From: Domibacillus indicus
GTDB lineage: Bacteria; Bacillota; Bacilli; Bacillales; Domibacillaceae
Direction of reading: 5' to 3'
DNA: 64,000 nucleotides
Assembly (NCBI RefSeq): GCF_023715895.1
Contig: NZ_JAMBOO010000002.1
Location: 372,001 to 436,000, forward strand
Below the pieces are notes generated by a model. The model had not been told where the DNA came from and did not search any database. It worked only from the letters and a program-made list of their open reading frames with translations. Shown here in pieces: positions 1 to 64,000 of this stretch (the first letter of the stretch is position 1; the number at the start of each line of letters is the position of its first letter). Position numbers and translations under genes: made by a program.

Positions 1-402
1 CTTGCCCTTTATCGGCGTCATTTTATTCCATCGGACGTTCTCGAAAAGCCGCATGCTATGCTTGGCGTAAACGTTATTGCCGCTGATACGGACCAAGAAG
101 CAGAGCGGCTTGCTACATCCATGCAGCAGCAATTTTTAAACCTGATCCGCAACAAAGCGGTGCCTCTTCAGCCGCCAGTGGACAGCATGGACGGCATATG
201 GACTGAATTTGAAAAAGCAGCACTGCAGCAGCAGCTCGGTTCCTCCATCATCGGCGGTCCGGAAACCATTAAGAAAAAATTAGCCGCGTTCATCGAAGAA
301 ACCGGCGCGGACGAACTAATGATTAACGCGCAAATTTACGACCATAAAGCAAGGCTGCGTTCCTTTGAACTCGCAGCAGACGTTTTGCGTTCGCTCGAAT
401 AA
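1..402 (+). CDS. Luciferase-like (LLM class) flavin-dependent oxidoreductase, C-terminal part
   Basis: The reading frame is open from base 1, so this is the last 133 residues of a gene that starts before the window. The tail fits the FMN- or F420-dependent LLM monooxygenase family: a GVNVIAADTDQEAERLA stretch, a SSIIGGPETIKKKL segment that in this family contacts the flavin, and a closing TGADELMINAQIYDHKARLRS-type helix and strand. The family oxidises aldehydes, alkanesulfonates or other small substrates with reduced flavin; which one cannot be said from the tail. It ends just before a bidirectional terminator shared with the convergent catalase gene. Family is fairly sure, substrate unknown. 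Confidence 0.8.
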   Translation, partial: LALYRRHFIPSDVLEKPHAMLGVNVIAADTDQEAERLATSMQQQFLNLIRNKAVPLQPPVDSMDGIWTEFEKAALQQQLGSSIIGGPETIKKKLAAFIEETGADELMINAQIYDHKARLRSFELAADVLRSLE

Positions 403-413
403 AAATCAAAAAT

Positions 414-441
414 CCCCCTTCACTATGGTGAAGGGGGTTGT
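414..441. terminator. Bidirectional terminator between LLM oxidoreductase and catalase
   Basis: A perfect 10-bp stem (CCCCCTTCAC at 414-423, GTGAAGGGGG at 428-437) with loop TATG is flanked by A-rich sequence on the left and TTGTTTT on the right. It can therefore stop transcription from both convergent genes. Confidence 0.85.
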
Positions 442-442
442 T

Positions 443-2038
<1,596 letters not shown>

Positions 2039-2104
2039 ATTTATTCCTCCCTGCCAAATTGAATCCACATTTCCATTATTTATATCCTTTTTCCCAAAAA
2101 TTTA

Positions 2105-2133
2105 AACAAAAAAAAGCGCTCGAAAGGGAGCGC
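2105..2133 (-). terminator. Terminator of ppnP
   Basis: Stem GCGCTC (2116-2121) and GAGCGC (2128-2133), followed on the minus strand by a run of eight or more T. It lies 24 bases after the ppnP stop codon. Confidence 0.8.
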
Positions 2134-2156
2134 CAAAAACGAAAAAAACAACTTTA

Positions 2157-2471
2157 TTACTCAGACAGATAAGAGCAGCAATAATCCACAATTGTATGTA
2201 CTTTTAATTCAAATGTTTCATTGGCCGGCACGAAGAAAACACCCGCTCCGTCAATCGTTTCCCAGTCACCGCCTTGAAGCTTGTATTCGAGCTTCCCAGC
2301 TGAAATATCCATTTCTTCTTTTAACTCCGTTGAAAATGTATATTCCCCGGGCATCATAATACCGAGCGTTTTTTTGGCTCCATCCTGCAGGAAAATGGTT
2401 CTGCTCGTTACCTTCCCGTCGAAATAAATGTTTGCTTCCTTTGTAATATCTACGTTTTTTAGTTGAGTCAT
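2157..2471 (-). CDS. ppnP: Pyrimidine/purine nucleoside phosphorylase PpnP
   Basis: A 104-residue single-domain cupin of the PpnP (DUF1255, former YaiE) family, which in Escherichia coli phosphorolyses several nucleosides to base and ribose 1-phosphate. The landmarks are NIYFDGKVTSRTI near the N-terminus, GIMMPGEYTFSTELKEEMDI in the middle and GVFFVPANETFELKV near the end, matching the family order and its length of about 95-105 residues. The start at 2471 is preferred because the conserved domain begins there and AAAGGATGGAG lies just upstream; the frame stays open to 2552 but the extra residues have no counterpart in the family. Monocistronic, divergent from the ATP-grasp operon. Confidence 0.88.
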   Translation of the reverse strand: MTQLKNVDITKEANIYFDGKVTSRTIFLQDGAKKTLGIMMPGEYTFSTELKEEMDISAGKLEYKLQGGDWETIDGAGVFFVPANETFELKVHTIVDYCCSYLSE

Positions 2472-2642
2472 ATTCTCCATCCTTTCACTTTCTCCCAATA
2501 ATTTATCATAAAAGTCCGGCTCATTAAACAGAATTTTTCCACTACTTTTCACTTTTTCTTCTACATGTTAAAAATTCTATCTTTCCTTTCAAATCTTTTA
2601 TTTGTATCTATTATTTTTTTGTGCTTTCTTCGTTTGTTAAAA

Positions 2643-2666
2643 AATCTTACATGTAAATGTTAGATT
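2643..2666. promoter_or_regulatory. Imperfect palindrome upstream of the ATP-grasp operon
   Basis: AATCTTACAT (2643-2652), GTAA, then ATGTTAGATT (2657-2666): the arms pair at nine of ten positions. It lies in the divergent ppnP/ATP-grasp intergenic region, 76 bases before the ATP-grasp start. The form suits a dimeric repressor site, but no regulator can be named from the sequence. Confidence 0.4.
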
Positions 2667-2741
2667 TGCCGACAAAAATAAAGGAATTTGCCATCATTTG
2701 TTGTATTCTTACATTAAATACTTTTAAGGAGAGTTCTGACA

Positions 2742-4211
2742 ATGTTTAAACTATACAATAGTGATCCTTATTTCGACGAAATGATTGACCAAAACGGAAA
2801 TCCGAGGGAACATTACCAGCGTTTTTATAACTCTCTTCTACAATTGAATCCTGAAGATTTAAAAGAAAAACAGGATACAGCGAATTTAAATTTTTTACGT
2901 CAGGGTATCACGTTTACCGTCTACGGAAACGAAGGCGGGACCGAGCGGACGCTGCCTTTCGATTTTATTCCTATTATTATCCCAGCTGACAAGTGGAAGC
3001 AAATCGAAAAAGGAATGGTGCAGCGTGTCAAAGCATTAAATTTGTTTTTAGATGACATTTACCATAATCAAAATATTTTGAATGATGGGATTATTCCGCG
3101 TGGCCTCATTGAACAAAACCCTTACTTTTACTACCGGCAGGCAGGCGGATTAGACATCCCGCTTCGAAACCATATTTTTTTGGCAGGCATTGATTTAATC
3201 AAAGATGAAAAGGGTGTTTACAGAGTACTCGAAGACAACTTGCGAAACCCTTCCGGCATGTCATATGTATATCAAAACCGGTATGTGATGCGCCAGGTTT
3301 GCCCGGAATTCTTTTCAAAGCATTCCCTTAACATGCTGGAAGAACAAATCGGCCACCTGCATGCTGCTTTAATGTCCCATCTTCCTAAAAATGCAAGAAC
3401 AACCGCCGATCCACGAGCTGTTTTGTTAACACCGGGCATGTATAATTCCGCTTACTATGATCACGTTTTTTTAGCACAGCGGATGAATATTTCTCTTGTT
3501 GAAGGGCGGGATTTGATTGTTAAGGACAAAATCGTCTACATGAAAACAATCAGGGGACTAAAACGGGTTGATATTATTTACCGCCGTATTGATGATGATT
3601 TTCTTGATCCACAGGCATTTCGAAAAGATTCCCGTTTAGGCGTTCCCGGCCTGCTCGATGCGTACCGGGCAGGAAATGTTTCAATCGTAAACGGAATCGG
3701 CAACGGGGCTGCAGATGATAAAGCAATCTATGCGTATGTACCTGATATGATCAAATACTATTTAAACGAAGAACCGATTATCCCAAATGTGGAAACCTAT
3801 ATGCTGCGAAATCCTGAACAGCGCGAATGGGTGCTTAAGCATATTGACCAGCTTGTTGTTAAAAACGTAGGAGCTTCTGGAGGCTACGATATGTTGATTG
3901 GCCCGCACGCGTCTGAAGAAGAAATCGCTATTTTCAAAGAGAAAATTTTGGAAAACCCAAATCAATATATTGCGCAGCCGACCATCAAGCTGTCACGAGC
4001 ACCGGTTTATCAGGATGGCCGCTTTTATCCTTGCCATGTAGACCTTCGCGTATTTGTGATGAAAGGGGAAAACATTAATGTTTTTCCAGGCGGTCTGTCA
4101 CGTGTTGCATTAAAAGAAGGCTCACTCGTTGTGAACTCTTCACAAGGCGGAGGAGCAAAAGATACTTGGGTATTAAAGGAGGAACCACAGCATGTTAAGC
4201 AGAGTCGCTGA
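2742..4211 (+). CDS. Circularly permuted ATP-grasp protein
   Basis: A 489-residue protein of the circularly permuted ATP-grasp family that occurs next to alpha-E and transglutaminase genes. Supporting stretches are VLEDNLRNPSGMSYVYQNR, LVVKNVGASGGYDMLIGP (the Gly-rich nucleotide-binding part), CHVDLRVFVMKGENINVFPG and RVALKEGSLVVNSSQGGG near the end. ATP-grasp enzymes join a carboxylate to an amine or thiol through an acyl phosphate, and comparative genomics has proposed that this branch makes short peptides or peptide tags; no substrate is established. AAGGAGAG (2727-2734) sets the start. The last 20 bases overlap the next gene, whose ribosome site lies inside this one, so the two are probably translationally coupled. 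Family clear, role inferred. Confidence 0.9.
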   Translation: MFKLYNSDPYFDEMIDQNGNPREHYQRFYNSLLQLNPEDLKEKQDTANLNFLRQGITFTVYGNEGGTERTLPFDFIPIIIPADKWKQIEKGMVQRVKALNLFLDDIYHNQNILNDGIIPRGLIEQNPYFYYRQAGGLDIPLRNHIFLAGIDLIKDEKGVYRVLEDNLRNPSGMSYVYQNRYVMRQVCPEFFSKHSLNMLEEQIGHLHAALMSHLPKNARTTADPRAVLLTPGMYNSAYYDHVFLAQRMNISLVEGRDLIVKDKIVYMKTIRGLKRVDIIYRRIDDDFLDPQAFRKDSRLGVPGLLDAYRAGNVSIVNGIGNGAADDKAIYAYVPDMIKYYLNEEPIIPNVETYMLRNPEQREWVLKHIDQLVVKNVGASGGYDMLIGPHASEEEIAIFKEKILENPNQYIAQPTIKLSRAPVYQDGRFYPCHVDLRVFVMKGENINVFPGGLSRVALKEGSLVVNSSQGGGAKDTWVLKEEPQHVKQSR

Positions 4212-5157
4212 TTCATTATATTGGATGTCTAGAAATGGTGAAAGAACAGAGCAAAATGCGCATATCCTCAGTATGCAGCTGATCAAAATGCTCGAATCAT
4301 CCGAGCAGGAAACGACTGCACAAGATGACTGGGAAACTGTTCTTGATATTTGCTCGTCAAAAGAGGAATTTTCTTTTTTGTATAACAGTATACAATTAGA
4401 CAACGTGGTAGATTATTTAACATTTTCAAAAGAAAATGTAAATTCGACTGTAAATACCGTGTCAATCGTGCGCGAAAATGCCCGCATTACCCGCAATCAT
4501 ATCCCGAATGAGCTGTGGGAGGTCTGGAATGAATTTTATTTGTCTCTTCCAAAGATACCACAGACAGTAAACTGCTCTCTTCCGGATATCCATTTCTTTT
4601 TAAATCAAATTAAAAAAACATCGTTTACTGCAACAGGTGTGATAGACGCTTCTATGGCACGTGATCTTCCTTATCATTTTATAAAGATCGGCAGATGGCT
4701 TGAACGGGCAGAGAAAACAGCGCGTATTTTGCACGTTTTTTACCAAAAATCAAAGCAGGCTGGCGAAACCACGACCGATGATGTTGCCTGGCGTTCTGCG
4801 TTGCAGTTTGTAAACGGGGCTGACACATACTTTAACCGTTTTTCTCCTATTATTAATCCGGATTGTGTGATTAGGTTTCTCATGACAGACGTCTCTTTCC
4901 CACGCTCGATCCGTTACTGCATAGACCATATTTGGGAAGCCATCAAAAAATTAGAAAATGAAAAAGTGTCTCATTATTCTTGGCGGATGTATGCGCTGCT
5001 TGATACGATGATGACAGAATTTCATGAAGATTACCTGAACAGCCTGGCAGAAGAAGAAATGGAATATTTTCTGCTTCAATCGTTAAACCGCTGCATAGAA
5101 TTTGGCAAAACATTCTCTGAGACGTATTATTTAATGGAGCGTGAATCTATTATGTGA
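4192..5157 (+). CDS. Alpha-E domain protein
   Basis: A 321-residue, largely helical protein of the alpha-E (DUF403) family. The N-terminal signature MLSRVADSLYWMSRNGERTE and the mid-protein RDLPYHFIKIGRWLERAEKT are the family hallmarks, both built on a W.xR.xER.E pattern. No biochemical activity is established; the family is found almost only beside a circularly permuted ATP-grasp gene and a transglutaminase gene, as here. The start ATG overlaps the preceding gene by 20 bases and has AAAGGAGG nine bases upstream. It is followed after 36 bases by the transglutaminase. Family sure, function unknown. Confidence 0.9.
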   Translation: MLSRVADSLYWMSRNGERTEQNAHILSMQLIKMLESSEQETTAQDDWETVLDICSSKEEFSFLYNSIQLDNVVDYLTFSKENVNSTVNTVSIVRENARITRNHIPNELWEVWNEFYLSLPKIPQTVNCSLPDIHFFLNQIKKTSFTATGVIDASMARDLPYHFIKIGRWLERAEKTARILHVFYQKSKQAGETTTDDVAWRSALQFVNGADTYFNRFSPIINPDCVIRFLMTDVSFPRSIRYCIDHIWEAIKKLENEKVSHYSWRMYALLDTMMTEFHEDYLNSLAEEEMEYFLLQSLNRCIEFGKTFSETYYLMERESIM

Positions 5158-5193
5158 ACGAATAAACCAAAGCACTTGGAGAGTGAAGGCTTT

Positions 5194-6048
5194 ATGAAAT
5201 ATGAAATTACTCATACCAATATTTTCCAATACGAAAATGATGTGGACCAAAGCATGAACCATATTCGTTTAAAACCAAGTACGGACGAATGCCAGCACCT
5301 GCTTTCTTATCAGATTGATATTACTCCTCCTTCTATGACAAAAGAAAGTATAGATTTGTGGGGAAATACCGTGGAGAGCTTTCTTATCCCACAAAAACAC
5401 CGCTCATTAGAAGTAAAAACGACTTCTGTTGTCAGCATTCAGCGGGCGCCGTTTATTGAACGAATTGAATACTCTTCTGAAATGAAGTCCATTTTTCATT
5501 CAAAACGGTTCAAGGAGCACTATCTTCCTTTTTTAAAGGGAAATACATATACCTTTCTTAGTCCGGAACAAGTAGAAGAAATGATGCAGTCTGTCGGTAA
5601 TATCGAAAATCCTGTTCAATTTTCACTAGAATTAATGCGGTATTTGCATAAGACATTTACGTATGATACTGAAGCCACGAATGTTCAGACAACGGCCCAG
5701 GAAGCTTTCGCTTTGAAAAAAGGCGTCTGTCAGGATTATACGCATGTTATGCTCGGCATTCTTAGAAAAAAAGGGATCCCAGCCAGATATGTCAGCGGCT
5801 ATTTATACACAGGAGACAATGCGGAGTTTATTGGCGACTCAGCTTCCCATGCCTGGGTAGAAGTGATGGTGCCTGGAATTGGCTGGATTGGGCTTGATCC
5901 AACCAATAATGTAGAAGCACTAGAAAACCATATTCGAATCGGCATTGGCCGGGACTATACAGATGTCAGCCCTCTTCAAGGGATTTACAGAGGCGGCAGC
6001 CAGACACTTGAGGTGAAAGTAAGTGTGAAAAAACTGGAGTCTCTTTAA
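5194..6048 (+). CDS. Transglutaminase-like cysteine protease/transferase
   Basis: A 284-residue protein with the bacterial transglutaminase N-terminal domain (about 1-150, beginning MKYEITHTNIFQYENDVDQS) and a transglutaminase core. The catalytic triad is visible as Cys179 in KKGVCQDYTHVML, His219 in SASHAWVEVMVPG and Asp235 in GLDPTNN. Such proteins act as peptidases or acyl transferases. Last gene of the ATP-grasp/alpha-E/transglutaminase operon, ending at a strong terminator. An in-frame TTG at 5176 would add six residues; the ATG at 5194 fits the family start better. No signal peptide, so the whole set is probably cytoplasmic. The proteasome-like hydrolase found in some related clusters is absent here. 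Confidence 0.88.
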   Translation: MKYEITHTNIFQYENDVDQSMNHIRLKPSTDECQHLLSYQIDITPPSMTKESIDLWGNTVESFLIPQKHRSLEVKTTSVVSIQRAPFIERIEYSSEMKSIFHSKRFKEHYLPFLKGNTYTFLSPEQVEEMMQSVGNIENPVQFSLELMRYLHKTFTYDTEATNVQTTAQEAFALKKGVCQDYTHVMLGILRKKGIPARYVSGYLYTGDNAEFIGDSASHAWVEVMVPGIGWIGLDPTNNVEALENHIRIGIGRDYTDVSPLQGIYRGGSQTLEVKVSVKKLESL

Positions 6049-6053
6049 CACAT

Positions 6054-6108
6054 AAAAAGGGGTTATTCCAAAAGTCCACTCCCTCGACTTTGGAATAACC
6101 CCTTTTTT
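6054..6108. terminator. Strong terminator after the transglutaminase gene
   Basis: A very long stem: AAAAAGGGGTTATTCC on the left (from 6054) pairs with GGAATAACCCCTTTTTT on the right (to about 6107), with a one-base bulge near the loop. The A-run and T-run allow termination in both directions, serving also the convergent gene ending at 6133. Confidence 0.85.
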
Positions 6109-6132
6109 ATGATAAAAACATGTAAAGCCAGT

Positions 6133-6432
6133 TTATTCGCTGTGAATATCAAATGTAATATCCTGATTGCGATGGTCTATATAAGCAACACTGAAAAAGC
6201 GGTCTCCTGCTTTGTAGCCATCGGGTGTTTCAAATTTATAAAATGTTTTTTGACGGTCTTTTCGATCCGTTATATAACGGTCTGAAACCATTTCGTAAAA
6301 CTTTGATGTTTCGCCGCACTTGATATGAAAGTGAGTGCCTTCGCCGAGCTTGAGTTCTTCTTCAAACAACTCGCCTTGTTTCCACTCACCTTGCCCGTTT
6401 CTATATACACATGTCATTTTATTTGTTTTCAT
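6133..6432 (-). CDS. Hypothetical protein, 99 residues
   Basis: A soluble, charged protein beginning MKTNKMTCVYRNGQGEWKQG and rich in aromatic and acidic residues, with predicted mainly beta character. No signal peptide, membrane segment or recognisable catalytic motif. AAGGAG lies eight bases before the ATG at 6432, so translation is credible; an in-frame GTG at 6439-6441 overlaps that ribosome site and is less likely. It lies between the ATP-grasp operon and the asparagine synthetase, apparently as a single gene. Function not recognised. Confidence 0.65.
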   Translation of the reverse strand: MKTNKMTCVYRNGQGEWKQGELFEEELKLGEGTHFHIKCGETSKFYEMVSDRYITDRKDRQKTFYKFETPDGYKAGDRFFSVAYIDHRNQDITFDIHSE

Positions 6433-6491
6433 TTTCAGCACTCCTTTCGTATTTGATTACTATATTCCCCGATTTCCTGCTCAAAAACATC

Positions 6492-8309
6492 TTATTTGTC
6501 ATAAAACCTAACAGAATATTCCTCAAACCATTCGTGCATTTGAATAAAATAAGCAACAAGCTGCGGTCCAGTCATCAACTGGCCAAACCACGGATATTGA
6601 AAAGACGCCCCGCCGGTCTGTGCGAGTTTCTCAAGTCCTTCTTTTGAGAAAAAGTGCAAGAGCGGTGTATCCTTCTTTAAAATATCCTGCAGCATGCTTG
6701 ACACGGTTGCTGTATACGCTGGATGATGCGTCTTTGGATACGGGCTTTTCTTTCGATACAGCACATCTCCCGGCAGAACACCATCCAGTGCTCTTCGAAG
6801 AATGCCTTTTTCACGCCCGTCTGCCATTTTCATCTCCCACGGTATGTTCCAGACGTATTCAACAAGCCGGTGATCCGCAAACGGTACACGCACTTCCAGT
6901 CCTGCCCCCATACTCATCCGGTCTTTTCGTTCCAGAAGTGCGGTCATAAATGATACCATATTCAAATAAAACAGCTCTCTGCGCCGGCGCTCCACATCTG
7001 ATTCCCCATCAAGCTTCGGTGTCTCGTCCCGCAGTTTGCCGCTTTGCTCCCGTCCGTATTCTTTTAATGGAAGAACCTGCCGCCATTTATCGTTTAACAG
7101 CTGGGATTTCTCCTGCATGGAGGTAATCCACGGAAACCCTTCTTCCGATCCGTTCCGGTGAAACCACGGATACCCGCCGAACACTTCATCCGCACACTCT
7201 CCTGACAAGCCGACAGTAAAGTCCTGCTTGATTTCATGGCAGAACCAAAGCAGGGACGAATCCACATCGGCCATGCCCGGGAGGTCACGCGCACACATGG
7301 CTTCTTTTAATGCATGAGCCAATGTTTCCTGATCAATCACTTTTGTGTGATGAACGGAGCCAATGTGCTGCTGCATTTTTTCGATCCATGGCCGGTCTTC
7401 CCCCGGCTGAAAAACGTTTTGCTTGAAAAAGCGGCTGTTGTCTTCGTACTCAATCGAATACGTATGAAGCGGTGTGTCGAAAAACTGAGCTGCAAATGCA
7501 CTGATTGCACTGGAATCTACCCCTCCAGACAGAAAGGTACACACCGGTACATCTGCCGTCAGCTGACGCATTACGGCATCCTGCAGCAGCTCCCGGACAC
7601 GCAGGGCTGTCTCAGGAAGGGAATCAGCATGCGGGGCGCTCTGTACATTCCAGTATCTCCATACTTTCACCCCGGTCTTTTTTACAGTTAGCGCGTGCGC
7701 CGGCCGAAGCTCTTTTATCCCTTTAAACACTCCCTGCCCCGGTGTACGGCCCGGTCCGATCGCGATCAGTTCCATAAAGCCTAATCGGTCAAGTTCCGGT
7801 TTCACATCTGGATGGGCAAGCAGCGCCTTGATTTCTGAGCCGAAAATAAACGCGCCATTTTTTTCTGTATAAAATAACGGCTTCACACCGAGCCGGTCAC
7901 GTGCCATAAATAACTCCCCACGTGTTTGGTCCCACACACCAAACGCAAAAATGCCATTTAGCCGCTCCAGGCACTTTTCACGCCACTCGATAAATGAATA
8001 AAGCAGCACTTCCGTGTCCGAATGTCCTTGAAATGAGTGGCCGCACTTTTTGAGCTCAGCCCGGATTTCTTCCGTATTGTACAGCTCACCATTGTATACA
8101 ATGGTGTACGTTCCGCGCGTCATCGGCTGGATCCCGCCTGTCGGATCTACGACGACAAGCCGCGTATGACCGAATGCTACATGTTCCGCTGTCCAAATGT
8201 TAAAATCGTCCGGTCCCCGTTTTTCAAGTGTCTGCGCCATCTGGCGGACTGTTTCTTTTTTACTGGCAAGCTCTTGATTAAAATGTACAAAGCCTGTTAT
8301 GCCACACAT
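6492..8309 (-). CDS. asnO: Asparagine synthetase, glutamine-hydrolysing (AsnO type)
   Basis: A 605-residue enzyme that makes asparagine from aspartate, glutamine and ATP. The start must be 8309 so that the catalytic cysteine follows Met directly (MCGITGFVHF): it becomes the N-terminal nucleophile of the glutaminase domain (about 1-200). The synthetase domain has the pyrophosphate loop FLSGGVDSSAISAFAA and LSGECADEVFGGYPWFH, and later KSPYPKTHHPAY. Length is close to B. subtilis AsnO (YisO, about 614), a sporulation-linked paralogue, rather than AsnB or AsnH, but the paralogue choice is from memory. It stands alone, downstream of the ohr-gpx-ohrR operon on the same strand, from which a terminator separates it. 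Confidence 0.85.
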   Translation of the reverse strand: MCGITGFVHFNQELASKKETVRQMAQTLEKRGPDDFNIWTAEHVAFGHTRLVVVDPTGGIQPMTRGTYTIVYNGELYNTEEIRAELKKCGHSFQGHSDTEVLLYSFIEWREKCLERLNGIFAFGVWDQTRGELFMARDRLGVKPLFYTEKNGAFIFGSEIKALLAHPDVKPELDRLGFMELIAIGPGRTPGQGVFKGIKELRPAHALTVKKTGVKVWRYWNVQSAPHADSLPETALRVRELLQDAVMRQLTADVPVCTFLSGGVDSSAISAFAAQFFDTPLHTYSIEYEDNSRFFKQNVFQPGEDRPWIEKMQQHIGSVHHTKVIDQETLAHALKEAMCARDLPGMADVDSSLLWFCHEIKQDFTVGLSGECADEVFGGYPWFHRNGSEEGFPWITSMQEKSQLLNDKWRQVLPLKEYGREQSGKLRDETPKLDGESDVERRRRELFYLNMVSFMTALLERKDRMSMGAGLEVRVPFADHRLVEYVWNIPWEMKMADGREKGILRRALDGVLPGDVLYRKKSPYPKTHHPAYTATVSSMLQDILKKDTPLLHFFSKEGLEKLAQTGGASFQYPWFGQLMTGPQLVAYFIQMHEWFEEYSVRFYDK

Positions 8310-8363
8310 GCGCATCACCCTTTCCCGTAATACGATATGCGCGACCTGTCCGAAACATGACAA

Positions 8364-8401
8364 CAAAAAAAACTCCGCCGATGCACTACGCATCAGCGGA
8401 A
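8364..8401 (-). terminator. Terminator of the ohr-gpx-ohrR operon
   Basis: Stem CCGCCGATGC (8375-8384) with GCATCAGCGG (8390-8399), one mismatch, followed on the minus strand by a run of eight T. It overlaps the last codons of ohrR. Confidence 0.75.
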
Positions 8402-8835
8402 TTTGTTCTTTTTTTGAGTTTTTGATGCAGATCATTAAGCCTGGTCATCAATTCTTTGTATTCGTCCACGTTAATTTGACAAAGTTCGATTTCCTCTGCC
8501 ACACGCTTCGTAATAGCCCTCTGCTGCTGGTGCGCTTTTTCCTCTAAATAGATAAATACTTTTCGTTCATCTTCTTTGGAGCGCTCTTTACGCACCCATC
8601 CATTTTCCTGCATACGTGAAATCATCGGTGTCAGTGTTCCAGTACCAAGGTCGAGCTTTGCACCAAGCTCTTTCATCGTTACTTCATCTTTTTCCCATAA
8701 AGCCAAAAGCACCAAATACTGCGGATACGTAAGTCCAAACGGCTGCAATACGCTTGTATACAGCTTGTTAAACTCGCCAGCTGTTTCATAAACAGCAAAA
8801 CAAAGCTGGCTGTTCAGTGAGCGGAAATCATTCAT
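8386..8835 (-). CDS. ohrR: OhrR, MarR-family organic hydroperoxide sensor
   Basis: A 149-residue MarR-type winged-helix repressor. The N-terminal SQLCFAVYE holds Cys12, the counterpart of the reactive Cys15 of B. subtilis OhrR, and the wing region LGTGTLTPMISRMQENGWVRK is typical. No second C-terminal cysteine is present, so it belongs to the one-Cys OhrR type that is inactivated by thiol modification. Last gene of the operon ohr-gpx-ohrR; its start overlaps the gpx stop by four bases (ATGA). It should bind the palindromes upstream of ohr and so control its own operon. Linkage to ohr makes the assignment strong. Confidence 0.92.
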   Translation of the reverse strand: MNDFRSLNSQLCFAVYETAGEFNKLYTSVLQPFGLTYPQYLVLLALWEKDEVTMKELGAKLDLGTGTLTPMISRMQENGWVRKERSKEDERKVFIYLEEKAHQQQRAITKRVAEEIELCQINVDEYKELMTRLNDLHQKLKKRTNSADA

Positions 8836-9311
8836 GATAGGATTTTTTTTACATCCTCTTCTATTTTTTCAGGGCTTGTCTGTGGTGCATACCGCTCGAC
8901 AACCTGCCCGTTTCGGTCGACGAGAAATTTTGTAAAATTCCATTTGATTTTTTTGGACAGCATCCCTTTTTTCTCGGTTGTTAAGTGAACAAACAGCGGG
9001 TGTGCACCCTCACCATTTACATCAACCTTGGCAAAGATGGGAAACGTAACACCATAGTTTACCCGGCAAAACTCGGTCGTTTGATTGATATCGCCATATT
9101 CCTGGTTGTTAAACTGATCACATGGAAACCCGAGAACAACAAAACCTTCGTCTTTGTACTTTTCATATAAAGACTGCAGGCCGCCAAACTGCGGCGTAAA
9201 TCCGCATTTGCTTGCTGTATTGACAATCAACAGCGGTTTGCCCTCGTACTCTTTTAGCGGCATTTCATTGCCGTTCGGTTTTTTAACGCTAAAATCGTAA
9301 ACAGTTGTCAC
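8832..9311 (-). CDS. Glutathione peroxidase-family thiol peroxidase
   Basis: A 159-residue protein of the glutathione peroxidase (BsaA/Gpx) family. Cys36 in NTASKCGFTPQ is the peroxidatic residue; the LGFPCDQFNNQEYG motif supplies the catalytic Gln region, and WNFTKFLVDRNGQVV supplies the Trp and Asn. Bacterial members usually reduce hydroperoxides using thioredoxin rather than glutathione. It lies between ohr and ohrR and overlaps the latter, so it is probably derepressed by organic peroxides with ohr. AGGAGGGAG precedes the start. Confidence 0.92.
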   Translation of the reverse strand: MTTVYDFSVKKPNGNEMPLKEYEGKPLLIVNTASKCGFTPQFGGLQSLYEKYKDEGFVVLGFPCDQFNNQEYGDINQTTEFCRVNYGVTFPIFAKVDVNGEGAHPLFVHLTTEKKGMLSKKIKWNFTKFLVDRNGQVVERYAPQTSPEKIEEDVKKILS

Positions 9312-9326
9312 AGAACTCCCTCCTCC

Positions 9327-9749
9327 TTATTGCTTTACAGACAATTCAACATCAACGTTACCGCTGATCGCTTTTGAATATGGGCAGAAGTGGTGCGCTT
9401 TGTTCACATATTCCTCTGCTGTTGCTTGGTCTACTCCTTCAATGGACACTTCAAGCTTAACACCAAGCTTAACACCTTTATCGGCTTTGTCCGGGTAAAG
9501 AGCAACGGTTGCTATAACCTGGCTGCTTTGGAATTCAACGCCTCCCTGTTCAAGCATCAATTCAAGTGCACTGTTAAAGCATGCACTGTAGCCCGCTGCA
9601 AATAACTGCTCTGGATTTGTGGCTGTTGTCGCATTGCCGCCAAGTGCCTGTGGTTTTTCAACGTCTAAATTAAAAATGTTGTCCGGTGAATGAACTTCTC
9701 CGTCGCGTCCGCCTGTGTTAATAATTGTTGTTTCAAAAATAGGTTTCAT
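9327..9749 (-). CDS. ohr: Organic hydroperoxide resistance protein Ohr
   Basis: A 140-residue OsmC/Ohr-family peroxidase that reduces organic hydroperoxides. The two catalytic cysteines are Cys57 in AAGYSACFNSALELM and Cys122 in HHFCPYSKAISGNVDVEL, both in the Ohr arrangement, with the conserved Arg in TGGRDGEV. The ATG at 9749 is chosen because AAAGGAG lies upstream and the family starts there; the frame runs on to 9800 into the operator. First gene of the ohr-gpx-ohrR operon, 15 bases before gpx. Confidence 0.95.
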   Translation of the reverse strand: MKPIFETTIINTGGRDGEVHSPDNIFNLDVEKPQALGGNATTATNPEQLFAAGYSACFNSALELMLEQGGVEFQSSQVIATVALYPDKADKGVKLGVKLEVSIEGVDQATAEEYVNKAHHFCPYSKAISGNVDVELSVKQ

Positions 9750-9782
9750 TCGAAAAACTCCTTTAACCGTTTTTAAATCTTC

Positions 9783-9805
9783 TACGATTAAATCGTACAC
9801 GATTT
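9783..9805. promoter_or_regulatory. OhrR operator upstream of ohr
   Basis: Two overlapping palindromes: TACGATT-A-AATCGTA (9783-9797) and AAATCGT-AC-ACGATTT (9790-9805). They lie 34-56 bases before the ohr start and resemble the overlapping AT-rich inverted repeats known for B. subtilis ohrA. Only spacing and symmetry support this; the -10 and -35 boxes were not resolved. Confidence 0.7.
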
Positions 9806-9826
9806 AAATAAAAAACACAACTAAAA

Positions 9827-9850
9827 AAGCTGTTTTATTTAAAACAGCTT
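9827..9850 (-). terminator. Terminator of terD
   Basis: Stem AAGCTGTTTT (9827-9836) with AAAACAGCTT (9841-9850) overlaps the terD stop codon and is followed on the minus strand by TTTTTTAG. Confidence 0.75.
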
Positions 9851-10432
9851 CTCAATATGCAGCGGGGAGATTTTATTCATTCCTTTTTTCTTATTGAAAA
9901 ACCCTTCCGGCAAGGATGTGAGGCCGTACGCACGACAAATAGACCGAAAATCGCCGGATACACCACTTCCGGTCAAAACGATTCTCCAGCCTTTTTCTGC
10001 CCGTCGAACATCACCAATCACGACGCCGGCTGCGTCCGAAAAGTCTTCTCCTAATTCATACCGGACAATTTCTTCTTTTATTTCATCATTGATCATCCGG
10101 ACAAATGCAGCGTTCACATCGCGGAATGTCCGCCCGCCCGATTCGTGAAGGGCAATGGCAAGAACAATTTTATCCACTGTATCAGGAAGCATCGACAGCT
10201 GTACGTAAAGCTCTTCATCATCACCGCTGCCTGCTCCTGTTTGATTATCGCTCGATAAAAGAAGCGCTCCGTCGAAAGCAGTGAGCTGATTGTAAAAAAC
10301 AATATGTTCACTTGAGCGCACACGGTTCTCCCTATCTACAAGCAGCGCCATCATATCCAGGTCAAAAAGCGAAGCGCTTCCATCCCATCCTAACGCAATT
10401 TTCATAGATCCTTTCAGCCGGTTCGGTTTCAT
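9839..10432 (-). CDS. TerD-family calcium-binding stress protein
   Basis: A 197-residue TerD-domain protein. The core LGWDGSASLFDLDMMALLVD, the acidic GAGSGDDEELYVQLSMLP segment and the FRDVNAAFVRMIND helix follow the TerD pattern; the paired Asp residues bind calcium in family members. TerD proteins are linked to tellurite resistance, general stress and phage defence, with no defined enzymatic role. It is a single gene here, unlike the yceCDEF-type clusters. Start at 10432 has AAAGGGGG six bases upstream; an internal ATG at 10405 is possible. Confidence 0.85.
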   Translation of the reverse strand: MKPNRLKGSMKIALGWDGSASLFDLDMMALLVDRENRVRSSEHIVFYNQLTAFDGALLLSSDNQTGAGSGDDEELYVQLSMLPDTVDKIVLAIALHESGGRTFRDVNAAFVRMINDEIKEEIVRYELGEDFSDAAGVVIGDVRRAEKGWRIVLTGSGVSGDFRSICRAYGLTSLPEGFFNKKKGMNKISPLHIEKLF

Positions 10433-10499
10433 GCAAATCCCCCTTTTGTTTCATCCTAACAGGTGCGGGCTTTCTTTCCAAGCAAAAGCCCGCTCGTTT

Positions 10500-11303
10500 T
10501 TACCGTACTTCCTGCTGAAGCTGAAACAGCATTTGATCCGCAATAGCATGGTAGCCAAACTCGTTCGGATGAATCCCATCATCTGACACATTCTGTGGTG
10601 TTTCACTGTTGATCACTTCGGTGGTATCGACGACAACCGCATAATCGTGCTTGGCTGCCAGCTCGTAAAATTGAAGGTTCCATCTTGGCAGGAGCCGGTC
10701 TGCCATTGAATACAATTCAAATTCTTTATCAAGCGGATTGTACAATTCTAACAGCAAAACCGTGGCTTCCGGATTTAACGTATGCACCCGCTCCATGATG
10801 TCGGTTAGATTGGTATTAAATGTTTTTTGAAGCGAATCCACGGATTGAACAGCCTCATAAAACCCTTTTTGGAAGCCAAGCTGCAAAATATCATTGCCGC
10901 CGATATTAATCGTCACAATATCCGCTTTCTTGATCTGGTCATCAAACTCTCCGCCCTGCACGAGACGGTTTAATTCAGTGCTTGTAATTTCATTAATGCC
11001 TTCGTTTTGGAATTCAACCTCTTTTTGGATGGATGACTCAAGGCTCTCCGAAAAAGACTTCACGAGATTTTCTTTCGGCGGTGCACCAAAACCGGTAATA
11101 ATAGAATCTCCAATTGCCAGGTGGCGAAGTACCTGCTTGTCACTTTCGCGGAAATAATCGATATATGTCTCTTTCTGCTCACTTGCAAGCGTCTGCGGTC
11201 CTTCTTTTAATTGTTTTATCTGATATTGCGGGTAATACATCCAAATCGCGAAACCTGCCACACACACTGCTACAACACTTAAAATGGTGGCGATGACTTT
11301 CAT
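10500..11303 (-). CDS. SGNH/GDSL hydrolase, membrane-anchored or secreted
   Basis: A 267-residue esterase/lipase-like protein. An N-terminal hydrophobic helix (about 4-24, IATILSVVAVCVAGFAIWMY) with no lipobox suggests a membrane anchor or uncleaved signal. The SGNH blocks are present: GDSIITGFG (catalytic Ser), TINIGGNDIL (Gly and Asn) and DDGIHPNEFGY (Asp and His). The family hydrolyses acyl esters of lipids, sugars or peptidoglycan; the substrate is unknown. A good stem (GCGGGCTTT/AAAGCCCGC, 10465-10493) follows the stop but has its T-run on the plus-strand side. Followed upstream by the long repeat element. Confidence 0.85.
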   Translation of the reverse strand: MKVIATILSVVAVCVAGFAIWMYYPQYQIKQLKEGPQTLASEQKETYIDYFRESDKQVLRHLAIGDSIITGFGAPPKENLVKSFSESLESSIQKEVEFQNEGINEITSTELNRLVQGGEFDDQIKKADIVTINIGGNDILQLGFQKGFYEAVQSVDSLQKTFNTNLTDIMERVHTLNPEATVLLLELYNPLDKEFELYSMADRLLPRWNLQFYELAAKHDYAVVVDTTEVINSETPQNVSDDGIHPNEFGYHAIADQMLFQLQQEVR

Positions 11304-11513
11304 GCCTCTTTCCTTGTTCCTCCTTTTATTCGGAAATACTGTTCATTGTTGCCGTATTAATTGTTCATTATACGTACGATTTCGCTGTTTTCACAACTAA
11401 TCTGTTTGGGGAAAAAGGGCTCTAAAACACCGTCCCCAAAAGCCGTTTTCTCCCATCTTCTTTTATCCATACCCACTTTTTTTAGAAACAAGACTCTGTC
11501 CAAAAGAAAAAGA
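11304..11513. other. Intergenic stretch left of repeat element A
   Basis: About 210 bases upstream of the SGNH hydrolase. It should carry that gene's promoter, but no box pair was resolved. No convincing gene is present. A partial copy of the adjacent hairpin motif (GACTCTGTCC near 11492) precedes the left hairpin of the repeat. Confidence 0.4.
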
Positions 11514-11905
11514 AACTCTGCCCCGAGGACAGAGTTCCAGTGTGTAGATAAAGTCTTTCGCTTTAAAAAAAGAGCCGATAAGTGAAGCCTGCCCGACTTC
11601 ACTGAGTGGCATTAAAGATTAATAAGCAAGGACCAAATAGAGATTTTCTCTTTTTTTAACAGAAAACTATGACCTTGTTAGCCCCATACAATCTTATCAC
11701 AAGTCACTTGGCGGCGGGAGGGCAGCGCAGACTCCTATGGGACTAGCGGGCAGCTGAGACCAGTGGAGCCGCTAGGCGAAATCGGGCTCAGCGCCTGCCC
11801 CATGGAAAGCGGAGCTGCCTGGACGCCGTCGGTCCATCCCATTCATATGCACGATCATCCATATAATTTGTCGACAGTCTAAAACTCTGCCCTGAGGACA
11901 GAGTT
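11514..11905. repeat. Hairpin-flanked interspersed element, copy A
   Basis: The body at 11538-11880 starts AGTGTGTAGATAAAG and ends ATTTGTCGACAGTCT, forming imperfect terminal inverted repeats. It is bracketed by two nearly identical hairpins, AACTCTG...CAGAGTT at 11514-11536 and at 11883-11905; the right one is the prsA-like gene's terminator. The interior has an AT-rich part and a GC-rich part (about 11709-11830: GACTCCTATGGGACTAGCGG, CTGAGACC, CCCATGGAAAGCGGAGCTG), of a type I recall as common in Bacillaceae intergenic repeats. Same family as copies at 22521-23025 and, truncated, 19962-20037. No coding frame. Confidence 0.8.
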
Positions 11906-11912
11906 CTTTCTT

Positions 11913-12797
11913 TTATTCAAATGAATTGTAAATATCATAGTCTTCCTTTTTTTCTTCCAGCCAGGTTGTATATTCACTCGACATTTTTTCCTGCTTGAGC
12001 GTTTCTTTAATTTCCTCTTTGCTGTCTTCCAAGTTAGCAGCTTTCGCTTCTTTCTTTCCTGTTACTTTAATAATATGATAGCCGTAATCGGTTTTAACCG
12101 GTTCGCTGATTTCACCAATCTCCATCGCAAAAGCTGCTTTCTCGAATTCCCCGGTCATTTCCCCTGTACCGAAGTAGCCCAGCTCACCGCCATTTTCCGC
12201 ACTTGTTGTATCGGTAGAATATTCTTTTGCCAGCGCTGCAAAGTCTTCTCCGTCTGCAAGCTTCGCTGCAACTTCTTTTGCTGTCGCTTCGTCATCTACT
12301 AAAATGTGGCTGGCTTCTACCTGTTCAGATGTGGCAAACGTATCTTTGTTTTCATTAAAATAAGTCTCGATTTCTTCATCTGTGATTTCGATGCGCGGCT
12401 CAAGCAATTTCACCGTCTCAAGATATACTTTAATTTCTTCTTTCATATCTGCTTCGGTCATACCGCTTGATTCAAGCGCTGACTTGTACGCTTCTTCTCC
12501 TCCGTACGACTCAATGGTTGCGTCCAGTTCTTCTTGAATCTCCTTATCCGTCACCTGCACCTTTTCCTTAGCGGCTTCTTTTTCCACAATCTTGTCCGCA
12601 ATTAACGATTCCGCTGCGTCTGCTCCGTACATTTTTACGAGTGAATCATACAAATCATCTTTCGTAATTTTGGTTCCGCCTACCTCCGCAATCGTTTCTG
12701 CACTGCTGCCGGCTGTGGCAAAAAAGAATCCAGCCGCCGCTATTGCTGCGATAATCGCAGCCCATACATACGTTTTTCCTTTTTTTAAAGCGTTCAT
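11913..12797 (-). CDS. prsA: PrsA-like foldase, parvulin-type peptidyl-prolyl isomerase
   Basis: A 294-residue extracytoplasmic foldase. After an N-terminal hydrophobic segment (about 10-30), the SurA/PrsA N-terminal helical region spans about 35-155, followed by a parvulin domain (about 155-250) with VEASHILVDDEATAKEVAAK, STDTTSAENGGELGYFGTGE and YGYHIIKVTGKKE, all typical. PrsA helps secreted proteins fold outside the membrane. Unusually the lipobox Cys of classic PrsA is missing (the region reads FFFATAGSSAET), so the protein must be held by its hydrophobic segment or released. The terminator hairpin after the gene is the one duplicated around repeat A. GGGAGAG precedes the start. Confidence 0.85.
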   Translation of the reverse strand: MNALKKGKTYVWAAIIAAIAAAGFFFATAGSSAETIAEVGGTKITKDDLYDSLVKMYGADAAESLIADKIVEKEAAKEKVQVTDKEIQEELDATIESYGGEEAYKSALESSGMTEADMKEEIKVYLETVKLLEPRIEITDEEIETYFNENKDTFATSEQVEASHILVDDEATAKEVAAKLADGEDFAALAKEYSTDTTSAENGGELGYFGTGEMTGEFEKAAFAMEIGEISEPVKTDYGYHIIKVTGKKEAKAANLEDSKEEIKETLKQEKMSSEYTTWLEEKKEDYDIYNSFE

Positions 12798-12864
12798 TTT
12801 TTCTCTCCCTGCTATTTATTTTCCGAGTTCAGTATAAAAAACAAAAGTGAAAAAACGGTGAAAG

Positions 12865-13494
12865 TCAAATGAATGTTCCGCCGTTTTTAACAAAATCCAT
12901 TTCCTGTTTGATCACTTCCATTTTTTGATCGAGCTCGGTCATCGTGTCCGCTGCACTTTTCAGTTCTCTTTGCAGGCGGGGCGGAATGACACCGTCAAAT
13001 TTATAAAACAGCTTATGCTCCAGTCCTGCCCAGAAATCCATCGCAGCCGTACGGATTTGCACTTCAACCATCGTTTTTTCGGTTGAAGCCGCCATAAAAA
13101 CAGGAATTTCAATGATCGCATGCAAACTTTGATAGCCGTTTGGTTTCGGCTGTTTGATGTAATCTTTTACATGTGCAAGTTGAATATCCCGCTGTTGCTT
13201 GAGCATTTGCAGCACTTGGTAGATGTCGGCTGCAAACGAACATGTAATGCGAATGCCGGCAATATCGTGCACATGGCGCCGTGCATTTTCCGGGGTTAAC
13301 GCGTAACCTTTTCGGTTTAACTTTTGAATAATGCCATGCTGATTTTTCAATCGCGATTTAATATGTTCAATCGGATTGTATTGGTGGATATGCTGAAACT
13401 CTTCATTTAAAATATTCAGCTTCGTATTTACTTTATCCAGCGCAAATTTGTGAATCAGCATCAGTTTTTTCCATTCATCCATTTCCTGCTCCAT
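12865..13494 (-). CDS. relP: Small alarmone synthetase (RelP/YwaC type)
   Basis: A 209-residue single-domain (p)ppGpp synthetase without hydrolase or regulatory domains. HKFALDKVNTKLNILNEEF, the HIHQYNPIEHIKSRLK motif, VHDIAGIRITCSF, KPNGYQSLHAIIEIPVF and VEVQIRTAAMDFWAGLEHKL match the synthetase fold, with the Glu of EVQIRT coordinating magnesium. The pattern is closer to B. subtilis YwaC (RelP, SAS2) than to YjbM (RelQ). RelP-type enzymes are usually induced by cell-wall stress; no SigM or SigW promoter was recognised here. Apparently monocistronic. Confidence 0.85.
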   Translation of the reverse strand: MEQEMDEWKKLMLIHKFALDKVNTKLNILNEEFQHIHQYNPIEHIKSRLKNQHGIIQKLNRKGYALTPENARRHVHDIAGIRITCSFAADIYQVLQMLKQQRDIQLAHVKDYIKQPKPNGYQSLHAIIEIPVFMAASTEKTMVEVQIRTAAMDFWAGLEHKLFYKFDGVIPPRLQRELKSAADTMTELDQKMEVIKQEMDFVKNGGTFI

Positions 13495-13560
13495 CTACCG
13501 CACTTCCTTTGTAACATGATCTGCCTTTTATCGTAGCGGAAGAAAGTGAAAATAAAATGA

Positions 13561-13584
13561 AAAAAGCACCCATAAAGGATGCTT
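13561..13584 (-). terminator. Terminator of the 131-residue unknown gene
   Basis: AAGCACCC-ATAAA-GGATGCTT (one mismatch) is followed on the minus strand by six T and overlaps the stop codon of the gene ending at 13583. Confidence 0.6.
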
Positions 13585-13978
13585 ACTTTTCTTCATGCCC
13601 GCCTATTAACATAAAATCTCCAAATTGGTTTACATCAACATTGATCCTGTCACATGCATTCAAGTATCTTAAAATGATAATAAACCGGTCTTGAGAAATC
13701 CCCTTTTTCTCCATCTGTGCCCGCATTTCTTCAATGGGGGGAAGCTCGTCTGTTTCCGTCTTTGCCTCCATAAAAGGAGAAAAATATCGGTATACCGTCT
13801 CCACTTCTTCTTTCCGGACAACGGAGAGCTCCCCGAATTCTTTCGCCAGCGCTTCTTCAAATCCATTTTTAAGTCCGTAAATATGGCCTTTATCGGCTTT
13901 GTCAATGCCCTGCCGGCTTTGAAGATCGTATAGTTCTCCCATTATTTTTCCGAGGATCAATGTCAGGTTTGTATCCAC
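13583..13978 (-). CDS. Hypothetical protein, 131 residues
   Basis: A soluble acidic, mostly helical protein starting MDTNLTLILGKIMGELYDLQ. No membrane segment, signal peptide or known catalytic motif is seen. The pattern of short amphipathic helices and an EEMRAQMEKKGISQDRFIII region suggests a small helical fold, possibly like Bacillus DUF1878-type proteins, but I cannot confirm this. AAAGGAGG precedes the start and a terminator overlaps its end, so it is very likely expressed as a single gene. Confidence 0.7.
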   Translation of the reverse strand: MDTNLTLILGKIMGELYDLQSRQGIDKADKGHIYGLKNGFEEALAKEFGELSVVRKEEVETVYRYFSPFMEAKTETDELPPIEEMRAQMEKKGISQDRFIIILRYLNACDRINVDVNQFGDFMLIGGHEEK

Positions 13979-14040
13979 TTTATCCCTCCTTTTTTCTTTA
14001 GTCTTAGGCAGATGAACGCTATTTATACAGCTTGAGCCTG

Positions 14041-14337
14041 TTAATCGGAACGAATCTTACGTGCTGCCAGCCACTGGCGGAGAGAAGTTCTTGAAAAATA
14101 CGTTTTTCCATTTACATCAATAGATGGAATATCCCGATATTTTTGAAGCAGTTCTTTCGTATCCTGCTTCGGTGCGCCCAAAAAACGATGCAAAGTATCC
14201 TCCTGAATAAGCTCAGACTGACCTCTTCGCTTGAAATGATCGATAAACGTTTTTTCAGATGGATTTTTCCAATTTTTAAGACCGTCTCCGATAAAATAGC
14301 CGGCCAGTGCAATCCCAGCGCCTAAAAATAAACTCAC
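14041..14337 (-). CDS. Hypothetical protein, 98 residues, N-terminal hydrophobic segment
   Basis: Starts MSLFLGAGIALAGYFIGDGL, a short hydrophobic N-terminal helix of about 17 residues, followed by a charged domain with SIDVNGKTYFSRTSLRQWLA near the end. That last segment resembles helix-turn-helix excisionase-type folds (a 'read name, choose row' motif) but is too short for a firm call. A membrane-tethered DNA- or protein-binding role is possible. AAGGAGGACAAGC precedes the start. Single gene between the 131-residue unknown and desR. Confidence 0.65.
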   Translation of the reverse strand: MSLFLGAGIALAGYFIGDGLKNWKNPSEKTFIDHFKRRGQSELIQEDTLHRFLGAPKQDTKELLQKYRDIPSIDVNGKTYFSRTSLRQWLAARKIRSD

Positions 14338-14411
14338 AGCTTGTCCTCCTTTTTCTTCTGTGCTTTTTTATCTTATGAGCGAATGGCCTCCGTCATCTCT
14401 TTTTCTTCCAT

Positions 14412-14436
14412 AAAAAAAAGCGTGCTTCTGCACGCT
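14412..14436 (-). terminator. Terminator of the des-desK-desR operon
   Basis: AGCGTGC (14419-14425) TTCT GCACGCT (14430-14436), then eight T on the minus strand, a few bases after the desR stop codon. Confidence 0.85.
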
Positions 14437-14441
14437 CTCCT

Positions 14442-15041
14442 TTATTTAAACCAGCCTTTTTCTTTAGATTGAGAAATGGCTTCTATTCGATTTTTCACTT
14501 CCAGCTTATCGAAAATCGTAGAGATGTAATTGCGGACGGTCCCGTTTTTTAAATTCAGCTGCTTTGCAATCTCTCCTGTGCTTTTTCCTTCTGAAACAAG
14601 AGCCAGCACATCTTTTTCACGTTCCGTCAGCGGATTTTCTTCACTGTATAAGTCATCCATCAATTCCGGCGCATATACTTTTCGGCCATTCATAATATTT
14701 CGGATAGAGCTCGCCAGTTCATCGCTTGGACTGTCCTTTAGTAAATACCCGCTCACTTTTGCTTTTAATGCCCGCTGGAAATAGCCTGTGCGGGCAAATG
14801 TCGTTAAAATAATCACCTTACATGCATCATTTTTTAATTCTTCGGCCGCTTCAAGCCCTGTTTTCAGCGGCATTTCAATATCCATTATACAAATGTCCGG
14901 CTGCAGCTCCCGCACAAGTGTAACAGCTTCTTCTCCATTTGCAGCTTGTCCAACCACTTCCATATCATCTTCCAAGCTGAGCAGCGACCCAAGTGCTCCA
15001 AGAAGCATGCGCTGGTCCTCTGCAATGACAATGCGGATCAT
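14442..15041 (-). CDS. desR: DesR, response regulator for fatty acid desaturase
   Basis: A 199-residue NarL/FixJ-type response regulator. The receiver domain (1-120) has the acidic pair in IAEDQRML and phospho-acceptor Asp54 in ICIMDIEMP, the same number as in B. subtilis DesR. The C-terminal LuxR-type helix-turn-helix covers about 135-195 (LTEREKDVLALVSEGKSTGE). It is phosphorylated by DesK in the cold and activates des. Its start overlaps the desK stop by four bases. The candidate target is the palindrome at 17346-17369. Confidence 0.9.
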   Translation of the reverse strand: MIRIVIAEDQRMLLGALGSLLSLEDDMEVVGQAANGEEAVTLVRELQPDICIMDIEMPLKTGLEAAEELKNDACKVIILTTFARTGYFQRALKAKVSGYLLKDSPSDELASSIRNIMNGRKVYAPELMDDLYSEENPLTEREKDVLALVSEGKSTGEIAKQLNLKNGTVRNYISTIFDKLEVKNRIEAISQSKEKGWFK

Positions 15042-16171
15042 TTCATTCCCTCCCTGTCATGCTGTGTGACATTGTTCGGTACCGTCATAACTAAAACTGT
15101 GCCATTTTCACTTCGGATCTCTAAACTTCCATTTACGAACTCAAGCCGCTCCCGCATACCAGGCAGTCCGCTTCCTTTTCCAATATCCTGGCGGCTGAGC
15201 CCTACACCATCGTCTTTTACGGTCATTCGAACGGAATCTTCAAGCTGCTCAATCGATATATGGCAGGAAAAGGCCTGGCTGTGTTTTACGATATTCGTTA
15301 CCGCTTCTTTCATGCACATACTGAGCACATTTTCCACAAACAGCGATACATTTACAAGCTGAAAAGAATCAGCGCCTGTATACTCAATTTGTGCAGCCCG
15401 CAGCATTTGCTGAACAAGGACAATTTCATCATTCACCCGGATGCCCCGCATAGACGAAACAAGGTTTCTCACTTCATTCAGTGCAGTTCGTGCCGTTTGC
15501 TGCACATCCAGCAGCTCTCCTCTTGCCCGCTCCGGGTCTTTTTCGATCAGCTTGCGCGCCAAATCGCTTTTTAATCCAATGAGGGAAAGCTTCTGGCCAA
15601 GCGTATCATGCAGATCACGAGCGATCCGCTGGCGTTCCTCCTGTTTCACAAGATCAGCAATCCGGTTGTTGGCAAGCTGCAGCTCAGCTTCAAGCTTATC
15701 CTGTTTTTTTCGGTTGTACAATGAAAAGGGCAACAGCACAATGCCAATAAATACGATGACAATAATGGGAATCTGCTGAATAAACAGTGGGTCCTGAACC
15801 ACAAGGTTATAGTTAATAGAACCAATGGTGCTGACCAGGTGGATCACGTAAGCTGTTATAAAAGCCGCACGCTTACGGATATTTCCATTGTAATAAGCAA
15901 TGTAGAATGAAAAGTAAATAAACTGATACATAACCGTCATGGCTACAGAAATGCCGACAAGAAGGCAGACCCAGAAGTAAACCGGCCACCTGGATGATAA
16001 AAAAGCAAACCTGAAGCTGATAAAAAACAAAATCGTCAATGTAATGCCGATGACAATTTCATTCGTGGACGACGACTGAAAAATAAAATAAAACGGCAGC
16101 AGACTTAAAATAATCCATATATAAGGAGACAAGCCGGAGCTTTTCCCAAACGATGCGAATCTTTTTTTCAT
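15038..16171 (-). CDS. desK: DesK, membrane thermosensor histidine kinase
   Basis: A 377-residue sensor kinase. About five hydrophobic helices occupy residues 15-150, followed by a coiled linker (about 153-180) and the HisKA_3 motif RIARDLHDTLGQKLS, in which the phospho-acceptor is His188, the same position as in B. subtilis DesK. The HATPase part ends with VKDDGVGL and GSGLPGMRERLEFVNGSLEI. DesK measures membrane thickness and order and switches from phosphatase to kinase on cooling. Lies between des and desR, as in B. subtilis. Very confident from the combination of neighbours and residues. Confidence 0.92.
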   Translation of the reverse strand: MKKRFASFGKSSGLSPYIWIILSLLPFYFIFQSSSTNEIVIGITLTILFFISFRFAFLSSRWPVYFWVCLLVGISVAMTVMYQFIYFSFYIAYYNGNIRKRAAFITAYVIHLVSTIGSINYNLVVQDPLFIQQIPIIVIVFIGIVLLPFSLYNRKKQDKLEAELQLANNRIADLVKQEERQRIARDLHDTLGQKLSLIGLKSDLARKLIEKDPERARGELLDVQQTARTALNEVRNLVSSMRGIRVNDEIVLVQQMLRAAQIEYTGADSFQLVNVSLFVENVLSMCMKEAVTNIVKHSQAFSCHISIEQLEDSVRMTVKDDGVGLSRQDIGKGSGLPGMRERLEFVNGSLEIRSENGTVLVMTVPNNVTQHDREGMK

Positions 16172-16201
16172 ACGACACCTTTTTTATTTTTATTTTACCA
16201 C

Positions 16202-16232
16202 AAAAAAACTGCCCTCACTTGAGTGGGGGCAG
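16202..16232 (-). terminator. Terminator between des and desKR
   Basis: CTGCCCTCAC (16209-16218) pairs with GTGGGGGCAG (16223-16232) and is followed on the minus strand by seven T. It would separate the cold-induced des transcript from desKR, allowing partial read-through. Confidence 0.8.
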
Positions 16233-16241
16233 CTTTTCAAA

Positions 16242-17267
16242 CTACTGAATGGCACTTCGTTTACCAAGTGAGCCATATGTTTTTTTAGCTTGTTTAAATG
16301 TAACGAATTTATCCTGTTCCTCATCCCAAAGGCGAAACTTTACAGACTGGATACTGGTCCAGAGTGTGATAGTCGGAACACTTTGAAGCGGTTCGGAATT
16401 TGAGTGCGCTGCTTCAAGCTGATAATTTGGCACGCGCGGGCTTAAATGATGCACATGGTGAAAGCCAATATTACCGGTAATCCATTGAAGCGGCTTTGGC
16501 AGTTTGTAAAACGAGCTTCCTTCTACTGCTGCTTTTACATAACTCCAATGTTCATCTTCTTCAAAATACGAATCCTCAAAGGTATGCTGCACATAAAACA
16601 ACCACACACCCATCGCACCGGCGATCCAGAACATCGGGCCATGTACAAGGAGAAACGCCTGCCAGCCGACGAGCCAGCACATAAGGGCGACGCCAAGAAG
16701 AAGAAGCACATTCGTTAAGTATGTGTTCATGCGTTCTTTTTTGCGGGCGCCTTTCACGTTAAAACGGTTGGTGATCAAGAACACCCATATTGGACCAATA
16801 ACGAACATGATAAACGGATTGCGATATAAACGGTATGCAATACGTGTTTTCAATGGCGCTTCATAATATTCATTAACCGTCAGCATCCACATGTCTCCTG
16901 TACCGCGCTTGTCAAGATTTGAGCTTGTTGCGTGGTGGACATTATGGCTGTGCTGCCACTGGTCATACGGGAAAAACGTTAAAACACCTGTGATCGTGCC
17001 TACTACCCGGTTCAGCTTGCGGTTCTTAAAAAAGGAGTGGTGGCAGCAATCGTGAAAAATAATAAAGATGCGTGTAATAAACCCGGCACCGATTACCGAT
17101 AACCCGAGTGTCAGCCAGTAGGAAATTTGCAGGCTTTGGTATGCAAGAAACCAGACCAGCAAAAACGGGCCAATTGTATTGATTAATTGAAAGATGCTTT
17201 TATGCGTATCAGATTTTTCATAGGGGGCTACTTGTTTTCGTAAAATTTTTGTATGTTCTTTGCTCAT
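16242..17267 (-). CDS. des: Fatty acid desaturase Des
   Basis: A 341-residue acyl-lipid desaturase that introduces double bonds into membrane phospholipid chains. Four or more membrane segments surround three His boxes: HDCCHHSFF, HSHNVHHATSSNLD and FHHVHHLSPRVPNY, which bind the di-iron centre. The start at 17267 has GGAGGGAACGTAAAC upstream; the frame runs open to 17345 but would enter the promoter. First gene of des-desK-desR. A promoter and palindrome that fit DesR control are described separately. Confidence 0.93.
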   Translation of the reverse strand: MSKEHTKILRKQVAPYEKSDTHKSIFQLINTIGPFLLVWFLAYQSLQISYWLTLGLSVIGAGFITRIFIIFHDCCHHSFFKNRKLNRVVGTITGVLTFFPYDQWQHSHNVHHATSSNLDKRGTGDMWMLTVNEYYEAPLKTRIAYRLYRNPFIMFVIGPIWVFLITNRFNVKGARKKERMNTYLTNVLLLLGVALMCWLVGWQAFLLVHGPMFWIAGAMGVWLFYVQHTFEDSYFEEDEHWSYVKAAVEGSSFYKLPKPLQWITGNIGFHHVHHLSPRVPNYQLEAAHSNSEPLQSVPTITLWTSIQSVKFRLWDEEQDKFVTFKQAKKTYGSLGKRSAIQ

Positions 17268-17298
17268 GTTTACGTTCCCTCCGCTCAGTAATAACTTT

Positions 17299-17327
17299 AC
17301 TATAGCGGAAGGAAAGCGTGTTGTGCA
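17299..17327 (-). promoter_or_regulatory. Promoter of des
   Basis: Minus strand: -35 TGCACA (17327-17322), 17 bases, -10 TATAGT (17304-17299). The -35 box is weak against TTGACA, as expected for an activator-dependent promoter. The predicted start lies near 17292, 25 bases before the des ATG. Confidence 0.6.
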
Positions 17328-17345
17328 GTAGCACCCGTCATACAA

Positions 17346-17369
17346 TCAATATGACAAGTGTCATATTGA
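17346..17369. promoter_or_regulatory. Candidate DesR-binding palindrome
   Basis: TCAATATGACA-AG-TGTCATATTGA is a perfect inverted repeat with 11-base arms, centred about 65 bases upstream of the predicted des start of transcription. In B. subtilis DesR binds in the same interval (about -28 to -77). The site spans the stop codon of the upstream nucleotidase gene. Confidence 0.6.
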
Positions 17370-19847
17370 TTTTTGCCCGAGCAAATAAAGCACTTTTGCC
17401 GCCTCGGCCCGTGTCGCCGTGTCGCCCGGCTTAAATGTTTTGCCTGTTCCCTCCATCAAGCCGAGCTGATACGCTTTCTGAATGGATTGTTGAATAGATG
17501 TGCGGTATTGGCCCACATCGTTAAACGGCATAGAGCCCGTTAATTTAACTGCTCCGTGTTCTTTTTCATAAGCGCGCACGAGCATGGCTGCCATCTCGGC
17601 ACGGCTGATCGATTTAGCCGGTTCAAACGTTTTAGCTGTTGTGCCCTTTACAACGCCTGCTTCGAATGCAGCCGTAATATCCTGCTTCAGCCGGCCCTTT
17701 ACATCGACAAATGGTGTTTCTTTTTGGGCCGTCCATTTCATGGTACGGACGAGCATGCTCGCAAACTGGCCGCGTGTCACATCGCCTTCAGGATCGAATG
17801 TTGCATCTGTTTTGCCTTTAATAATGCCTGCTTCAGCGAGTGCCGCGATATACTCAGCTGCCCAGTGATCCGCTGGCACGTCTGCAAAGGACGGCGCACC
17901 TGCTGTGCCTTTGTTTAAGTCAAGCTCAAAAATGCCAAATCCTTTTTCATCGGTTTTGCCCGTATACGTAATGTTATCCGTTTCTTTGGCAAGCGCTTCT
18001 GCTTTTGGATTAGAGGTAAACGTTGCTTTCGCTTTTGTTTTGGCAAATGTCCAGTTGTTATCTACTGCTGCGTCAATTTCTTTGAATTCCTTTACATAAT
18101 TCATTACCGCCTGGCGGTTGGAATCCGGTGCTTTTAATACCGTGTTTACGCCGCCTGGATTCATCAGCTTGCTGCCTGCTGCCCGATAATCATTGGTGGC
18201 TACGATAAACTCCATCTCATCTGTTACCGGTTTGCCATTAAATTTTAAATTTTTAATCCGGTTTGCCGATGCGTTGATCACATTTTGTCCTTTGTCGTAT
18301 TTCGGCAGGGATGTCACATTGATCTCATAGGTAACGCCGTCGATCACGTCAAAGTTGTAGGTCGGGAAATCCGGGTTAATCAGTGCTTGTCCATCTCCTT
18401 TTGCCGGATCGATCGTGTTAAACTGTCCTGCTGACCATTCAAGCCACTCTTTCAAAGTGGCACCGTTTACTTTAATGGCATTGACGACGTTGTTGTCGTA
18501 TAGGTACAGATCCGCAATGTTTTTCAGCACGAGCGTGCCTGCTTGAACATCCGTATAATCTTCTACGCCACCGCGTCCTGCTTTAAATGGTGCCGCTGCT
18601 GAAAGGACAGGAAGGTTCTCATACTGCGTACCTTTCAGTGCATCTTCTACATACCAGGTTTGTGCCCGGTTTAAAATTTCCATTGCCGCATTATCCCGCA
18701 CAAGACCAAAATACGTATTTAAATCTCCTTTGAGCTCTCCTACTGGTGTTTCCATATACTTAATCGTCGCTTCGTGTTCGGTTTGAACAGATGCTGCAAC
18801 AGCGGCATCCGCTTCTACAGTCACATTACCGGATGTAATCGGCTTAAGAGAACCAGTTCCGCTTGTTACATCCCATTTTCCATTCACTTTTTGAATCTGG
18901 AGATCAATCAGCCCAATGTTATTGCCCCATGATCCAGGCATAACTGTCGGAACACCATTAATAGTCCCATTTGTGTTATCGATACCGCTTCCATCCGGAA
19001 AAGACGGCTTGGCCGCATTCGGAAAGCTCAAATGCTGGTGGCCTGTTAAAACAGCATCTACACCTGGAATTTTCGTTAAATAATAAGAAGCGTTTTCAAT
19101 GCCTTCTGTATACTCTTTCATGGCGCCGTTCTGGTCATACTCGGCAATGCCAGAATGGGAAAGAATCACAATCACATCCGCTCCCGCTTCCTTCATTTGC
19201 GGCACCACCTTTTGAGCGGACTTTACAATGTCCCCCACCACCAGTTTTCCTTCTAGGTGCTTGGCATCCCATTTCATAATGTCCTGTGGTACAAAACCGG
19301 TCACGCCGACTTTAATTGTATGTACTTCTCCGTCTGTATCTTTTACTTCTTTCTCAATGATTTTAAACGGCGTAAAATAAGGATTTCCTTCCGTGTCATA
19401 AACGTTCGCATTTACGTATGGGAACGCTGCCCCGCTAAGCGCTGTATCCATATACTCAAGCCCATAGTTGAATTCATGGTTGCCGATTGTTGCTGCATCA
19501 TAGCCAAGTTGATTCATCGCTTTGTATACCGGGTGAATATAGCCTTCCTTCATTAATCCGTTGTTATATACGTAATCACCAAGCGGGCTTCCTTGAATTA
19601 AATCGCCATTGTCAAAAAGCATGCTGTTGTCTGCTTCCCCGCGCACCTGTTTGATTAAGGTAGCCGCTTTAGCAAGCCCGTAGGCGTTCGTCGCCGAATC
19701 CTTATAGTAATCATAGTTCATTACATTAGAATGAAGATCGGATGTTTCTACAATACGCAGCTTTACAGTATCTTCGGCTGCCTCTGCCATCTGCGGCACA
19801 AATAACCCTGCTGCAATAACGGTTCCTACTGTCCAAGCTTTTTTCAT
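17361..19847 (-). CDS. Cell-wall 5'-nucleotidase/2',3'-cyclic phosphodiesterase with SLH domains
   Basis: An 828-residue exported enzyme. A signal peptide (about 1-23, ending QMAEAAEDT) precedes a calcineurin-like metallophosphatase domain (about 28-320: ETSDLHSNVMNYDYY, TIGNHEFNYGLEYMD, VLTGHQHLSFP), then the 5'-nucleotidase C-terminal domain (about 365-585) and three S-layer-homology repeats (about 660-828: SFADVPADHWAAEYI, PFVDVKGRLKQDITA, PFNDVGQYRTSIQQS). It probably dephosphorylates extracellular nucleotides while bound to secondary wall polymer, for phosphate or nucleoside salvage. Monocistronic; its end overlaps the candidate DesR site. Family clear; exact substrate inferred. Confidence 0.9.
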   Translation of the reverse strand: MKKAWTVGTVIAAGLFVPQMAEAAEDTVKLRIVETSDLHSNVMNYDYYKDSATNAYGLAKAATLIKQVRGEADNSMLFDNGDLIQGSPLGDYVYNNGLMKEGYIHPVYKAMNQLGYDAATIGNHEFNYGLEYMDTALSGAAFPYVNANVYDTEGNPYFTPFKIIEKEVKDTDGEVHTIKVGVTGFVPQDIMKWDAKHLEGKLVVGDIVKSAQKVVPQMKEAGADVIVILSHSGIAEYDQNGAMKEYTEGIENASYYLTKIPGVDAVLTGHQHLSFPNAAKPSFPDGSGIDNTNGTINGVPTVMPGSWGNNIGLIDLQIQKVNGKWDVTSGTGSLKPITSGNVTVEADAAVAASVQTEHEATIKYMETPVGELKGDLNTYFGLVRDNAAMEILNRAQTWYVEDALKGTQYENLPVLSAAAPFKAGRGGVEDYTDVQAGTLVLKNIADLYLYDNNVVNAIKVNGATLKEWLEWSAGQFNTIDPAKGDGQALINPDFPTYNFDVIDGVTYEINVTSLPKYDKGQNVINASANRIKNLKFNGKPVTDEMEFIVATNDYRAAGSKLMNPGGVNTVLKAPDSNRQAVMNYVKEFKEIDAAVDNNWTFAKTKAKATFTSNPKAEALAKETDNITYTGKTDEKGFGIFELDLNKGTAGAPSFADVPADHWAAEYIAALAEAGIIKGKTDATFDPEGDVTRGQFASMLVRTMKWTAQKETPFVDVKGRLKQDITAAFEAGVVKGTTAKTFEPAKSISRAEMAAMLVRAYEKEHGAVKLTGSMPFNDVGQYRTSIQQSIQKAYQLGLMEGTGKTFKPGDTATRAEAAKVLYLLGQKSI

Positions 19848-19961
19848 TCAACTGCCCCCTAAACTATTTTTTCAATATAGGAATTATAGCATGATCGGCG
19901 AAAAGAAATGAGAATATTTACAATTTTCTCAATAAAACTTTACATTATGTCAAATAAAAAA

Positions 19962-20037
19962 AGACATTTCAACTGAAATGTCTCAGTGCGTAGACAAAGT
20001 CTTTCGCTTTTAAAAAAGAGCCGATAAGTGAAGCCTG
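19962..20037. repeat. Truncated repeat element, copy C
   Basis: A hairpin AGACATTTC-AACT-GAAATGTCT (19962-19983) is followed directly by the left end of the element (19984-20037, containing GCGTAGACAAAGTCTTTCGC and GATAAGTGAAGCCTG). The rest of the element and the second hairpin are missing. The match to copies A and B over about 54 bases is near perfect. Confidence 0.8.
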
Positions 20038-20061
20038 ATATATTTGAAGGGAAGGGCCTTC

Positions 20062-20997
20062 TTATGAACAGGAGAGAATGCGTCTGGAAAAAGTACTTTT
20101 TCTTGCAATGCAGCGGTCTTGAATAACAAAACCGGCTTTCTCAACCATTTCTTCAATCGGATCAATCGATACGACAACGAGCCTGTCGGCAATGCGCCGT
20201 GCGTGCGTTAAAATGGACTGCAGCTCATCAGGCGTTGCATGTGTATACAGATTATATGGCATATCAATAATCGCTACATCATAATGCTCTTCTACTTCTT
20301 CAATCGGTCCGAGCGTGACACGGCCTTCGAGACCAAAGTAATCCAGGTTTTCACGCGAGCCTCCGACAACAAGCGGATTGATATCGCGCCCCTCAATGTC
20401 CATCCCCATTGATAAAGCTTCCACTAAAACAGTCCCGATCCCGCAGCATGGATCGACAGCCCGAATGCCTTCCGGCTCTGGTACAGCAATATTCGCCATG
20501 ACCCGGGCATCCCGGGCACTAAGCGCTGTTGAATATTCACGCGGCTTTTGAATATGTTTCATCCATACACGCTTGTTTTTCTCATAACGCCCCAGATACC
20601 AGCGTCCGCCGCAAGCCACAAGGCCAAAGAGGTGATCCGGATTTTTCAAGTCCGCTTCCCCAATAATTTCCCAGCCAATAGCCCGTTCAATTTCCAGCCG
20701 TTCCTGATATTCCACCTTTTTTTCAGGCGGAAGGTCGTTCGTTTTTACAAAAATCGCTTTAAATGTTTCACTTCCTATATCGATGCTGCCGGCTTTTTGA
20801 ACGATGTCAGCCACCGAATCCGCCTCAAGAAGCACTTCTACTTTTTCCCGTATAAACGGGCTTCGATTCACGTCCAGATCGACGCTGCTTTTCACTACCG
20901 GCCCGGAGGCAGACGAACCGAAAAAAGCGCGCAGCTCCATTTCAGCCAGTTCTTCGTCTTCCTCACTATAATTCACTGTATAAATAAATTCGTTCAC
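20062..20997 (-). CDS. TRM11-like SAM-dependent methyltransferase
   Basis: A 311-residue putative RNA or DNA methyltransferase. An N-terminal region of about 150 residues (MNEFIYTVNYSEEDEELAE) resembles THUMP-like RNA-binding modules, followed by a Rossmann methyltransferase domain with RAVDPCCGIGTVLVEALS (SAM-binding motif I), DIEGRDINPLVVGGSRENLD and VAIIDMPYNLYT (a D/N-P-P-Y-like catalytic motif, here DMPY). The family includes tRNA guanosine N2-methyltransferases, so a tRNA substrate is likely but not proven. A GTG start at 20997 with AAGGATCAAT upstream is preferred over the ATG at 21030. Confidence 0.82.
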   Translation of the reverse strand: MNEFIYTVNYSEEDEELAEMELRAFFGSSASGPVVKSSVDLDVNRSPFIREKVEVLLEADSVADIVQKAGSIDIGSETFKAIFVKTNDLPPEKKVEYQERLEIERAIGWEIIGEADLKNPDHLFGLVACGGRWYLGRYEKNKRVWMKHIQKPREYSTALSARDARVMANIAVPEPEGIRAVDPCCGIGTVLVEALSMGMDIEGRDINPLVVGGSRENLDYFGLEGRVTLGPIEEVEEHYDVAIIDMPYNLYTHATPDELQSILTHARRIADRLVVVSIDPIEEMVEKAGFVIQDRCIARKSTFSRRILSCS

Positions 20998-21081
20998 ATT
21001 GATCCTTCTTTCTATTATCCTCTGCTTCATTTATTTTGACATACTTTTCTCCATTGGGCTCCTTTTTTTCATGGAAAATAA

Positions 21082-21115
21082 AAAACCCTGACGATTATTC
21101 GAAATCGTCAGGGTT
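21082..21115. terminator. Terminator overlapping the end of the 46-residue protein gene
   Basis: AAAACCCTGACGATT (to 21096) pairs with AATCGTCAGGGTTTTT (21103 onward), loop ATTCGA. The stop codon at 21095 lies inside the stem. Confidence 0.85.
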
Positions 21116-21235
21116 TTTATCTTCAGGGCGCTTTTCCTTTTTATCCTGTGCGCGCTGCGGTTCGATATCTTCACCGCGCTCTTTCTTTCGTTGCTGCTCT
21201 ATTGAGTCATTGGACTGTTTGTTTTCTTCTGTCAT
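21095..21235 (-). CDS. Small, highly charged hydrophilic protein, 46 residues
   Basis: Starts MTEENKQSNDSIEQQRKKER and continues with Glu/Lys/Asp-rich sequence; no hydrophobic core at all, so probably intrinsically disordered. AAAGGAGG lies nine bases before the ATG at 21235, and the stop codon is embedded in a strong terminator, so it is a genuine gene. Such small hydrophilic proteins are common in Bacillaceae, sometimes as spore or stress proteins, but nothing links this one to a role. Confidence 0.7.
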   Translation of the reverse strand: MTEENKQSNDSIEQQRKKERGEDIEPQRAQDKKEKRPEDKNPDDFE

Positions 21236-21334
21236 GTGAATGTGCCTCCTTTGATCTGTCTCTTTTACGTTATTTCCACATTTTCTTGAAAATAAACAAA
21301 GATTATAATCTGGCACCATGTAAAAACAAAAGGG

Positions 21335-21514
21335 CTACTTCTTTTTTAAGATGCCCACTGTCCGCACCATTGATCCAATAAACATGACGAGTGCGCCTGC
21401 AACGAGCAGGATGAGAAACGTATTTTTTGGAATGACGCCCATCGGATAAAGAAGCCCGCTCAAAATAGCGATTAGTCCAAGAACTGTTAATGCCCAACCG
21501 AATTTAATCATCAT
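21335..21514 (-). CDS. Small two-helix membrane protein, 59 residues
   Basis: Two hydrophobic helices (about 5-24, FGWALTVLGLIAILSGLLYP, and about 31-52) joined by a short loop, with a Lys-rich C-terminus (GILKKK) that should lie in the cytoplasm. GGTAAG precedes the tandem ATG start. The open frame continues far upstream in antisense to the exonuclease gene, but only this part has protein-like composition. Function unknown. Confidence 0.6.
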   Translation of the reverse strand: MMIKFGWALTVLGLIAILSGLLYPMGVIPKNTFLILLVAGALVMFIGSMVRTVGILKKK

Positions 21515-21631
21515 CTTACCTGCCTTACCTGCTTTTTCTGCTAGTGTACCACACGCCCGATTGTATTTCATGCCTAAAACCAGTACACTTATTCTACTAT
21601 AACTATGATTAACGTAAAGGATGATCCAGAC

Positions 21632-22519
21632 GTGAAAAATTTCACTGCACTTGATTTCGAGACGGCGAACGCCAGCCGAAGCAGTGTTTGTTCGATTGGA
21701 CTGGCAAAAGTAGTCGATGGAGAAATCAAAAAAACGTACTATTCGCTTGTTAATCCGAAAGAGCGGTTTGACAGCCGGAATATCGCCGTGCACGGCATCC
21801 GGCCGGAAAATGTAGCGGACGCGCCCTCGTTCAGCGATATTTTCGATGAAGTAATGGCTTTTATCGGAGAGGATCCAATTGTGGCTCACTTTGCCCAATT
21901 CGACATCAGCGTCCTGCGCAGCACAGCTCAAAAACATAGGCTGTCCCTGCCGAATAATCCATATTTCTGTTCCTGTATGCTGGCAAAATCTATGTTGAAT
22001 CTGCCTTCTAACAAATTGAATGTAGTAGCCGGCCACTTTAACTTTACATTCAATCATCATAATGCGCTGGAAGATGCCGTTGCCTGTGCAGTCGTGGTAA
22101 ACGGTATGATGGAACGCCACGCTTCGCTTGCTGCCTTTCTCCAGGAAGCGCAGTATGGCTTCGGCTATATTCACGGCGAGTCTTTTCGCAAAAAGAAGCC
22201 GGACAAGCGGGCTCCACTTCAAAAGCCAAAAGCAGATGCGGGCGTACATCCTTTTGCGCAAAAAGCCATTTCATTTACCGGCACGCTTACATCTATGAAA
22301 CGGCAGGAAGCCATCCATATTGTCCAAAGCCTTGGTGCCAGCATTCATCCTACCGTTAAAAAGAACACTGATTATTTAATCGTCGGTGAATCTGATGCGA
22401 AAAAATACCGAGACGGACAGCTTTCCGCCCAAATTCAACGGGCAAAAAACTGGCAGTCAAAAGGCGGAGCCATCAAGCTCGTTTCTGAGCAAAAATTTTT
22501 CAAAGCAATCCGTTTATAA
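21632..22519 (+). CDS. DnaQ-like 3'-5' exonuclease with C-terminal BRCT domain
   Basis: A 295-residue protein with a DEDD exonuclease domain (about 1-165: FTALDFETANASRSSVCSIG, AHFAQFDISVLRSTA, HNALEDAVACAVV, giving the DED-Dh acidic set) and a BRCT domain at about 215-290 (ISFTGTLTSMKRQEAIHIVQ, KNTDYLIVGE). This pairing resembles DNA polymerase III epsilon-like proteins that trim 3' ends in repair or replication. GTG at 21632 is chosen since AAAGGATGA lies upstream; the ATG at 21605 has no site. Terminated by the left hairpin of repeat B. Confidence 0.85.
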   Translation: MKNFTALDFETANASRSSVCSIGLAKVVDGEIKKTYYSLVNPKERFDSRNIAVHGIRPENVADAPSFSDIFDEVMAFIGEDPIVAHFAQFDISVLRSTAQKHRLSLPNNPYFCSCMLAKSMLNLPSNKLNVVAGHFNFTFNHHNALEDAVACAVVVNGMMERHASLAAFLQEAQYGFGYIHGESFRKKKPDKRAPLQKPKADAGVHPFAQKAISFTGTLTSMKRQEAIHIVQSLGASIHPTVKKNTDYLIVGESDAKKYRDGQLSAQIQRAKNWQSKGGAIKLVSEQKFFKAIRL

Positions 22520-22520
22520 A

Positions 22521-23025
22521 AAGAACGCACTTCTTATCTGAGTGCGTTCTTTCAGTGTGTAGACAAAATCTTTCGCTTTTAAAAAAGAGCCGATAAGTGA
22601 AGCCTGCCGGACTTTGCACACCTTAGGGCAGTGCGGGAGCCTCCTCGGCTGCGCCTGCGGGGTCTCCCGACTCACTGTACTTCCCGCAGGAGTCTTCGCC
22701 CGGCAGGCTTCACTAAGTAGTATGGAAGGTCCATAAGCAAGGACTGTATAAAACCTTTCTCCTTTTTAAACAGAAAGATATGACCTTATCAGCTCTATAC
22801 AACCTTGTCGCAAGCCACTTGGCGGCGGGAGGGCGGCGCAGACTCCTATGGGACTAAGCGGGCAGCTGAGACCGGTGAAGCCGCCAGGGGAAGTCGGGCT
22901 CAGCGCCTGCCCCATGGAAAGCGGAGCTGCCCGGACGCCGCCAATCTATCCCATTTATGTGCACGGTCATCCATATCATTTGTCTACAGTCTGAAAGAAC
23001 GCACTTTTTATTTAAGTGCGTTCTT
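22521..23025. repeat. Hairpin-flanked interspersed element, copy B (with nested segment)
   Basis: Body about 22553-22993 with matching terminal inverted repeats TGTAGACAAA (22558-22567) and TTTGTCTACA (22979-22988). It is bracketed by hairpins with identical stems AAGAACGCACT/AGTGCGTTCTT (22521-22551 and 22995-23025) but different loops. These are the terminators of the exonuclease gene and of the convergent membrane-protein gene. The right part (about 22820-22945) matches copy A closely. The left part holds an extra segment of roughly 100 bases (about 22607-22705) not in copy A, itself closed by AGTGAAGCCTGCC and GGCAGGCTTCACT. No transposase. Confidence 0.85.
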
Positions 23026-23559
23026 TTTGCTCTGTTTTGGCCGAATGAAATAGCTGGCTGTTATTAGAAGATCAATCCCTAATACAAGCGTCCAAATGCG
23101 CAAAATCTGCCAGAGTGCTTCTGTTCGTTCTCCCCCGGCAACCAGCAGGATGATGCCATACAGCAGTCCGGCTCCAATTCCGTAAGCGAAAACATGGCGT
23201 ATAGTGTTTTTTAAATCCTGCTTAGCAAAAGCAAAGCCTGTTTTCGACACCGGCTTGCTGCCCTCTTTCAGCACATAGTGGCGGAATGTCTCATCGGCCC
23301 ATCTGATCATGCTTTTCCCATAAGCAACGGAAACACCGATATAAACGGCCGCAATGCCATGAGCCATGCTGGCCGATGCTCCTCTTTGAAGATCTGTTAC
23401 TGTAAATATCAGCAGCAGCAAATCTATTATGGGGGTAAGCGCTAAAAAAAGCAGACCCGCTTTTTCCTTTTGGAATACATATCTTATCGTTAAACCCACT
23501 CCGATAACCACCCAAAACGCTGCTTCACACGCAATAATAAGCCAGGCAATGGTATCCAT
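23008..23559 (-). CDS. Integral membrane protein, 183 residues
   Basis: Five to six hydrophobic helices are visible (starting MDTIAWLIIACEAAFWVVIG, then LLFLALTPIIDLLLLIFTV, HGIAAVYIGVSVAYG, FAYGIGAGLLYGIILLVAG, TLVLGIDLLITASYFI). It resembles, from memory, B. subtilis YmcC-type proteins of unknown function. It is divergent from a TetR regulator gene with a long perfect palindrome between them, so it is probably the regulator's target. Its stop codon lies in the loop of the right hairpin of repeat B. Confidence 0.75.
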   Translation of the reverse strand: MDTIAWLIIACEAAFWVVIGVGLTIRYVFQKEKAGLLFLALTPIIDLLLLIFTVTDLQRGASASMAHGIAAVYIGVSVAYGKSMIRWADETFRHYVLKEGSKPVSKTGFAFAKQDLKNTIRHVFAYGIGAGLLYGIILLVAGGERTEALWQILRIWTLVLGIDLLITASYFIRPKQSKKNALK

Positions 23560-23570
23560 CTTTTCCTCCC

Positions 23571-23602
23571 CTTTTAAATAATACAGTTGTATTATTTAAA
23601 AG
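23571..23602. promoter_or_regulatory. Perfect 32-base palindrome, candidate TetR operator
   Basis: CTTTTAAATAATACA-GT-TGTATTATTTAAAAG: 15-base arms, no mismatch, between the divergent membrane-protein and tetR genes. A weaker related motif, AATACAATCGTATT, lies near 23622-23635. The length and position suit a TetR dimer pair controlling both genes. Confidence 0.7.
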
Positions 23603-23677
23603 ATAACACATTTTCTTATTAAATACAATCGTATTAAAAAAATGGTTTCTTGCCCTCTTTTTTGTTACAATCGGTAT

Positions 23678-24277
23678 ATGCCAAAAATCGTCGATCACGA
23701 AAAGCGAAAAAAACAAATTGCCGAAGCAACCTGGACTATTATTGTAAAAAAGGGAATAGAAGGGGCGACCGTTCGTGCCATTGCTGCTGAAGCCGGCGTT
23801 TCTCTCGGCTCGCTCCGTCATTATTTTTCCTCCCAGGAGGAACTGCTCCTATACGCGATGGATCTCGTTAAAGAGCGGGTATCTATCCGGATTAACCGCC
23901 TTTTACAATCAGAGGATTCTCCAGAACAAATTAGTATTCGCATCTTGCTTGAGCTTATTCCATACGATGCTGAAAGCCAGACAGAGATGTCTGTCTGGTT
24001 TCACTTTGTCATGAACAGCCTGCCGCATGCCCAGGAAGAGGAGGATGGTATACGTGAAGGGATCGAGCGGATTATGACAGGACTGTTCGAGGGCAGATTG
24101 CTGAAAAAAGAAGTGGATGTAAACCTGGAAATCGAACGGCTTTATGCTTTAGTGGACGGTCTTGCTCTTCATGCGATGCTTCACCCTAAGCGGCTGTCAA
24201 AGGAGAAAATAAAAAAGGTGATTGTTCATCATATGAACACATTATTTCACCAGCCCGTCGAAGAAGCAAACATATAA
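23678..24277 (+). CDS. TetR-family transcriptional regulator
   Basis: A 199-residue regulator. The helix-turn-helix at about 10-55 (RKKQIAEATWTIIVKKGIEG, TVRAIAAEAGVSLGSLRHYF) is canonical; the C-terminal ligand domain (about 70-199) is divergent, as usual. The ATG at 23678 has no Shine-Dalgarno site; a TGT-TACAAT extended -10 box lies only eight bases upstream, so the mRNA may be leaderless. Probably represses itself and the divergent membrane-protein gene through the palindrome at 23571-23602. Inducer unknown. Confidence 0.88.
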   Translation: MPKIVDHEKRKKQIAEATWTIIVKKGIEGATVRAIAAEAGVSLGSLRHYFSSQEELLLYAMDLVKERVSIRINRLLQSEDSPEQISIRILLELIPYDAESQTEMSVWFHFVMNSLPHAQEEEDGIREGIERIMTGLFEGRLLKKEVDVNLEIERLYALVDGLALHAMLHPKRLSKEKIKKVIVHHMNTLFHQPVEEANI

Positions 24278-24323
24278 AAAGGGGCAGGGTTCCAAACGGT
24301 TGATTGTCACCCTGCTCCTTTTT
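24276..24323. terminator. Bidirectional terminator between tetR and the histidine kinase
   Basis: AAAAAGGGGCAGGGT (24276-24290) pairs with ACCCTGCTCCTTTTT (24309-24323), one G-T pair, serving the two convergent genes. Confidence 0.85.
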
Positions 24324-24325
24324 CT

Positions 24326-26119
24326 TTATGAAACCGGCAGAGTCATACAAAATGTCGTGCCGGTTTTTGAGGTGGACATTAATTCGATGGTTCCGCCGTG
24401 GCTTTCCACCATTCGCTGGACGAGCGGCAGTCCAAGCCCTGTCCCGTCTTCTTTAGAGGTTGAAAAAGGATCAAAAAGCGTTTTTCGCATCCCATCGTCT
24501 ATTCCTGTACCCGTATCCTGCAAGTAAATGCGGTACCAGCCTTTTTCAATCGTTGATTGAATGAAAATATGGCCTTTTTCCTCTATCGCTTCTATACTAT
24601 TGCGGATCAAATTATGAAAAATCTGCTTCATTTGATTAGGATCCACCTGCAGAAGATGTGGATCCAGTGAAAAAGTAAACTCAATATCTTTTTGCAGTGA
24701 CTGTGTGATAAGCGGGAGGATATCCTGGATTAAATCTTCTATTTTGACTTCTTTTAATCTCGGGGCCTCCGGCTTCGACATCAGCAGCATATCTTCAATA
24801 ATCGTATTAATCCGGTCCAGCTCTTTTAAAAGAAGAGGCAGATAATACTGCTCTTTTTCTTCTCTGGAGAAAGAGTGATCCATTAAAGAAAGAAAGCCTT
24901 GAATAACAGCGAGTGGATTTCGTATTTCATGGGCAGCACCAGCTGCCATTTCACCTACCACTGCCAGTTTTTCCGACTGCTGCATCCGCCGTTCAAGCTC
25001 GCTCATTTTTGTAAAATCGATAAAATAAAAAATGCGGCCAATTCTCTCTTCCCGTTTATTTACTAATTCGGTTTGAGACACAAGCAGCTGATAAGATTGT
25101 TTACCAGTTATAAAAGGAATTTTTTCATTTTGGCAAATGCGCTTATCTTTTAATATTCCCCAGAACTTCTTGTTTTTGTGATCTGTTTGGGCTAAATGCT
25201 GTACGGTGTCTTCTCCTGCCTCTAATAAGTGCTTGGCAAACGTATTTAAAGAAAAGGCGTCCGTTTTATCGTCACTCGTTATAATTCCAACAGGCAATGA
25301 ATTTAAAATTTGTTCCTGGTAAATTTTGCCCTCTGTAATGGTATAAAACGATTCTTTTAAACTGGCAGACATTTTATTAATAGAGTCCGCAATCAGTTTC
25401 AGCTCTTCCTGCTCCACCTCTATCACTGTCAAGCCGTAACGGCCGCCTGCAATTTGATCTACACTTTCAACCATTTTTTCGATTGGTTTTGTCAGCCCCT
25501 TGCTGATCCGGTGTGACCCATAAATTGACATGATCAATGCCGCCGTTGTCAGAAATAATAAAATCACGAGAGCCGCTTCAATAATTCCTGAAAACCGGTC
25601 TGCCTGCCCGCTTAACGAAGAAAGTGTCTCCGTTTCTTTTTCTCTAAGGCTCAATTTTAAACGATCCAGCTCCGGCAGGTATTGCTCCGTTATATATGCT
25701 GCTGCTTCATCTGTATTACCATTAAGTAAAAGCCCCTGGACATTATTTCCGATTAAAAAGTCTAAACGGTCGATATCCCGGCTAAACGTCTCAAGTGCCG
25801 GCGGAATCACGACCTTCTCGTTCCCGGGAAACTGGGCAGCTTTTTTGTCCTGCTCCTTGTATACTTCTACAAGCGTATCATTGAGACCGCCGGATAGATA
25901 ACTTTCGACGATATACTTTTTAACATTAAGATCTTCCTGCCAGTAAGAAATCCAAACCATTTCAGGGATATCGTTTTTATTAATCTGCTGACCAACGCTT
26001 TGAACGTCTTCAATAGATCGTACAAAAACAAGTGAAAACCCGCTTAATAAGAGGGTATTGACTAACAGTACGGTTAAGATTTTGTGACGGAAAGACATAT
26101 GAAGAAATTGTTTTTTCAT
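24326..26119 (-). CDS. Membrane histidine kinase (HAMP-PAS-HisKA), orphan type
   Basis: A 597-residue sensor kinase. TM1 (about 14-34) and TM2 (about 182-203) enclose an extracytoplasmic helical sensor region; then HAMP (about 205-255), PAS (about 265-370, LNSLPVGIITSDDKTDAF), HisKA with AAGAAHEIRNPLAVIQGFLS (phospho-accepting His in AHEIRNP) and HATPase (NLIRNSIEAI, DTGTGI, GTGLGLPLVQRMVESHGG). The HEIRNPL.xxQGFL pattern is that of Spo0F-feeding sporulation kinases and their relatives. No response regulator gene is adjacent. It lies 18 bases after a Med-like BMP protein gene, so the two are probably one operon and a signal-recognition pair. Kinase identity sure, partners inferred. Confidence 0.9.
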   Translation of the reverse strand: MKKQFLHMSFRHKILTVLLVNTLLLSGFSLVFVRSIEDVQSVGQQINKNDIPEMVWISYWQEDLNVKKYIVESYLSGGLNDTLVEVYKEQDKKAAQFPGNEKVVIPPALETFSRDIDRLDFLIGNNVQGLLLNGNTDEAAAYITEQYLPELDRLKLSLREKETETLSSLSGQADRFSGIIEAALVILLFLTTAALIMSIYGSHRISKGLTKPIEKMVESVDQIAGGRYGLTVIEVEQEELKLIADSINKMSASLKESFYTITEGKIYQEQILNSLPVGIITSDDKTDAFSLNTFAKHLLEAGEDTVQHLAQTDHKNKKFWGILKDKRICQNEKIPFITGKQSYQLLVSQTELVNKREERIGRIFYFIDFTKMSELERRMQQSEKLAVVGEMAAGAAHEIRNPLAVIQGFLSLMDHSFSREEKEQYYLPLLLKELDRINTIIEDMLLMSKPEAPRLKEVKIEDLIQDILPLITQSLQKDIEFTFSLDPHLLQVDPNQMKQIFHNLIRNSIEAIEEKGHIFIQSTIEKGWYRIYLQDTGTGIDDGMRKTLFDPFSTSKEDGTGLGLPLVQRMVESHGGTIELMSTSKTGTTFCMTLPVS

Positions 26120-26137
26120 AACCTGCTTCCTTTTGCA

Positions 26138-27118
26138 TCAGTTCAACTTGTCCGTTTCCTCTTGAATCCGCTGCTTTTCTTTTTCTGTATACATGGGGCC
26201 AAGCGGCGCAAGGGAATACACGCCGTCCTCATTGGTTAACATGGCAATCCCGCCGGGCATCCCTTCCCGGCTGAAATAATCATCCATGATGGCCTTGTAA
26301 ACTTGTGGTATATCGTTCACTACACTGGTTAGGACAACCTCTTTTCCCATGTAAGACTGATCATCCATATAGCCGATTACGTAAACTCCCCGCTTCAATG
26401 CATAATCAATGACCGCCCGGTTAAACTCATTCCCTCTAGAGTAAAGAACGTCCACTCCATCGTTAATCATTTCTTTGGCTATTTGAACGGCTATTGTCCC
26501 ATCTTCCCAATCACCCACGACCTTATAGTAAAACTCCGCCTGTGGAGCCGCTTTTTTAAGCCCTTTTTCAAATCCAGGATGAAACAGCCGGTCTTCTATC
26601 GGATCGATAAGGCCTATTTTATTCGTTTTTGTTTTCATAGCAGCAGCCAAAGCGGCGATTCGCTCAATATCAACCGAATTCTGCTTGTACATATAAGCAG
26701 TATGGTTCTTTTCTTTTGACTCACCATTTAAATTTGCAAACTGCACGTCCGGATAATCGGCGGCAGCTTTATCAAAAGGCAGGCTGTACTCGCGTCCGTG
26801 GCCAATAATGACTTTTGCCCCACTTTGAACGGCCTGGTCAATGATTTTCCTCATTTGTGCCTCGGACCGTATCTCACTCACTAGCTTCGCCTCAACTGGA
26901 AACTCATCTTCTATTTGAAGCATTCCTTTATAGGCAAGACTGCTCCAGCTTTGGTCTTCTATGGCATCAGCTGTTAAAATATAAACTTTCACCTTTTTTT
27001 CTGTTTGAACAGCTGTTTCCTTCTGTACAATCTCTTCTGCTTTTAAACTGACCGTAACCAGGATCGCGACAGCTGCAGTCAAAGCTGCCGCTAAAATGAT
27101 CCTTCCACGTTTGACCAT
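26138..27118 (-). CDS. BMP-family (Med-like) extracytoplasmic binding protein
   Basis: A 326-residue protein with an N-terminal hydrophobic segment (about 6-25) and a type I periplasmic-binding fold. KVIIGHGREYSLPFDKAAAD, YPDVQFANLNG, DVLYSRGNEFNRAVIDYALK and VVLTSVVNDIPQVYKAI match the BMP/Med family, close to B. subtilis Med, a positive regulator of competence. Usual members are lipoproteins that bind nucleosides for ABC uptake; here there is no lipobox Cys and no permease gene nearby, but a histidine kinase follows at once. A sensor role feeding the kinase is therefore likelier than transport. AGAAGG precedes the start. Confidence 0.85.
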   Translation of the reverse strand: MVKRGRIILAAALTAAVAILVTVSLKAEEIVQKETAVQTEKKVKVYILTADAIEDQSWSSLAYKGMLQIEDEFPVEAKLVSEIRSEAQMRKIIDQAVQSGAKVIIGHGREYSLPFDKAAADYPDVQFANLNGESKEKNHTAYMYKQNSVDIERIAALAAAMKTKTNKIGLIDPIEDRLFHPGFEKGLKKAAPQAEFYYKVVGDWEDGTIAVQIAKEMINDGVDVLYSRGNEFNRAVIDYALKRGVYVIGYMDDQSYMGKEVVLTSVVNDIPQVYKAIMDDYFSREGMPGGIAMLTNEDGVYSLAPLGPMYTEKEKQRIQEETDKLN

Positions 27119-27298
27119 AAGTACTAAACACCTTCTAACCGGTTTATTTATCGAAAAGTATTATTTCTACTTTGATAGTAAATCATGAACCTGTAAAAAT
27201 CGACATTTTTTCTTTGTACAATCGCTTTATCGATTATTTTTTTAAAGTTTTATCATGATTAATTTTCAATGAAAGGATAGAACGAGCCCGACAAAATA

Positions 27299-27385
27299 AA
27301 AAAACGCCGTAATGGCGCTTTCAGGCTGTTGACAAACGCCTGCTTTCTTACGTTGTCTACACTCTCAAACGCCATGCGGCGCCCT
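27299..27385. repeat. Minimal hairpin-flanked element, copy D
   Basis: A 44-base body (27322-27365, CTGTTGACAAACGCC ... GTTGTCTACACTCT) lies between two small hairpins sharing the stem core CGCC/GGCG (about 27304-27318 and 27370-27383). The ends match the inverted ends of the long copies A and B. It contains CAAACGCCTGCTTTCTTAC (27333-27351), found in reverse complement in copy E. It follows the HesB-like gene, whose terminator is the right hairpin. Confidence 0.7.
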
Positions 27386-27389
27386 TTTG

Positions 27390-27692
27390 TTAGTGGTGAT
27401 GATGCCCGCCTTTTGATGAGTTCGTTACAACAAACCCTTCCTGCGGCACATAGAAGTACTGAACGAAAATTCCATCAAGAAACTCTTCACGGCTGTCGAG
27501 GATAATATCAATATCTTTATCAGTGTGAACGACTACATCATGCTCTTTTGGCGTATCGAGCGTAATCGCATAATGCGCATGATTGCCATGATGTTCCGTG
27601 ACTGCAACACGAATCATTTTTCCTTCCGCTTCAGGTGTATCAAGCATTTTTTTCAGTGCTTTTGCGGCTTTTTGGTTGACCTTGCATCTCAT
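27390..27692 (-). CDS. HesB/IscA-like domain protein lacking the Fe-S cysteines
   Basis: A 100-residue protein with the HesB-like beta fold: MRCKVNQKAAKALKKML, IRVAVTEHHGNHAHYAITLD, VVVHTDKDIDIILDSREEF and LDGIFVQYFYVPQEGFVVTN. A-type Fe-S carriers have a central Cys and a C-terminal CxC; here the only Cys is Cys3, and the tail is GGHHHH, with further His in HHGNHAH. It may bind another metal or have lost the iron-sulfur role, as in other Bacillus YneR/YqkB-type relatives. GGAAGGAG lies upstream. Single gene. Confidence 0.8.
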   Translation of the reverse strand: MRCKVNQKAAKALKKMLDTPEAEGKMIRVAVTEHHGNHAHYAITLDTPKEHDVVVHTDKDIDIILDSREEFLDGIFVQYFYVPQEGFVVTNSSKGGHHHH

Positions 27693-27944
27693 TTTCTTTT
27701 TCTCCTTCCACTGTAAGAACTTCTTCCAGTGTAACGCTTCACAGCCGAGAATGCTAAAGTTCTGCTTTCTTCTTATTTCCTTTATTTTGCCAACCAGCTT
27801 CTCTGCCGCTCACAAGGAAACCGGGTGCTGAATAAACTAAATCAACAACTCTTTGCACCCTCTTGCAAAAAATAAGCATACACTTTTCGCAATGCGGCAG
27901 CTTTCATGAAAACACCCCAGCTAAATGGCCAAAGGAGGATTCAC

Positions 27945-28688
27945 GTGAAGAAAGCGCCTATTATCGGCATCACCAGTTCATATGTCCGCCAAACGTTAAA
28001 TTCAGAAGGAGTTTACGTTCATCACGATTACCATCGTGCTGTACTGAAAGCCGGAGGCATCCCCGTTATTCTGCCGTCTGTCCCCCCAAACACTATTCCT
28101 TACTATCTTGACCTGTGTGATGGTTTTATTTTAAGCGGCGGGGAAGATGTGGACCCGATGTACTACGGCCAGGCTCCTCATGCAAAAATGGGTTCAGTGT
28201 TTGCAGAGCGCGATGAGTTTGAGCTCGAGCTGACAGCTTTGCTTTTAAAGAAAAAAAAGCCGATTTTGGCCATTTGCCGCGGTCTGCAGGTATTGAATGT
28301 CGCACTCGGCGGCACACTCTGGCAGGATGTTCCAAGCCAGGTGAGCAGCCACATTCAACATGCACAAACGTATCACCGCTCTCTTTCCATTCACGAGGTT
28401 ACTCTCGTTCCCCATTCACAACTAGCCAAAATGATGGAAGCAGATAAAGTAAACGTTAATAGTCTTCATCATCAGGCTATCGACGCTTTAGGAAAAGGAC
28501 TCTCAGTTGTCGGCCACAGTCCGGATCACTTAATTGAAGCGGTGGAGATGGACGGAGATGTTTTTGTGATCGGGGTACAGTGGCACCCTGAATCGATGGT
28601 GCCAGGGAGCACGGAGATGAACCGTCTTTTTTCTTCTTTTATTTGTGCTGCCGCCCATGGCAATAAAGATAATGAACGAGGTGCATAA
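27945..28688 (+). CDS. Gamma-glutamyl-gamma-aminobutyrate hydrolase-like (peptidase C26)
   Basis: A 247-residue class I glutamine-amidotransferase-like hydrolase of the PuuD/YvdE group. FILSGGEDVDPMYYGQ, the nucleophile Cys in AICRGLQVLNVALGGTLWQD and the His-Glu pair in GVQWHPESM complete the catalytic triad. Members split gamma-glutamyl bonds, for example in polyamine breakdown products. The GTG start has AAAGGAGGATTCAC upstream; the frame runs open to 27906. Single gene with its own terminator. Exact substrate unknown. Confidence 0.88.
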   Translation: MKKAPIIGITSSYVRQTLNSEGVYVHHDYHRAVLKAGGIPVILPSVPPNTIPYYLDLCDGFILSGGEDVDPMYYGQAPHAKMGSVFAERDEFELELTALLLKKKKPILAICRGLQVLNVALGGTLWQDVPSQVSSHIQHAQTYHRSLSIHEVTLVPHSQLAKMMEADKVNVNSLHHQAIDALGKGLSVVGHSPDHLIEAVEMDGDVFVIGVQWHPESMVPGSTEMNRLFSSFICAAAHGNKDNERGA

Positions 28689-28751
28689 TAGCCTTTTAAA
28701 CGCTTTGTGTCCTGCAGCAAGCACTACAGTTCCTCTATTATGCTTGATTTA

Positions 28752-28785
28752 AAAAACGCCCGGATTTTTTCATCCGGGCGTTTTT
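28752..28785. terminator. Terminator of the C26 hydrolase gene
   Basis: AAAAACGCCCGGAT (28752-28765) pairs with ATCCGGGCGTTTTT (28772-28785); the loop is T-rich. Works on both strands, so it may also stop glpQ. Confidence 0.85.
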
Positions 28786-28882
28786 CTTATTTTAACTGTA
28801 TCCTTTATCTGATCCTTGAAATTTTTTTGATTAAAGCCGGTTTGTTCTTTCACCGGCCATCTCTCAAACGGCTGCCTTCACC

Positions 28883-29737
28883 CTATTTCCCTTTTTTCAC
28901 TTCGTGAAGTAAACCTGGAAAATTAGTGAAGATTCCAGTTACACCCCAGTCAATCAATGTTTTCATTGTTTCTTTATCATTTACTGTATACGGGTGAATT
29001 TCGAGTCCGCTCGCCGTTACCTTTTGCACATATTCTTTGTCAATAAATGAATAGTTCGGACCAACGCCGATGGCATAGTCTTTGATCTCTTCAATTTCTT
29101 CATCCGTAATCACAGCGTCGGCTGTATACCAGAGCAATTGAACAAGCTTAACGGAATCGTCAAGCCCATGCATTTTCTCAAGGCTTTCCGCGCTAAAGGA
29201 TTGAACAAGAAGCTTATCTTTGTCAATTCCGTATTTTTCTACAAGGCGAAGCAGTTCTTCTTCCATGCCCGGGTACACTTCCGGAGATTTCGTTTCAATA
29301 TAATAAAATTCATTTTTCCCAAACTTTTGAAAAACCTCTTCAAGCGTTGGCACTGTTAATCCTTCATACGATGCTTTTGCATACTGCGGGTAGGTTTCAT
29401 TAAACCAGCTGCCTGCATCGAGTTCTTTAATTTGGTCTAGTGTAAAGTCTTTTACAAGCCCTGTTCCATTTGTCGTACGGTCGAGCGTTTCATCATGCAT
29501 CGCAATGAGCTGGCCGTCTTTTGTCATCTGCAAGTCAATTTCAATATAATCGCCTTTTAATTTTTCTCCCATTTCATAGGATACAAGAGTGTGTTCAGGT
29601 GCGTACCCTGAAGCACCTCGGTGCGCTACGTTGACAATGTCTTTTTGTTTTTCTTTTGCCATAGCCCCGCCCGTGCCTGAAACAATGCTTGCTCCTACCA
29701 GAAGTGTCAAAGCTGCAGCCATCCATTTTTTCTTCAT
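28883..29737 (-). CDS. glpQ: Glycerophosphodiester phosphodiesterase, secreted
   Basis: A 284-residue exported GDPD enzyme. Signal peptide about 1-27 (MKKKWMAAALTLLVGASIVS, cleavage near AMA-KEK). The GDPD motifs are HRGASGYAPEHTL (catalytic His, Glu), YIEIDLQMTKDGQLIAMHDE (metal Glu, Asp and second His) and FYYIETKSPEVYPGM. It splits glycerophosphodiesters, or wall teichoic acid from the end, into glycerol 3-phosphate and alcohol, like B. subtilis GlpQ. No glpT beside it and no Pho box was found. Single gene. Confidence 0.88.
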   Translation of the reverse strand: MKKKWMAAALTLLVGASIVSGTGGAMAKEKQKDIVNVAHRGASGYAPEHTLVSYEMGEKLKGDYIEIDLQMTKDGQLIAMHDETLDRTTNGTGLVKDFTLDQIKELDAGSWFNETYPQYAKASYEGLTVPTLEEVFQKFGKNEFYYIETKSPEVYPGMEEELLRLVEKYGIDKDKLLVQSFSAESLEKMHGLDDSVKLVQLLWYTADAVITDEEIEEIKDYAIGVGPNYSFIDKEYVQKVTASGLEIHPYTVNDKETMKTLIDWGVTGIFTNFPGLLHEVKKGK

Positions 29738-30167
29738 TTCTTCATCTCCTATCTGCTTTTCTATCCCTTTAACACTCTATCAGCATATTGTTAATTTTCT
29801 TTTAATTTAAAATGAAGTTTATTAGGAGATAAGATTAATTTTTAATAATGGAAACACACTTACTCGAAAGAGGAAAAATAATACAGTTTTTGGACTAAAG
29901 AAACAGAAGTAAAAAACATCCTTTTGCGGATCAAGAGTTCTCCTACGCGCTGGAATCACTTTATAAACAAATCGAATATTAAGCGATTTCAAACATAAAA
30001 TGCGCATGCCGTGATTAAGATTGACTCTAACGGGCAAGCTAAACTGTTCTTTCATATCCAATCATTTGTTTTCGCCGTGCCTGCTTCTCTGTATATGGCG
30101 TAAACGTTTTACTTACAGTATTTCCTCAATTGCCTGACTCATACGAGCCATCATTTTCATTCAAAAC
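29738..30167. other. Intergenic stretch between glpQ and the sspK cluster
   Basis: About 430 AT-rich bases with the divergent upstream regions of glpQ and sspK. A minus-strand open frame (29822-30061) has no ribosome site and no protein-like composition. I see nothing else here. Confidence 0.4.
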
Positions 30168-30171
30168 GGCC

Positions 30172-30200
30172 TGATAATTTTCCTCCAACTCCCCATACTA
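30172..30200 (+). promoter_or_regulatory. Candidate SigG-type promoter of sspK
   Basis: CATACTA at 30194-30200 fits the -10 consensus of forespore sigma-G (CATWHTA), with an imperfect TGATA about 17 bases upstream. It lies 43 bases before the sspK start, as expected for a spore protein gene. Confidence 0.45.
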
Positions 30201-30243
30201 TATCAGCGGACACGCAAAGTTCATTCACTTGGGAGGGATGGAA

Positions 30244-30399
30244 ATGAGAAATAAAGCAAAGGATTTTCCAATAACAACCATGAAAGGTGAAGCCGGAAAA
30301 GCACGGGCTAAAGCGGCTTACGCCTCTAAACGGGCTGACGGCTCCATTAATACCCATCCACAGGAAAGAATGAATGCTTCCTCGCATCGATCAGAATAG
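30244..30399 (+). CDS. sspK: Small acid-soluble spore protein K
   Basis: A 51-residue SASP of the K type: [10 protein letters not shown], then [20 protein letters not shown] and [11 protein letters not shown], which follow B. subtilis SspK almost throughout ([16 protein letters not shown].HPQERM). These minor SASPs are made in the forespore and packed in the spore core. GGGAGGG precedes the start. First of three closely spaced small genes. Confidence 0.88.
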
Positions 30400-30417
30400 C
30401 GGAAGGAGGTTATACCA

Positions 30418-30594
30418 ATGGGAAGAGACGAGCATAAAACAGGCAGCCACGGTGACCGGGGTCTTTCACAAACACCAAAAAATTTAAAAATACCGGCTGA
30501 CAGTGTGAATGAGGAATATGCCCGCGAGCTGGCGGAAATCACCCGCTTACGAAACAAACGGCTCGGCAAAGCCGGCCATTCTGAAAAATCATAA
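30418..30594 (+). CDS. YfhD-like small spore-associated protein
   Basis: A 58-residue hydrophilic protein starting MGRDEHKTGSHGDRGLSQTP, with EEYARELAEITRLRNKR in the second half. The MGRxxH start, the LSQTPK motif and the acidic 'EYARELA' helix resemble the YfhD family of Bacillus, whose members are linked to spores without a defined function. GGAAGGAGG precedes the start. Lies between sspK and sspH, 18 and 16 bases away, which supports forespore expression. Family call moderate. Confidence 0.65.
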   Translation: MGRDEHKTGSHGDRGLSQTPKNLKIPADSVNEEYARELAEITRLRNKRLGKAGHSEKS

Positions 30595-30610
30595 AACGGG
30601 AGGTGGCAGC

Positions 30611-30799
30611 ATGGAACTGCAGCGCGCTAAACAAATCGTTTCCAATTCATCCGTTGATATTGATGTTGAATTTAACGGTGTATCTGTTTGGATTGACGAA
30701 GTACACGAAGACACAAACACAGCGACCGTTCACCTGCGTGGTCCTGGCGAAGAACGGACACAAGTTGGGATTGAAGACTTGAAGGAAGTCACACACTAA
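30611..30799 (+). CDS. sspH: Small acid-soluble spore protein H
   Basis: A 62-residue SASP H-type protein: MELQRAKQIVSNSSVDIDVE, FNGVSVWIDEVHEDTNTATV and VGIEDLKEVTH, matching the SspH pattern (M..RAKxIVxSxxxIxVxYNGxxV, closing Asp-Leu-Lys-Glu). The ATG at 30611 has CGGGAGGTGGC upstream; a longer in-frame ORF to 30509 overlaps the preceding gene. Last gene of the sspK-yfhD-sspH cluster, followed by a perfect terminator. Confidence 0.88.
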   Translation: MELQRAKQIVSNSSVDIDVEFNGVSVWIDEVHEDTNTATVHLRGPGEERTQVGIEDLKEVTH

Positions 30800-30802
30800 T
30801 GA

Positions 30803-30842
30803 AAGAGGGCTGTTTCCTTTTAAAAGGAAACAGCCCTCTTTT
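30803..30842. terminator. Terminator of the sspK-sspH cluster
   Basis: A perfect palindrome with arms AAGAGGGCTGTTTCC and GGAAACAGCCCTCTT around TTTTAAAA (30804-30840), then TTT. Confidence 0.85.
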
Positions 30843-30996
30843 AGAGCTTTTATTCACATTTTTCAACACACTCGCTGTTTTGGCCGCTGATGAAATTTTT
30901 TAAGCCGGGCTGGGCTGAGCACTTCCGCTCTTTTCCTTGTCATAACCTTTTCCTGCTGTAAGAATAAATCGGTTTTTACTTCAAAGGAACGAGAAA

Positions 30997-31024
30997 AGCC
31001 CCCTGTTTTTCAAAACAGGGGGCT
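30997..31024 (-). terminator. Terminator of trhO
   Basis: AGCCCCCTGTTTT (30997-31009) with AAAACAGGGGGCT (31012-31024), followed on the minus strand by TTTTCTC. Confidence 0.8.
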
Positions 31025-31047
31025 GCTTCCGTATGTGTCTATCCAGT

Positions 31048-31992
31048 TTACATCGTCTGCTTTAAAGCTTCAAGACGCTCTTCTACTTCTTCTGCTGTTA
31101 GTCCATGCTCAGCGATGTATCGGTTGCGCGGATGTGTCCGGCATTCGTCTGAACAGCTGCGCAGGAAGCGGTGCTCGGACTCTTCTGATGCCAAAATCTT
31201 TTTGTTGCATTCCGGATTGGCACAGCTGACATACCGTTCGCACGGTTCACCGGTAAAGTAATCTTTGCCGACTACAGTCGGGTTTACGCGGTTGACCGGC
31301 ACACTGAGGCGGTCGTCAAACACAAAGCACTGGCCTTCCCAATCCTCGCCACGTACTTCCGGGTCTTTTCCGTAAGACACGATACCGCCGTGCAGCTGGA
31401 CAACATCTTCAAAGCCTTCTTTTTTAAGGAAACCAGAAAACTTCTCGCAGCGGATGCCGCCCGTACAGTACGTAAGAATTTTCTTTCCTTCAAGTTCTTC
31501 CCGGTGATCCCGGATCCATTGCGGCAGTTCGCGGAATGTTTCCACATCCGGACGAATGGCGCCTTTGAAATGGCCAAGTTCGTGTTCATACGTATTACGC
31601 GCATCAAGAATTACCGTATTTTCTTCTTTCATCGCCGCCAAAAATTCTTTTGGCTCTGCATATTTACCAGTCAGCTCAAGCGGATTTACGTCATCTTCAA
31701 GGCGAAGCGTCACCAATTCAGGACGTGGACGCACTTTTAATTTTGCAAAAGCATGTTCTTCTGCTTCATCGATTTTAAAGACCATGTCTTTAAAACGCGG
31801 ATCCGCATGCATCGCCTCCATATATCGCTCTGTTTGCTCGACCGTTCCGGATACAGTGCCGTTAATGCCTTCGTTGGCAACCAAAATACGCCCTTTCAGC
31901 TCAAGCCCCTCGCAAAACTGCTTATGTTCCTTCGCAAACGTTTCTGGATCATCTATTGATACATATTGATAATAAAGCAATATTCTGTACAT
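31048..31992 (-). CDS. trhO: Rhodanese-like tRNA uridine(34) hydroxylase TrhO
   Basis: A 314-residue TrhO (former YbfQ/YceA) protein that, in B. subtilis, hydroxylates U34 of tRNAs as the first step to mo5U/mcmo5U. Domain order: N-terminal ferredoxin-like region (1-95, [31 protein letters not shown]), rhodanese domain (about 120-220) with catalytic Cys in [16 protein letters not shown], and a C-terminal zinc-binding-like tail with CANPECNKK and [10 protein letters not shown]. Start at 31992 has GGAGGAAAAAAG upstream. Single gene. Confidence 0.92.
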
Positions 31993-32341
31993 CTTTTTTC
32001 CTCCACCTATTTACTTCTTTTTTTCTTTTGGTATCATATCATGTTTATCCGCATTACGGGGATTTGATGCACTGGGTACGGGAGAGGAGTTTTATCCACT
32101 TTTTCATTCTTTGGCCTCCACTGCCTCAAGCTGTTTATCAGCTCAATAGCCCTTTCGCTTCTTTCTATCCATTTCATAAAATTTTTTCTTTTTCATAGGA
32201 ATAAGAGATCAAATAGATTAATAAAATATTCGCAGCTAAAAAAGAAAAAATAGATAAGGATTTTAAAAGAAAATACTTACATAAATACAGCAAAATATAT
32301 GAGAATTAACAGCTCTTCTTATCAACCTTTAAGAAAAATAT
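31993..32341. other. Intergenic stretch upstream of trhO and the tRNA-Cys-like gene
   Basis: About 350 bases, strongly AT-rich from 32190. It should hold the trhO promoter (minus) and the tRNA-like gene promoter (plus), but no clear boxes were identified. No credible gene. Confidence 0.35.
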
Positions 32342-32411
32342 GGTGGTACGGCCAAGCGGTAAGGCAAAGGTTTGCAAAACCTTCACCCTCAGTTCAATTC
32401 CGAGTCCACCT
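32342..32411 (+). tRNA. Degenerate tRNA-Cys-like gene (GCA anticodon)
   Basis: A cloverleaf is recognisable: acceptor GGTGG...CCACC (32342-32346 with 32406-32410), D-stem GCC...GGC, anticodon stem AAGGT/ACCTT with loop TTGCAAA (anticodon GCA), and T-arm CTCAG-TTCAATT-CCGAG with one mismatch. Departures from a normal tRNA-Cys are only five good acceptor pairs (positions 6-7 do not pair), C instead of U at position 8, a one-base-shorter body, and no encoded CCA (TTTC follows). The U73 discriminator fits cysteine. A strong terminator starts a few bases later. It is either a pseudogene or a divergent extra tRNA-Cys. Confidence 0.65.
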
Positions 32412-32417
32412 TTCAAA

Positions 32418-32463
32418 AAAAAAGGCCGGATCCACAGTTAGTATGTGGATCCGGCCTTTTCTT
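32418..32463 (+). terminator. Terminator after the tRNA-Cys-like gene
   Basis: AAAAGGCCGGATCCAC pairs with GTGGATCCGGCCTTTT around AGTTAGTAT (about 32420-32461). It may also end the convergent GNAT gene. Confidence 0.8.
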
Positions 32464-32573
32464 ATGCAGATGCGGACATCCTTTGCAAAAAGAAAAAGAA
32501 CCTTTTGCCTCTGTTTTCTTTTCCTGCCGGCTAACCTTTCACTGCCTGTTTCTGTGCTGCCAGCCGCATACAC

Positions 32574-33080
32574 TTATGTAATAGAAAGCCGGTATGCTTT
32601 GACAATAATTCCGTCGTTAGCTGGTTCAAAATCAAACTGAGGCATGCGCTCAAAGCCCAAACGCTCATAAAGGCGCACAGCTGCTTCCATAAAATCGGCT
32701 GTATGAAGGCCAATATAAGGCAGGCCGCTTTCTTTTGTTCGCCGGATACATTCATTGATCAGCGCTTTGGCTGCCCCTTTATTCCGGGCTTGCGGATCAA
32801 CCGCCAGCATTCGGATCTCCGGGTAATCCAGCATATCAACAAGCCCCGTATACGCGTCTGACTTCGCCGGAAACAGAGCTACACTGCCGATCACTTCTCC
32901 TTCTTCAACCGCTACAATCAGTTCAACGCCTTCTTGTTCATCTGTGTTAGATGAGACGGCACTTTTTAATGCTTCCCAATGCCCGGGAGGGATTTGTTTT
33001 GCATGCTCTTCATACGATTTTATTCTTTGCTTACGAATAGATGCTTTTTCACTTGGTAATGCCTGCCGAATCGTAATCAT
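32574..33080 (-). CDS. GNAT-family N-acetyltransferase
   Basis: A 168-residue acetyltransferase: MITIRQALPSEKASIRKQRI at the start, beta strand IVAVEEGEVIGSVALFP, the acetyl-CoA-binding motif A in IRMLAVDPQARNKGAAKALI (R/Q-x-x-G-x-A variant, here RNKGAA) and GLPYIGLHTADFMEAAVRLY in motif B. It transfers an acetyl group to an amine; substrate unknown. The ATG at 33080 has AAAGGTGG upstream; a GTG at 33098 is an alternative. Single gene. Confidence 0.85.
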   Translation of the reverse strand: MITIRQALPSEKASIRKQRIKSYEEHAKQIPPGHWEALKSAVSSNTDEQEGVELIVAVEEGEVIGSVALFPAKSDAYTGLVDMLDYPEIRMLAVDPQARNKGAAKALINECIRRTKESGLPYIGLHTADFMEAAVRLYERLGFERMPQFDFEPANDGIIVKAYRLSIT

Positions 33081-33098
33081 CTGATCCACCTTTTTCAC

Positions 33099-33335
33099 AT
33101 TCCTTTTTTGATTATTTCATCTATAAGCCGACCAGCTGGCAGCGACACTCTTTTGTTCAATCTGTTTGTGGGCTGACAAACTAAACAGATTCCCACATAA
33201 TGTCGGGAAATTGTGAAGCCGCTCCCTTTATACTTACGAATAAACACAGCTGCCGCTGATTTTATAAACATGTTACCATTGGATTAAGAGGGATGGAACC
33301 CTTTTTGTTGAACACAGGAACTTTAGGTGCGAAAT
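33099..33335. other. Intergenic stretch with a symmetrical motif
   Basis: About 240 bases upstream of the GNAT gene. AATCTGTTT (33159-33167) and AAACAGATT (33183-33191) can pair, as can TGTGGG and CCCACA in the same place, giving two mutually exclusive stems. No gene or T-run accompanies them, so their role is unclear. Confidence 0.35.
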
Positions 33336-33368
33336 AAAAAACAGCCGAAATTACTCCGGCTGTTTTTT
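33336..33368 (-). terminator. Terminator of the MarR-nitroreductase-monooxygenase operon
   Basis: AAAAACAGCCG pairs with CGGCTGTTTTT around AAATTACTC (about 33336-33367), just after the last gene on the minus strand. Confidence 0.8.
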
Positions 33369-33375
33369 CTATTCT

Positions 33376-33672
33376 TTATTTGGACAAAGGAGACGCTTCA
33401 TAGCTGTTTACATCCAAAGGCGCTGTTAAAAATTCGGGCGCTTTACCAACGAAAGCCGTAAAGTGGCTGCTCGTATTATGGAAGGCCACTGCATCTGCAT
33501 CCTTCCATACTTCTACCATTGTGTAAGCATGCGCCTGCTCGGTGTCTTTCATTAAATCGTAAGCAATGTTTCCATCTTCCGCTCTTGATCCTTCAATAAG
33601 CGGACGAATTTCCTCCAAAAATGCTTGTTCTTTTGCTGGATTCACTTGAAAGCGTGCATGAATAATAATCAT
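33376..33672 (-). CDS. Antibiotic biosynthesis monooxygenase-domain protein (putative quinol monooxygenase)
   Basis: A 98-residue ABM-fold protein of the YgiN type: MIIIHARFQVNPAKEQAFLE, then SRAEDGNIAYDLMKD, YTMVEVWKDADAVAFHNTS and HFTAFVGKAPEFL. Such dimeric ferredoxin-like proteins oxidise quinols or bind haem or quinones. AAAGGAGG precedes the ATG at 33672. Last gene of an operon with a nitroreductase and a MarR regulator, a combination typical of quinone and electrophile responses. Confidence 0.85.
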   Translation of the reverse strand: MIIIHARFQVNPAKEQAFLEEIRPLIEGSRAEDGNIAYDLMKDTEQAHAYTMVEVWKDADAVAFHNTSSHFTAFVGKAPEFLTAPLDVNSYEASPLSK

Positions 33673-33692
33673 TTTTATATCCTCCTTTTTTC

Positions 33693-34328
33693 TTATCGCC
33701 ACTCTGTAATTTGGTCAACAGGCAGCCGAACCGACTGATAGCCTTGATTTGCCGCTTTGCCAATAGAAATAAGCATAACCGGATAATAGCGGTCCTTGTC
33801 CAGGCCAAATGCCTGGGCAATCTCAGCTTTCTCAAATCCGCCAATTGGATTTGTATCATACCCATGCGCCCGGGCTGCAAGCATAAGCTGCATGGACACA
33901 AGCCCGGCATCAATTAAGTTCATTTCTTTTAACTGATCCGTTGTCATAACTTCAAAAAAACCTTTGATTGATTTGACCTGCTGATTTTTCACATCTTCTG
34001 GCATAAACCCTTTTTGAACGGCTGTATCATAAATACCATCCAAATAGTCACTGCTGTTCATATCAGCAAACACGGCGATTACAGCAGCAGACGTTTCGAC
34101 CTGGGACTGGTTGAACCGGGCAAGCGGCGCAAGCGTTTCTTTGCCTTCCGGTGTATCGATCACAAGAAAACGCCATGGCTGCAGGTTCACAGAAGAAGGT
34201 GCAAGCGATGCTGTTTCTAATATTTCCTTTATTTCCTCACGGCTAATTTTAACCGACGGATCATAATACCGAATCGAACGGCGGCCGGTTACAATTTCCT
34301 GAAAATCATTTGTTTTGATGTGGTTCAT
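33693..34328 (-). CDS. Nitroreductase-family NAD(P)H flavin oxidoreductase
   Basis: A 211-residue FMN-dependent nitroreductase: ETGRRSIRYYDPS-type N-terminus (VTGRRSIRYYDPSVKIS) with FMN-phosphate-binding RRS, SLAPSSVNLQPWRFLVID, the MQLMLAARAHGYDTNPIGGF segment and PVMLISIGKAA. It would reduce nitroaromatics or quinones. The ATG at 34328 has AAAGGAGAG upstream; the longer open frame to 34460 overlaps the marR gene. Middle gene of the MarR-controlled operon. Confidence 0.9.
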   Translation of the reverse strand: MNHIKTNDFQEIVTGRRSIRYYDPSVKISREEIKEILETASLAPSSVNLQPWRFLVIDTPEGKETLAPLARFNQSQVETSAAVIAVFADMNSSDYLDGIYDTAVQKGFMPEDVKNQQVKSIKGFFEVMTTDQLKEMNLIDAGLVSMQLMLAARAHGYDTNPIGGFEKAEIAQAFGLDKDRYYPVMLISIGKAANQGYQSVRLPVDQITEWR

Positions 34329-34347
34329 CGATGTCTCTCCTTTATGT

Positions 34348-34779
34348 TCACTCAATGTTTTCGACGTTTTGCTGTATACGGGCAAGCAGGTCAGCAAGAT
34401 GAGCACGGTCAGCTTCCGGCACATTCCGCAGAACCTGTTGAATAAACCGCTTTTTTTCACTGCAGTAGCCTTCCATCCGGCTGCGTCCTGCCTCGGTCAA
34501 ACGAACGAAGGTAACGCGGTTGTCAGCTGGGTTTTTGCGCCGCACAACAGTGCCGCGCTCCTCCAGCTGCTTGAGATGCCGCGTTACAGCCGCATGATCA
34601 ATATTTATCCTTTTCTGTAAAGCCGTCTGGCTGATCTCTTCTACTTCAAACAGCACATGCAGCAGCTCTAAGCGGGACTGGCTTACACCTGTACATCGTT
34701 CAAACTTTGGCATGATCCCCTTGTTGATTTCATGCAAGTGGTAAATGATTCGCTCATCTTCCTTGTATAAATTAGTCAA
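34348..34779 (-). CDS. MarR-family regulator
   Basis: A 143-residue winged-helix regulator: SQSRLELLHVLFEVEEISQT, ALQKRINIDHAAVTRHLKQL (recognition helix) and RGTVVRRKNPADNRVTFVRL (wing). One Cys lies near the N-terminal third (FERCTGVSQS), a possible redox or electrophile sensor, which suits the nitroreductase and quinol monooxygenase genes downstream. The start is uncertain: TTG at 34779 with AGGAG nine bases upstream, or GTG at 34785. Likely autoregulated through the palindromes at 34812-34838. Confidence 0.85.
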   Translation of the reverse strand: MTNLYKEDERIIYHLHEINKGIMPKFERCTGVSQSRLELLHVLFEVEEISQTALQKRINIDHAAVTRHLKQLEERGTVVRRKNPADNRVTFVRLTEAGRSRMEGYCSEKKRFIQQVLRNVPEADRAHLADLLARIQQNVENIE

Positions 34780-34811
34780 AAACACCTTCTCCTATCCGTC
34801 TCCTCAATTCA

Positions 34812-34838
34812 TTGACGGGTCAACCTTTGATCCATCAA
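34812..34838. promoter_or_regulatory. Tandem palindromes, candidate MarR operators
   Basis: TTGAC-GG-GTCAA (34812-34823) and TTGAT-CC-ATCAA (34827-34838) are perfect, adjacent and similar, 33-59 bases upstream of marR. The arrangement suits a repressor of the marR-nitroreductase-monooxygenase operon. Confidence 0.6.
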
Positions 34839-35013
34839 TTAATATACAGGATGTGTATATGTGCGTCAAATTATTTGCCCTGACAGCGGACACGGCATTA
34901 AACAGCGGCTATATTAAAAGTGAGCAGACCCCGAATGTTTTCAACCGGCATTCTTTGGATAAAAAATGAACACGATGCTTATAGGAAAAAGTGTCCCAAA
35001 AGGAGTGTTTTTT

Positions 35014-35733
35014 ATGTGGATGGATATCATGGTACCGATTGACCGCCCAGGTTTTTTACCGGGCTTCCAGGCTGTTTCACCAGAACCATATATGTTTGAC
35101 CGGCAGGACCGGTTTACAAGCTATCGACACGAGGATTTACCTTATACACTTATGAAAGATGACCATCACCAATGGTATCTTGCCGTACGCTGGGAATGTG
35201 AATCGTTGACCGAGGTGAAATATGCACGTCAGGTTCACCGCCCTTCCTATGTGGACAAGCAAACAACATTAAAATTAGTCGATTACATGAACGAAACAGG
35301 CTTCAGCGCCAGGATGGCCGACTTCGACAAAGCGTTTGTTCATACAACGGTTTTTGCCGACAGGCTGGAGAAAGTACCGGCAGACCGTCAGCTGCGAATA
35401 GCCAATGCGGACGGAGAAGATGATCCCGCAGTTATTCGGAACCTGCACTTTATCGATAACCTATACAAGAGCAGGCGGACACGCTTTCTGTCTGGATTTG
35501 AAACGTACTCAATCGCTACCATTACCGAAAACCGCTTCTACCTCGAGCAGGTGCACCTGCCCGCATCAGCTTCTCTTTATTTGCAGTATTTTGTTTATTA
35601 CCATCAATACGGACATGTTCCTTCTAAACAAATGATGGCCAAGATGCTCGAAAATTTATGGGCCTCTACCCAAGCGATGAACACAGGATGGAATCCAGCA
35701 CTTTTCACAGCAGAAACCATCCCGGAAAATTGA
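35014..35733 (+). CDS. Hypothetical protein, 239 residues
   Basis: A soluble protein starting MWMDIMVPIDRPGFLPGFQA, rich in Tyr, Phe, His and Arg. Segments such as YTLMKDDHHQWYLAVRWECE, SATIT-like strands and YLQYFVYYHQYGHVPSKQMM are seen, but no motif I can attach to a family. No signal peptide or membrane helix. AAAGGAG lies eight bases upstream of the ATG, so it is translated. It stands alone between the divergent marR and convergent unknown gene at 35750. Confidence 0.6.
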   Translation: MWMDIMVPIDRPGFLPGFQAVSPEPYMFDRQDRFTSYRHEDLPYTLMKDDHHQWYLAVRWECESLTEVKYARQVHRPSYVDKQTTLKLVDYMNETGFSARMADFDKAFVHTTVFADRLEKVPADRQLRIANADGEDDPAVIRNLHFIDNLYKSRRTRFLSGFETYSIATITENRFYLEQVHLPASASLYLQYFVYYHQYGHVPSKQMMAKMLENLWASTQAMNTGWNPALFTAETIPEN

Positions 35734-35749
35734 ACCATCTGCCGGACGG

Positions 35750-36190
35750 CTACAGGGCGCCTGCTTTCTCACGCTGGTGAGTAAAGTCAATACGGCACCC
35801 GCCTTTTGTTTGATTGCCCTCAACGATAAGTGAATGCAGCCGATGCTCGGCGGTAAACACAATAGTGCCTTCTTCGTTCTTTGTAAACGTCCGGCTCCAG
35901 ATAGGAGATGTTCGATCCTGCCACTCGAGGTGCAGTTCTCCTTCTTCGACCTTCACTTCATAGGCAAGCGTGACTGTACTCCCTTTGCTGAAGTAGAAGG
36001 AATATTCATCAACACCATGAAACCTTTTATAAGAAATCCGCAGGTGTTCAAAGCTCTGCTTATACACATAGCGGATTTTCGTTACAGCCCTTACTCTCAG
36101 CCTGCCTGTTTTCCAAAGAAAAAAGCTAATGAGCCCGATGACTACGAACGGTGCGGCCTCACTGACATAAGTGATAAAATGATTTGGCAT
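35750..36190 (-). CDS. Hypothetical membrane-anchored protein, 146 residues
   Basis: One N-terminal membrane helix (about 8-27, VSEAAPFVVIGLISFFLW), a basic stretch (KTGRLRVRAVTKIRYVYKQ) that should stay in the cytoplasm, then a beta-rich domain with EYSFYFSKGSTVTLAYEVKV. No known family. AAGGAG precedes the start. Possibly a small envelope accessory protein. Confidence 0.55.
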   Translation of the reverse strand: MPNHFITYVSEAAPFVVIGLISFFLWKTGRLRVRAVTKIRYVYKQSFEHLRISYKRFHGVDEYSFYFSKGSTVTLAYEVKVEEGELHLEWQDRTSPIWSRTFTKNEEGTIVFTAEHRLHSLIVEGNQTKGGCRIDFTHQREKAGAL

Positions 36191-36265
36191 ATACGTTATT
36201 TCTCCTTCAGGGATCCTATGTATTTTTTACTATTATGCTAAATGCAGTTTAAAATTTGATACAAT

Positions 36266-36292
36266 AAAAAGGAGCGGCAAGCGCTCCTTTTT
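36266..36292. terminator. Terminator between the 146-residue gene and the lipoprotein gene
   Basis: AAAAAGGAGC-GGCAA-GCTCCTTTTT type stem (about 36267-36292) overlapping the lipoprotein stop codon; works on the minus strand with five T. Confidence 0.75.
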
Positions 36293-36989
36293 ACTCTACC
36301 TGGCTTTCAAGAAACGGCTTAATGTCATCATCCAAAATCGCCGTATCCCATGGATGCCAGTAGTAGGTTATTCCATCATATTGCACGCTGTATTGATATG
36401 CAACCGCCTCGCCGGTATACAGTACGATATGATACGAGACACCTTCTTCTTGCGTATTTGGTGTAAAGGAATCAACCGGTTCGCTCGTCGTTAACAGTTT
36501 TAATAAATGCTTTAAATCTGAACCGGAGATACTTCTTCCCTGTTTTTGTCCATCCGGGAAAACTTCAGCCCGGATTACCTTTTCAATTGGCACATTATCA
36601 AAATGCCACCTATAGCCGCCCGCTTTTGTTGAGTAATAGAGCTTGTATCCATTCTTCGCTTGTTTATCCCTTACAGCCAGCAGACCCGGATGTTCTTTAA
36701 CGGCATAAAGCCCTGTTCCTTTTCCATAAAAAGCGGCATCGCCATCCTTTGGTTTATAGGATGGCTCGGTAATATGGCCCGCTACCGTAAAGGTGACCTG
36801 TCCAACTTTTTCGCCAACTGCATTTTTGTCTGCCAAAATTCCGGTATGAATGCCGTGATACTCCACTCCATTCCATTTAACAAAATCAACCCAATCAATG
36901 GCATCTGCCTGGCCTTCTTCCGGATCACCGGAACGACAGCCTACAAGCAAAACAGCTAACAGAATCAAAAAAGCGTAGTGTCTCAACAA
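36291..36989 (-). CDS. Lipoprotein of unknown function, 232 residues
   Basis: Signal peptide with lipobox LLVGC (Cys18; MLRHYAFLILLAVLLVGC), so it is anchored to the outer face of the membrane. The mature part has repeated short beta-type segments (EYHGIHTGILADKNAVGEKV, SYKPKDGDAAFYGKGTGLYA, and a C-terminal YWHPWDTAILDDD). No known domain recognised. AGGAGGGATTTG lies just upstream of the ATG. Single gene. Confidence 0.75.
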   Translation of the reverse strand: MLRHYAFLILLAVLLVGCRSGDPEEGQADAIDWVDFVKWNGVEYHGIHTGILADKNAVGEKVGQVTFTVAGHITEPSYKPKDGDAAFYGKGTGLYAVKEHPGLLAVRDKQAKNGYKLYYSTKAGGYRWHFDNVPIEKVIRAEVFPDGQKQGRSISGSDLKHLLKLLTTSEPVDSFTPNTQEEGVSYHIVLYTGEAVAYQYSVQYDGITYYWHPWDTAILDDDIKPFLESQVE

Positions 36990-37163
36990 ATCCCTCCTGC
37001 CTTGTGAATGGCTTTGCCTCGCTGCTCTTTATAGTATTCGATGCAGGCTGGAAGATCCCTCCGTGCAGAAAGAACGATTGGAAAAATGGAGTATTATTGT
37101 TTGAAATATCCTTTGGACGGGCATGCTGATTTTTACCTGTCATAAAAAGAAAGGAGCAAAAAA

Positions 37164-37544
37164 ATGAATGAAGCAATCCGCTTGGTTCTGTCCATGGAAT
37201 GGCTCACTGAACAAAATATCGTGCGTGTGGTCTCTTATAGCTTTTTCTTTGTAACGATCGCTGTGTTTCTCTGGCAGCTGTTCCGCTCCATTGCAGCAAT
37301 TAAAACGGCAAGAGTGCAAAAAAAGATCGGATTTCGAACCATCGTACAGTGCCTGGGCGCGTTTTATTTGCTTGTTGTAACCCTCCTTGCCGCCGGGATT
37401 AATGGGCTTTCGGGTATTTTCTGGGTACATTCATTTATCGGCTTTTCCCTTACCTGTATTTTTTTTATGGACAGGGCTTCCAAAAAAGGCGTGCAGCCGG
37501 CGAAATTAAAACGGCGTTCCATGAAAAAAGCCAATTCTCATTAA
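37164..37544 (+). CDS. Membrane protein of unknown function, 126 residues
   Basis: Three hydrophobic helices (about 19-40, SYSFFFVTIAVFLWQLF; 62-82, CLGAFYLLVVTLLAAGINGL; 86-105, FWVHSFIGFSLTCIFFM) and a Lys/Arg-rich C-terminus. No family recognised. GAAAGGAGC precedes the ATG and a strong terminator overlaps its last codons. Confidence 0.65.
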   Translation: MNEAIRLVLSMEWLTEQNIVRVVSYSFFFVTIAVFLWQLFRSIAAIKTARVQKKIGFRTIVQCLGAFYLLVVTLLAAGINGLSGIFWVHSFIGFSLTCIFFMDRASKKGVQPAKLKRRSMKKANSH

Positions 37545-37565
37545 AAAAAGAGAATTGGCTTTTTT
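37524..37565. terminator. Terminator after the 126-residue membrane protein
   Basis: AAAAAAGCCAATTCTC (37524-37539) pairs with GAGAATTGGCTTTTTT (37550-37565). A-runs and T-runs on both sides make it bidirectional. Confidence 0.85.
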
Positions 37566-37580
37566 GTTTATATAAAAAGA

Positions 37581-37730
37581 TTATCTTGATTTTACTTTAA
37601 TGATTGCTTCTCCATATTGGTCCATAGACTGGCGGAAGCTGTTTACTGCTGCAGCGATTGCCTGTACGTATTTTCCAAAACCTGCTTTTTCTTTTAATAC
37701 CATTGCTGTATCGATCATATATTTAGTCAT
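37581..37730 (-). CDS. Small protein, 49 residues
   Basis: Encodes MTKYMIDTAMVLKEKAGFGK, YVQAIAAAVNSFRQSMDQYG and a basic end (KVKSR). Predicted to be one or two amphipathic helices, soluble. GGGGAGATAATAAA precedes the ATG. It is converging with the 126-residue membrane protein gene and shares its terminator. Function unknown, but translation signals are good. Confidence 0.6.
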   Translation of the reverse strand: MTKYMIDTAMVLKEKAGFGKYVQAIAAAVNSFRQSMDQYGEAIIKVKSR

Positions 37731-37899
37731 TTTATTATCTCCCCTCATCGCTCGTATCTTGCCTTTATTATCCTACACGCCCTCAAAATTGAAAAACCTA
37801 AAGAAAACGGAAACATTGGCTATGTAAGCGTGCATCATCGCCTTTTTTCTAACTCTTGCTTTCATTTTCTTTGTTTTTCTTCTTTTTTAAAATAAAAAA

Positions 37900-37921
37900 G
37901 CGCCGGTATTATTCCGGCACT
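37900..37921 (-). terminator. Terminator of the TVP38/TMEM64 gene
   Basis: GCCGG-AATAATA-CCGGC on the minus strand, then GCTTTTTT; it overlaps the last codons. Confidence 0.65.
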
Positions 37922-38535
37922 TTGTTCATTCGTTTATAAACAATTACATAATTGACAGCCATAATAATCAGCACATAGACGCCGTACAGCCCAAACGAAA
38001 ACCATTTGTTTTCCGCAAAGCTTGCACCAGCAAATGACAGCAGAAGAATATTCGGCAGCTTTCCAATTGCTGAAGCGAGTAAAAACACAAATCCGTTAAC
38101 ACGGCTTAATCCGCAGACAATATTTACAACAGGAGATGGAACAACCGGCACTAAGCGCACAAGCAGAATCGCCAGAAACGCATTTTTGTGCAGCTTGTCT
38201 TCATAGTCCTTCACCTGTGGATACCGGTCAAGTTTTGCCTGTGCCCATTCTTTAAAACCGTACCGGGCAATGTAGAAAAACAGCATCGTTCCAATCATTG
38301 AACCGCTGAGTGTAACAAGTACGCCTTCTGCCGTGCCGAAAATACCACCAATGAGTCCGGCCAGCACCGGAAACGGCACAATCGGAACAAACACACAGAT
38401 CGCCACGAGCAGCATGCTGACTAAAACAGCATATGTGCCTCCTTCATTTACAATAGCAAGCAGCCCTTCTTTTTGTGTAATGCCAAGCAGCAGAATGCCG
38501 GCCAGAACGGCAATGCTGACGATTCTTTTGATCAT
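37909..38535 (-). CDS. TVP38/TMEM64-family membrane protein
   Basis: A 208-residue DedA-superfamily membrane protein with about five helices. The family core is visible as VPIVPFPVLAGLIGGIFGTA, GSMIGTMLFFYIARYGFKEW and LLVRLVPVVPSPVVNIVCGL, the second of which is the re-entrant loop with its conserved Arg-Leu-x-Pro. Members affect lipid (undecaprenyl-phosphate-type) flipping or membrane homeostasis. Single gene with its own terminator. Confidence 0.88.
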   Translation of the reverse strand: MIKRIVSIAVLAGILLLGITQKEGLLAIVNEGGTYAVLVSMLLVAICVFVPIVPFPVLAGLIGGIFGTAEGVLVTLSGSMIGTMLFFYIARYGFKEWAQAKLDRYPQVKDYEDKLHKNAFLAILLVRLVPVVPSPVVNIVCGLSRVNGFVFLLASAIGKLPNILLLSFAGASFAENKWFSFGLYGVYVLIIMAVNYVIVYKRMNKVPE

Positions 38536-38601
38536 ACTGCACCTCTTCTTTCCTCACGTTGCTGTGTTTAGTTTACCATAGATAGCCTGCGTAAGGCTCG
38601 T

Positions 38602-39489
38602 TTAAGAGGATAAAATAGATTGAAGGGATTTGTCTAATGTTGGAAATAAAAAGGTATAGCCTGCACGCTCCAGCCGCTCTGGAAGTACCCACCGGCTTTT
38701 AAGCACGAGCTCGGTTTCTGTCCGGATTACTTTAGCGCCAAGCTCGAGCAGCCATTCGGGCGTAGGAAGGCCAAACCCCACATTTGCCGCTCTGCGCAGG
38801 GCTGCCATTAATTCATCATTTTGAACGGGGTTAGGCGCCGCACAGTTAAATACTCCGTTTAACTCAGGCCGTTCATTTAAAAACATGATAATTCCAAACA
38901 AATCCTCGAGATGAATCCAGCTGAACCACTGCCGGCCGCTTCCTTGAGGACCTCCAAGACCATATTTCACCAAGTTCCGGTAAGGCGTCATAACGCCACC
39001 CCCTGGTCCAAACACAATGGCGATGCGCAGGGCAGTTTGCCGCGTTTTCGTCAGATCAAATGAAAAAAACGCTTCTTCCCAGCTCCTGGCAACATCAACT
39101 GAAAATCCTGATCCAATCTCTCCTGCTTCTCCCGTCATTGGCCTGTCTTCTGCATGCCGGTAAATGGTAGCTGTGCTTGAATTAATCCACATCTTCGGCG
39201 GATGTTCACATGCCTGCACGGCTTCACCAAGCCGGTTCGTCGTACTTGTCCTAGAAAGCATAATAGCTCGTTTATTTGTTTCATTATACCGGCAGTTGAC
39301 CGATTTTCCCGCTAAATTTACAAGCAGCTCCGCCCCGTCCAGTGCTTCGATCATACGGTCCTTGTTTTCCCAAGAAATGTGAGGCTCCTGCCGAGAAATA
39401 ATGTGTACTGTATAGCCAAGCTCCTTACATCGTTCCTCCATGTACCGGCCAATAAATCCCGTTCCGCCTGCTAACACAACTTTTTTCAT
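38602..39489 (-). CDS. TIGR01777-type epimerase (YfcH-like SDR)
   Basis: A 295-residue extended short-chain dehydrogenase-like protein. VVLAGGTGFIGRYMEERCK is the NAD(P)-binding Gly motif; NSSTATIYRHAEDRPMTGEA provides the Ser/Tyr region where YxxxK is altered to YRHAE, as is usual in this subfamily; LRIAIVFGPGGGVMTPY and GGPQGSGRQWFSWIHLEDL are the subfamily signatures. Catalytic role unknown. Single gene. Confidence 0.88.
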   Translation of the reverse strand: MKKVVLAGGTGFIGRYMEERCKELGYTVHIISRQEPHISWENKDRMIEALDGAELLVNLAGKSVNCRYNETNKRAIMLSRTSTTNRLGEAVQACEHPPKMWINSSTATIYRHAEDRPMTGEAGEIGSGFSVDVARSWEEAFFSFDLTKTRQTALRIAIVFGPGGGVMTPYRNLVKYGLGGPQGSGRQWFSWIHLEDLFGIIMFLNERPELNGVFNCAAPNPVQNDELMAALRRAANVGFGLPTPEWLLELGAKVIRTETELVLKSRWVLPERLERAGYTFLFPTLDKSLQSILSS

Positions 39490-39581
39490 GTTAAAACCCC
39501 GCTCTTTGAAAGATTGGTTTTTCTGAAACGCGCTTCGCTGATTCTTCTTTACTTTAGCATAATAAGGGAATATTTTCCGAA

Positions 39582-39606
39582 AAAAAATACTCCAACAACT
39601 GCTGGA
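39582..39606 (-). terminator. Terminator of the cache-domain gene
   Basis: GCTCCAGCAGTTGTTGGAGT on the minus strand (CTCCA...TGGAG), followed by ATTTTTTT. Confidence 0.7.
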
Positions 39607-39651
39607 GCAGGCGGGCTCGCAAAGAATAAAGGCTGCTCTTTTTCATTCTTC

Positions 39652-40311
39652 TTACATCATAAGAAAAATGACGGCGAGCAGCAGGACTAAAAGAATGCTC
39701 CCAGTCACTAGCAGTACTTTCCGCTGGTAATCTACATAAGGCTTAACATCATAATCAATGCCGTAATACGCAAAAACCTCTCCATTCTCATCCAAATATG
39801 GTTTAACGACTGTAAGCCAGGTTCCATAATCATCTGAATAAGGCTTGGATATGATAGTGGTTTTCTTTTTTTTCATTTCTTCTATTACATTTGCAATATT
39901 GGCCGGCTGTGTGTAAAAATCTCCCGTTTCTAAACCGTTTTTCTCCGCTGCATTGGCTAAGTCCGTTGATGCTGCTACGAAGCGGGTATCAGTACCATTT
40001 TTCAATTCTGCACCAAATATATATCCGTGTGTCAGCTGCGGCTCACACCGAGACAGCCGGTTAAAATGCTCTTCAAGCTTCCGGGCTGCTTTACCATCTC
40101 TGCTTTTACTTTGAATAACCTTCTTTATTTCTTCTTTTGTTATCCCTTTTGACCATGCCTCCGCCGTCCTTCTCGCATCCGGGGCAATACGGCTGATTAC
40201 TTCCTTTGTGTCCGCATACCTGACTGCTCCAACAGCAATAACAACTGCGATGGCCATTATGAGACAAACAAACAAGATCCATTTTGTTTTTGCAGATAAG
40301 GCTCCCACCAA
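39652..40311 (-). CDS. Stand-alone extracytoplasmic sensor domain (Cache-like) membrane protein
   Basis: A 219-residue protein with TM1 (about 11-30, ILFVCLIMAIAVVIAVGAV) and TM2 at the very end (about 198-218), enclosing a 165-residue extracellular domain. RRTAEAWSKGITKEEIKKVI, TRFVAASTDLANAAEKNG and SDDYGTWLTVVKPYLDENGE followed by FAYYGIDYDVKPY look like a single Cache domain as in chemoreceptors and kinases. HAMP, kinase and signalling modules are absent; it ends two residues after TM2 and is followed by a terminator. Start codon uncertain (TTG at 40311 or GTG at 40308). Confidence 0.65.
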   Translation of the reverse strand: MVGALSAKTKWILFVCLIMAIAVVIAVGAVRYADTKEVISRIAPDARRTAEAWSKGITKEEIKKVIQSKSRDGKAARKLEEHFNRLSRCEPQLTHGYIFGAELKNGTDTRFVAASTDLANAAEKNGLETGDFYTQPANIANVIEEMKKKKTTIISKPYSDDYGTWLTVVKPYLDENGEVFAYYGIDYDVKPYVDYQRKVLLVTGSILLVLLLAVIFLMM

Positions 40312-41026
40312 TGACCACGCTCTCTTTTGATTCGATTATAAATGATGCTTTCCCCTTTAAGAAAGCCGCGGCTCCAACAATGAATGCCAGGCTTAAAATA
40401 CGCACTTTTTTACAAATAGATTTATAGGTTAATTGTCACAGTTTCACTTTTCTTATCATAGTATGAACTTAAACAGATAGCAAACCCCATAATTATCCAT
40501 AATATAACAAATATTTTCAAACTGTTTTTTATAGGAACTTAAACAGTCAGCCATTATAAACCGAATTCTATTTTGTCGCTTTTTAGAACTGTATATCCTT
40601 ATACAACGAAAACTGGCTGATATAGCAGAAAAAAAGAGATTCAATTCAAAAGAAGTCTTGCTTTTTTGAATGGATTCGACAAAAATTGAGGTAAGCAGCA
40701 TCTCCTTTATTTGGTACTTAAAAACAGCTTTTTTGCATAATTATTCACAAACCTTCCCTACCATTGTTCTGAACCGCCGAAAAACTACTTTTCTGATATA
40801 ACATTTCCAAACAGTAGATTTTCTTCGTTTAACTTTTTATATTATTCCTTTTATTGTAAATGAACAACTGTAAAAAAAGCCTGTTTGCTCCTATAAGCAA
40901 GGCAGGCTGTTCACTCCGTCACGCAAAATAAAACAAAAAAACCGCCGGAACTGAGCCCAGCGGTGCAATCTATTGCTGCTTCTCCTGCCGGCGGCGAAGC
41001 GTTATCGTTTCTCGAGACAGATAAGC
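40312..41026. other. Long intergenic stretch between the cache-domain gene and the PD-(D/E)XK gene
   Basis: About 715 bases. A stem AGCCTGtTTGCT/AGCAAgGCAGGCT (about 40874-40906) and a second ACCGC/GCGGT (about 40946-40964) lie near the right end and probably serve as terminators for the nuclease gene. Open frames inside (such as 40456-40701 on the minus strand) lack a spaced ribosome site. Nothing else recognised. Confidence 0.4.
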
Positions 41027-42247
41027 TTAAGAAAACACAATTTTTTCTTCCACTTCTTTTAATAAATGAATCGTCGCTTCCACATTCACAGTTCCATCTT
41101 CATTTGTTTGCAAATAATCGTTTTTTACCATAATCGTCATCGTTTTTCCATTTTGGGGACGGCCTGGTTTTTCAAAGGAGAGATCTTTCACTGCTGGCTG
41201 CTCCAGCAGACGCGCAAAAGTCTTCATACGTGCCTCCCGCTGGCGGAGCGGATCTGGCTCTGCTAGTTTGATACATAAACGACTTTGTTCAAGCTGGAAA
41301 TAACACGCATGGTTTCTGTTTTTTGCCCACCAGAACCCTTCAAATCCACCGGCCATATTGGCCACATAACTCCAATTTCCATTTTGAAGCTCACGTTGAA
41401 GCAGCCGGTAAAATCCCTGCCATGAGGAGGAGGTCCAAGCTGAAACCGGAAGCCACCGGTATGATTGATACCCTGCTTCGATTTCCTCCAGTCGTTTTAA
41501 ATAATCAAGGAAAATGTGATTTGTAATACCCGCTCTCTTGCCTTCGTTCAGCACATCGATCATGTCTTCCCGCAAAAATGGCGCATAACCCGCTTTTTCG
41601 CACGACCGATAATGACTCTGGCTTGCTGGCTTATAGTAAATCGGCAGCGGCTTTCGGTGAGGATACACTTTTTGAACCGCTTTCAAATAACAGGCCAGCT
41701 GATCGGAATGATCGCTTGTATTCGTTTTCTCTTCAATTAAAACAGCTGCATGATCATTTACTAGCAGTAACACATCCAGTCCTTGAAGCTGCTGAATCAT
41801 TCCAATGGACCTTACTTCTGGAAGTACTTCTCCATGCTTTTTAAACATCCGCTCCAAAAACAACAGCGCACATTTATGTAAAAATTCATCTGCTGTTTTC
41901 CCATATGGTGCCGCCCACTGTGCAAACCAGCACAAAAACGCATCTTGTGACAGCTCACCTGTCGCAAATTGGAATAAGCTTTTTGGCTCATCCGCTTTTT
42001 CCGCATAAGCATCGATCCAGGCGGCCACATTTTCTCCCCTGTATTCGTTCCAATAGCCAGACTTTAAAATAGCCTCGTAATGCATCGCGGCATACAGTTT
42101 ATTTTCATTCTTTATATATACGCGGCCTTGATCATGTGAGTAGAGAAGCAGCAGGGCATCTCCCCGGTCTGCGATGACTTGTGGATAAGCTGTTCTATCC
42201 GCCGTCTGCTTTGCATATCCGAGGTCTAGGCATGTTCTTTTTTCCAT
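41027..42247 (-). CDS. PD-(D/E)XK nuclease-superfamily protein
   Basis: A 406-residue protein. The motif LQGLDVLLLVNDHAAVLIEE followed by KTN (Asp...Glu-x-Lys, about residues 158-176) is the PD-(D/E)XK nuclease core, with the preceding helix Glu in VRSIGMIQQL. The rest has a SYRWLPVSAWTSSSWQGFYR segment in the second half. Similar stand-alone family proteins are found in many bacteria; their DNA target is unknown. No restriction or defence genes flank it. GGAGGAGAG precedes the start. Family fairly sure. Confidence 0.75.
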   Translation of the reverse strand: MEKRTCLDLGYAKQTADRTAYPQVIADRGDALLLLYSHDQGRVYIKNENKLYAAMHYEAILKSGYWNEYRGENVAAWIDAYAEKADEPKSLFQFATGELSQDAFLCWFAQWAAPYGKTADEFLHKCALLFLERMFKKHGEVLPEVRSIGMIQQLQGLDVLLLVNDHAAVLIEEKTNTSDHSDQLACYLKAVQKVYPHRKPLPIYYKPASQSHYRSCEKAGYAPFLREDMIDVLNEGKRAGITNHIFLDYLKRLEEIEAGYQSYRWLPVSAWTSSSWQGFYRLLQRELQNGNWSYVANMAGGFEGFWWAKNRNHACYFQLEQSRLCIKLAEPDPLRQREARMKTFARLLEQPAVKDLSFEKPGRPQNGKTMTIMVKNDYLQTNEDGTVNVEATIHLLKEVEEKIVFS

Positions 42248-42469
42248 TTCTCTCCTCCTTTTTCATTCTATTGTATCATGAATATGATCATAAAAAATAT
42301 TCATAAAAGCTCCTGATAACCACCATACTGTACGATTCATCTTTGTTTAAATATACATTTCCTATAAAAGTAAGCGCCTTAATCGACGGTTTCTACATAG
42401 AAAAAAGGAGAACAGGCGTGATGTTCTCCTTTTCTAATAGATTCCTTGTCTCCTGGAAGCTGCTTTCAC

Positions 42470-44026
42470 TTAAAGTGCCTGCTTAAACACCTGCACACGA
42501 TTTCGGCCATTTCGTTTAGCCGTATAAAGCGCTTGATCCGCTTCACGCATCAGTTCCTGTACCGGAGAATCGGGACTGCCTGCTTGGATCCGCGTATGGG
42601 ACAGGCCAAAACTCGATGTTACACTGAGCGTTTCTTCTCCGAGCTGGATGACCGTTTCTGCGATAGCTGTACGGATGGACTCTGCCCGCTCGCGTGCTTC
42701 TGGTAAAGAAGCGTGGGGAAGGAAAATAATAAATTCCTCTCCGCCATAACGGCCGAATAAATCGTTTGTCTGCATGTTCTTCCCAACCCGGTGTGCAATA
42801 CTTGTGAGCACACGGTCTCCTGCTTCATGGCCGAATGTATCATTCACCCGCTTAAAATGGTCAATATCAAACATAATTATCGAAACGACGCCTTCTTCTT
42901 TTTGAAGCTGCCTGCAGGCTGCTTCTGCCTGCCCTAAAAAGAAAGTCCGGTTTAATATACCGGTCAAGCCGTCCAGGCGAGCCAGTTTCTGCAATTGTTT
43001 TTCCATTTGCACCCGCTCGGTTACGTTGATAAACATGACGATTTTGCCAATCTTCTCCCCCTTTTTATCTTTTAAAGGGGTAAAACGGACTTGGAAATGA
43101 AGCGTTTCTTCGGGTTGATCGAGCTTATAATCACATTCCTCCCCCTGGCACAGAATGGAGGCCAGCTGCTCGTTTGCCGAAATCACTTCTCTCAACGGCC
43201 GGCCAATCGTGTGAACGGTCAAAGCAGGCAGAACGGTTTTCATTGCCTGGTTGTAATCTACGACAATATCATTTTCATTTAAAACGACTACCCCTTCTTC
43301 CAGTCCTTCAAAAACCGTTTCACGGGCGATAGGCACTACATCAAACATTTGAAAGCGCAAAAGCGCTGCTCCTTGAAATAAAAAAGCAAGACACATAGAC
43401 ACCGGACCGAGATCGATTCCCCTGCTCCAGCCGCTTATATAAAAAATACTTGAAACTGGCGGAACCAAAAGGCCCGCTACCATTAATAAAATTTGCATTC
43501 GAAAACGAAAAGTTACTTTTCTCAGCTGCCAAAGCAGAATGCATACACTTGCTGCCATGCAGAAATAAAGAAACACAGATTGAACAAAAAACCACAATCC
43601 TCCTTCAAGGTTTGCCAGCGGGTAGGCCGTACCGGTGCGCAAACCGACGGAGGAGTAATAAAGGTGATGAAAAGAATTTGTCCAATGCAGAATAAGCGTT
43701 ACAGCCGGAATGCCAAGCAGGGGAATATACATCCACCTTTTGACGTTTCGCCCGGTATAATCAAGGCACATAAGCAAAATCACCGCTGGCAGAAAAGAGA
43801 TCGCCACATATTCAACGGCGACCCATAACAAAATATCCTTCAATGATTGAGACATCAGCTCAAACGCATAAGTTACCGCAAAAAAAGCAGCCAGAAAGGC
43901 AGCCACGCAAAAGTACTTTCCACCGGGTGCATGTTTAATTTTTATAAAAGCGTAGATTCCTAAAAAAGAACTCACGGAGGCACCTGCGATCAACACTAGG
44001 ATATAAATCAGTATGTAGTGCGGCAT
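42470..44026 (-). CDS. Diguanylate cyclase (7TM-PAS-GGDEF)
   Basis: A 518-residue membrane enzyme. About seven hydrophobic helices (1-220) of the histidine-kinase-type 7TM sensor family are followed by PAS (about 225-340, EGLEEGVVVLNENDIVVDYN) and GGDEF (about 355-515) with GLTGILNRTFFLGQA, DIDHFKRVNDTFGHEAGD and the active-site GRYGGEEFIIFLP. The GGEEF signature is intact, so cyclic di-GMP synthesis is likely. The inhibitory I-site RxxD five residues before GGEEF reads QTND, so product inhibition is probably lost. Single gene. Confidence 0.9.
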   Translation of the reverse strand: MPHYILIYILVLIAGASVSSFLGIYAFIKIKHAPGGKYFCVAAFLAAFFAVTYAFELMSQSLKDILLWVAVEYVAISFLPAVILLMCLDYTGRNVKRWMYIPLLGIPAVTLILHWTNSFHHLYYSSVGLRTGTAYPLANLEGGLWFFVQSVFLYFCMAASVCILLWQLRKVTFRFRMQILLMVAGLLVPPVSSIFYISGWSRGIDLGPVSMCLAFLFQGAALLRFQMFDVVPIARETVFEGLEEGVVVLNENDIVVDYNQAMKTVLPALTVHTIGRPLREVISANEQLASILCQGEECDYKLDQPEETLHFQVRFTPLKDKKGEKIGKIVMFINVTERVQMEKQLQKLARLDGLTGILNRTFFLGQAEAACRQLQKEEGVVSIIMFDIDHFKRVNDTFGHEAGDRVLTSIAHRVGKNMQTNDLFGRYGGEEFIIFLPHASLPEARERAESIRTAIAETVIQLGEETLSVTSSFGLSHTRIQAGSPDSPVQELMREADQALYTAKRNGRNRVQVFKQAL

Positions 44027-44200
44027 ATCTTTCTCCTCACTTAGTAAAAAAGCATGACATTCTTTATTACTATATCATCTCCACCTTACTTTGGACGAAT
44101 GCTTTTATATATTTCTTAGTTGAAGCATGAGCCTTCCGTAATTTACCATGCATTCGATATGAAGAAAATACAAAAAGAAGCAGAGGTTATCTGCTTCTTT
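44027..44200. other. Intergenic stretch with terminator of the frameshifted gene
   Basis: About 170 bases downstream of the frameshifted membrane gene and upstream of the cyclase. AAAAAGAAGCAGAGGTTATCTGC (44173-44195) has CAGA/TCTG and a T-run on the minus strand (AAAAAG), a plausible weak terminator. Confidence 0.35.
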
Positions 44201-45063
44201 TTATATTTTTTTATGAGACAAAAAAAGACGCCTTTTTTTCAAAACCGGTATAATGGCCATGATAAATACGGCGGCCCAGCCAATCAGTAAACCGCCGCTT
44301 ATGAGCATAATAGCATTCGGATAAAGAACAGAATGACCCAGAGTCGTCTGCCATCCAATCAGGATAATCAATAACAGCCAGGCAGTGCCGCCTGCATGAA
44401 GAAAGTACCGTCGGCTCTTCTCAGACATGGATTGATTTCTTTCAACCAGCAGGGCCAAAATCGGCATCATCTGCAGGCCATGAAAGCCAAGGCCGTGAAA
44501 CCAAATGATATTTCCTTCTAGTCCGGTGTAGCGGCTTTGAAGGGCAATCATCCAGAGACCTCCGGCAAATGAAAGCATCGTTGTTGCCATGCCATACCGA
44601 ATACCAATCGTTAGAAGCGGCCGGTCCTTTAAAAGGCGCGAGCGGAAAAATGGCCAGGCAAGCACAACGTAATAAACAATCATCAAAACGGCTATCAATC
44701 CAAATACACCGCCGACAATCGAATCAGCAGTCCCGCCGGCCTGACTGTACCGAGGAGAGAAACCGCGCATATGCTGAACCGTTTCGGCTCCATAGCTGTA
44801 AAAGCACACACGAGATAGGACCAGCAAAAAATCTGCCGCTTACGCCGGCTGAATCCGGCTAAGGGCACTAAAAAAGCGGTTGTAATCAAAAACAAGCCGA
44901 GCGCTGCATTAAATGAAAAAGCGCTGAGTAAGTTTCCCTCTGGCGGTACAATGACTCCTTGAACAGCCATCATGACTGCACAAAAAGCAGCCAGCGTAAA
45001 TCCCAGCAAACCGGCCGCTGTAAGGACCGGCTCTTCTCTCCATACGTTTTTTACAGCGTTCAT
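44201..45063 (-). pseudogene. Polytopic membrane protein gene with a frameshift
   Basis: Two overlapping open frames on the minus strand continue one another: the upstream frame starts MNAVKNVWREEPVLTAAGLL and stays hydrophobic to FSRRKRQIF, and the downstream frame resumes as FLLVLSRVCFYSYGAETVQH and runs to 44201. Adding one T to the T6 run (A6 at 44826-44831 on the plus strand) joins them into a single protein of about 288 residues with about eight helices. Either the gene is broken, phase-variable at the homopolymer, or the read has an indel. The start has AAGGAGAGCGGGAAA upstream. It lies just after the PadR-DUF1700-DUF4097 operon on the same strand, 23 bases away. Confidence 0.75.
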
Positions 45064-45086
45064 TTTTCCCGCTCTCCTTCTCACTT

Positions 45087-45884
45087 TTATTTTGTGACTG
45101 TAATTTTCCCGTTGTTTGTCCTCAGCTTAATAAGATTTTTTCCGTCACCGAAACGGGCATTACCGCTGTACTTGTTTAAAATATTAATTTCACCGTTGTC
45201 TTTATGCACATCAAATGTCGTATTCGTTGGTTCTTGTTCGGCTTGCACGGTAATGCTGCCATTGTGGCTCTCCAACTGCATCGGCCGGTCTAAATCTTTT
45301 GTTAAAACATGAATACGCCCATTGGCGACTTTTCCGTTTATTGTTCCGTCCACATGTTCAAGCAAAATCTCTCCGTTGTCAGCTTTCACTTTTACTTCGT
45401 TGGATGCTGTGTTTTTTACATTTACTTTCCCATTGTTCAGTTGAACATTTACCTTACGGGCACTTAATTGTCCAAGCTCTACCTGGCCGTTATGATTTGC
45501 AATATCAATGGAGTCGTACGTTTTTTTTGGAAGGTAGACATGCAGTGTCAGATCCGTTAACACAAAATCGGCCGTGAATAATTTATTTTGTTTTTCATTC
45601 ACCTTGACCACCAAGGTATCCCCCTCCGCTTCTACCTGGAAGGTTAAAGTATCATTCGGTTTCCGCTTTCCGGCGAGTTCCACCCGCACAGCTGTTTCCT
45701 TAGTTGGCAGGACTTCTACCTCTGCATTATTTGTTTCAAGCTTCACCGCTTTGATAGGCGGCCCGCTGATTGTTCTTTCTTCTGCTACCTCAACAGGAGT
45801 ATTGGCCTGACTGAATGTCAGCGCACTTCCGGCACCGCCGACAAGCAGTAAAATAAGCCCTGCGACCGACAATTTTTTAATCAT
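45087..45884 (-). CDS. DUF4097 beta-helix protein
   Basis: A 265-residue protein with an N-terminal signal/anchor helix (about 7-26, VAGLILLLVGGAGSALTFSQ) and a DUF4097 right-handed beta-helix-like domain made of repeated turns (DIANHNGQVELGQLSARKV, VQLNNGKVNVKNTASNEV, KADNGEILLEHVDGTIN, KVANGRIHVLTKD). It would lie outside the membrane. The family accompanies PadR and DUF1700 proteins in envelope-stress operons; function unknown. Overlaps the DUF1700 gene by eight bases. Confidence 0.85.
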   Translation of the reverse strand: MIKKLSVAGLILLLVGGAGSALTFSQANTPVEVAEERTISGPPIKAVKLETNNAEVEVLPTKETAVRVELAGKRKPNDTLTFQVEAEGDTLVVKVNEKQNKLFTADFVLTDLTLHVYLPKKTYDSIDIANHNGQVELGQLSARKVNVQLNNGKVNVKNTASNEVKVKADNGEILLEHVDGTINGKVANGRIHVLTKDLDRPMQLESHNGSITVQAEQEPTNTTFDVHKDNGEINILNKYSGNARFGDGKNLIKLRTNNGKITVTK

Positions 45885-46437
45885 GCTGCAGCCCGCCTTT
45901 CACAAGTGATGCATTCCATTTTAAGTAGCGCAGAAATCCTTTTAAGGTTGCTTTGGTCGCAAAGAACATACCAATAAGGATAAACAGCCCTATACCGCAA
46001 AGAGCAATAGAAAGAAACAGGTCAAACCATTCAAATGTGCCCATGTTGATGACCGCATTAACAAGAACTAAAAGCGGAGAAGCGACAAACGCACTGCCAG
46101 CGGCCCACCCGCCTGCCAAAACTCCGATAAGCCCCGCCAGTGGCCCAAGTACAATAACCAAATTGAAAAAGCCCAGTCCGATAACCGCCCAGACAGCCCG
46201 CATTATATTGCCGGCCGTGGCAGATGTTTTTGCCTTCTCTACCTGATACGATGCGGCCAGTTCTTTGCCGATCTGGCGCGGTGAACCAAGTGAAGAAGCA
46301 ATAGCCTCTTCCGTCTTTCCTTCTTCAAGCCCAATGGAAAAATACTCCTCATAATCCTGCAGAATCTCGCGTCGCTCAGCTGAAGAAATAGCTTCCAGCG
46401 ACGAATCAAGCTCACGCAAAAATTGCTGTTTATTCAT
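45877..46437 (-). CDS. DUF1700 (HAAS-signalling) membrane protein
   Basis: A 186-residue protein with an N-terminal soluble helical part ([20 protein letters not shown], then [20 protein letters not shown] and [18 protein letters not shown], the HAAS hallmark) and four to five membrane helices. DUF1700 proteins are thought to pass signals between PadR-type regulators and envelope proteins. ATG at 46437 overlaps the PadR stop by eight bases (ATGAATAA); one ATG earlier is possible. Middle gene of the operon. Confidence 0.88.
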
Positions 46438-46753
46438 CATTCCCACCCTCTTTAATTAATTGGTTAACTCCTCTTGAAAATTCATTCCATTCTGCAATCA
46501 GCTCGCGCAGATAGGTTCGTCCTTTGTCCGTTAACGCGTAATACTTGCGTGATGGACCTTCGGATGATTCCTGCAAATAGGTCGTAAAGTATTCTTCTTT
46601 TGTCAGGCGGCGCAGCAGCGGATAAACGGAGCCTTCTGAAATCTCAATCTGGTCCGAAATCTTTTGCACCAGCTCATAGCCGTACCGGTCTTTTTTATTT
46701 AAAAGTGCCAGTACGCATAATTCCAAAACCCCTTTTTTAAATTGTACATTCAA
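46430..46753 (-). CDS. PadR-family transcriptional regulator
   Basis: A 107-residue PadR regulator: [60 protein letters not shown] (winged helix) and [20 protein letters not shown]. It starts with TTG, preceded by GAGAGGTGAATAACG. First gene of the PadR-DUF1700-DUF4097 operon and probably represses it via the palindrome at 46775-46793. Confidence 0.9.
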
Positions 46754-46774
46754 ACGTTATTCACCTCTCTTCAC

Positions 46775-46793
46775 TACTGTATAATAAACAGTA
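46775..46793. promoter_or_regulatory. Candidate PadR operator
   Basis: TACTGT-ATAATAA-ACAGTA (46775-46793), a perfect inverted repeat with a seven-base spacer, lies 22-40 bases upstream of the padR start codon. A looser ACTGT repeat (46811-46815) follows. No binding data. Confidence 0.5.
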
Positions 46794-46948
46794 CCAGTTT
46801 ATACTTGATACACTGTAAATATATAGTAACACCCACTACTAATTATTACAAGGTACTGAATTTTATTTCCACTTGTTCTGCTGCCATTTGTGATGCTTCA
46901 CCAAAACAAGTGAAGCTATGCATGACATAACTATGCTTTTAAACATAA

Positions 46949-46980
46949 AAAGCCTGAGGGTCGTTACATTCCTCAAGCTT
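46949..46980 (-). terminator. Terminator of the cysteine-rich protein gene
   Basis: AAGCcTGAGG pairs with CCTCAaGCTT (46950-46979) and is followed by T on the minus strand. It is 28 bases after the stop codon. Confidence 0.7.
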
Positions 46981-47007
46981 TCATTTATTATTTTTCCTGC
47001 AGAAGCA

Positions 47008-47262
47008 TTACCTCATGCATTTTTTACACAGCGGGTTTTGAAAGCAAACTTTGCATAGATCGCCCAAGATCATTCGCTGAACGTCATGAAATCTTTCTCC
47101 TGAACAGTGATGGACCGTTTTTTTAAAGCAAGGGTCGCTCGATATCACATAAAATTCATCACGAATCCAGTTTACGCAGCAGTTATGCCTGCCTAAACAA
47201 TTCCAGCCGTGGTCATGTGAACAACCGCAGTGACACTCGTTCCTGCTGAAGCCCGAACACAT
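47008..47262 (-). CDS. Cysteine- and histidine-rich small protein, 84 residues
   Basis: Contains 13 Cys in 84 residues, in pairs: ECHCGCSHDHGWNCLG near the N-terminus, HNCCVNWIRDEF, VHHCSGERFHDVQ, and DLCKVCFQNPLCKKCMR at the end. The spacing suggests metal (zinc) binding or disulfide cross-linking, as in spore coat proteins, but no family is recognised. AAAGGAGG precedes the ATG at 47262. Single gene between the PadR operon and ltaS. Confidence 0.7.
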   Translation of the reverse strand: MCSGFSRNECHCGCSHDHGWNCLGRHNCCVNWIRDEFYVISSDPCFKKTVHHCSGERFHDVQRMILGDLCKVCFQNPLCKKCMR

Positions 47263-47388
47263 CTCTTTTCCTCCTTTCAATGAATCTATTAACAAGATAT
47301 GCAGGCGTCTGCAAAGCTGAAGCGGCTGTTATCAGGCAGCATCATTCGTTTTTACCAACTAAAGTAAAAGAGCATCTATTTGTATATA

Positions 47389-47435
47389 AAAAAGCCCGCA
47401 GAATGGGGGTCAGTCCCTGGCTCTGCGGGCTTTTT
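47389..47435. terminator. Terminator of the lipoteichoic acid synthase gene
   Basis: AAAAAGCCCGCAGA (47389-47402) pairs with TCTGCGGGCTTTTT (47422-47435). Confidence 0.85.
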
Positions 47436-47444
47436 ATTACAATC

Positions 47445-49358
47445 TTATTCCTCGGCTGTTTCTTTTCCGTACTGGTACTGAGTTGGGTCAACCGGCTCCA
47501 TGCCTTCTATATCATGGAAGCGCAGTAAATCACCATACAATACTTGATCAGAGAAAGACAGCTGATCAGCTACTTTCTTTTTAGCCGCCTGCATATCGGC
47601 GGTCGGCTCTAATGTTGCACCTGTTTTTGAATCATAGTACGTTCCATCAATCGATGTGTACTTCGGTGATACAAAGTCGCCGTTGCGGAATGCTACTACT
47701 TCATCGTGCTCCGGTGAAAGGAGGTCCGTACCGAACTGAATAAATTCTTTATTGTCAATGCCTAAAAGGTGAAGCATCGTCGGCAGGACGTCAATTTCGC
47801 CGCCATACTGGTGTTTCACTCCGCCTTCAACGCCTGGCACGTGGATAAACAGCGGTACGCGCTGGAGCTGTGCGTTTTTAAAGTCCGTAATCTCTTCGCC
47901 CATAATTTGCGCCATCGCTTTGTTATGGTTTTCGGAGATGCCGTAGTGATCACCGTAAATGAGAATCATGGAGTTATCGTATAAACCAGCTTTTTTCAAG
48001 TCTGCAAAAAATGACTGAAGTGCTTCATCCATGTAACGTGCCGTCTGGAAGTACCGGTCTACAGTGCCGTCTCCCGTTGTCGCTGGCTCAATCGATGCAT
48101 CTCCTTCATCCATAACAAATGGGAAATGGTTAGTCAGCGTCATTAAATGCGCGTAAAACGGCTGCTCCATTGATTGAAGCATTGGAATAGACTCTTCAAA
48201 AAACGGCTTGTCTTTCAAACCGTAGTTGATTTTCCGGTCGCCTTCCATGTTGTAATAGCTGGCATCAAAAAACGTGTCTACGCCCATTTGCTTGTAAATT
48301 TCATTCCGGTTCCAGAATGTTTTATAGTCACCGTGCAGAACAGCACTTGTATAGCCTGCTTTTTGGTTCAAAATTGCCGGTGCAGCCTGATAGGTGTTGC
48401 GGCCTTTGAGAACAAACGCAGATCCCTGCGGCAGGCCGAACAGCGAAGTATCCATCATCAATTCAGCGTCAGCGGTTTTCCCCTGGCCGGTTTGATGAAA
48501 GAAGTTATCAAAATACATATACTCGTTGTTGTGCGCCAGTGAATTTAAGAACGGTGTGACTTCCTGGCCGTTTAACTTGTAATCAATCAAAAATGTTTGA
48601 AACGACTCAAGGTGAATTTTAATCACATTCATCCCTTTTGCTTTCCCGAAATACTCTTCATTTGGCGCTGCATAATGAGACTTTGTGTAGTTTTCCACAT
48701 TTGTTAAGTCGTCACTGCTCGCAAAAGCGCTTTGCTTCTCGTTTTTCACAGTTTGAATTGCATCATATACCGTGTAATTGTATGCGCCTAAATATTTGAT
48801 TAAATAGTTGCGGTCAAACGCTCTAGACAGAAGCTGCGGACGGTCTGCTTCCGCAAGACCCAGATTTACCGCAAAAATTACTGCACCGGCTGCCAAAATC
48901 GCCAGTACTTTTCTTTTCGGTGTAACCTGAAGCTTCCATTCTTTTCTTTTCATCCAAAGAACCACTGCAAGAATCACTAAATCTGCGAAATAAATGACAT
49001 CATGCCATTCTGTTAAATCGGCAATGCTTCCGCCCAAATGCCCGGCGTTGCTCGTTTGAAACAGTGTCGGCAGCGTAACAAAGTCATTGAAGAAACGGTA
49101 GTATAGGATGTTGCTGTATAAAATCAGCGTCATAATACTACTGAATACAAGAATCCATCTGCCGCTTCGTTTTGAAAACAGGGCGAGCCCTAAAAAGAGA
49201 ACCGCTGAGCTGAGCGGATTTAAAAATAGAAGAAATGTCTGCATCGCATTGTTGATCCCCAGCTGAAATTCTGTGAGGTAGGCAATGTACGATTTCAGCC
49301 AAACCAAAATAACCGCTAAAGCAAAAAAGTGTAACGGCTTTAAAAACAATCGATTCAT
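47445..49358 (-). CDS. Lipoteichoic acid synthase-family protein (LtaS type)
   Basis: A 637-residue membrane enzyme: five N-terminal helices (about 1-180) and an extracellular sulfatase-fold domain (about 230-600). The catalytic Thr is in HQTGQGKTADAELMMDTSLF; YGDHYGISENHNKA is the metal-binding motif and VLHGDYKTFWNRNEIY another conserved segment. It polymerises glycerol phosphate from phosphatidylglycerol into lipoteichoic acid. Bacilli have four paralogues (LtaS/YflE, YfnI, YqgS, YvgJ) and the sequence alone does not say which. Single gene. Confidence 0.9.
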   Translation of the reverse strand: MNRLFLKPLHFFALAVILVWLKSYIAYLTEFQLGINNAMQTFLLFLNPLSSAVLFLGLALFSKRSGRWILVFSSIMTLILYSNILYYRFFNDFVTLPTLFQTSNAGHLGGSIADLTEWHDVIYFADLVILAVVLWMKRKEWKLQVTPKRKVLAILAAGAVIFAVNLGLAEADRPQLLSRAFDRNYLIKYLGAYNYTVYDAIQTVKNEKQSAFASSDDLTNVENYTKSHYAAPNEEYFGKAKGMNVIKIHLESFQTFLIDYKLNGQEVTPFLNSLAHNNEYMYFDNFFHQTGQGKTADAELMMDTSLFGLPQGSAFVLKGRNTYQAAPAILNQKAGYTSAVLHGDYKTFWNRNEIYKQMGVDTFFDASYYNMEGDRKINYGLKDKPFFEESIPMLQSMEQPFYAHLMTLTNHFPFVMDEGDASIEPATTGDGTVDRYFQTARYMDEALQSFFADLKKAGLYDNSMILIYGDHYGISENHNKAMAQIMGEEITDFKNAQLQRVPLFIHVPGVEGGVKHQYGGEIDVLPTMLHLLGIDNKEFIQFGTDLLSPEHDEVVAFRNGDFVSPKYTSIDGTYYDSKTGATLEPTADMQAAKKKVADQLSFSDQVLYGDLLRFHDIEGMEPVDPTQYQYGKETAEE

Positions 49359-49614
49359 TTTAATTCCCTTCTTCCAACCTATTCATAATCATCCAAAGTC
49401 TTTTTTATAAAATTATCATTTAATGAGAAGCGCATTTATAAAATATACAACATTTTGCTGTTACCGTCGAGTATCTTCTCTATCACGCAAGGATGGAAGA
49501 ATATAAAACGCTTTGAAAGCAGCCGGTTTTGTTCTTGGTCAGATAACCTGACAGACTCGTTGTCTTTGCGGTGATTCCCAGGCACAATAAGCGGTAAGGA
49601 AGGAGCTGTTTTTA
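49359..49614. other. Intergenic stretch upstream of ltaS
   Basis: About 255 bases containing the divergent upstream regions of the ltaS-type gene and the small membrane protein. No boxes resolved; nothing else seen. Confidence 0.35.
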
Positions 49615-49794
49615 ATGGACGGACTGTTTGTTTTGCATAATCTGCTCGCTGTGCTGTGGATTATTTTATTCGTGAAAACAAAGCGGGAACACCGTCTGCA
49701 GATCACTCATGTCCTGTTTTTAGCGATAGCAGTCGGCATTTTAGTTCATTCATGCTGGACCGTTTTTTATTCAACAGGAATTCAGGATTTCTGA
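49615..49794 (+). CDS. Small two-helix membrane protein, 59 residues
   Basis: Encodes MDGLFVLHNLLAVLWIILFV, a basic loop (KTKREHRLQ) and a second helix (ITHVLFLAIAVGILVHSCW), ending STGIQDF. AAGGAGCTG lies upstream of the ATG. Two membrane helices joined by a positively charged cytoplasmic loop; function unknown. Convincing by ribosome site and composition but without a neighbour to suggest a role. Confidence 0.55.
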   Translation: MDGLFVLHNLLAVLWIILFVKTKREHRLQITHVLFLAIAVGILVHSCWTVFYSTGIQDF

Positions 49795-50280
49795 GTACGA
49801 ATCACCTTGATCAAAATCTTCTTAAGGATAATGTTCAAATTCGGTGCTCCTTTGCCTGATAGGTATTTCTCCATTGTCAAACCAAAGAAGCGGCTCTTTT
49901 GAACGGTCCCCATTCTCTTTCTCCTATATCTACATCTCCAAAAAAATCTTCTTTATTCCCTAGTTTCACTACCCGACTGCCGCGGGCGTCTCCGCAAATA
50001 ATCCGCAATGGTCATCCTCTAAAAAATAAAACAGAGAAGTACCGATTCTTTTGAACCAACTTCGATAGTAATAGATTACGTTATATTCCTTTCCACAAAA
50101 GGCAACCACTTTTTACAATGCTTCCTTCCATCCTCTTTTATCTCAGCAGGCATTTCTTATAGAGTCTGGTTCCCTTGCTCTTTTTGAACTATTTTCCAAT
50201 TAAAGGTGGTAACAAGTGTAAAATAATGTTATTGTAAAAAAGAACCAAATAAATGATTTTTTTACAAAAGGAGAAAAGTC
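49795..50280. other. Intergenic stretch upstream of the SLH-domain gene
   Basis: About 485 bases, AT-rich from 50060. Probably contains the SLH gene promoter; no gene or structure recognised. Confidence 0.35.
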
Positions 50281-51270
50281 ATGAAGAAAGTGTGTGCTGT
50301 TTTACTTGCTGCAGGCTTGTTGTTTACCCAGTCCATTTCCGCATCAGCTGCGTTCAAAGACGTCAGCCAGTCGTACTGGGCGAACGAAGAAATTGTTTAT
50401 TTAACGAACAAAAAAATTATTAGCGGCTTTAAGGATCAATCGTTTCAGCCCAATGCGCCTGTTACTAAAATTCAAGCCATGATTATGACAGCAAGAGCGC
50501 TGAATCTGGATTTAACAAACCGCCCGGCTCCAGGATTTAACGACCTGCCCAAATCAAGCAGCGGCTATGCAGAAGCAGCCGCGGTTGTGGACGAAGGATT
50601 ATTTCCCAAAAGCACATCTTTAAAACCAGCAGAACCGATCACACGCGCCCAGATGGCACGTATGCTGACTGCCGCATTCAAATGGAAAGCATCTGATGCT
50701 GTTTCATTTAAAGATGTACCGAAGAGCTTCTGGGGGCATCCTTATATTACTGCGCTTTCCAGCCAAAATATTACGCTCGGTTATCCCGATGGAACCTTTA
50801 AGCCGAATCAAGCTCTGACACGCTCGCAATTTTCGGTCTTTCTAGCGCGTGCCCTAAATGACGACTATAAAACATATACCTACACGAATACAGCACTTAC
50901 ATATAAGCTGGAACTGCCTAACTATATGAAAACGCAGGTAACGACAGAAAATAAAAAAGATAAAATCGGTTCATATGGAACGTATTTTTATTACAATAAC
51001 ACGGCTTACCTGGGCCACAAGCCGATACTTGCTATTATTTGGGCCGTACCGGAGTCGAAGCTGCCCCGCTATGAAGGCGCACCTTTCGAACTGCTGAAGA
51101 AGCAGGGACCGACGTATTATTTCTATCAGGGACCGAGCGAGCACCCGTATTTGTTTATGGATAATCAAAATCGTGTTGTTGATAAAAGAAACTCAAATGA
51201 AGCAAAGGATTATGAGCGGATTCAGTATAAGCTTGCCCATATGATAAAAGGCATCACACCAACAAACTAA
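50281..51270 (+). CDS. S-layer-homology (SLH) protein, 329 residues
   Basis: A secreted protein with a signal peptide (about 1-23, ending SASA-AFKDV) and three SLH repeats (about 24-195: AFKDVSQSYWANEEIVYLTN, GFNDLPKSSSGYAEAAAVVD, SFKDVPKSFWGHPYITALSS), then a unique C-terminal domain of about 130 residues (NTALTYKLELPNYMKTQVTT onwards). SLH repeats bind pyruvylated secondary wall polymer, so the C-terminal domain would be displayed on the surface. It is unknown. AAAGGAG precedes the start; a strong terminator follows. A second SLH protein (17361-19847) in the window suggests an S-layer-type wall. Confidence 0.85.
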   Translation: MKKVCAVLLAAGLLFTQSISASAAFKDVSQSYWANEEIVYLTNKKIISGFKDQSFQPNAPVTKIQAMIMTARALNLDLTNRPAPGFNDLPKSSSGYAEAAAVVDEGLFPKSTSLKPAEPITRAQMARMLTAAFKWKASDAVSFKDVPKSFWGHPYITALSSQNITLGYPDGTFKPNQALTRSQFSVFLARALNDDYKTYTYTNTALTYKLELPNYMKTQVTTENKKDKIGSYGTYFYYNNTAYLGHKPILAIIWAVPESKLPRYEGAPFELLKKQGPTYYFYQGPSEHPYLFMDNQNRVVDKRNSNEAKDYERIQYKLAHMIKGITPTN

Positions 51271-51272
51271 CG

Positions 51273-51313
51273 AAACGCAAAGACGGCTCCAAAAGGAAGC
51301 CGTCTTTGCGTTT
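51273..51313. terminator. Bidirectional terminator after the SLH gene
   Basis: AAACGCAAAGACGGCT (51273-51288) pairs with AGCCGTCTTTGCGTTT (51298-51313), perfect 16-bp stem. It overlaps the HNH gene stop. Confidence 0.85.
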
Positions 51314-51605
51314 ATCTGGACCGCTTTCGTTCATTTGACTTACGCACACGGACAAGCGTTTCAGCCGGCTGCTTGCGGATCCATTTTATATACTTGCTAA
51401 TTTTTTCATCCTGGCGCAGCCTCTCAATCGAATGGAGACGAACAGCCAGTTCTTTATTAGTGTAAAGTGCATGAATCTGCTTGTGGCACGGCAGGCACAA
51501 GTCAGCCGTCGGTCCATACGATCCTCCTTCTTCCCTCGGCGTTAAATGGTGAACGGTCGTTTCAACCGGCGAGCGGCCGCACAACTCGCAAACAGATGAT
51601 TTCAT
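51312..51605 (-). CDS. HNH endonuclease-family protein
   Basis: A 97-residue HNH protein: VCELCGRSPVETTVHHLTPR and ADLCLPCHKQIHALY hold the His-His pair and the two CxxC zinc knuckles (C-x-x-C...C-x-x-C) of the fold. Small stand-alone HNH proteins of this type are common in Bacillaceae and are often not DNA-specific. The start at 51605 follows GGAGGCGG; an upstream ATG at 51623 is possible. No phage or restriction genes nearby. Confidence 0.85.
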   Translation of the reverse strand: MKSSVCELCGRSPVETTVHHLTPREEGGSYGPTADLCLPCHKQIHALYTNKELAVRLHSIERLRQDEKISKYIKWIRKQPAETLVRVRKSNERKRSR

Positions 51606-51762
51606 CCAATATTCCGCCTCCATTTTCTTCTATTGTAACAAATCCGTTTTTACAGCCGGAGTGTAGAGAATCTGGCTATTTAGCTGCCAAACCTGCCCTT
51701 TATAAAGGTTTCCATTACTGTATCCTTTTGTCTTTTCTTGCTCTTTGCTACAATGAATAAGG

Positions 51763-51842
51763 CCATATGGGGAACCTTCGGGCTGAAAACAGTGTTCATC
51801 TGGTTCCATGGAGCATGTCGGATTATGCCGGCGCAAGGATTT
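51763..51842 (+). promoter_or_regulatory. TPP riboswitch (THI element) upstream of thiT
   Basis: CATATGGGGAACCTTCGGGC, then GCTGA (the conserved CUGAGA region, here CUGAAA), and later CGGATTATGCCGGCGCAAGG carry the THI-box pattern (UGGAUAAUGCCAGCGUAGGG). It lies 49 bases before thiT, as in other Firmicutes, and should shut off the gene when thiamine pyrophosphate is bound. A TG-C-TACAAT extended -10 box (51750-51755) lies just upstream. Some conserved positions differ, so the match is good but not perfect. Confidence 0.75.
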
Positions 51843-51890
51843 GTACCTTTTCTTCCATCTTCGCGTACGGCAAAGAAAGGAGGAAAAACA

Positions 51891-52424
51891 TTGAATCGCA
51901 AACTGCCGCTTCAAGCCTTAATTGAAGCAGCGATCATAGCTGCTCTTGCCTATATTATTGATGTTCTGCCTGCTATTGAGCCTTTTCCATGGGTAAAGAT
52001 TTCAATTGCCATGATTCCCGTTCTGCTTTTGTCACTGCGCTGGGGATGGAAAGCAGGAATGGCTTCCGGCTTTGTTTGGGGGCTTTTACAGATTGTACTG
52101 GGCACTGCTTACGTTTTAACACCACTTCAAGCATTTATTGAATACTTTATTGCGTTTTCATTTATTGGTCTTGCCGGGCTGTTCGCCGGCCGTAATATTA
52201 CGGCAAAATCCATTGTCATGGCTGTGTTCGTCGGCTGCCTGGCCCGTTACTTCTGGCATTTCCTTGCTGGATGGGTGTATTTTGGAGAGGCTGCACCGAA
52301 AGACATGCCGGCTGCCCTTTACTCTCTGGCTATCAATGGCAGCGCCGCCCTTCTCACATTTCTAGTATGCACCATTGTTCTTGTATTTCTTTTAAAAACC
52401 GCACCTCGGCTCTTTAAAGTATAA
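51891..52424 (+). CDS. thiT: ThiT, energy-coupling-factor thiamine transporter S component
   Basis: A 177-residue membrane protein with six helices (ALIEAAIIAALAYIIDVLP, WVKISIAMIPVLLLSLRWGW, YFIAFSFIGLAGLFAGRN and so on). The pattern W.KIS.xxxP.xxLSLRWGWK near helix 2 and YFWHFLAGWVYFGEAAPK match ThiT, whose aromatic and Glu residues bind thiamine; it works with the EcfAA'T module encoded elsewhere. TTG start with AAAGGAGG eight bases upstream; TPP riboswitch control supports the call. Single gene. Confidence 0.9.
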   Translation: MNRKLPLQALIEAAIIAALAYIIDVLPAIEPFPWVKISIAMIPVLLLSLRWGWKAGMASGFVWGLLQIVLGTAYVLTPLQAFIEYFIAFSFIGLAGLFAGRNITAKSIVMAVFVGCLARYFWHFLAGWVYFGEAAPKDMPAALYSLAINGSAALLTFLVCTIVLVFLLKTAPRLFKV

Positions 52425-52531
52425 TTTTGCGGCCGGTTTTTAATATAAAAAAGGACGGTTCCTTTGAGAAGATGGTTTTTAAAAAAGGACGGCTTTCCGC
52501 AGAAGCACTGCCGTTCGGCATTTTTGGCATA

Positions 52532-52553
52532 AAAAAAAGCTGCTCAATCGCAG
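52532..52553 (-). terminator. Terminator of the cupin gene
   Basis: GGCTGCGATTGAGCAGC on the minus strand (GCTGC/GCAGC), then TTTTTTTT; overlaps the cupin stop codon. Confidence 0.7.
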
Positions 52554-53065
52554 CCGTCTTCTTTACAATCCTTCCAATAGTCCAGCAGCGGCCCTCTTTC
52601 GCCAAAAACGGGATCCGTTTCGGCTGCTGGCACTTGTTCAATTTCGCTAAGAGACTGTGCCCGGGAACCTGTATCACGCTTTTTTAAATTAGGGCTTTGC
52701 CCATTCGGGTACGCACCGACTACAGAAAAATCCGGACTTTGGCTGAGCCGCTTATGGCCCGTCCCAGCGGGAAGTACGATCACGTCGCCCGTTTGAATCT
52801 CCAGCCGTTCTCCCTGCTCCCCGCCGATCTGTACAACCGCGTCTCCAGACTTTACTCCAAGCACTTCATGTGTATTGGTATGGTAATGATGATAATCGAA
52901 AATACCATTCACCCAGCTGTTCGTCCAGCCATGCCGGTTAAATGCCGGCTCTATCTCGCTTGGTGTATCCGTAAATACCTGCTTATAAACGATGACCGGG
53001 AACCTCCCATTATTCGGGATTTCACCATCATCTTTACATTGAAAGGTCTGTATATCCGGTTTCAT
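52544..53065 (-). CDS. Cupin-domain protein (YjlB-like)
   Basis: A 173-residue protein with one cupin domain: FTDTPSEIEPAFNRHGWTNS, YHHYHTNTHEVLGVKSGDAV (motif 1, His-x-His...Glu) and IQTGDVIVLPAGTGHKRLSQ (motif 2, Gly-Asp...Pro-x-Gly...His), which together form the metal site. Similar to B. subtilis YjlB, of unknown activity. The ATG at 53065 is favoured by AGGAGCGG nine bases upstream. Confidence 0.8.
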   Translation of the reverse strand: MKPDIQTFQCKDDGEIPNNGRFPVIVYKQVFTDTPSEIEPAFNRHGWTNSWVNGIFDYHHYHTNTHEVLGVKSGDAVVQIGGEQGERLEIQTGDVIVLPAGTGHKRLSQSPDFSVVGAYPNGQSPNLKKRDTGSRAQSLSEIEQVPAAETDPVFGERGPLLDYWKDCKEDGCD

Positions 53066-53132
53066 ATACATCCGCTCCTTTTCGCATAACGGTTCTTTCG
53101 TTATACCCTTCTTTGGAACGTCAACTCACGAT

Positions 53133-53516
53133 TTAAGAAAAAGACGGCTGCACAACACGAATAGGATCTTGTCCAATGCATTTTTTTCCTTCACCAAAGC
53201 AAAGCTTCGTTTGGAAATAATAACGGCTTTCACTTAATTGCTCTGGCAGCTGAAACGAAAACGGAATACGCTTGGACGCATTCGGCGGAATATGCTCTGA
53301 CATAAAAATCATAATCGCATCTCCAGCGGGGGCCTCATCGCTTCCTGTCAGTAAATCACACTCAAGCCGGCTTAATTTCTGTTCAAACAAACCGCCTTTT
53401 ATGACAAATGAACCCGTCACTTTTTCGCCGGGCATAAATTCATTTTTATCCAGCAACAAGTCGATATGCGGTGAACCGATGCGGCCTTTTACCTGGTTCA
53501 TTAACTTAGTCAACAT
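53133..53516 (-). CDS. Spo0M-like arrestin-fold protein, short form
   Basis: A 127-residue protein: LLLDKNEFMPGEKVTGSFVI, KGGLFEQKLSRLECDLL, SEHIPPNASKRIPFSFQLPE and CIGQDPIRVVQPSFS. The beginning (Leu-Leu-Asp-x-x-E...PGE.xxG...IKGG) and the arrestin-type beta pattern fit Spo0M, a sporulation-control protein; B. subtilis Spo0M is about twice as long, with a second arrestin lobe and a C-terminal part that are missing here. AGCGAGGT precedes the start. Single gene. Confidence 0.7.
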   Translation of the reverse strand: MLTKLMNQVKGRIGSPHIDLLLDKNEFMPGEKVTGSFVIKGGLFEQKLSRLECDLLTGSDEAPAGDAIMIFMSEHIPPNASKRIPFSFQLPEQLSESRYYFQTKLCFGEGKKCIGQDPIRVVQPSFS

Positions 53517-53756
53517 ACCTCGCTGTTCCCTCCATTGCTCGTAAATAAAGATTGGCGCAAACGCCTGATAAACACGTACTATACGCCGGTTTTGCCCATT
53601 TGTAAAGGGGTATGGAAAAATTTATATTGTTAAAAAACTGTAAACGTTTTATTAAGGAATAAAAACACAAAAATACTTCATAAACCAGTATTTTTCCCAC
53701 ATAAAAAAGAACGGCCAGCTCCAAGCTAAACGTAAATAGAGAAAGGAGTGGACAGG

Positions 53757-53900
53757 ATGGAAAAACCGCAAAATACAGGCCAGCGCATTCAGGAAACAAC
53801 AGATGCTTTAATGAAGCAAGGAGTTCCGCCGCGTGCTGCTGCTTTCGCTGCTTCCATGGGATTTTTACGTGAACTGCAAAGATCAAAAAGCGGCAAATGA
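53757..53900 (+). CDS. Small protein, 47 residues
   Basis: Encodes MEKPQNTGQRIQETTDALMK, QGVPPRAAAFAASMGFLREL and QRSKSGK. Predicted as two amphipathic helices broken by QGVPPRAA; basic C-terminus. AAAGGAGTGGACAGG precedes the ATG and the frame has no in-frame alternative. Unknown function. Too short for ordinary gene finders. Confidence 0.55.
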   Translation: MEKPQNTGQRIQETTDALMKQGVPPRAAAFAASMGFLRELQRSKSGK

Positions 53901-54184
53901 GAACGAGCTGACAAATATAGTCTTCACCGGCAGTACCGTTTATTCCTGCAGCAGAACTAAAACAAATGCTTCTTAGGCAAGATTCACCATTCAATGCTAT
54001 ATTGCTGCTCCGTCGGAATGTGCTCCCTGCATAAAAAACGGGCGGAAGCCTTCCGGCGGTGTCTTGATCTACTTCCCACATGTAGTATTGCCTATTGGCA
54101 CCGCTTCTAAAACCGGTATGCCCGCCAGGCTCCTATACTTTGCTCTCATAATAAAAAAGCCGAGAGAAGCCTCCCCGATTTTTC

Positions 54185-54350
54185 TTACTCACCTGTTTGC
54201 GCAAAGCGGCTGATACGTTCACCAATTTCATCACGTACCCGCTGAAAAAAGCCCGCTTTTCTTCTTCAGTTTCTTCTGCCTTGGCCGGATCGTTAAATCC
54301 CAATGAACACGTTTACTGTGAGGAGGCGTTACCGGGCAGTAATCCGCCTC
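54185..54350 (-). pseudogene. arsC (arsenate reductase) 3' remnant
   Basis: On the minus strand the last residues FNDPAKAEETEEEKRAFFQR, VRDEIGERISRFAQTGE match the end of thioredoxin-type ArsC (usual ...GFDDPAKAEGTEEEK.xFxxVRDEIGxRI). Immediately upstream, in another frame, DYCPVTPPHSKRVHW matches the ArsC CPVIPPHVKREHW segment that holds Cys82; one G missing near 54303 separates them. The N-terminal half with the P-loop CRSQMAEG is absent and no ribosome site is left. A dead fragment of a former ars operon. Confidence 0.7.
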
Positions 54351-54704
54351 TCTTGTCTGCTGCAGCTGCCTTCATCTGATTTTACAAATAAAAACGCACT
54401 ATTAATCTTGTAATCATCCCAAAAAGACCGCTCGTTATTCTAATTAAAGCTAAAAACAGCTTTAACACCGTTGGCCTGCTACAAACGGTGTTAGATACTG
54501 ATTATAAATAAACACATGCCAGCCCGCCAAGTTGAATGTGAGCTGGCGCGGCACTTTCTTCCCGTTTTTAAAGCTTGTTCCTGCAAGCTTTGCACAAACT
54601 GGTTTATTTTCTCTCATAATAGGATAAAGCATGACTATTCATAAAGCATATAACGGCAGGGAATTCGATGCTTTCACGCCTGGAGACTTTGACAAAGTCT
54701 TTTA
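54351..54704. other. Gene-poor stretch with hairpins
   Basis: Holds stem AACACCGTT/AACGGTGTT (54464-54492), GCCAGC/GCTGGC (about 54519-54546), and AAAGCTTG/CAAGCTTT (54570-54591). None has a clear T-run next to a gene end. The sequence looks like decayed intergenic DNA beside the arsC remnant. Confidence 0.4.
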
Positions 54705-54899
54705 TTATGCATGTTTCCGGAAGATTCTTGCTTCTGCGTATACAGCGCATTTCGAGCAGACACTTCGCTTTCGATTGTGCTGATTCACTTGAAACAGTGG
54801 CTCTCCTTTTGTTTTACATAAAGCACATTTTGACTTCCCCAGCCGGTTTACCACATGATACGTAATCGATTGTAAGTATGTAAGGTTGCTCGTTTTCAC
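54705..54899 (-). CDS. Small zinc-ribbon-like protein, 64 residues
   Basis: GTG start (54899) with AAAGGAGG nine bases upstream. Encodes VKTSNLTYLQSITYHVVNRL, then KCALCKTKGEPLFQVNQHNR and KRSVCSKCAVYAEARIFRKH. Two CxxC pairs 22 residues apart form a likely zinc ribbon. The N-terminal helix may bind a partner. I cannot name the family; it fits the many small bacterial zinc-ribbon proteins. Confidence 0.6.
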   Translation of the reverse strand: MKTSNLTYLQSITYHVVNRLGKSKCALCKTKGEPLFQVNQHNRKRSVCSKCAVYAEARIFRKHA

Positions 54900-55433
54900 A
54901 ATAATCATCCTCCTTTATTTAACTATTTCGCTAGAATACAAGATTTACCTGTAAAAATCGTTCATCAAATGCCGACAAAAAGCGCATTCCAAAAAGGCCG
55001 CGCTCCTTTTTCTGTCTTTTTTTGTCTTCTTGCAGCCATTCAAAACAGGCGGCAGCTGCCATTGCTGCCCATCGCAAGAAAGATTCTTAAACGTGCAGGA
55101 GCCTTCTTAAAAAATAGGCAAAGTTATTTCATATAATAACTTGCGATAATGGGCATACTATATTTAAGAAGCCTTTAAAAAGCAGCCCAAGCGGGAGCGT
55201 GCCGGCCTGTTCGGGTGTACGCCGCTGCCATAAGCGACTCAAAGAAGGCACTAAAGATTCCGATTATTTTTTCCACCTCCATCGCCTCGTTCGAAAAGAT
55301 GCGAATCAAACGCAGTTTTATCTGTTTTGCCAAGTATTATCTTAAGCATTCTTATGGTAAAAGATGAATTTCTTTATAAAGACTATATAATGAGTTTAAT
55401 TCTTAATAAAGAACAGAAGGGGGTTTGTCGGCA
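54900..55433. other. Gene-poor stretch before yyaC
   Basis: About 530 bases. TTCTTGC (55027-55033) and GCAAGAA (55074-55080) close a 54-base fold with an inner palindrome GGCAGCTGCC (55051-55060). A 35-codon minus frame (55175-55282, MEVEKIIGIFSAFFESLMAA) reads like protein but has only a weak site. The yyaC promoter should lie near 55390 (TATAAT-like ATATAATG at 55384-55391). Confidence 0.4.
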
Positions 55434-56015
55434 ATGAGACAGTGTGTAGATGATACATTTTTTGTACATGATTTAAAGAACGAATTAAAACCTATTTTAT
55501 CCAGCCGCCGGGAGATCGTTTTTGTGTGCATAGGCACGGACCGGTCGGCCGGTGACAGCTATGGTCCTTTCGTTGGTTTTAAATTAAAACAAACCTTTTT
55601 CCTCCGTAAATACACGCATGTTTCTGTGTATGGTTGCCTCGATCACCCAGTTCATGCTAAAAATTTAGCCGAAACGGTTGAACAGATCCGACAGCAGCAT
55701 GCAAATCCGCTTATTATCGCGATTGACGCCTGCCTTGGGGCCGCTGCTAATATCGGCACCGTCAGCTTAGAACAAGGGGCCTTAAAACCTGGCGCCGGTG
55801 TTCAAAAAGACCTGCCTCCAATCGGTGATTATCATATTTCCGGGATTGTTAATGTCGGCGGGTTTCTTCCGATTCAGGTACTTCAAGGCACACGCCTTTC
55901 ACTTGTTTATAAAATGGCCAATAAAACGGCTGATTTTATTACGCGGGCACTTGTAGAACTAGAGTATGAGAAGAAACGGACAACGGTTGCTGACCACGAA
56001 AAAAGGTGCGTATAA
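55434..56015 (+). CDS. yyaC: YyaC-type spore protease-related protein
   Basis: A 193-residue protein of the GPR-endopeptidase-like YyaC (DUF1256) family made in sporulation: FVCIGTDRSAGDSYGPFVGF, VSVYGCLDHPVHAKNL, LIIAIDACLGAAANIGTVSL and GDYHISGIVNVGGFLPIQVL match the family, with the conserved Asp-Arg-Ser and Asp-Ala pair. Thought to process spore proteins; activity not shown. ATG at 55434 (AAGGGGG ten bases upstream); a TTG at 55425 also is possible. Confidence 0.88.
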   Translation: MRQCVDDTFFVHDLKNELKPILSSRREIVFVCIGTDRSAGDSYGPFVGFKLKQTFFLRKYTHVSVYGCLDHPVHAKNLAETVEQIRQQHANPLIIAIDACLGAAANIGTVSLEQGALKPGAGVQKDLPPIGDYHISGIVNVGGFLPIQVLQGTRLSLVYKMANKTADFITRALVELEYEKKRTTVADHEKRCV

Positions 56016-56028
56016 TACGCACCTTTTT
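56000..56028. terminator. Bidirectional terminator between yyaC and the 120-residue gene
   Basis: A perfect palindrome AAAAAGGTGCGTA/TACGCACCTTTTT covering the yyaC stop codon. Confidence 0.85.
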
Positions 56029-56389
56029 ACCTGAAACGCTGAATTTCATCCGGGTCGTCCTCTTTTCGGTCTGTTAAAATCCCCATCTGCTCAATATGCT
56101 GTTTTGCTGCTTGGTCTCCCAACAAATAAATCAGAGAATAAAGAACCCTTTGTGAAGCGTCGTAACGGTCGTTTTGCGGATCATGATGATATTCTAAATA
56201 AGGAATATGCGCACGAACAAACGCCTCCACATCGGCTCCATATTTATCATCCATTACCGCTTTTAACACATCGGCTTCTTTTGGGGTCGCATGAATAACA
56301 AAGCTTGGGCTGTCTATCGGCTCGGGCAGGATACTTTCACTGTTTAAATCCACATAGTATATCTGCTTTTCCTGTTCCACCTTGATCAT
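56027..56389 (-). CDS. Hypothetical protein, 120 residues
   Basis: A soluble acidic protein, alpha/beta in composition: MIKVEQEKQIYYVDLNSESI, ILPEPIDSPSFVIHATPKEA, ADVLKAVMDDKYGADVEAFV, SLIYLLGDQAAKQHIEQMGI. Not recognised. GGGAGATGATC precedes the start. Found elsewhere beside yyaC-like genes? Not known to me; here the pair is convergent, so no joint role follows. Confidence 0.6.
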   Translation of the reverse strand: MIKVEQEKQIYYVDLNSESILPEPIDSPSFVIHATPKEADVLKAVMDDKYGADVEAFVRAHIPYLEYHHDPQNDRYDASQRVLYSLIYLLGDQAAKQHIEQMGILTDRKEDDPDEIQRFR

Positions 56390-56471
56390 CTCCCTCGTTT
56401 TTTATCCTGTACCCCCTGCTCCTAAACACAAACGAAAAAAGGACAGCGTTTGCACTTAAGCCGCCGCTCAT

Positions 56472-56900
56472 TTACATGATTTTATTATCCCAGTTCTCCT
56501 CCAGCAGCTTTTTTAGCCAGATTACGTTTTCCTGTCCAATCTTTTCTGCAATCTCTTCTTCTACTTGCTGCTTCACCTCCATGATCTCCCTGCAAAAAGC
56601 GCTGCCTTTGTCCGTGAGTACCAGCACTTTGTCACGCTCATTTTTTTGTATCATTTTGTCATCAATATAGTTTTTTTCAATCAGTCCTTTAGCACATCGA
56701 TGAACGGCCTGGCGTGAAATATTCATTTTTCTTGCAGCACCAGCGATGGTTTCCGGCTGCTGCTCAAGCAGGCTGAGCAAGTGGGACTCTGCCAGTGTCA
56801 CATCTTCCCTGCCTGACTGTTGCCACAGCATTCGAACCTTTTGGCGGAGCAGCAAGTGTTTGTCACTTAGCAAATCCGGTAAATAGCTCTTTTTTTGCAT
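56472..56900 (-). CDS. MarR-family regulator
   Basis: A 142-residue winged-helix regulator: VTLAESHLLSLLEQQPETIA, GAARKMNISRQAVHRCAKGL (recognition helix) and LIEKNYIDDKMIQKNERDKV (wing). Divergent from a DUF2798 membrane protein gene, with two palindromes and a strong promoter between them, so it most likely represses that gene and itself. AAGGAAGG precedes the start. Confidence 0.87.
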   Translation of the reverse strand: MQKKSYLPDLLSDKHLLLRQKVRMLWQQSGREDVTLAESHLLSLLEQQPETIAGAARKMNISRQAVHRCAKGLIEKNYIDDKMIQKNERDKVLVLTDKGSAFCREIMEVKQQVEEEIAEKIGQENVIWLKKLLEENWDNKIM

Positions 56901-56958
56901 AATCGACCTTCCTTTTCTAATGGTCTTTTTTTTAACAATAAAGAGGCTTTTACTTTAT

Positions 56959-57018
56959 GTCAACACCGTTGACAATAAGAAAACGAGCCGATATAATGAA
57001 TCGTCAACAGTGTTGACA
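56959..57018 (+). promoter_or_regulatory. SigA promoter with two MarR-type operators
   Basis: A consensus promoter TTGACA (56970-56975), 17 bases, TATAAT (56993-56998) for the DUF2798 gene. Palindrome TGTCAAC-ACC-GTTGACA (56959-56975) covers the -35 box, and GTCAAC-AGT-GTTGAC (57004-57018) covers the start site. The near-identical motifs at both key positions suggest full repression by the divergent MarR. Confidence 0.75.
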
Positions 57019-57040
57019 ATATAAAAAAGGAGTTTAAGTA

Positions 57041-57508
57041 ATGGGACAAACAAAAAAGGAAAAATTTACGTTTACCATATTGATGTGTGCAGGCATGGTC
57101 ATTTTTATGAGTATGTATAACCTTCTACTGCTCGAAGGCTTTTCTTCACACTTTTTTGGGCACTTGATTGCTGGATTGATTCCCGGATTTGTCGTGGCTC
57201 TTTTGCTGGATGTATTCGTAGCGGGTCCTGCTGCACGGTTTCTTTTGAACAAGATCACAACTGAGCAAACAAAACCAATCCATAAAATTTTATGCATGTC
57301 CTGCTTCATGATTTTCTTTATGGTTTTATTTATGTCTCTATATGGTGTTATGGTGAATGTAGGCATTACACCTGCTTTTCCCCAGCTCTATGCAGATACA
57401 CTTTGGAAAAATGCTCTGTTTGCTCTTCCTCTGCAGCTGCTTGTAGTCGGTCCTATTGTTAGAGCCATTTTTTTGAAACTATATGCCGAAAAAGGTACGT
57501 TAGCTTAA
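57041..57508 (+). CDS. DUF2798 membrane protein
   Basis: A 155-residue protein with four helices in two repeats of the DUF2798 motif: FTILMCAGMVIFMSMYNLLL with HLIAGLIPGFVVALLLDVFV, then LCMSCFMIFFMVLFMSLYGV with ALFALPLQLLVVGPIVRAIF; the M..FMS.YN and GP..R signatures recur. Function unknown. Under the double-operator promoter and divergent MarR, so probably induced by an unknown compound. An AAAAGGAG site precedes the start. Confidence 0.85.
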   Translation: MGQTKKEKFTFTILMCAGMVIFMSMYNLLLLEGFSSHFFGHLIAGLIPGFVVALLLDVFVAGPAARFLLNKITTEQTKPIHKILCMSCFMIFFMVLFMSLYGVMVNVGITPAFPQLYADTLWKNALFALPLQLLVVGPIVRAIFLKLYAEKGTLA

Positions 57509-57601
57509 TCTGCTGTGTTTTTTCTGTTCTTTTTTAATGTTTTACTGCCTGTAAAGAGGGGACGTCAAAAGAAACACGTTCTTTTAACAGGAGGCATACA
57601 T

Positions 57602-58387
57602 ATGAAAAAAAACATTTTCATCACGGGTGCAGGAACAGGGCTCGGACGCGGAGCTGCGATCGGCTTGGCTCAATCCGGCCAGCGCGTGATTGCGGCCACT
57701 GAAATTACCGCCCAAAAAACAGACCTGCTTCGGGAAGTTCAGGAGCAGGGCCTTGATATCGATGTAATTAAACTTGATATTACCAATCCGCGTGATACTG
57801 CCCAGATTGCGGACTATGATTTTGACATTTTCGTTGCCAATGCGGCGATTAACGAAGGCGGGCCGCTTGCCGAAGTTCCAATGGACCGCTTTCGGGCACT
57901 GTTTGAGGTAAATGTTTTTGCGACGCTCGAAACCGTTCAGATCGCAGCCCGCCAGCTGGTCCAGCGCGGCAAGGGCAAAATTGTGTTTATGAGCTCGATG
58001 GCCGGTATTTCAGCCACACCCTATGTAGGTCCTTACACCGCGATCAAGCATGCGATTGAAGGGATTGCCCAAACGCTGCAGGCGGAATTGAAGGAATTCG
58101 GCGTGCAGGTAGCGACGATCAACCCCGGGGCGTACGCAACCGGCTTTAATGACCGAAGCGCTGAAGAAAAATGGAAATGGTTCAATGATGAAACGCATTT
58201 TACCCGGAAAGAAGATATGAAACGGCAGGAAGAAGCCCTGAAGAACCAGTTCGACCCGGCGGATATGATTGCCAAGATGGTAGAAATTATACCGGCGGAC
58301 CATCATAAATTCCGTACTGTCCACCCGAAGGAAACAGAAGACCAGCTAAAGAAAACCGAACAAGAACGCTGGGAAATGGACATTTAA
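57602..58387 (+). CDS. SDR-family oxidoreductase
   Basis: A 261-residue classical short-chain dehydrogenase: IFITGAGTGLGRGAAIGLAQ (cofactor-binding TGxxxGxG), DIFVANAAINEGGPLAEVPM (NNAG-like NAA), MSSMAGISATPYVGPYTAIK (Ser and Tyr-x-x-x-Lys) and VATINPGAYATGFNDR. NAD(P)-dependent; substrate unknown. GGAGG precedes the ATG at 57602. Could share the transcript of the DUF2798 gene, 93 bases upstream, but has no terminator between. Confidence 0.88.
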   Translation: MKKNIFITGAGTGLGRGAAIGLAQSGQRVIAATEITAQKTDLLREVQEQGLDIDVIKLDITNPRDTAQIADYDFDIFVANAAINEGGPLAEVPMDRFRALFEVNVFATLETVQIAARQLVQRGKGKIVFMSSMAGISATPYVGPYTAIKHAIEGIAQTLQAELKEFGVQVATINPGAYATGFNDRSAEEKWKWFNDETHFTRKEDMKRQEEALKNQFDPADMIAKMVEIIPADHHKFRTVHPKETEDQLKKTEQERWEMDI

Positions 58388-58397
58388 TGAGTCAAAA

Positions 58398-58424
58398 AAG
58401 CGGATGCTTTTCCGCTTCTTTTTT
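58398..58424 (+). terminator. Terminator of the SDR gene
   Basis: AAGCGGA (58398-58404) ... TCCGCTT (58411-58417), then CTTTTTTG. Confidence 0.75.
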
Positions 58425-58518
58425 GTGAAATTTTTTCTTAAAGGGAAAGGGTTGTTTTTTCCTCGTCTGGACGGGTAACATAAACATATCCATTATGGAA
58501 ACAAAGGAGTGCGTAACA

Positions 58519-59352
58519 ATGGTCATTAAACAAAGTCAAGGTATTCAGCTGCACGATTTTAATAACCTGACAAAATCGCTCAGCTTTAATATGTACGATA
58601 TTTGCTGGACAAAAACAAAAGAAGAACGAAAAGCGTACATTGAATATATCGATGAACAATACAACGCAGACCGGCTGACAGAAATTTTAAAAAAGGTAAC
58701 CGATATTATCGGCGCTCACGTGTTAAACATTGCCAAGCAGGATTATATCCCGCAGGGTGCAAGCGTGACGATGCTCATTTCAGAAGGACCGGTTCATCCA
58801 GATTCGCGCGGGCAATCACAGGAAGAGTCACCAGGTCCCCTGCCTGACACGGTCGTCATGGCACTTGATAAAAGCCATATTACCGTTCATACGTATCCAG
58901 AGTATCATCCAAATGAAGGAATCTCCACATTCCGGGCCGATATTGATGTTTCCACCTGCGGCGAAATTTCCCCGCTGAAAGCACTTAACTACCTTATTCA
59001 TTCATTTGATACAGACATTATGACAATGGATTACCGCGTGCGCGGCTTTACGCGTGATATTAACGGCAATAAGCTGTTTATTGATCATGATATCAATTCC
59101 ATTCAAAACTACATTCCGAAGGATGTAAAAGATCTGTATCATATGATTGATGTGAATATTTATCAGGAAAATATTTTCCATACAAAGTGTAAACTGCGCC
59201 AATTTGACCTCGATAACTATTTGTTCGGTCATACGAAAAACGATTTAGACAAAGATGAAATTAAAAATATTACCGAAAAGCTCCATCATGAAATGGATGA
59301 AATTTTTTACGGAAAAAATATCGTCCGCAATGCAGATATTGAATCTGAATAA
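58519..59352 (+). CDS. speD: S-adenosylmethionine decarboxylase SpeD, E. coli-type
   Basis: A 277-residue proenzyme that makes decarboxylated SAM for spermidine synthesis. The self-cleavage site is in [20 protein letters not shown] (Lys-Ser, Ser becoming the pyruvoyl group), followed by [20 protein letters not shown]. The length and motifs are of the E. coli type (about 264 residues), not the short B. subtilis SpeD (about 126). CAAAGGAG lies ten bases before the ATG. The region after the gene holds repeat copy E. Single gene. Confidence 0.92.
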
Positions 59353-59355
59353 AAT

Positions 59356-59442
59356 AGCCCGGTCCTGCGGGCTGCGAGCAAAAACAAAGTAAGAAAGCAG
59401 GCGTTTGCTCGCAGCCTGAGCCCTCCTTGATAAAGGAGGGCT
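59356..59442. repeat. Short element, copy E, between two hairpins
   Basis: Perfect inverted repeats GGCTGCGAGCAAA (59370-59382) and TTTGCTCGCAGCC (59404-59416) enclose a 21-base core. GTAAGAAAGCAGGCGTTTG (59389-59407) is the exact reverse complement of bases 27333-27351 in copy D. Flanking hairpins AGCCC/GGGCT (59356-59373) and AGCCCTCC/GGAGGGCT (59419-59442, then TTTTTT) share the AGCCC start. The right one should be the speD terminator. Confidence 0.7.
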
Positions 59443-59452
59443 TTTTTAAGTG

Positions 59453-60040
59453 TTACCGTTTCATCCGTTTAAAGTACCGGTAAACGCGATCGAGCTTTTT
59501 TTCCTGATTCCCGTTTTTCTTTTCCATATTGCCGAACTCAAAAAAGGTTACCCGTTTAATGCCGACAAAGCCAAACAGGGCCCTTTTCATCAATACTTGG
59601 TGCGCATTATTGAGCCAGAACCGGGGATAATGTGCCGGCCCTTTCATCGTCGATATACAAACCGTCGATTTTCCTGCCAGAAGCCCTTCCGGGAAAAGTC
59701 CAGGCCCGTCACGATATGCAAAGTTTGCTGCAAACATTTGATCAATAAAGCCAAGCAGCATGGCCGGCGGCCTTCCCCACCAGATGGGGTAAACAAACAC
59801 AAGCTTATCCGCCCAGGTGATCAGCTCTCTGTAGGAAGCCAGGTCCGGATCCTTATGCATATTCCGGCGCCGCTTCGTTTCATTAAATAGTAAAGCTGGT
59901 TGAAAGTTTTCTTTGTACAAGTCGATCACTTTCGCTTCATGCACTTGATCATTTTCACTGCAGCCGTCGATCACCTTTTGTAAAAAAGCGCCATTTAAGC
60001 TTTTATGGTGAGGATACGTATAAATCACCAATACATTCAA
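59453..60040 (-). CDS. NAD(P)H quinone reductase-like flavodoxin-fold protein
   Basis: A 195-residue protein of the MdaB/KefF/YwrO group: MNVLVIYTYPHHKSLNGAFL (FMN-binding P-H-x-x-S), ELITWADKLVFVYPIWWGRP (WWG), and FGKSTVCISTMKGPAHYPR. It would reduce quinones with NADPH by two-electron transfer. Divergent from a MarR gene with operator-like repeats between, so it is likely induced by quinones or other electrophiles. GGGGGCAGCG precedes the start. Confidence 0.88.
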   Translation of the reverse strand: MNVLVIYTYPHHKSLNGAFLQKVIDGCSENDQVHEAKVIDLYKENFQPALLFNETKRRRNMHKDPDLASYRELITWADKLVFVYPIWWGRPPAMLLGFIDQMFAANFAYRDGPGLFPEGLLAGKSTVCISTMKGPAHYPRFWLNNAHQVLMKRALFGFVGIKRVTFFEFGNMEKKNGNQEKKLDRVYRYFKRMKR

Positions 60041-60056
60041 AGCGCTGCCCCCTTAC

Positions 60057-60128
60057 TTATCATTTGATAACTAAATCATATAAGGAGATTAAATAGTTGT
60101 CAATTGATAATTGTTTTTTGATAATCAA
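60057..60128. promoter_or_regulatory. Three MarR-type palindromes between the reductase and MarR genes
   Basis: TTATCA-TT-TGATAA (60057-60070), TTGTCA-AT-TGATAA (60097-60110) and TTGAT-A-ATCAA (60118-60128). The first is close to the reductase start and the other two precede the marR start, so both genes may be controlled by the same regulator. Confidence 0.6.
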
Positions 60129-60159
60129 TTTGGTATCGTACCGATATGAGGTGAAAACA

Positions 60160-60594
60160 ATGACCCGTGATACATTATTCGAGCACTTTGTTTCTTTTAT
60201 TGCCTCAGTCCACCGCGTTCAGCACAACCTGACAAAAGATGCACGGCCTGATGGGCTGACAGCTCTTCAGTACAGCATCCTCGAGCATATTGCCGTCAGC
60301 CGCCAGCCTCTTACACCGAGCGATATCAGCTCATGTTTTCATATCTCCATGCCGAATACGAGCCGTGAACTCAAAAAGCTCACTGAGCAAGGGCTGGTTG
60401 AACGAAAAGAAAGTGAGGAAGACCGCAGAAAGCAGTTCATTCACTTATCAGCGGACGGACGAGCCATGATGGATGAAGTGTTTAAGCAAATTCATACACG
60501 ATTTTTGGAACGAGTTGGAGACGTATCAAACGACCAAGTGGATACGATCGCGCATGCGCTTGATGTTCTTCAGAAACATGTTTTTTATGAATAA
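60160..60594 (+). CDS. MarR-family regulator
   Basis: A 144-residue winged-helix regulator: DGLTALQYSILEHIAVSRQP, CFHISMPNTSRELKKLTEQG (recognition helix) and VERKESEEDRRKQFIHLSAD (wing). It begins MTRDTLFEHFVSF with GAGGTGAAAACA upstream. Divergent from the quinone-reductase-like gene. No Cys is present, so direct thiol sensing is unlikely. Confidence 0.87.
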   Translation: MTRDTLFEHFVSFIASVHRVQHNLTKDARPDGLTALQYSILEHIAVSRQPLTPSDISSCFHISMPNTSRELKKLTEQGLVERKESEEDRRKQFIHLSADGRAMMDEVFKQIHTRFLERVGDVSNDQVDTIAHALDVLQKHVFYE

Positions 60595-60725
60595 AAACTT
60601 TTTTGCCAGACCTGCCGCTGTGAAGGGCTGCATCATTTACCAGCACATTGAGATGTGTTTTTATGTTTGATTTCTCTCCAAATGGGGCAACCAAATAAGG
60701 AATACCGAAAGGAGAGAGATGTTAC

Positions 60726-61055
60726 ATGGCAGACTTAAATCGAAATGAAATTCCAGAAACGCAAGGTCAAGTAGAAGAAAAAGTACAGTCAATGGGTCAA
60801 GATAAAAAAGAAGACATTCTGGCAAGTTTTGACACCTTTAAAAATTACCTTGGCGAGAAAGTGGAAAAAGGTGAAAAGCTGGGCATGAATGAAGAGCAGC
60901 TTGCAAAAACAGCGCAAAAAGTAGCCGATTATCTGGCAGCGCATGAGGAGCCGCGCAACCGCGAGGAAAAATTGCTTCAAGAGCTTTGGAAAGTCGGAAA
61001 CGAAGAGCAGCAGCACCAGCTGGCTCATCTGCTCGTTAGACTCGTTCAGCAGTAA
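60726..61055 (+). CDS. DUF3243 protein (YmfJ-like)
   Basis: A 109-residue soluble protein: DKKEDILASFDTFKNYLGEK, VEKGEKLGMNEEQLAKTAQK, VADYLAAHEEPRNREEKLLQ and ELWKVGNEEQQHQLAHLLVR. These match the DUF3243 core (F..F..YL...V..G...GM..E.L...A..VA.YLA...EPRN.EE..L.ELW), which is conserved in Bacillus YmfJ. Function unknown. The N-terminus is longer than in YmfJ. GGAGAGAG precedes the start. Confidence 0.85.
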   Translation: MADLNRNEIPETQGQVEEKVQSMGQDKKEDILASFDTFKNYLGEKVEKGEKLGMNEEQLAKTAQKVADYLAAHEEPRNREEKLLQELWKVGNEEQQHQLAHLLVRLVQQ

Positions 61056-61120
61056 TTCGTCGTTCATTTGGTCAACGCTTGAAACAGCTCAATGATCTCT
61101 AGAGGTACGATTCATAATGT

Positions 61121-61157
61121 AAAAAAGGACTGATATGATGCATATCAGTCCTTTTTT
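61121..61157 (+). terminator. Terminator of the DUF3243 gene
   Basis: AAAAAAGGACTGATATG (61121-61137), ATG, CATATCAGTCCTTTTTT (61141-61157): a perfect 17-bp stem. Confidence 0.85.
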
Positions 61158-61226
61158 GTAGGTGCGGACTTCAACATTCCACTCACCTGTGTATAAGATT
61201 TGTTTATTTGTTTATACTAAAAACAC

Positions 61227-61312
61227 GGACTTGTAGCTCAACGGTGAGAGCGGCCAATAGCTTCCTGGAATGACTATTGTGTATCTTGCGGGTTCAAATC
61301 CCGTCAAGTCCT
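61227..61312 (+). tRNA. tRNA-like RNA with an expanded anticodon arm
   Basis: Acceptor GGACTTG/CAAGTCC (61227-61233 with 61305-61311), D-arm GCTC-AACGGTGA-GAGC with the GG of the D-loop, U8-A9, and T-arm GCGGG-TTCAAAT-CCCGT are normal. The middle 36 bases cannot form a normal 17-base anticodon arm plus variable loop: the best fold is a 6-bp stem CAATAG/CTATTG around a 13-base loop (CTTCCTGGAATGA), and no class II variable arm fits. CCA is not encoded (TTTCG follows). TATACT (61213-61218) could be its -10 box. Either an unassigned tRNA or a tRNA-derived regulatory RNA. Confidence 0.6.
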
Positions 61313-61385
61313 TTCGTGAACGAAAAAGCAAAAAGCTTCCCCTTCTGCATTCCTTTGCTTGACAGAATGAGCAGGCCCAGGCGGC

Positions 61386-62387
61386 CTACTTTTTTTGTTT
61401 ACTGACAGAATTCCTGATCATCAATTCCGTATTTACAAAAATCCGTTCTCCTGTTTCTGTCGACCCTTCCATAAGCCCCAAAAGCTTCTTCGCACCTTGA
61501 ACGCTTATTTTTTCAATTGGCCGCTTTACAGTCGTTAAGCTTGGCGTTGTATATTGGGAAAAGCCAATATCATCGAAGCCAACAATGGAGATATCGTCCG
61601 GCACTTTTAGTCCATGCGCAAACACGGCATTCATTGCGCCGATCGCCATGTCGTCATTGGAGCAAAAGACGGCCGTCGGCGGGTCCATCTGTACCAGAAG
61701 CCGTTCCATTGCCGCATAACCGCTCGGCATATCATAGCTTCCGCATTCAATATAATGGCGCTCAACAGGAAGCTGATGGCGAATAAGCGCTTCCATATAT
61801 CCTTCTTTCCGCTCTACCGTCGACTTAAATCCTTTCATCCCCTTGATAATCGCAACTTTTGTATGGCCGTTTTGAATTAAATGCTCCACCGCCTGAAATG
61901 ACCCTTCCCGGTCGTTGGACAAAATATTGATCGCTTTTTGTTCCTCGACCTGCCGGTTCAAGACCACAAGCGGGATTTTTTGCTGCAAAACATGATATAC
62001 AAACGTGTTGTCCACTTCACTTTGGCTCATTAAAATAATTCCGTCAAACCGCAGCTTTGTAATCGACGCATAATCTTTATAATCATCGATCCCGCGCACA
62101 AACAAGTTGAATTCCTCGCCAATTACGCTGTTTACTCCTTTTACCGTTTCGGCAAAAAAGCTTGGCGACGTTCCCGTTGAAATGCTCGTAAAAAACAAGC
62201 CGATCGTATACGATTTTTTCAGAACAAGGCTTTTAGCACTGTAGTTGGGTGTATAGTTCAGCTGGGCGGCTAAATCCAGTATCTTTTTCCGCGTATCCTC
62301 CTTGATCAATACACTGTTATTCAGCGCTCTTGAAACGGTAGTGTGGGATACATTTGCGAGTTTTGCAATATCTTTAATCGTAACCAT
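61386..62387 (-). CDS. LacI-family transcriptional regulator
   Basis: A 333-residue regulator: the N-terminal helix-turn-helix and hinge (MVTIKDIAKLANVSHTTVSR, ALNNSVLIKEDTRKKILDLA) then a periplasmic-binding-like effector domain (about 60-333: SYTIGLFFTSISTGTSPSFF, IILMSQSEVDNTFVYHVL, NDDMAIGAMNAVFAHGLKVP, SIVGFDDIGFSQYTTPSLTT). It probably controls the adjacent sugar transporter, 77 bases away on the same strand, and perhaps genes beyond the window. ATG at 62387 has AAAGGGTG upstream. Confidence 0.9.
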   Translation of the reverse strand: MVTIKDIAKLANVSHTTVSRALNNSVLIKEDTRKKILDLAAQLNYTPNYSAKSLVLKKSYTIGLFFTSISTGTSPSFFAETVKGVNSVIGEEFNLFVRGIDDYKDYASITKLRFDGIILMSQSEVDNTFVYHVLQQKIPLVVLNRQVEEQKAINILSNDREGSFQAVEHLIQNGHTKVAIIKGMKGFKSTVERKEGYMEALIRHQLPVERHYIECGSYDMPSGYAAMERLLVQMDPPTAVFCSNDDMAIGAMNAVFAHGLKVPDDISIVGFDDIGFSQYTTPSLTTVKRPIEKISVQGAKKLLGLMEGSTETGERIFVNTELMIRNSVSKQKK

Positions 62388-62464
62388 TCCATTCACCCTT
62401 TAGAACTCAAGATTTACTCCCTCTAATAGTACCATAGCCGTTCCTCCGGCACCCTACATCCCCA

Positions 62465-63853
62465 TTATATTTTTGCTTCAAGGTCTTTAATAATCTGCGC
62501 GTGCTTTTCATCCGTAAGCTTGTACATAAATCCGATAATTAAAACCGCAATAGTCAGCGCTGCAGCCGGATAAAGCGTCAGCATCCCTTTAATGCCGAGC
62601 AGCGTACCAGCTGACTGCGCTACATTTGGCACATAGCCGACCAGTGTTAAACTGATACCCGATAAAAAACCAGCCAGAGACTGGGCAAGCTTGCGTGAAA
62701 AGTTAAACAACGAGTATGTAGTCGCTTCTTTCCGCTCTCCCGAAACCCACTCGCCATAATCGATAATATCGGAAACAAGCGCCCATGTAATACCGTTCGG
62801 AATGCTGATCCCTATAAATGCAATCGCAGATAAAATGGTAAATGAGTAAATGTTCGTCGGAATAAAAAAGTTCAGCAAATCGGCTGCAATACAAATGACG
62901 AATCCAAGCATGGCCGTCCGCTTTTTCCCAAACCGGGCTACAAGCTTCGGCATGAAGATCACACCTAGAAAGGAAGAGCCGATAATAATAAAGCTCATGT
63001 TGGCAACGAGTGTCACATTGCCTAAGTTATATTCTGCAAAATACACAAGCAATGCTGATTTGATATTGTAAGCAGAAATAGAGAAAATCGTCATCAAGAT
63101 CAGTGTCAAAAGCGGCTTGTTCGTAATGAACGTTTTGATAATTGACCCAAACGACAGCTTTTCTTTTGGCCCGCCTTTTACGACGATGCGCTCTTTTGTA
63201 TTCCGGTAACAAATGAAAAATCCAATAATCCCGATGACCGACATAATCCCCATTACAACTGGATAGCCGACTTCCGCACGGTCAAACTGCACAATCAGCG
63301 GCATCACAATTACACTTGTAATGAGCAGTGCGCCCAGTGAACCGATTTGACGGAATGTGGCAAGAGACGTCCGTTCCTCCGCATTTTGCGTAATGGCCGC
63401 ACCCAGCGAGCCGTACGGAATATTTGTAAACGAATAAGCAACGCCCCACATCATGTAAATGGCATACGCATACGCAAGCTTGCCTGCGGGCGGTACAGAT
63501 GGTGAGATAAAAAGCAGTACAGTAACGATGGCAAGTGCTAAGCTGCCGAATAAAAGATACGGCCGAAATTTCCCACGCCTGCCGATGTTTTTTCGATAAT
63601 CAATCGAGGAGCCGACAAGCGGGTCCATAACTGCATTAAACAATTTGCTGACCAGAAAAATGGTGCCTGCTGCAGCGGCTGAAATACCGGCTACATCTGT
63701 TAAAAATTTCAACAAATATAACTGGCCTAAATCGAACATAAAACCGTTTCCAAAATCGCCCATGCCATAAGAAATCTTTTCTTTTAAACTCAGCTTTTCC
63801 TTTTTGGTCTCCTGTCCTTTCGGCGCAGGATCTGCTGCAAAAACAGTACTCAT
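62465..63853 (-). CDS. GPH-family sugar/cation symporter
   Basis: A 462-residue major-facilitator protein of the glycoside-pentoside-hexuronide (MelB/XynP/YicJ) type with about twelve helices. SYGMGDFGNGFMFDLGQLY, LLKFLTDVAGISAAAAGTIF, DPLVGSSIDYRKNIGRRGKF (GPH motif 1-like D-P...G...D...GR.GKFRP) and ALVSDIIDYGEWVSGERKEA (motif 2) are diagnostic. It would import a di- or oligosaccharide, possibly a xylo- or galacto-glycoside. The upstream gene of the operon lies outside the window. AGGAGG precedes the ATG pair. Confidence 0.9.
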   Translation of the reverse strand: MSTVFAADPAPKGQETKKEKLSLKEKISYGMGDFGNGFMFDLGQLYLLKFLTDVAGISAAAAGTIFLVSKLFNAVMDPLVGSSIDYRKNIGRRGKFRPYLLFGSLALAIVTVLLFISPSVPPAGKLAYAYAIYMMWGVAYSFTNIPYGSLGAAITQNAEERTSLATFRQIGSLGALLITSVIVMPLIVQFDRAEVGYPVVMGIMSVIGIIGFFICYRNTKERIVVKGGPKEKLSFGSIIKTFITNKPLLTLILMTIFSISAYNIKSALLVYFAEYNLGNVTLVANMSFIIIGSSFLGVIFMPKLVARFGKKRTAMLGFVICIAADLLNFFIPTNIYSFTILSAIAFIGISIPNGITWALVSDIIDYGEWVSGERKEATTYSLFNFSRKLAQSLAGFLSGISLTLVGYVPNVAQSAGTLLGIKGMLTLYPAAALTIAVLIIGFMYKLTDEKHAQIIKDLEAKI

Positions 63854-63892
63854 CATAACCCTCCTGTGCATTGAAGTGATTGCTTGAAATCT

Positions 63893-63920
63893 GCTATACT
63901 GGAGACAAATGTTTTTTCAA
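63893..63920 (-). promoter_or_regulatory. Candidate promoter of the GPH transporter
   Basis: Minus strand: -35 TTGAAA (63920-63915), 16 bases, -10 TATAGC (63898-63893), about 40 bases before the ATG. Confidence 0.5.
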
Positions 63921-63925
63921 AAGGG

Positions 63926-63962
63926 CTTTCTATTCTTGGTTTGGCGACTGGCGAATAGAAAG
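63926..63962 (-). promoter_or_regulatory. Leader hairpin upstream of the GPH gene
   Basis: CTTTCTATTC (63926-63935) and GAATAGAAAG (63953-63962) form a 10-bp stem just upstream of the -35 box. It may be a terminator for a gene outside the window. Confidence 0.4.
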
Positions 63963-63980
63963 TCTTTCCTCTCCACACTA

Positions 63981-63994
63981 CTAAAACGCTTACA
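63981..63994 (-). promoter_or_regulatory. Possible cre (CcpA) site
   Basis: On the minus strand TGTAAGCGTTTTAG matches most of the consensus TGWAANCGNTNWCA, with the last two positions off. At the right edge of the window, upstream of the sugar transporter, it would suit catabolite control. Confidence 0.4.
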
Positions 63995-64000
63995 AAAAGA

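What the first reader, a model, noticed from the sequence alone, without database searches (positions are those of the whole stretch)
11514..23025. Interspersed element family inserted between duplicated terminator hairpins
Copies A (11514-11905) and B (22521-23025) share terminal inverted repeats close to TGTAGACAAA/TTTGTCTACA and about 250 bases of similar interior. Each is bracketed by two hairpins that are the same within a locus (AACTCTG/CAGAGTT in A; AAGAACGCACT/AGTGCGTTCTT in B) but differ between loci. A third copy C (19962-20037) keeps the left end after another hairpin (AGACATTTC/GAAATGTCT). An insertion into a terminator that duplicates the whole hairpin, far longer than a usual target duplication, would explain this. 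The loops differ more than the stems, so the hairpin may be under selection. No transposase is in the window. Whether this family has been described is unknown to me; the GC-rich inner part resembles intergenic repeats I recall from many Bacillaceae.
Basis: partly seen in the sequence, partly recalled or inferred. Interest (0 to 1): 0.7.

Follow-up and report, generated by a model that had tools for sequence, protein, structure and literature searches.

The report
Mobile elements that duplicate terminator hairpins
Small mobile DNA elements in this bacterium, and the larger transposon that probably moves them, land exactly on the hairpins that end transcription and copy the whole hairpin to both sides, so the size of the duplicated piece is set by the shape of the target and not by the enzyme.

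Summary
Confirmed. A, B and C are copies of a non-autonomous, MITE-like family. Of 18 distinct copies with both ends readable, 15 have the same hairpin on both sides. Relatives hold an uninterrupted allele with one hairpin at 7 of 15 sites examined, A and B included; two more sites are probable. No empty allele with two hairpins was seen.

A fitting transposase lies elsewhere in the genome: an IS1182-family enzyme (NF033551, 472 bits) on elements with the same ends (CAGNNTGTAGACAAA) and hairpin habit. In 80 kept related loci, 147 of 149 readable IS ends abut a hairpin (random positions 537 of 20000). In 65 loci a 19-42 bp target duplication was measured; its centre equals the hairpin's centre in 63.

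Best explanation: the transposase joins both element ends to the 5' feet of a terminator hairpin, probably as a cruciform, so the duplication equals the hairpin. Palindrome targeting by IS1182 members is known, and IS1272 deletes the hairpin; whole-hairpin duplication appears as a hypothetical pathway in PMC5678879. The claim that loops differ more than stems is not significant (p=0.21).

The parts
11513..11537 (.). Copy A, left copy of the target hairpin
   Evidence: Sequence; fold z -3.6; single copy of this hairpin in G008 and G010
11538..11881 (+). Copy A of the MITE-like element, 344 bp
11882..11906 (.). Copy A, right copy of the target hairpin, just downstream of the ORF 11913-12797 (-)
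19962..19983 (.). Site C, hairpin left of the remnant
   Evidence: two hairpins around a complete element in G041 and G008
19984..20037 (+). Copy C, left-end remnant; right part and right hairpin lost
22520..22552 (.). Copy B, left copy of the target hairpin, directly after the ORF 21605-22519 (+)
   Evidence: z -5.6
22553..22993 (+). Copy B of the MITE-like element, 441 bp; no ORF over 82 aa overlaps it
22994..23026 (.). Copy B, right copy of the target hairpin, overlapping the 3' end of the ORF 23008-23559 (-)
   Evidence: z -6.3; single hairpin in G041 and G008

Best explanation
A, B and C are non-autonomous elements moved by an IS1182-family DDE transposase encoded elsewhere in the genome. 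The transposase picks its target by structure: an intrinsic-terminator hairpin of any sequence. It joins the two 3' ends of the element to the two 5' feet of the hairpin, one on each strand. Gap repair then copies the hairpin, so the element sits between two identical hairpins and the duplication is as long as the hairpin. Shown: shared ends, hairpin targets, exact hairpin duplication, centre coincidence, single-hairpin empty alleles. Inferred: that this enzyme moves the MITE, and that the target is an extruded double-stranded cruciform, where the two attacked phosphates lie close together whatever the hairpin length.
For: 15 of 18 copies with both ends have matching hairpins. One-hairpin empty alleles with both flanks aligned at A, B, L003, L006, L016, L018 and L023, 7 of 15 sites. 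IS1182 transposase in the genome with CAGNNTGTAGACAAA ends next to hairpins. Of 80 related loci, 68 had both ends and 65 gave a duplication of 19-42 bp; 63 of these 65 have no mismatch, all 65 sequences differ, and in 63 the centre is the hairpin's centre. 147 of 149 ends abut a hairpin against 537 of 20000 random positions. 63 of 65 against 295 of 200000 same-length windows for centred pairing. In 60 of 65 sites a T-rich tail or A-rich lead flanks the duplication, as at terminators. Independent use of the same terminator: the IS itself at site B in G010, and opposite element orientations at L004, L006 and L013.
Against: No transposition was observed. The MITE and the IS share little beyond the ends, so mobilisation in trans is inferred. 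Three of 18 MITE copies have unlike hairpins; L175, L265 and L274 are IS copies with unlike hairpins at their two ends and L161 lacks one at its right end. In 53 of 63 cases pairing could go on past the duplication, so the junction is inside the A/T foot and not at the outermost possible pair. The 80 loci are the best of 480 and many come from a few genomes. Five distant IS1182 members on plasmids gave no clear duplication.
Confidence: 0.82

Rival explanations
1. The same duplication arises on a single-stranded hairpin, on the lagging strand or in a transcription bubble, and not on a double-stranded cruciform.
For: Terminators are where transcription makes hairpins; hairpins in single strands form more easily than cruciforms (general knowledge).
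Against: Both strands must be joined at symmetric places 19-42 bases apart, which is most easily pictured on a cruciform. Opposite orientations occur at the same terminator. Neither point is decisive.
Confidence: 0.2
2. The hairpins are part of the element and travel with it.
For: The same hairpin stands on both sides of a copy; the IS ends themselves fold into terminator-like hairpins.
Against: The flanking hairpins differ in all 65 measured IS loci, and empty alleles in relatives keep one of them.
Confidence: 0.02
3. Insertion is ordinary and random; only insertions beside terminators survive.
For: Such places are outside genes and should be harmless.
Against: Survival cannot make the duplication coincide with the hairpin to the base in 63 of 65 cases.
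Confidence: 0.02
4. The MITE is moved by another transposase with similar ends, not by the IS1182 enzyme of this genome.
For: Besides the ends there is little similarity; several small families with such ends coexist.
Against: The ends, the target and the form of the duplication agree with the IS, and G010 has the IS in the very terminator that holds MITE B here.
Confidence: 0.12

Closest known systems
IS1182 family (NCBI NF033551), with ISEfa7 of Enterococcus faecium as an annotated member
   Same: The presumed parent is a member by its transposase. An ISEfa7-annotated plasmid copy shows the same ends and a hairpin duplication (L264).
   Different: The MITE itself has no transposase. How ISfinder describes the duplications of this family could not be checked; I recall long and variable lengths.
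IS1272 and TnSha1 of staphylococci (PMC5678879: abstract, passages, discussion part 1, section 23; PMC4923244: passages)
   Same: IS1182 family; target is an inverted repeat or terminator hairpin of any sequence. Target size 21-38 bp there, 19-42 bp here.
   Different: There the hairpin is replaced or partly deleted and no duplication is made; here the whole hairpin is duplicated. PMC5678879 draws duplication as a hypothetical pathway b.
Bacterial MITEs in general (PMC10969869: passages)
   Same: Short, repeated, terminal inverted repeats, intergenic, no transposase, flanked by direct repeats.
   Different: The direct repeat is a whole terminator hairpin; none of the passages read describes this, and the text does not mention IS1182.
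bcr1-bcr18 repeats of the Bacillus cereus group (PMC6542083: passages)
   Same: Short interspersed, apparently mobile repeats in Bacillaceae.
   Different: A TTTAT motif is reported there. Sequences were not compared.

Membership tests
IS1182 family (presumed parent element) | Transposase of the family | tested here: met
   P0001: NF033551, 472.2 bits, cut-off 270; PF13751, PF05598, PF01609
IS1182 family (presumed parent element) | Terminal inverted repeats | tested here: met
   CAGNNTGTAGACAAA at both ends
IS1182 family (presumed parent element) | Palindromic target in some members, as cited in PMC5678879 and PMC4923244 | tested here: met
   147 of 149 ends abut a hairpin
IS1272-like hairpin replacement | Target hairpin lost, no duplication | tested here: not met
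   Hairpin duplicated in 65 of 68 IS loci with both ends scored
MITE derived from this IS | Ends like those of the IS | tested here: met
   CAGNNTGTAGACAAA shared; B matches the host IS over its 15 right-end bases and the Domibacillus aminovorans IS at 14 of 15 left-end bases
MITE derived from this IS | No transposase of its own | tested here: met
   441 bp, largest overlapping ORF 82 aa
MITE derived from this IS | Same form of target duplication | tested here: met
   15 of 18 copies; one-hairpin empty alleles at 7 of 15 sites
MITE derived from this IS | Mobilised in trans by the IS transposase | not testable with these tools
   Needs a transposition assay

The most novel reading that the evidence does not exclude
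A DDE transposase whose duplication length is not built into the enzyme: it attacks the four-way junction of an extruded cruciform at the 5' feet of both hairpins, so each target gives a duplication equal to its own hairpin (19-42 bp seen). This is the sister outcome of the hairpin-deleting IS1272 reaction. Because the whole terminator is copied to both sides, the elements can spread through the terminators of a genome without removing them.
Probability: 0.6. Interest if true: 0.75.

Novelty: new variant of a known kind. Interest (0 to 1): 0.6.

Why it matters
DDE transposases normally make a fixed, short target duplication (general knowledge). Here it is long, variable and equal to a DNA structure, which is sequence evidence that the enzyme reads shape. 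It turns a pathway drawn only as a possibility in PMC5678879 into a measured pattern in several genera, and makes cruciform targeting testable with one protein and a supercoiled plasmid. It also places a class of intergenic repeats, gives a rule for finding their ends, and suggests why they cost the host little: the terminator survives in two copies.

Tried and rejected
Stem against loop divergence as proof of selection: the first count (p=3e-7) was biased because broken pairs were counted as loop; the unbiased count gives p=0.21. Five double changes against 1.2 expected, four of them keeping the pair, are suggestive only; quasi-palindrome correction (recalled) could make them. Duplication length against the outermost G:C span gave only r=0.68, with two A/T-rich outliers; against stem pairs Spearman is 0.85 (n=64), which is partly built in, since a hairpin with a small loop is necessarily longer when it has more pairs. 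Rfam found only two tRNAs in the window. A search for the GC-rich repeat by its letters listed one unrelated paper. Distant IS1182 members on plasmids (L270-L273, L275) gave no clear ends, so nothing is claimed about them. No structure prediction was run. Literature: ten searches, of which seven bear on hairpin duplication and three on repeats. I saw listings, and opened four papers (PMC5678879, PMC4923244, PMC10969869, PMC6542083), none in full. Among these I found duplication of a whole stem-loop only as a hypothetical pathway. Two standard IS reviews are not held.

Full report
The observation. I read the three places and searched the host genome with copy A (49 matches, best 30 as loci). 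The family ends with CAGNNTGTAGACAAA on both sides. A is 11538-11881 between hairpins 11513-11537 and 11882-11906. B is 22553-22993 between hairpins 22520-22552 and 22994-23026. C is a remnant, 19984-20037, behind the hairpin 19962-19983; in G041 and G008 site C is complete, with a hairpin on each side.

Flanking hairpins. One search shows both ends for 18 distinct copies. A scan asking for matching flanks recovers 15 of them; one of these, L008, has a degenerate right hairpin. L017, L021 and L024 have hairpin-like flanks that do not match; I did not find out why. The scan also found nine insertions of other small families (L041, L043, L058, L072, L081, L085-L088). It required matching flanks, so these nine are not an unbiased sample.

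Empty alleles. For A and B I used neighbouring genes, for 13 more copies 110 bases of flank. One hairpin, no element and both flanks aligned were found at A (G008, G010), B (G041, G008), L003 (G041, G008), L006 (G041), L016 and L018 (G041, G008), and L023 (G041, G008): 7 of 15 sites (flanks of A and B judged by eye; scores). L010 (G008) has one hairpin but a weakly matching far flank (score 30), and L013 (G010) one hairpin with a far flank that does not align there; I count these as probable. At L002, L004, L005, L007, L008 and L020 the relatives seen carry an element end or were uninformative. No empty allele with two hairpins was seen. At L004, L006 and L013 relatives hold the element in the opposite orientation in the same terminator, and at site B genome G010 holds the autonomous IS. 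Independent insertions are the simplest reading; inversion in place is not excluded.

The presumed parent. The host has IS1182-type transposase genes. P0001, from contig C111, is intact and matches NF033551 with 472.2 bits. The C100 copy is split into two frames and a C117 fragment has a stop. Three IS insertions are cut by contig ends; in each, both halves carry the same hairpin as a direct repeat. I paired the contigs by that hairpin, so this is consistent but not independent. MITE B matches the host IS over its 15 terminal bases on the right, and the Domibacillus aminovorans IS at 14 of 15 bases near the left end; other matches are at chance level. The host is probably a Domibacillus, inferred from that closest IS (89%).

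The measurement in named genomes. 480 places encode a relative and the best 80 were kept. They belong to Bacillales, and many come from a few genomes, so they are not 80 independent lineages. 68 of 80 had both ends scored, and 65 of 68 gave a duplication next to the ends. It is 19 to 42 bp long, free of mismatch in 63 of 65, and different in all 65. In 63 of 65 its centre is the hairpin's centre; L136 and L145 are off by 1 and 1.5 bases. Of the three without one, L175 has a different hairpin on each side, L131 is two nested insertions each with its own matching hairpins, and L161 has a hairpin on the left only. Of the 12 loci without both ends, 8 are short loci at contig edges and 4 are full-length loci where one end was not found. 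Without asking for a duplication, 147 of 149 end matches abut a hairpin, against 537 of 20000 random positions in the same loci; the two misses are L161 and L166, the latter beside a run of N. Centred pairing of 0.85 or more is met in 63 of 65 duplications and 295 of 200000 same-length windows. The duplication ends 0-4 A:T pairs outside the outermost G:C pair in 61 of 63, while pairing could continue beyond it in 53 of 63. The junction thus falls in the soft A/T foot of the stem.

On plasmids, 12 loci were read. Four show a hairpin duplication (L264, annotated ISEfa7, and L268 in Enterococcus faecium; L266 Sutcliffiella; L267 Peribacillus). L265 and L274 have unlike hairpins at their ends, as recombination between copies would give, and L269 has a hairpin at the one end found. 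L270-L273 and L275, at 24-29% identity, gave nothing clear.

Mechanism. A stagger of 19 to 42 bases that equals the local hairpin is hard to get on linear DNA. [quoted passage not shown] Joining there and filling the gaps leaves one hairpin on each side. PMC5678879 draws this as pathway b, beside the hairpin-removing pathway it proposes for IS1272. PMC4923244 reports partial deletion of hairpins by TnSha1, five of which it confirms as terminators by RNA-seq. Shown here are the duplication and its geometry; the cruciform is inferred.

Effect on the host. Both hairpins keep their stems. The IS ends tested fold into strong hairpins followed by T-runs (z -7.1 to -7.5, three ends), so the IS brings further terminator-like structures; the left end of MITE A does not (z -0.4). 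That termination is kept is likely but untested, and divergence of the two hairpins does not prove selection.

Novelty. IS1182, MITEs and palindrome targeting are known. In the searches named I did not find whole-hairpin duplication as an observed outcome. I recall that ISfinder gives long variable repeats for this family, which I could not check. Hence a new variant of a known kind.

Noticed in passing
L032:1388-1445, L049:105-166, L175:2236-2290: The ends of the autonomous IS are themselves strong hairpins followed by T-runs, like built-in terminators.
   Followed up: partly
L041, L043, L058 and L081, L085-L088 (host genome): At least two further small families with related ends (CAGATTGTAGACAAATAAA... 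and GAGAGTGTAGACAAAGTAAG...) also sit between matching hairpins.
   Followed up: partly
window 22834-22945 and about 11712-11830; L188, L190, L195, L199: The GC-rich inner part recurs in other genera, also outside recognisable MITE ends and inside another hairpin-bounded family. No name for it was found.
   Followed up: partly
L131:1096-4395: An IS inserted inside another IS1182-type element, each with its own matching hairpin pair.
   Followed up: no
window 22520-23026 against L204, L205, L206: At site B the single hairpin of G041 has the loop of the right copy here, while that of G008 resembles the left copy. This could mean precise loss of the element by recombination between the hairpins, or old variation.
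   Followed up: no
L050, L051, L054, L055, L060, L061 and others: Other high-copy repeats contain TGTAGACAAA without a hairpin duplication; one reads like a TnpB zinc-finger stretch (motif recalled).
   Followed up: no
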